Shown here: positions 1 to 5,135 of the stretch, piece after piece | Layout: every line of letters begins with the position of its first letter | Numbering within the stretch: position 1 is the stretch's first letter | Assembly (NCBI GenBank): GCA_040755755.1 | Contig: JBFLZW010000048.1 | Location: forward strand, 1 to 5,135 | DNA length: 5,135 nucleotides | Direction: 5' to 3' | DNA from: a bacterium | GTDB taxonomy: Bacteria > SZUA-182 > DTGQ01 | Position numbers and translations under genes: made by a program | Notes under the pieces: model-generated | Databases searched by the model: none | What the model was told of the DNA's origin: nothing | The model's input: the letters and a program-made list of their open reading frames with translations, nothing else

Positions 1-693
1 GTGATCGGTAAGCCAATCCGTAAGCTCTATTGCTGCCAGTGGCAAGCATGGCCACTCCGTACAGTAATACAGGTTGCTCGGTACCGCCGATCCACAAGTA
101 AGCTTGCCGATCCTCTCCCTTAATCGCTGGTCCGAGTCCTCAAGCGCCAGGTAGAGCACGTCGGCTTGTGGTACATCTACGGAGCTTAACACTTTGCCCC
201 CATAGGCCACACCGAGTCCCCAATGCAAAGACAGCCAGCTCTTGCCAACCTTGGGTTTGCCCGCCAGTATGGTAAGGCCCTGTGGCAACAAGCCAGGTAT
301 GATCCATTGGATCGGTGGTATATCCCGCTGCATCAACTCCGCTACGCTTGCTGGTTGTGGCCTGCTCGGTGTTACTGGTTTGGCTTGCTGCTCTGGCTGA
401 GCCTGCTTACCTCTGCTTGCTGCTGTGGCCAGCAATATGGTCCGCTTACCATATGTCCGGCCCTGGTCATCGGGGTAATTGTCCCATTTGTTGGCGATGC
501 CTGGCCATGCCGGAGCCTGTCGGATAAGCTGATCGATCCGGTCAGCATCTATACCCAGTCCGGCCATAATACGGCATAGGCCAATATCCCAATCCGGCAC
601 CTGCCCTTGCAGGTAATCCTTACCAGATCTGCCTTGGTACTTGGCTGAGGCTATTGCCTCGATTGCTTGTTGCTTATCAACCTGCTCTGCCAT
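1..693 (-). CDS. Replicative helicase-like AAA ATPase (RepA / AAA_25 type), 5' part, truncated by the left window edge
   Basis: The frame is open from an ATG at 693 to the edge, giving 231 residues. The start is supported by GGAGAG seven bases upstream. Residues about 34-90 resemble the small helical domain that precedes many phage and plasmid helicases (GIDADRIDQLIRQ, then RTYGKRTILLA). A Q/P-rich linker follows (about 95-117). The ATPase core begins near 125 (PPIQWIIPGLLPQGLTIL). It carries a Walker A motif GKPKVGKS at 145-152 and a Walker B-like strand VLYLALED at 179-186, followed by DSDQRLRERI. This arrangement is typical of RepA/AAA_25 RecA-fold ATPases that act as hexameric DNA helicases or primase-helicases in plasmid and phage replication. 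The C-terminal half lies outside the window, so the sensor and arginine-finger residues cannot be checked. The long, structured upstream region suggests regulated expression. The family call is firm; the exact role in replication is inferred. Confidence 0.9.
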   Translation of the reverse strand, partial: MAEQVDKQQAIEAIASAKYQGRSGKDYLQGQVPDWDIGLCRIMAGLGIDADRIDQLIRQAPAWPGIANKWDNYPDDQGRTYGKRTILLATAASRGKQAQPEQQAKPVTPSRPQPASVAELMQRDIPPIQWIIPGLLPQGLTILAGKPKVGKSWLSLHWGLGVAYGGKVLSSVDVPQADVLYLALEDSDQRLRERIGKLTCGSAVPSNLYYCTEWPCLPLAAIELTDWLTDH

Positions 694-717
694 TAGTCTG
701 CTCTCCGTATCTTGATC

Positions 718-746
718 TTGCGAAAACCAACAAACAGTGATACAAC
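718..746 (+). promoter_or_regulatory. Candidate plus-strand promoter for an antisense RNA
   Basis: TTGCGA (718-723), a 17-base spacer and TACAAC (741-746) resemble a sigma70 promoter, each hexamer matching consensus at 4 of 6 positions. TG at 738-739 gives an extended -10 (TGATACAAC). It lies between the helicase start codon and the structured region ending in the plus-strand terminator. The hexamers are imperfect, so this is only a candidate. Confidence 0.35.
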
Positions 747-749
747 TAA

Positions 750-778
750 AAAAACGGGGCACACCCGTATAACGGGGC
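750..778 (-). promoter_or_regulatory. Candidate attenuator: overlapping alternative hairpins plus U-tract in the helicase leader
   Basis: Read on the minus strand, the order is CCCCGT (777-772), ACGGG (768-764), CCCCGT (759-754), then a run of T. The first and third segments are identical, and each can pair with the middle one. Pairing of the second and third gives a five-base-pair stem directly followed by seven U, a small intrinsic terminator. Pairing of the first and second would prevent it. Mutually exclusive hairpins of this kind are the hallmark of transcription attenuation. The stems are short, so strength is uncertain. It could instead be a simple terminator for the gene upstream. Confidence 0.4.
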
Positions 779-867
779 ATGATACCGCCCTACATACTGG
801 TATCACAGCTAAGGGATCGAGACGGTTATCTTTGCGGGATGGTCGTTTCGATCCCTTAAGTTTTTTG
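753..867 (+). ncRNA. Candidate structured antisense RNA, about 115 nt, opposite the helicase leader
   Basis: Starting just after the candidate promoter at 718-746, the plus strand holds three successive hairpins and no credible gene. The first is ACGGG (754-758) with CCCGT (764-768). The second is GATACCG (781-787) with TGGTATC (798-804). The third is the long terminator stem at 810-858. The long stem contains four G-U pairs that exist only in plus-strand RNA; in the minus strand they would be A-C mismatches. That argues for function as a plus-strand transcript. It lies entirely within the region upstream of the helicase start codon, so it would be fully complementary to that mRNA's leader. 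This layout is familiar from plasmid copy-number control RNAs. No known RNA family was recognised, and the ends are estimates. Confidence 0.45.
810..866 (+). terminator. Strong intrinsic terminator on the plus strand
   Basis: Bases 810-830 pair without interruption with 838-858: 21 base pairs, four of them G-U, with a seven-base loop (831-837). Two bases later comes TTTTTT (861-866). In minus-strand RNA only the outer 11 pairs would be unbroken. No plus-strand protein gene precedes it, which is why a non-coding transcript is proposed. Confidence 0.7.
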
Positions 868-904
868 GAGCATAATTTGTTTATTTTTTTGAAGCAAACA
901 AAAT

Positions 905-962
905 ATGACGACTACCTGATTATTCTGAGTAGTCATGACTACCTCAAATCAAAGGTAGTCAT
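905..962. repeat. Four alternating copies of a GACTACC motif (operator-like)
   Basis: GACTACC occurs at 910-916 and 937-943, and its complement at 929-934 (GTAGTC) and 954-960 (GGTAGTC). The central pair forms a perfect 14-bp palindrome, GTAGTCATGACTAC, at 929-942. The outer right pair forms a perfect 10-bp inverted repeat (935-944 with 953-962). The right end overlaps the stop codon of the 250-aa gene. The arrangement suggests a dimeric or multimeric regulator's binding sites, or alternative RNA stems at the 3' end of the upstream gene. Confidence 0.6.
919..947 (-). promoter_or_regulatory. Candidate promoter for the helicase gene
   Basis: On the minus strand, TTGAGG (947-942) is separated by exactly 17 bases from AATAAT (924-919), a five-of-six match to TATAAT. 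The spacer is almost filled by the 14-bp palindrome at 929-942, where a regulator would control RNA polymerase directly. Transcription would begin near 912, giving a leader of about 220 nt before the helicase ATG at 693. The -35 is only a partial match. Confidence 0.45.
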
Positions 963-1711
963 CTTTTCCTTTCCTTTACCTGCCCATATTCCCCCGGAAA
1001 GATATTTTTCCCAACATTTTCAATGATATCTCTTGCATTGTCTCTTTCTCGCTGCCACACTTTGAGATGAATACTTTTATGGATTCCGTTATCAGCATTA
1101 ACTCTTTGTATAACATCTTTCCAGTTGAGCTTTTCAACTTCTCTCAGGTGATAGACTTCCAGGTATCGCCGAAGGTTTTTGAGATCGCTTTCAGATAGCC
1201 TTTTGCTTGGCAAGGGAAAACGGGGATGTTTTTTGATGGGATTTATCTTAAGCTCTTCTTGTTTCTTGCTTATAATCAACCTAATTTGTTCCATCAGGTC
1301 ATCTATGGGCACATTCAGAGGAATTCCAATGGTAAAGAAATTAGGGTCTCGCAGAATTTTTGAGAATTCCGGGAAGAATGTCGGCAGGTTCGGAAAGGGG
1401 AGAATATCTTTAGGTGGCTGATATCGATACATCCGCTGCTGAATATCACAAAGCTTTTCCTCCCATGAGAGGTTATGAACATCTCCCCAGTCCCAAAAAA
1501 CGAGGGTGAGGTTTTTGACTTGATTAAATCCAAGATTCTCGATCTGACGCATAAACAATGATTCATGTTCATGGTCAATTAATTTTGTAGACTCCCTCAC
1601 GACATAGCATATTTTTTCATAATCCTTGTTTAGCTTCAGGTACTCATACCATAGGCGATAAGCCTCTTGATTTTCTATTGTTCCTGTTAAAAGGGAGTGT
1701 AGTAAATTCAT
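959..1711 (-). CDS. Uncharacterised 250-aa protein with N-terminal WYEYLKL domain and basic C-terminal helical region
   Basis: I chose the ATG at 1711 because GAGAGG lies eight bases upstream. An in-frame TTG at 1771 would add 20 residues but has no good ribosome binding site. Residues about 15-35 (EAYRLWYEYLKLNKDY) form a compact W/Y-rich helix seen in uncharacterised proteins of Proteobacteria and mobile elements. Residues 66-135 look like an alpha/beta region (KNLTLVFWDWGDVHNLSW, then DPNFFTIGIPLNVPIDDL). Residues about 175-245 are helical and basic, with LRRYLEVYHLRE, a WKDVIQRV helix and RERDNARDIIENVGKNIFPGEY, which could be a helix-turn-helix-like nucleic-acid-binding segment. No catalytic motif was recognised. 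It lies between the small coupled genes and the helicase. Function is unknown; the coding call is firm. Confidence 0.85.
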   Translation of the reverse strand: MNLLHSLLTGTIENQEAYRLWYEYLKLNKDYEKICYVVRESTKLIDHEHESLFMRQIENLGFNQVKNLTLVFWDWGDVHNLSWEEKLCDIQQRMYRYQPPKDILPFPNLPTFFPEFSKILRDPNFFTIGIPLNVPIDDLMEQIRLIISKKQEELKINPIKKHPRFPLPSKRLSESDLKNLRRYLEVYHLREVEKLNWKDVIQRVNADNGIHKSIHLKVWQRERDNARDIIENVGKNIFPGEYGQVKERKR

Positions 1712-1815
1712 TCCTGCATCCTCTCTGCATTCAGTAAATGTTATGCTGCCCGGCCTCCTAGATGCAGACAAAGAGCCTTGTCGGTGAGTTCATGACGCTT
1801 ACCCAAGGGCAGCGT

Positions 1816-1968
1816 TTATCTGAAGATTCTCCGCAACATCCTTCCTGTCACCTTACCGGCCATCCTCCGCCCGATCCTTCGGCCCACCTTCCCGCGCCGG
1901 ACCGCCTGGAAGTCTCCAAGTATTCTGGCTAATGAGTAGAGAAATGAGCGAAATTTATTGATTGTCAT
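1816..1968 (-). CDS. Small, very basic 50-aa protein of a widespread mobile-element family
   Basis: Direct translation gives a 50-residue protein beginning MTINKFRSFLYSLARILGDF and continuing with an Arg/Lys/Gly-rich half (RRGKVGRRIGRRMAGKVTGR) to a TAA at 1816. The aromatic N-terminal half followed by VGRRIGRR-MAGKVTGR matches my memory of a common 45-52 aa family of unknown function in bacterial genomes and prophages; I could not search for it. The R/G-spaced helix could bind nucleic acid or lie on a membrane surface. Its ATG overlaps the stop of the 41-aa gene in the string TCATGA, so translation is probably coupled. It is too short for many gene callers but convincing by composition and arrangement. 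Confidence 0.75.
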   Translation of the reverse strand: MTINKFRSFLYSLARILGDFQAVRRGKVGRRIGRRMAGKVTGRMLRRIFR

Positions 1969-2090
1969 GACTTGCCTTTCCTTTGCTCGACTTCGGCCCT
2001 GAGCCGGTCACATTCCGCCTTGGCCTGCTCAAGTGCCTTATCCTTTGCCTGTAATTCTTCTTTATATTCAGTTATTTTTTCACTCGTCAT
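1965..2090 (-). CDS. Small 41-aa coiled-coil protein, coupled to the 50-aa gene
   Basis: The ATG at 2090 opens a 41-residue frame starting MTSEKITEYKEELQAKDKAL and continuing with a charged coiled-coil pattern (AKAECDRLRAEVEQRKG) to TGA at 1965. Hydrophobic residues (I6, Y9, L13, L20, L30, V34) are spaced as expected for a single amphipathic helix. No good Shine-Dalgarno is visible. A four-codon ORF (ATG ACA CCA ATA TGA) ends overlapping this ATG and may deliver ribosomes. The start codon lies in the first unit of an 11-bp tandem repeat. It is probably a small structural or adaptor peptide. The main support is the ATGA overlap with the recognisable 50-aa gene downstream. Confidence 0.6.
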   Translation of the reverse strand: MTSEKITEYKEELQAKDKALEQAKAECDRLRAEVEQRKGKS

Positions 2091-2129
2091 ATTGGTGTCA
2101 TATCTGTGTTATAGTCGTGTCATATAAAT
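2086..2129. repeat. Four tandem 11-bp repeats, consensus GTCATATnnGT
   Basis: On the plus strand the units start at 2086, 2097, 2108 and 2119: GTCATATTGGT, GTCATATCTGT, GTTATAGTCGT and GTCATATAAAT. The period is one helical turn, so a protein would see all four on the same DNA face. The array covers the start codon and upstream region of the 41-aa gene and follows a terminator-like hairpin, so it may be an operator or a second iteron cluster. Confidence 0.65.
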
Positions 2130-2166
2130 ACCCCCGGCCAGGATCACCGTAAACCTGGCCAGGGGT
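2130..2166 (-). terminator. Terminator-like hairpin after the 74-aa gene
   Basis: Bases 2154-2166 and 2130-2142 form a 13-bp stem in minus-strand RNA with a single G-U wobble (2135/2161) and an 11-base loop. In plus-strand RNA that pair would be C-A, so the minus strand is favoured. The following bases (ATTTATAT) are U-rich but not a clean run, so efficiency is uncertain. It separates the 74-aa gene from the 41/50-aa pair. Confidence 0.55.
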
Positions 2167-2216
2167 GAACGTCAATTAAGCCCCAAGGAGAAGGCTGTCA
2201 TCTCTCCCCTGGTCGA

Positions 2217-2441
2217 TCATGGGCAAGCCCTCCCACCGTCAGGCATACGGGATCGAGCCAGCTTGAATATTGCCCCTTCCCTTGAGTTTAGATACTGCTG
2301 TATGACCAGGATTGCCCCCCGCGCCTCTCCGATCTCGCAGAGTTCAGCAAGCTCTGGAGTTGTCAGGTAAGCGGTAATGTCAGGCTCTTTTTTCCTGGGA
2401 ATGGAAACGTTTTCTGGTACATCTGAAGGATGGTGATTCAT
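2217..2441 (-). CDS. Hypothetical 74-aa soluble protein
   Basis: The ATG at 2441 is preceded by a strong Shine-Dalgarno, AGGAGGG, four to five bases away. The protein has a polar N-terminus (about 1-20), then a helical segment ITAYLTTPELAELCEIGEAR (22-41), a hydrophobic stretch GAILVIQQYL (42-51), and a basic end ending in Pro at residue 74. No signal peptide, membrane span or known motif was recognised. TTPELAELCEIGEARGAI could be a small helical DNA-binding or adaptor fold, but this is a guess. The ribosome binding site is fully contained in a hairpin (2445-2460), which suggests translational control. Composition and the ribosome binding site support a real gene; the function is unknown. 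Confidence 0.65.
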   Translation of the reverse strand: MNHHPSDVPENVSIPRKKEPDITAYLTTPELAELCEIGEARGAILVIQQYLNSREGAIFKLARSRMPDGGRACP

Positions 2442-2444
2442 ATT

Positions 2445-2502
2445 CCCTCCTCGTGGAGGGTCCCTCTGTGGTAAGATACAATCAACCGTACATGGAGGGA
2501 CC
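2445..2502 (-). promoter_or_regulatory. Hairpin sequestering the ribosome binding site of the 74-aa gene, with a competing stem
   Basis: On the minus strand CCCTCC (2460-2455), a four-base loop and GGAGGG (2450-2445) form a perfect six-bp GC-rich hairpin that hides the whole Shine-Dalgarno. Just upstream, GGTCCCTC (2502-2495) can pair with GAGGGACC (2466-2459). That stem uses the last two bases of the first hairpin's 5' arm, so the two stems compete at their junction. This is the layout of a translational switch, thermosensor or coupling element. It might also open simply when ribosomes arrive from upstream. Confidence 0.5.
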
Positions 2503-2523
2503 GCGTTAAACCATGTGCGGCCA

Positions 2524-2558
2524 GGTCCTGGAATGGTGCTGTAACACCTTCCGGGACC
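2524..2558. repeat. 14-bp inverted repeat just after the DUF1640-like gene
   Basis: GGTCC TGGAA (2524-2533) and GGTG (2535-2538) pair with CACC (2545-2548) and TTCC GGGACC (2549-2558), with T2534 bulged and a six-base loop. It starts four bases beyond the TAG stop at 2563. There is no U-tract on either strand, so it is more likely an mRNA-stabilising or processing hairpin, or a Rho-dependent end, than a classic terminator. Confidence 0.5.
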
Positions 2559-2562
2559 GCTT

Positions 2563-2898
2563 CTATTTCATCAGGGTAAGCAAAGTGAAAATAGCTGCTG
2601 TATAGGCAATCAAAAGACCGGCAACCCAACTGACAACCCACTTGACCGTGCTGGATTTTGCTTGCTCGATCTCCGATCTGACCTTCTCTATTTCCAGCTT
2701 GACCGATTCAATCTCTTTGGTCAGCTTAAGCTCGGTTTCCCGGATATCCCCTTTTACTTCCCGGATATCCTCTTTCGTTGCCAATTCCCGCTTATGGTCA
2801 CTTATCAGGGTTTCAATATCCCTTACCGCTGCCTGAGCTTTTTCCTTGCCGAAGGTCTCAGAGAAGATATCGAACAGTTCTATTGCCTCGATGCTCAT
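2563..2898 (-). CDS. DUF1640-like coiled-coil protein with C-terminal membrane anchor
   Basis: This 111-aa protein has three parts. Residues 1-35 are helical (MSIEAIELFDIFSETFGKEK and following). Residues about 36-84 are a highly charged coiled coil (ELATKEDIREVKGDIRETEL, then KEIESVKLEIEKVRSEIEQ). Residues about 86-109 are a hydrophobic span (VKWVVSWVAGLLIAYTAAIF) with only LLTLMK after it. This is the layout of bacterial DUF1640/CCDC90-like proteins: a short N-terminal helix, coiled coil and C-terminal transmembrane anchor, usually oligomeric. The bulk is probably cytoplasmic. A 13-base DNA repeat 21 bases apart encodes one duplicated heptad (DIRE at 45 and 52). Its ATG overlaps the stop of the ribbon-helix-helix gene (ATGA), implying coupled translation. 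Family role is unknown; a link to the inner membrane is inferred. Confidence 0.85.
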   Translation of the reverse strand: MSIEAIELFDIFSETFGKEKAQAAVRDIETLISDHKRELATKEDIREVKGDIRETELKLTKEIESVKLEIEKVRSEIEQAKSSTVKWVVSWVAGLLIAYTAAIFTLLTLMK

Positions 2899-3059
2899 CT
2901 TGTGGCCACCTTTGGTTCATTTTTAGGATATTTTGACCTAAGTTCATTTTCAATAATTTCAGTCAATTTTTGCTTTATGCTTTTTCTCTCTTTGGCCGCT
3001 AATACCTTAAGTTCATTCCAAAGATCATCGTCCATGATAATTTGATGACTTTTTTCCAT
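2895..3059 (-). CDS. Ribbon-helix-helix (Arc/CopG-like) regulator, 54 aa
   Basis: Direct translation gives 54 residues. AAAGGAG is centred about ten bases upstream of the ATG at 3059. The pattern fits a ribbon-helix-helix DNA-binding protein: a short beta strand (SHQIIMDDDLWNELK), helix A (LWNELKVLAAKERKS) and helix B (IKQKLTEIIENELRSKY), then a short tail ending in Arg at 54. Such proteins dimerise, and the paired strands read the major groove of short direct or inverted repeats. They often autoregulate as plasmid partition, copy-control or antitoxin proteins. Here the promoter upstream carries direct and inverted repeats that would suit autorepression. The stop overlaps the start of the DUF1640-like gene, which does not resemble a known toxin, so a toxin-antitoxin label is not justified. 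Confidence 0.8.
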   Translation of the reverse strand: MEKSHQIIMDDDLWNELKVLAAKERKSIKQKLTEIIENELRSKYPKNEPKVATR

Positions 3060-3094
3060 TTATGTTTCTCCTTTCTGTATGATTTTTTAGTAAT

Positions 3095-3131
3095 TATAGA
3101 CAGTATAGACTTGTATTATTCAATAATCAAG
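3095..3131. promoter_or_regulatory. Operator-like repeats at the regulator promoter
   Basis: A direct repeat TATAGAC occurs at 3095-3101 and 3104-3110 (9-bp period) across the -10 region. An inverted repeat follows: ATTATT-C-AATAAT at 3115-3127, flanked by CTTG (3110-3113) and CAAG (3128-3131), lying on the spacer and -35. Short direct repeats at about this spacing are typical ribbon-helix-helix sites, so the adjacent 54-aa regulator is the obvious candidate binder. Confidence 0.5.
3102..3130 (-). promoter_or_regulatory. Promoter of the ribbon-helix-helix / DUF1640 operon
   Basis: On the minus strand TTGATT (3130-3125), 17 bases, then TATACT (3107-3102) fit a sigma70 promoter well. A TATAAT also lies slightly downstream (3098-3093) but has no -35 at ideal spacing. 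Transcription would start about 95, giving a leader of roughly 35 nt before the ATG at 3059, with position 3095 as the approximate start. Confidence 0.6.
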
Positions 3132-3142
3132 CACAAAATTTA

Positions 3143-3552
3143 TCCCACCGAATCAACCTGCAAGTTTTACCCGATCACCAAAAAGTAAGAAATCCCGCCC
3201 TAAAATACCCGTTCCTTTCACCATCTGGTGGGAAAATAAATCACCATCGATCTGGTGGGATAAATCGAAACAGCCAGCCAGACCTTGTAAACAAAGCACA
3301 GTCCGATATGCTTTATTATGTAAACTTGCAAGGGAAAATGATCTGGAAGTGACTATCTTTATTGATTTTATCACGATGAAAGAGCGGAATTTTTGCATTC
3401 CCACCGGCCATAGACTGGAAATTTTCTCCCACCAATGGCCTTTTTTTGAGGTACGTTTTCCCACTAGAAGGGTAAAAATGGCCGATTTTAGGGACAGATT
3501 TTCAGGGGATGTTTTGAGTTTTCCCACCAGAAATCAGGAAAAATAATCCACA
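3143..3552. other. Iteron-type region: seven TCCCACC motifs and a DnaA-like box; candidate replication origin
   Basis: The 614-bp gap between 3059 and 3674 has no convincing gene. It holds TCCCACC on the plus strand at 3143, 3399, 3427, 3459 (TCCCACT) and 3522, and on the minus strand at 3227-3233 and 3254-3260. Most copies are preceded by T-rich sequence, and four continue as AGA (extended consensus near TTTTCCCACCAGA). Spacings of 27, 28, 32 and 63 bp suggest phased binding. The flanks are AT-rich. TAATCCACA at 3544-3552 matches the DnaA box TTATCCACA at eight of nine positions. The nearby replicative helicase fits an origin. An alternative is a packaging site for the TerS-like protein encoded to its right. 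Confidence 0.5.
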
Positions 3553-3673
3553 AGCCAGGTCAAAACACCCCAGGAAAGGCCCCTAGGAGCCATTTTAAGG
3601 GCATGAGAAAACCGGGTTAATTTGTTTACCCCCAGGGCAAAACGATCGATTTCCGAGCCTCTCAGGCCCCTGA
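3553..3673. other. Non-coding stretch with short dyads between the iteron region and the zinc-ribbon gene
   Basis: No gene is seen. An imperfect 14-bp palindrome is centred on CCTAGG (3579-3592). A hairpin with one mismatch, GGGTTAA/TTTACCC, lies at 3614-3631. TCAGG-CC-CCTGA at 3662-3673 abuts the stop codon of the zinc-ribbon gene. None has a U-tract, so none is called as a terminator. Confidence 0.4.
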
Positions 3674-4228
3674 TTAAGGAATAAGGGATCCGTTGTGCAG
3701 TGCTTTCTCAAGATGCTTGAGTGTAGCCTTTAAAGCCAAAAGTAAATTCTTGCCGCGTGAATCCATGATCTCTTTTATCGATTCAGGATTTTTTGCCAGG
3801 GCATTCACCCGCTTATCATTCTCCTGGCAAGAGCGATAGGTAAGGTTAGCGCAATTCCGGCAACGAAAATGCCTGGTTCCAGGAGCAAGATAAAGTTTGC
3901 CTGCTCTTCGTCTGCAAGAGGGGCAAACGAACCAATACCTCACCCCTCCGAAATGACAGGGAGTGCTGCCGATGTCAATTCTCTCTGTGATTTCTTCCTT
4001 TTGGCCTGTCAGTTTATCTGTTACACTGTAAGCAAGTATGATAAAGCTATCTCCCGGAAGGCCCTCGTCAGCATTTACCGCAAAGAAAATACTGGCAATT
4101 TTGCCCCTCTTTTCGCTTGTCCATTCGAAAGCCCCCAGGCCACCCTGGTACAGATAACAATTTTCCCTGAACCATGAAATGGGGAGGGAAAGACTATCTT
4201 CGACCGTATACCTTGCAGATACAAACAC
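3674..4228 (-). CDS. Zinc-ribbon hypothetical protein, 184 aa
   Basis: The frame opens with GTG at 4228; a TAG two codons upstream limits extension, and the ribosome binding site (CAGG) is weak. Residues about 8-90 are beta-rich (VEDSLSLPISWF, then GAFEWTSEKRGKIASIFF, then SFIILAYSVTD), ending in STPCHFGGVRYWFVCP. A zinc ribbon follows with Cys102, Cys105, Cys123 and Cys126 (CPSC-x17-CRNC), then LTYRSCQEN and a helical tail. The combination of a short beta domain, TPCHFGG-x-R-x-WF-x-CP and a four-cysteine ribbon matches a hypothetical family I recall as common in Proteobacteria and mobile elements. Its biochemical role is unknown; nucleic-acid binding is plausible from the ribbon. It lies 30 bases downstream of the TerS-like gene and is probably co-transcribed. 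Confidence 0.85.
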   Translation of the reverse strand: MFVSARYTVEDSLSLPISWFRENCYLYQGGLGAFEWTSEKRGKIASIFFAVNADEGLPGDSFIILAYSVTDKLTGQKEEITERIDIGSTPCHFGGVRYWFVCPSCRRRAGKLYLAPGTRHFRCRNCANLTYRSCQENDKRVNALAKNPESIKEIMDSRGKNLLLALKATLKHLEKALHNGSLIP

Positions 4229-4258
4229 AATCTAACCTGACATACCTTACTTAAAAGT

Positions 4259-4744
4259 TTAGGAACGATCCAGCTTACTTAATTCAACCGGAATATGCTG
4301 TGTAATATGAGGTTTTCTCAGGTTTTCATACCCAATCTGCCGGGCTGTTCGTGGCGAATAACCGGCCCGTCGTGCAGCTTTAGCCGCTGAATCTCCCCGA
4401 CTGCAATATTCGATAAACCGCTTCTGTCTCTTGGTTAATCTAACCCTGTACTGACGTTTCTTTTTTGGTTTTACCAGGTCGATAGCTTCAAGCTGTGCTT
4501 TCCCCCAGGCATCCAAAGCTGATTTAAACTGGCTCATAGTGCCTTTCTCTAGGAGAACATCATTTATTGCATCGACTGTCTTTATCCATAGGTCTTTGAC
4601 CACTGCCGTTTTCTCTGCTGGTGCCCCTGCTGTGATCTGCCGGAAGATATCATTCATTTGACCCGACAAAATTTCAAGTATCTCAACTGTGGTATTAGAC
4701 TGCGCTATATAACGTTCAAGTAGCTCATTTTTCACTCGTATCAT
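4259..4744 (-). CDS. TerS-like protein with terminase small subunit DNA-binding domain, 161 aa
   Basis: GGAAGGGG lies just upstream of the ATG at 4744. Residues 1-90 are helical with no recognised domain and could be an oligomerisation region. A basic hinge (KPKKKRQYRVR, 92-102) leads to the HTH domain LTKRQKRFIEYCSRGDSAAKAARRAGYSPRTARQIG (103-138), then LRKPHITQHI. LT-x-KQ-x-RF..., AA-x-RAGYS, TARQIG and the KP-I end are the signature of Terminase_2/TerS proteins, which recognise phage packaging sites. In phages the domain is usually N-terminal or central and terL follows. Here it is C-terminal and a zinc-ribbon gene follows instead. It may be a genuine packaging subunit, as in satellites that carry terS alone, or a domesticated DNA-binding protein. 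Confidence 0.75.
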   Translation of the reverse strand: MIRVKNELLERYIAQSNTTVEILEILSGQMNDIFRQITAGAPAEKTAVVKDLWIKTVDAINDVLLEKGTMSQFKSALDAWGKAQLEAIDLVKPKKKRQYRVRLTKRQKRFIEYCSRGDSAAKAARRAGYSPRTARQIGYENLRKPHITQHIPVELSKLDRS

Positions 4745-4785
4745 TTTACCCCTTCCATCAGCCTGATAAAATCCTCAAGCCTCAT
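4741..4785 (-). CDS. Possible 14-codon coupling ORF ahead of the TerS-like gene
   Basis: ATG at 4785 (or GTG at 4788) opens MRLEDFIRLMEGVK and ends in a TGA that overlaps the TerS start as ATGA. AAAGGA lies nine bases before the GTG. The ORF also overlaps the end of the upstream frame by 11 bases. It could feed ribosomes to the TerS-like gene. It is too short to be confident about on sequence alone. Confidence 0.3.
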   Translation of the reverse strand: MRLEDFIRLMEGVK

Positions 4786-4894
4786 CACCGTATAAAATCC
4801 TTTCTTTTTGCTCGGAGAGGGTTCCGGCCCTCCAGGTAATATTCAACTCAATGGTGGTATAATTACCTTTCTCATCGCGTACCATATTTCCCAT
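4775..4894 (-). CDS. -1 frame continuation of the right-edge gene, or separate 39-aa ORF
   Basis: From an ATG at 4894 this frame encodes MGNMVRDEKGNYTTIELNIT followed by WRAGTLSEQKERILYGDEA, ending TGA at 4775. There is no clear ribosome binding site. The DEKGNYTTIELNITWRAG segment looks like a beta hairpin and joins naturally to the upstream frame (QWEIWYAMRK, then GNYTTIELN) if the ribosome or the DNA shifts by -1 at 4873-4867. I therefore think it is more likely the C-terminus of the same protein than an independent gene. Read alone, it would be a small overlapping gene of unknown function. Confidence 0.5.
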   Translation of the reverse strand: MGNMVRDEKGNYTTIELNITWRAGTLSEQKERILYGDEA

Positions 4895-5135
4895 TGGATC
4901 ACGCCAGCAGCATCTTTGGCAAAGCGATGCTCCCGGCCATTCTCAATCTGCTTCCAGAGTGTCCAGTCGGTCAGGTCATCGGTGATTCCAGTAAGGTATT
5001 GTAGCGAAGAGGAAATCAATTCCTTCCTATCGGAATTGCAGGGGATAGCCTGAGCCTGAGCAGGTTTTTCAGGCTCAGGCTTAACGGCGTGGCAGATCGC
5101 CGCTCCCTGCAAATATGCAATAGCCTCTCGTTTGT
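4843..5135 (-). CDS. Unknown gene, 3' part, truncated by the right window edge; frame probably interrupted
   Basis: The frame is open from the edge for 96 codons to a TGA at 4843, so the true start lies outside. A TTG at 5112 has no special support as a start. Visible parts are a helix (KREAIAYLQGAAICHAV), a Pro/Glu/Gln linker (KPEPEKPAQAQA) encoded by a 12-bp inverted repeat, and a globular segment rich in W (ITDDLTDWTLWKQIENGREH, then FAKDAAGVIQWEIWYAM). The last residues before the stop (KVIIPPLS) look unlike the rest. The adjacent -1 frame gives a far more protein-like ending. No family was recognised. It precedes the TerS-like gene and is probably in its operon. Confidence 0.6.
   Translation of the reverse strand, partial: KREAIAYLQGAAICHAVKPEPEKPAQAQAIPCNSDRKELISSSLQYLTGITDDLTDWTLWKQIENGREHRFAKDAAGVIQWEIWYAMRKVIIPPLS
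5047..5081. repeat. 12-bp perfect inverted repeat inside the right-edge gene
   Basis: AGCCTGAGCCTG (5047-5058) is repeated inverted as CAGGCTCAGGCT (5070-5081) around an 11-base loop. It encodes the Pro/Glu/Gln/Ala linker of the protein, and each arm contains two near-identical six-base units (GCCTGA). It may simply reflect low-complexity linker codons. Confidence 0.6.

Follow-up and report, generated by a model that had tools for sequence, protein, structure and literature searches.

Antisense control of copy number is best known for the initiator genes of plasmids, mostly in Firmicutes and enterobacteria. In pT181 the antisense RNA binds upstream and the arms of the terminator stay free. 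The known plasmid systems use an antisense RNA against the leader of a rep gene (PMC5703833, PMC4981023), and in pIP501 tandem repressor sites lie over the rep promoter (PMC4981023, PMC5703833).

Here we describe a gap before a helicase-like gene in a window (the whole stretch of DNA that was analysed) which comprises all 5135 bp of contig C48, part of a draft genome of 5.26 Mb. The gap is probably a real antisense-RNA control region, i.e. it would be the control region of a helicase gene on a phage-like element. In the mechanism that we propose, a plus-strand RNA of about 114 nt would start beside the helicase start codon, run away from the gene and end at a 23-bp hairpin. This antisense RNA would have its complement in the middle part of the leader of the helicase mRNA; the leader in turn would start near position 912, at a promoter with tandem operator-like dyads. 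We infer the two transcripts, their starts and their pairing, as well as an effect on the helicase level and a role in copy control: the antisense RNA would pair with the nascent leader, and less helicase would be made as copies of the element build up. Most likely, the antisense RNA would capture the CCCCGT pre-emptor at 777-772, upon which ACGGG would pair with the second CCCCGT and transcription would stop at the U-tract 754-748. This pT181-like attenuation step is plausible, and we put it forward tentatively, with less than even confidence; for the antisense copy-control model of the helicase gap as a whole we see an even chance. If true, antisense control ahead of a gene for a helicase-like protein, located on a phage-like element of a barely sampled phylum (represented in our comparison set by nine species, own genome counted), would add a new class of replication gene.

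The element and its genes

1 to 693, minus strand: 5' part of the helicase-like gene, an AAA_25 ATPase; it runs off the contig end, and its ATG is at 693
959 to 1771, minus strand: upstream ORF of 250-270 aa
2086 to 2125, minus strand: TATGACAC, a phased array of 11-bp repeats that borders the swapped module on the left; also at 5963-6005 of contig C51, plus strand

The genes of C48 lie on the minus strand, and one of them encodes the small subunit of a terminase (Pfam Terminase_2, 54.6 bits); the element is phage-like. An earlier note on this DNA spoke of a replicative helicase gene. The gene at the left edge has an AAA_25 ATPase domain (Pfam, 69.6 bits) and a weak match to NrS-1 HBD, a helix-bundle domain (23.7 bits); the replicative role is a fair guess. 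The upstream ORF, separated from the helicase ATG by 265 bp, had no above-threshold match in Pfam, PHROGs, NCBIfam, or phage or plasmid records. A 54-aa ORF at 2895-3059 gave only weak ribbon-helix-helix matches in the profile libraries. An inverted repeat of 13-14 bp (AGCCTGAGCCTGA...TCAGGCTCAGGCT, window 5047-5081) lies inside the ORF at the right edge (4843-5133, minus strand). By eye this ORF resembles one (L007, 3-515, minus strand) that comes after an AAA_25 gene in a congeneric genome, so C48 may be a cut circle in which the right-edge ORF would follow the helicase gene.

A second contig of the same genome, C51 (L005, 7191 bp), had escaped the earlier note. It carries the same helicase gene (94% protein identity). 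The last 127 bases are identical in C48 and C51, as would be expected of a branch point in the assembly, and the two elements may share a cell or stem from mixed strains. On one side the aligned DNA homology sets in at the helicase ATG; on the other it stops just beyond the phased TATGACAC repeats and ATGACGAGTG. The stretches between these borders are unrelated in sequence, with three ORFs and the 265-bp gap on C48 and, on C51, a gap of about 280 bp and a 71-aa ORF that reads by eye as a Cro-like helix-turn-helix protein and was recognised by no library searched. The helicase start is fixed at 693, since this ATG is common to both contigs and an in-frame stop lies 5' of it on C51; the same stop, just 5' of the shared ATG, rules out a start at the ATG at 780.

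Elsewhere on C51 (791-5468) there are a ParB/KorB-like ORF, a transposase pair of the IS21 type, a primase-like gene (DUF3991/Toprim) and a fragment of a serine recombinase. The phased 11-bp arrays (TATGACACNNN) border the swapped module on C48 as well as on C51, and 8 viral contigs contain a three-unit pattern in a context that is otherwise different; the arrays are possibly a widespread phage operator or iteron.

The plus-strand hairpin and the predicted antisense RNA

718 to 746, plus strand: candidate antisense promoter, TTGCGA-17-(TGA)TACAAC, score 8.18, rank 13 in the window, start near 753
753 to 866, plus strand: predicted antisense RNA, about 114 nt long, with a folding energy of -49.8 kcal/mol (z -6.2)
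810 to 858, then TTTTTT at 861-866, plus strand: predicted intrinsic terminator, a 23-bp hairpin with a UGC loop

The stem at 810-858 consists of 23 contiguous pairs with a UGC loop, followed by AG and six U. It is conspicuous that all six imperfections are G·U pairs on the plus strand and A·C mismatches on the minus strand. The folding energy of the hairpin is -30.5 kcal/mol on the plus strand (z = -7.0). In a comparison of the strands the energies are -29.5 kcal/mol for plus and -19.6 kcal/mol for minus, where the stem breaks up at the A·C positions. As the six imperfections pair on the plus strand only, the plus-strand RNA is the one that folds. Reading the direction of an RNA from such G·U asymmetry is an established approach (RNAstrand, PMC1892782). 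By our own calculation, the chance that all six imperfections favour the plus strand is about 1/64 if they are strand-random, even assuming transitions throughout. The longest comparable stem in 60 shuffled windows had 14 pairs, versus the 23 seen here, and in 400 kb of host DNA one stem attains 23 pairs, without a U-tract. The hairpin was found once in the genome, which rules out a MITE-like mobile repeat.

The earlier note had placed an extended -10 promoter, hairpins and a strong terminator on the plus strand, and all of these are there: TG-A-TACAAC at 738-746, with the -35 hexamer TTGCGA at 718-723 and a 17 bp spacer between them, the hairpins up to 858, and TTTTTT at 861-866. The promoter is 63 nt upstream of the stem. 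The size given for this unit, about 115 nt complementary to the leader, agrees with the predicted RNA of 753-866, which would stop 93 nt before the upstream ORF (ORF end at 959). The strand-specific wobble pairs and the layout of C51 support the prediction that the plus strand gives rise to a short RNA opposite the helicase leader, which is probably correct. RNA from the window had no Rfam match at or above the curated gathering threshold; matches obtained with relaxed thresholds (plant miRNAs, RsaD, Ref66) were dismissed, being far below the gathering scores and alike in hairpin shape only. The YUNR loop motif is absent from the hairpin loops of the window RNA. In the same check, CUCG was found in the loop of the C51 antisense RNA.

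The leader and the candidate attenuator

764 to 777, minus strand: candidate pre-emptor hairpin, CCCGT-TAT-ACGGG, competing with the terminator in partition-function calculations
748 to 768, minus strand: candidate attenuator terminator, ACGGG-TGTGC-CCCGT, then six free U

The minus strand contains the competing segments that had been described, i.e. CCCCGT at 777-772, ACGGG at 768-764 and CCCCGT at 759-754. One pairing was said to end in seven U; the seven U are present at 754-748, but the first is paired in the stem and six are free. The attenuator hairpin 768-754 has a 5-bp stem, and its folding energy of -6.5 kcal/mol (z = -1.6) marks it as weak. The probability of this terminator is 0.02-0.03 in the free leader, folded from 912 to the end of the U-tract, and 0.96 with the leader upstream of the stem masked. 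In other words, the competition of the pre-emptor for the 5' arm of the terminator is an in silico result (masking, P from 0.03 to 0.96). A terminator of this class (six U in seven) was seen in 5 of 2000 dinucleotide shuffles of the leader and the switch in none of the 2000, whereas 412 kb of real sequence, both strands (825 kb of strand), gave 26 such terminators and 6 switches; these figures are descriptive and are not unbiased P-values, because the criteria were set after the site was seen. This site is the only one among the 6 switches that has a strong opposite-strand terminator just upstream.

In the earlier note, capture of the first CCCCGT by the antisense RNA was to free ACGGG. The computed ensembles do switch, but an antisense RNA with its 5' end at the predicted start 753 would not leave the terminator arms free, it would cover both. 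The probability of the terminator is 0 when the duplex reaches 765 and is high only if the duplex ends at about 769-776. This overlap is the main weakness of the pT181-like reading. On the nascent transcript the fast terminator hairpin could form first; alternatively, the true antisense start could lie downstream of 753.

Interference of the lambda OOP kind, or RNase III action, is the main rival to the attenuation step. Here the antisense RNA would act without attenuation, by polymerase collision or through a duplex cut by RNase III, and the 5-bp attenuator would be incidental. Lambda OOP is a short antisense RNA with its promoter at the start of the replication gene O, and it interferes with pR transcription (PMC3985674). 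In favour of this alternative, the attenuator lies within the stretch that the predicted antisense RNA covers and would be blocked by full pairing, and the gap of C51 has an antisense unit and no matching sense terminator. However, the sharp computed switch in the same gap is left unexplained and the RNA falls short of the upstream gene, whereas OOP overlies cII, and we regard this explanation as unlikely.

Promoters and tandem dyads

919 to 947, minus strand: candidate sense promoter, TTGAGG-17-AATAAT, score 8.76, rank 10 in the window, start near 912
908 to 962, no strand assigned: two tandem dyads, ATGACTACCT/AGGTAGTCAT, candidate operator, or two-way terminator ending the ORF 959-1771

The minus-strand promoter is where it had been reported, with TTGAGG at 947-942, a 17-bp spacer and AATAAT at 924-919, and a start near 912 gives 220 nt to the ATG at 693, in line with the leader length of about 220 nt proposed before. 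The promoter scores are from an approximate E. coli matrix that may not suit the host lineage. Neither candidate promoter is significant alone, because they rank 10 and 13 in the window and because a simple promoter scan of the 5-kb window found 8 sites versus 7.5 expected.

The region 908-962 contains four GTAGTCAT/ATGACTAC copies that span the minus promoter and had gone unnoticed before. The count of this dyad motif in the window was reached by none of 200 shuffles, the folded dyads have z values of -5.0/-6.0, and their central palindrome is unique in the genome. The dyads look like an operator and, less probably, a two-way terminator. The latter would end the ORF 959-1771, there would be no promoter at 947-919, and the leader would start elsewhere. 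The dyads overlap the stop codon of this ORF, form strong folds on either strand and have T-rich tails behind them (ATTTTGTTT on the minus strand, CTTTTCCTTT on the plus strand), all of which agrees with termination. On the other hand, the T tails are interrupted, and the loop of one dyad holds the sense -10, the loop edge of the other the -35, as an operator predicts. We find the terminator interpretation rather improbable.

The AACGGGGCA repeats, considered as protein sites, occur in two copies, which is within chance for the window. The AT-rich part at 850-909 is compatible with a replication origin; an origin in the gap was rejected, as no DnaA box (at most 1 mismatch) was found there.

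The layout of the sister element

C51, 6057-6085: sense promoter, third-best site of the contig
C51, 6180-6154: antisense promoter, fifth-best site of the contig
C51, 6121-6097: antisense terminator, then TTTGTTT

The earlier note had asked for a comparison with the same gap in related elements. On C51 the layout is repeated, but the sequence is unrelated. The predicted C51 antisense RNA spans about 60 nt, 6147-6088, and lies opposite the leader start. The C51 leader (6097-6155) contains three competing segments, GCCCCTTAG, CTAAGGGGC and GCTCCTTAG, the last without a U-tract after it.

Nine promoter-plus-terminator units were counted in 825 kb of strand, three of them on C48 and C51: one in the antisense direction in each gap, and a third on the minus strand of C48 (the promoter at 919 with the stem 781-760). 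The expected number per intergenic strand of the size of the gap is 0.004-0.05, depending on the threshold; for the count the promoter threshold was 8.1, set just under the window's own score. That the layout recurs although the sequences are unrelated speaks most strongly for these being functional units, and it differs in kind from a covariation test. One layout realised in two sequences points to antisense control modules that could be exchanged, as is the case in the copy control of plasmids. In its full form, this proposal states that two phage-like elements in one genome would carry exchangeable antisense modules, unrelated in sequence and cut at the helicase start codon, with a plasmid-like incompatibility system based on the helicase gene in place of an initiator and an antisense RNA covering its own attenuator; we give it a low probability. 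If true, the module swap between sister elements would be a natural case of compatibility types.

It is quite unlikely that 810-866 is a plain terminator or insulator, ending stray plus-strand transcription from the helicase gene with no dedicated small RNA and with the helicase expressed by read-through or from its own promoter, for although lone terminators turn up fairly often between genes (expectation 0.01-0.12 for one strand of this size) and the plus promoter is weak, a promoter on the right strand lies 63 nt before the stem, the arrangement is repeated in the C51 gap, and there is no plus-strand gene whose transcript would need ending.

Distribution among relatives

No homologue of the gap turned up, either by DNA comparison with the own genome, 59 further genomes, phages and plasmids or by pattern in viral contigs; one 35-nt match was seen in G022 (L003). 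The helicase relatives taken for comparison, 29-55% identical throughout, came from genomes (59 loci) and from viral contigs (80 loci). Upstream of 122 distant relatives, antisense terminators were not enriched (6 versus 7 sense), so the feature is not a trait of the helicase family. A relative from the Chloroflexota (Anaerolineae, L078) has a 13-bp antisense hairpin, then a T run, just before the helicase ORF, possibly an independent case.

Comparison with known systems

The earlier note had likened the gap to attenuation in the pT181 and pIP501 families. The computed switch favours the likeness, but the terminator is covered by the antisense RNA and the gene is no known plasmid initiator. 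With pIP501/Inc18 (RNAIII, CopR, repR leader) the gap shares a long leader, a counter-transcribed RNA of similar length (136 nt versus about 114 nt predicted here), a candidate terminator before the gene and tandem sites over the sense promoter (PMC4981023, PMC5703833). It differs in that the gene encodes an AAA_25 helicase-like ATPase and not RepR, the sequences are unrelated, and the predicted antisense RNA covers the terminator; no cop gene was identified in the window, where the 54-aa ORF at 2895-3059 has weak ribbon-helix-helix matches. With pT181 (RNAI, repC) the gap shares the order of pre-emptor, terminator 5' arm and 3' arm as well as the U-tract just before the gene (PMC5703833). The differences are the 5-bp stem, the 23-bp antisense terminator, the overlap of antisense RNA and attenuator, and the initiator: the gene downstream is an AAA_25 ATPase, neither RepC (Rep_trans) nor of the RepR type.

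Lambda OOP and pO offer the likeness of a short antisense RNA whose promoter lies next to the start of a phage replication gene and which runs away from that gene to an intrinsic terminator (PMC3985674). OOP, however, pairs with the 3' end of cII, whereas here the predicted RNA ends at 866 and the upstream ORF at 959, i.e. 93 nt apart, and an attenuator is no part of the OOP system. RNAI of pSK41 (RepA_N plasmids) is likewise a short antisense RNA, of about 83 nt, against a rep leader (PMC5703833), but pSK41 acts on translation by sequestering the ribosome site, while the candidate switch here carries a U-tract. Because the initiator gene is absent and the geometry of antisense RNA and terminator differs, the gap is not a member of the pIP501 or pT181 families; it would work like their control, at the start of a helicase-like gene.
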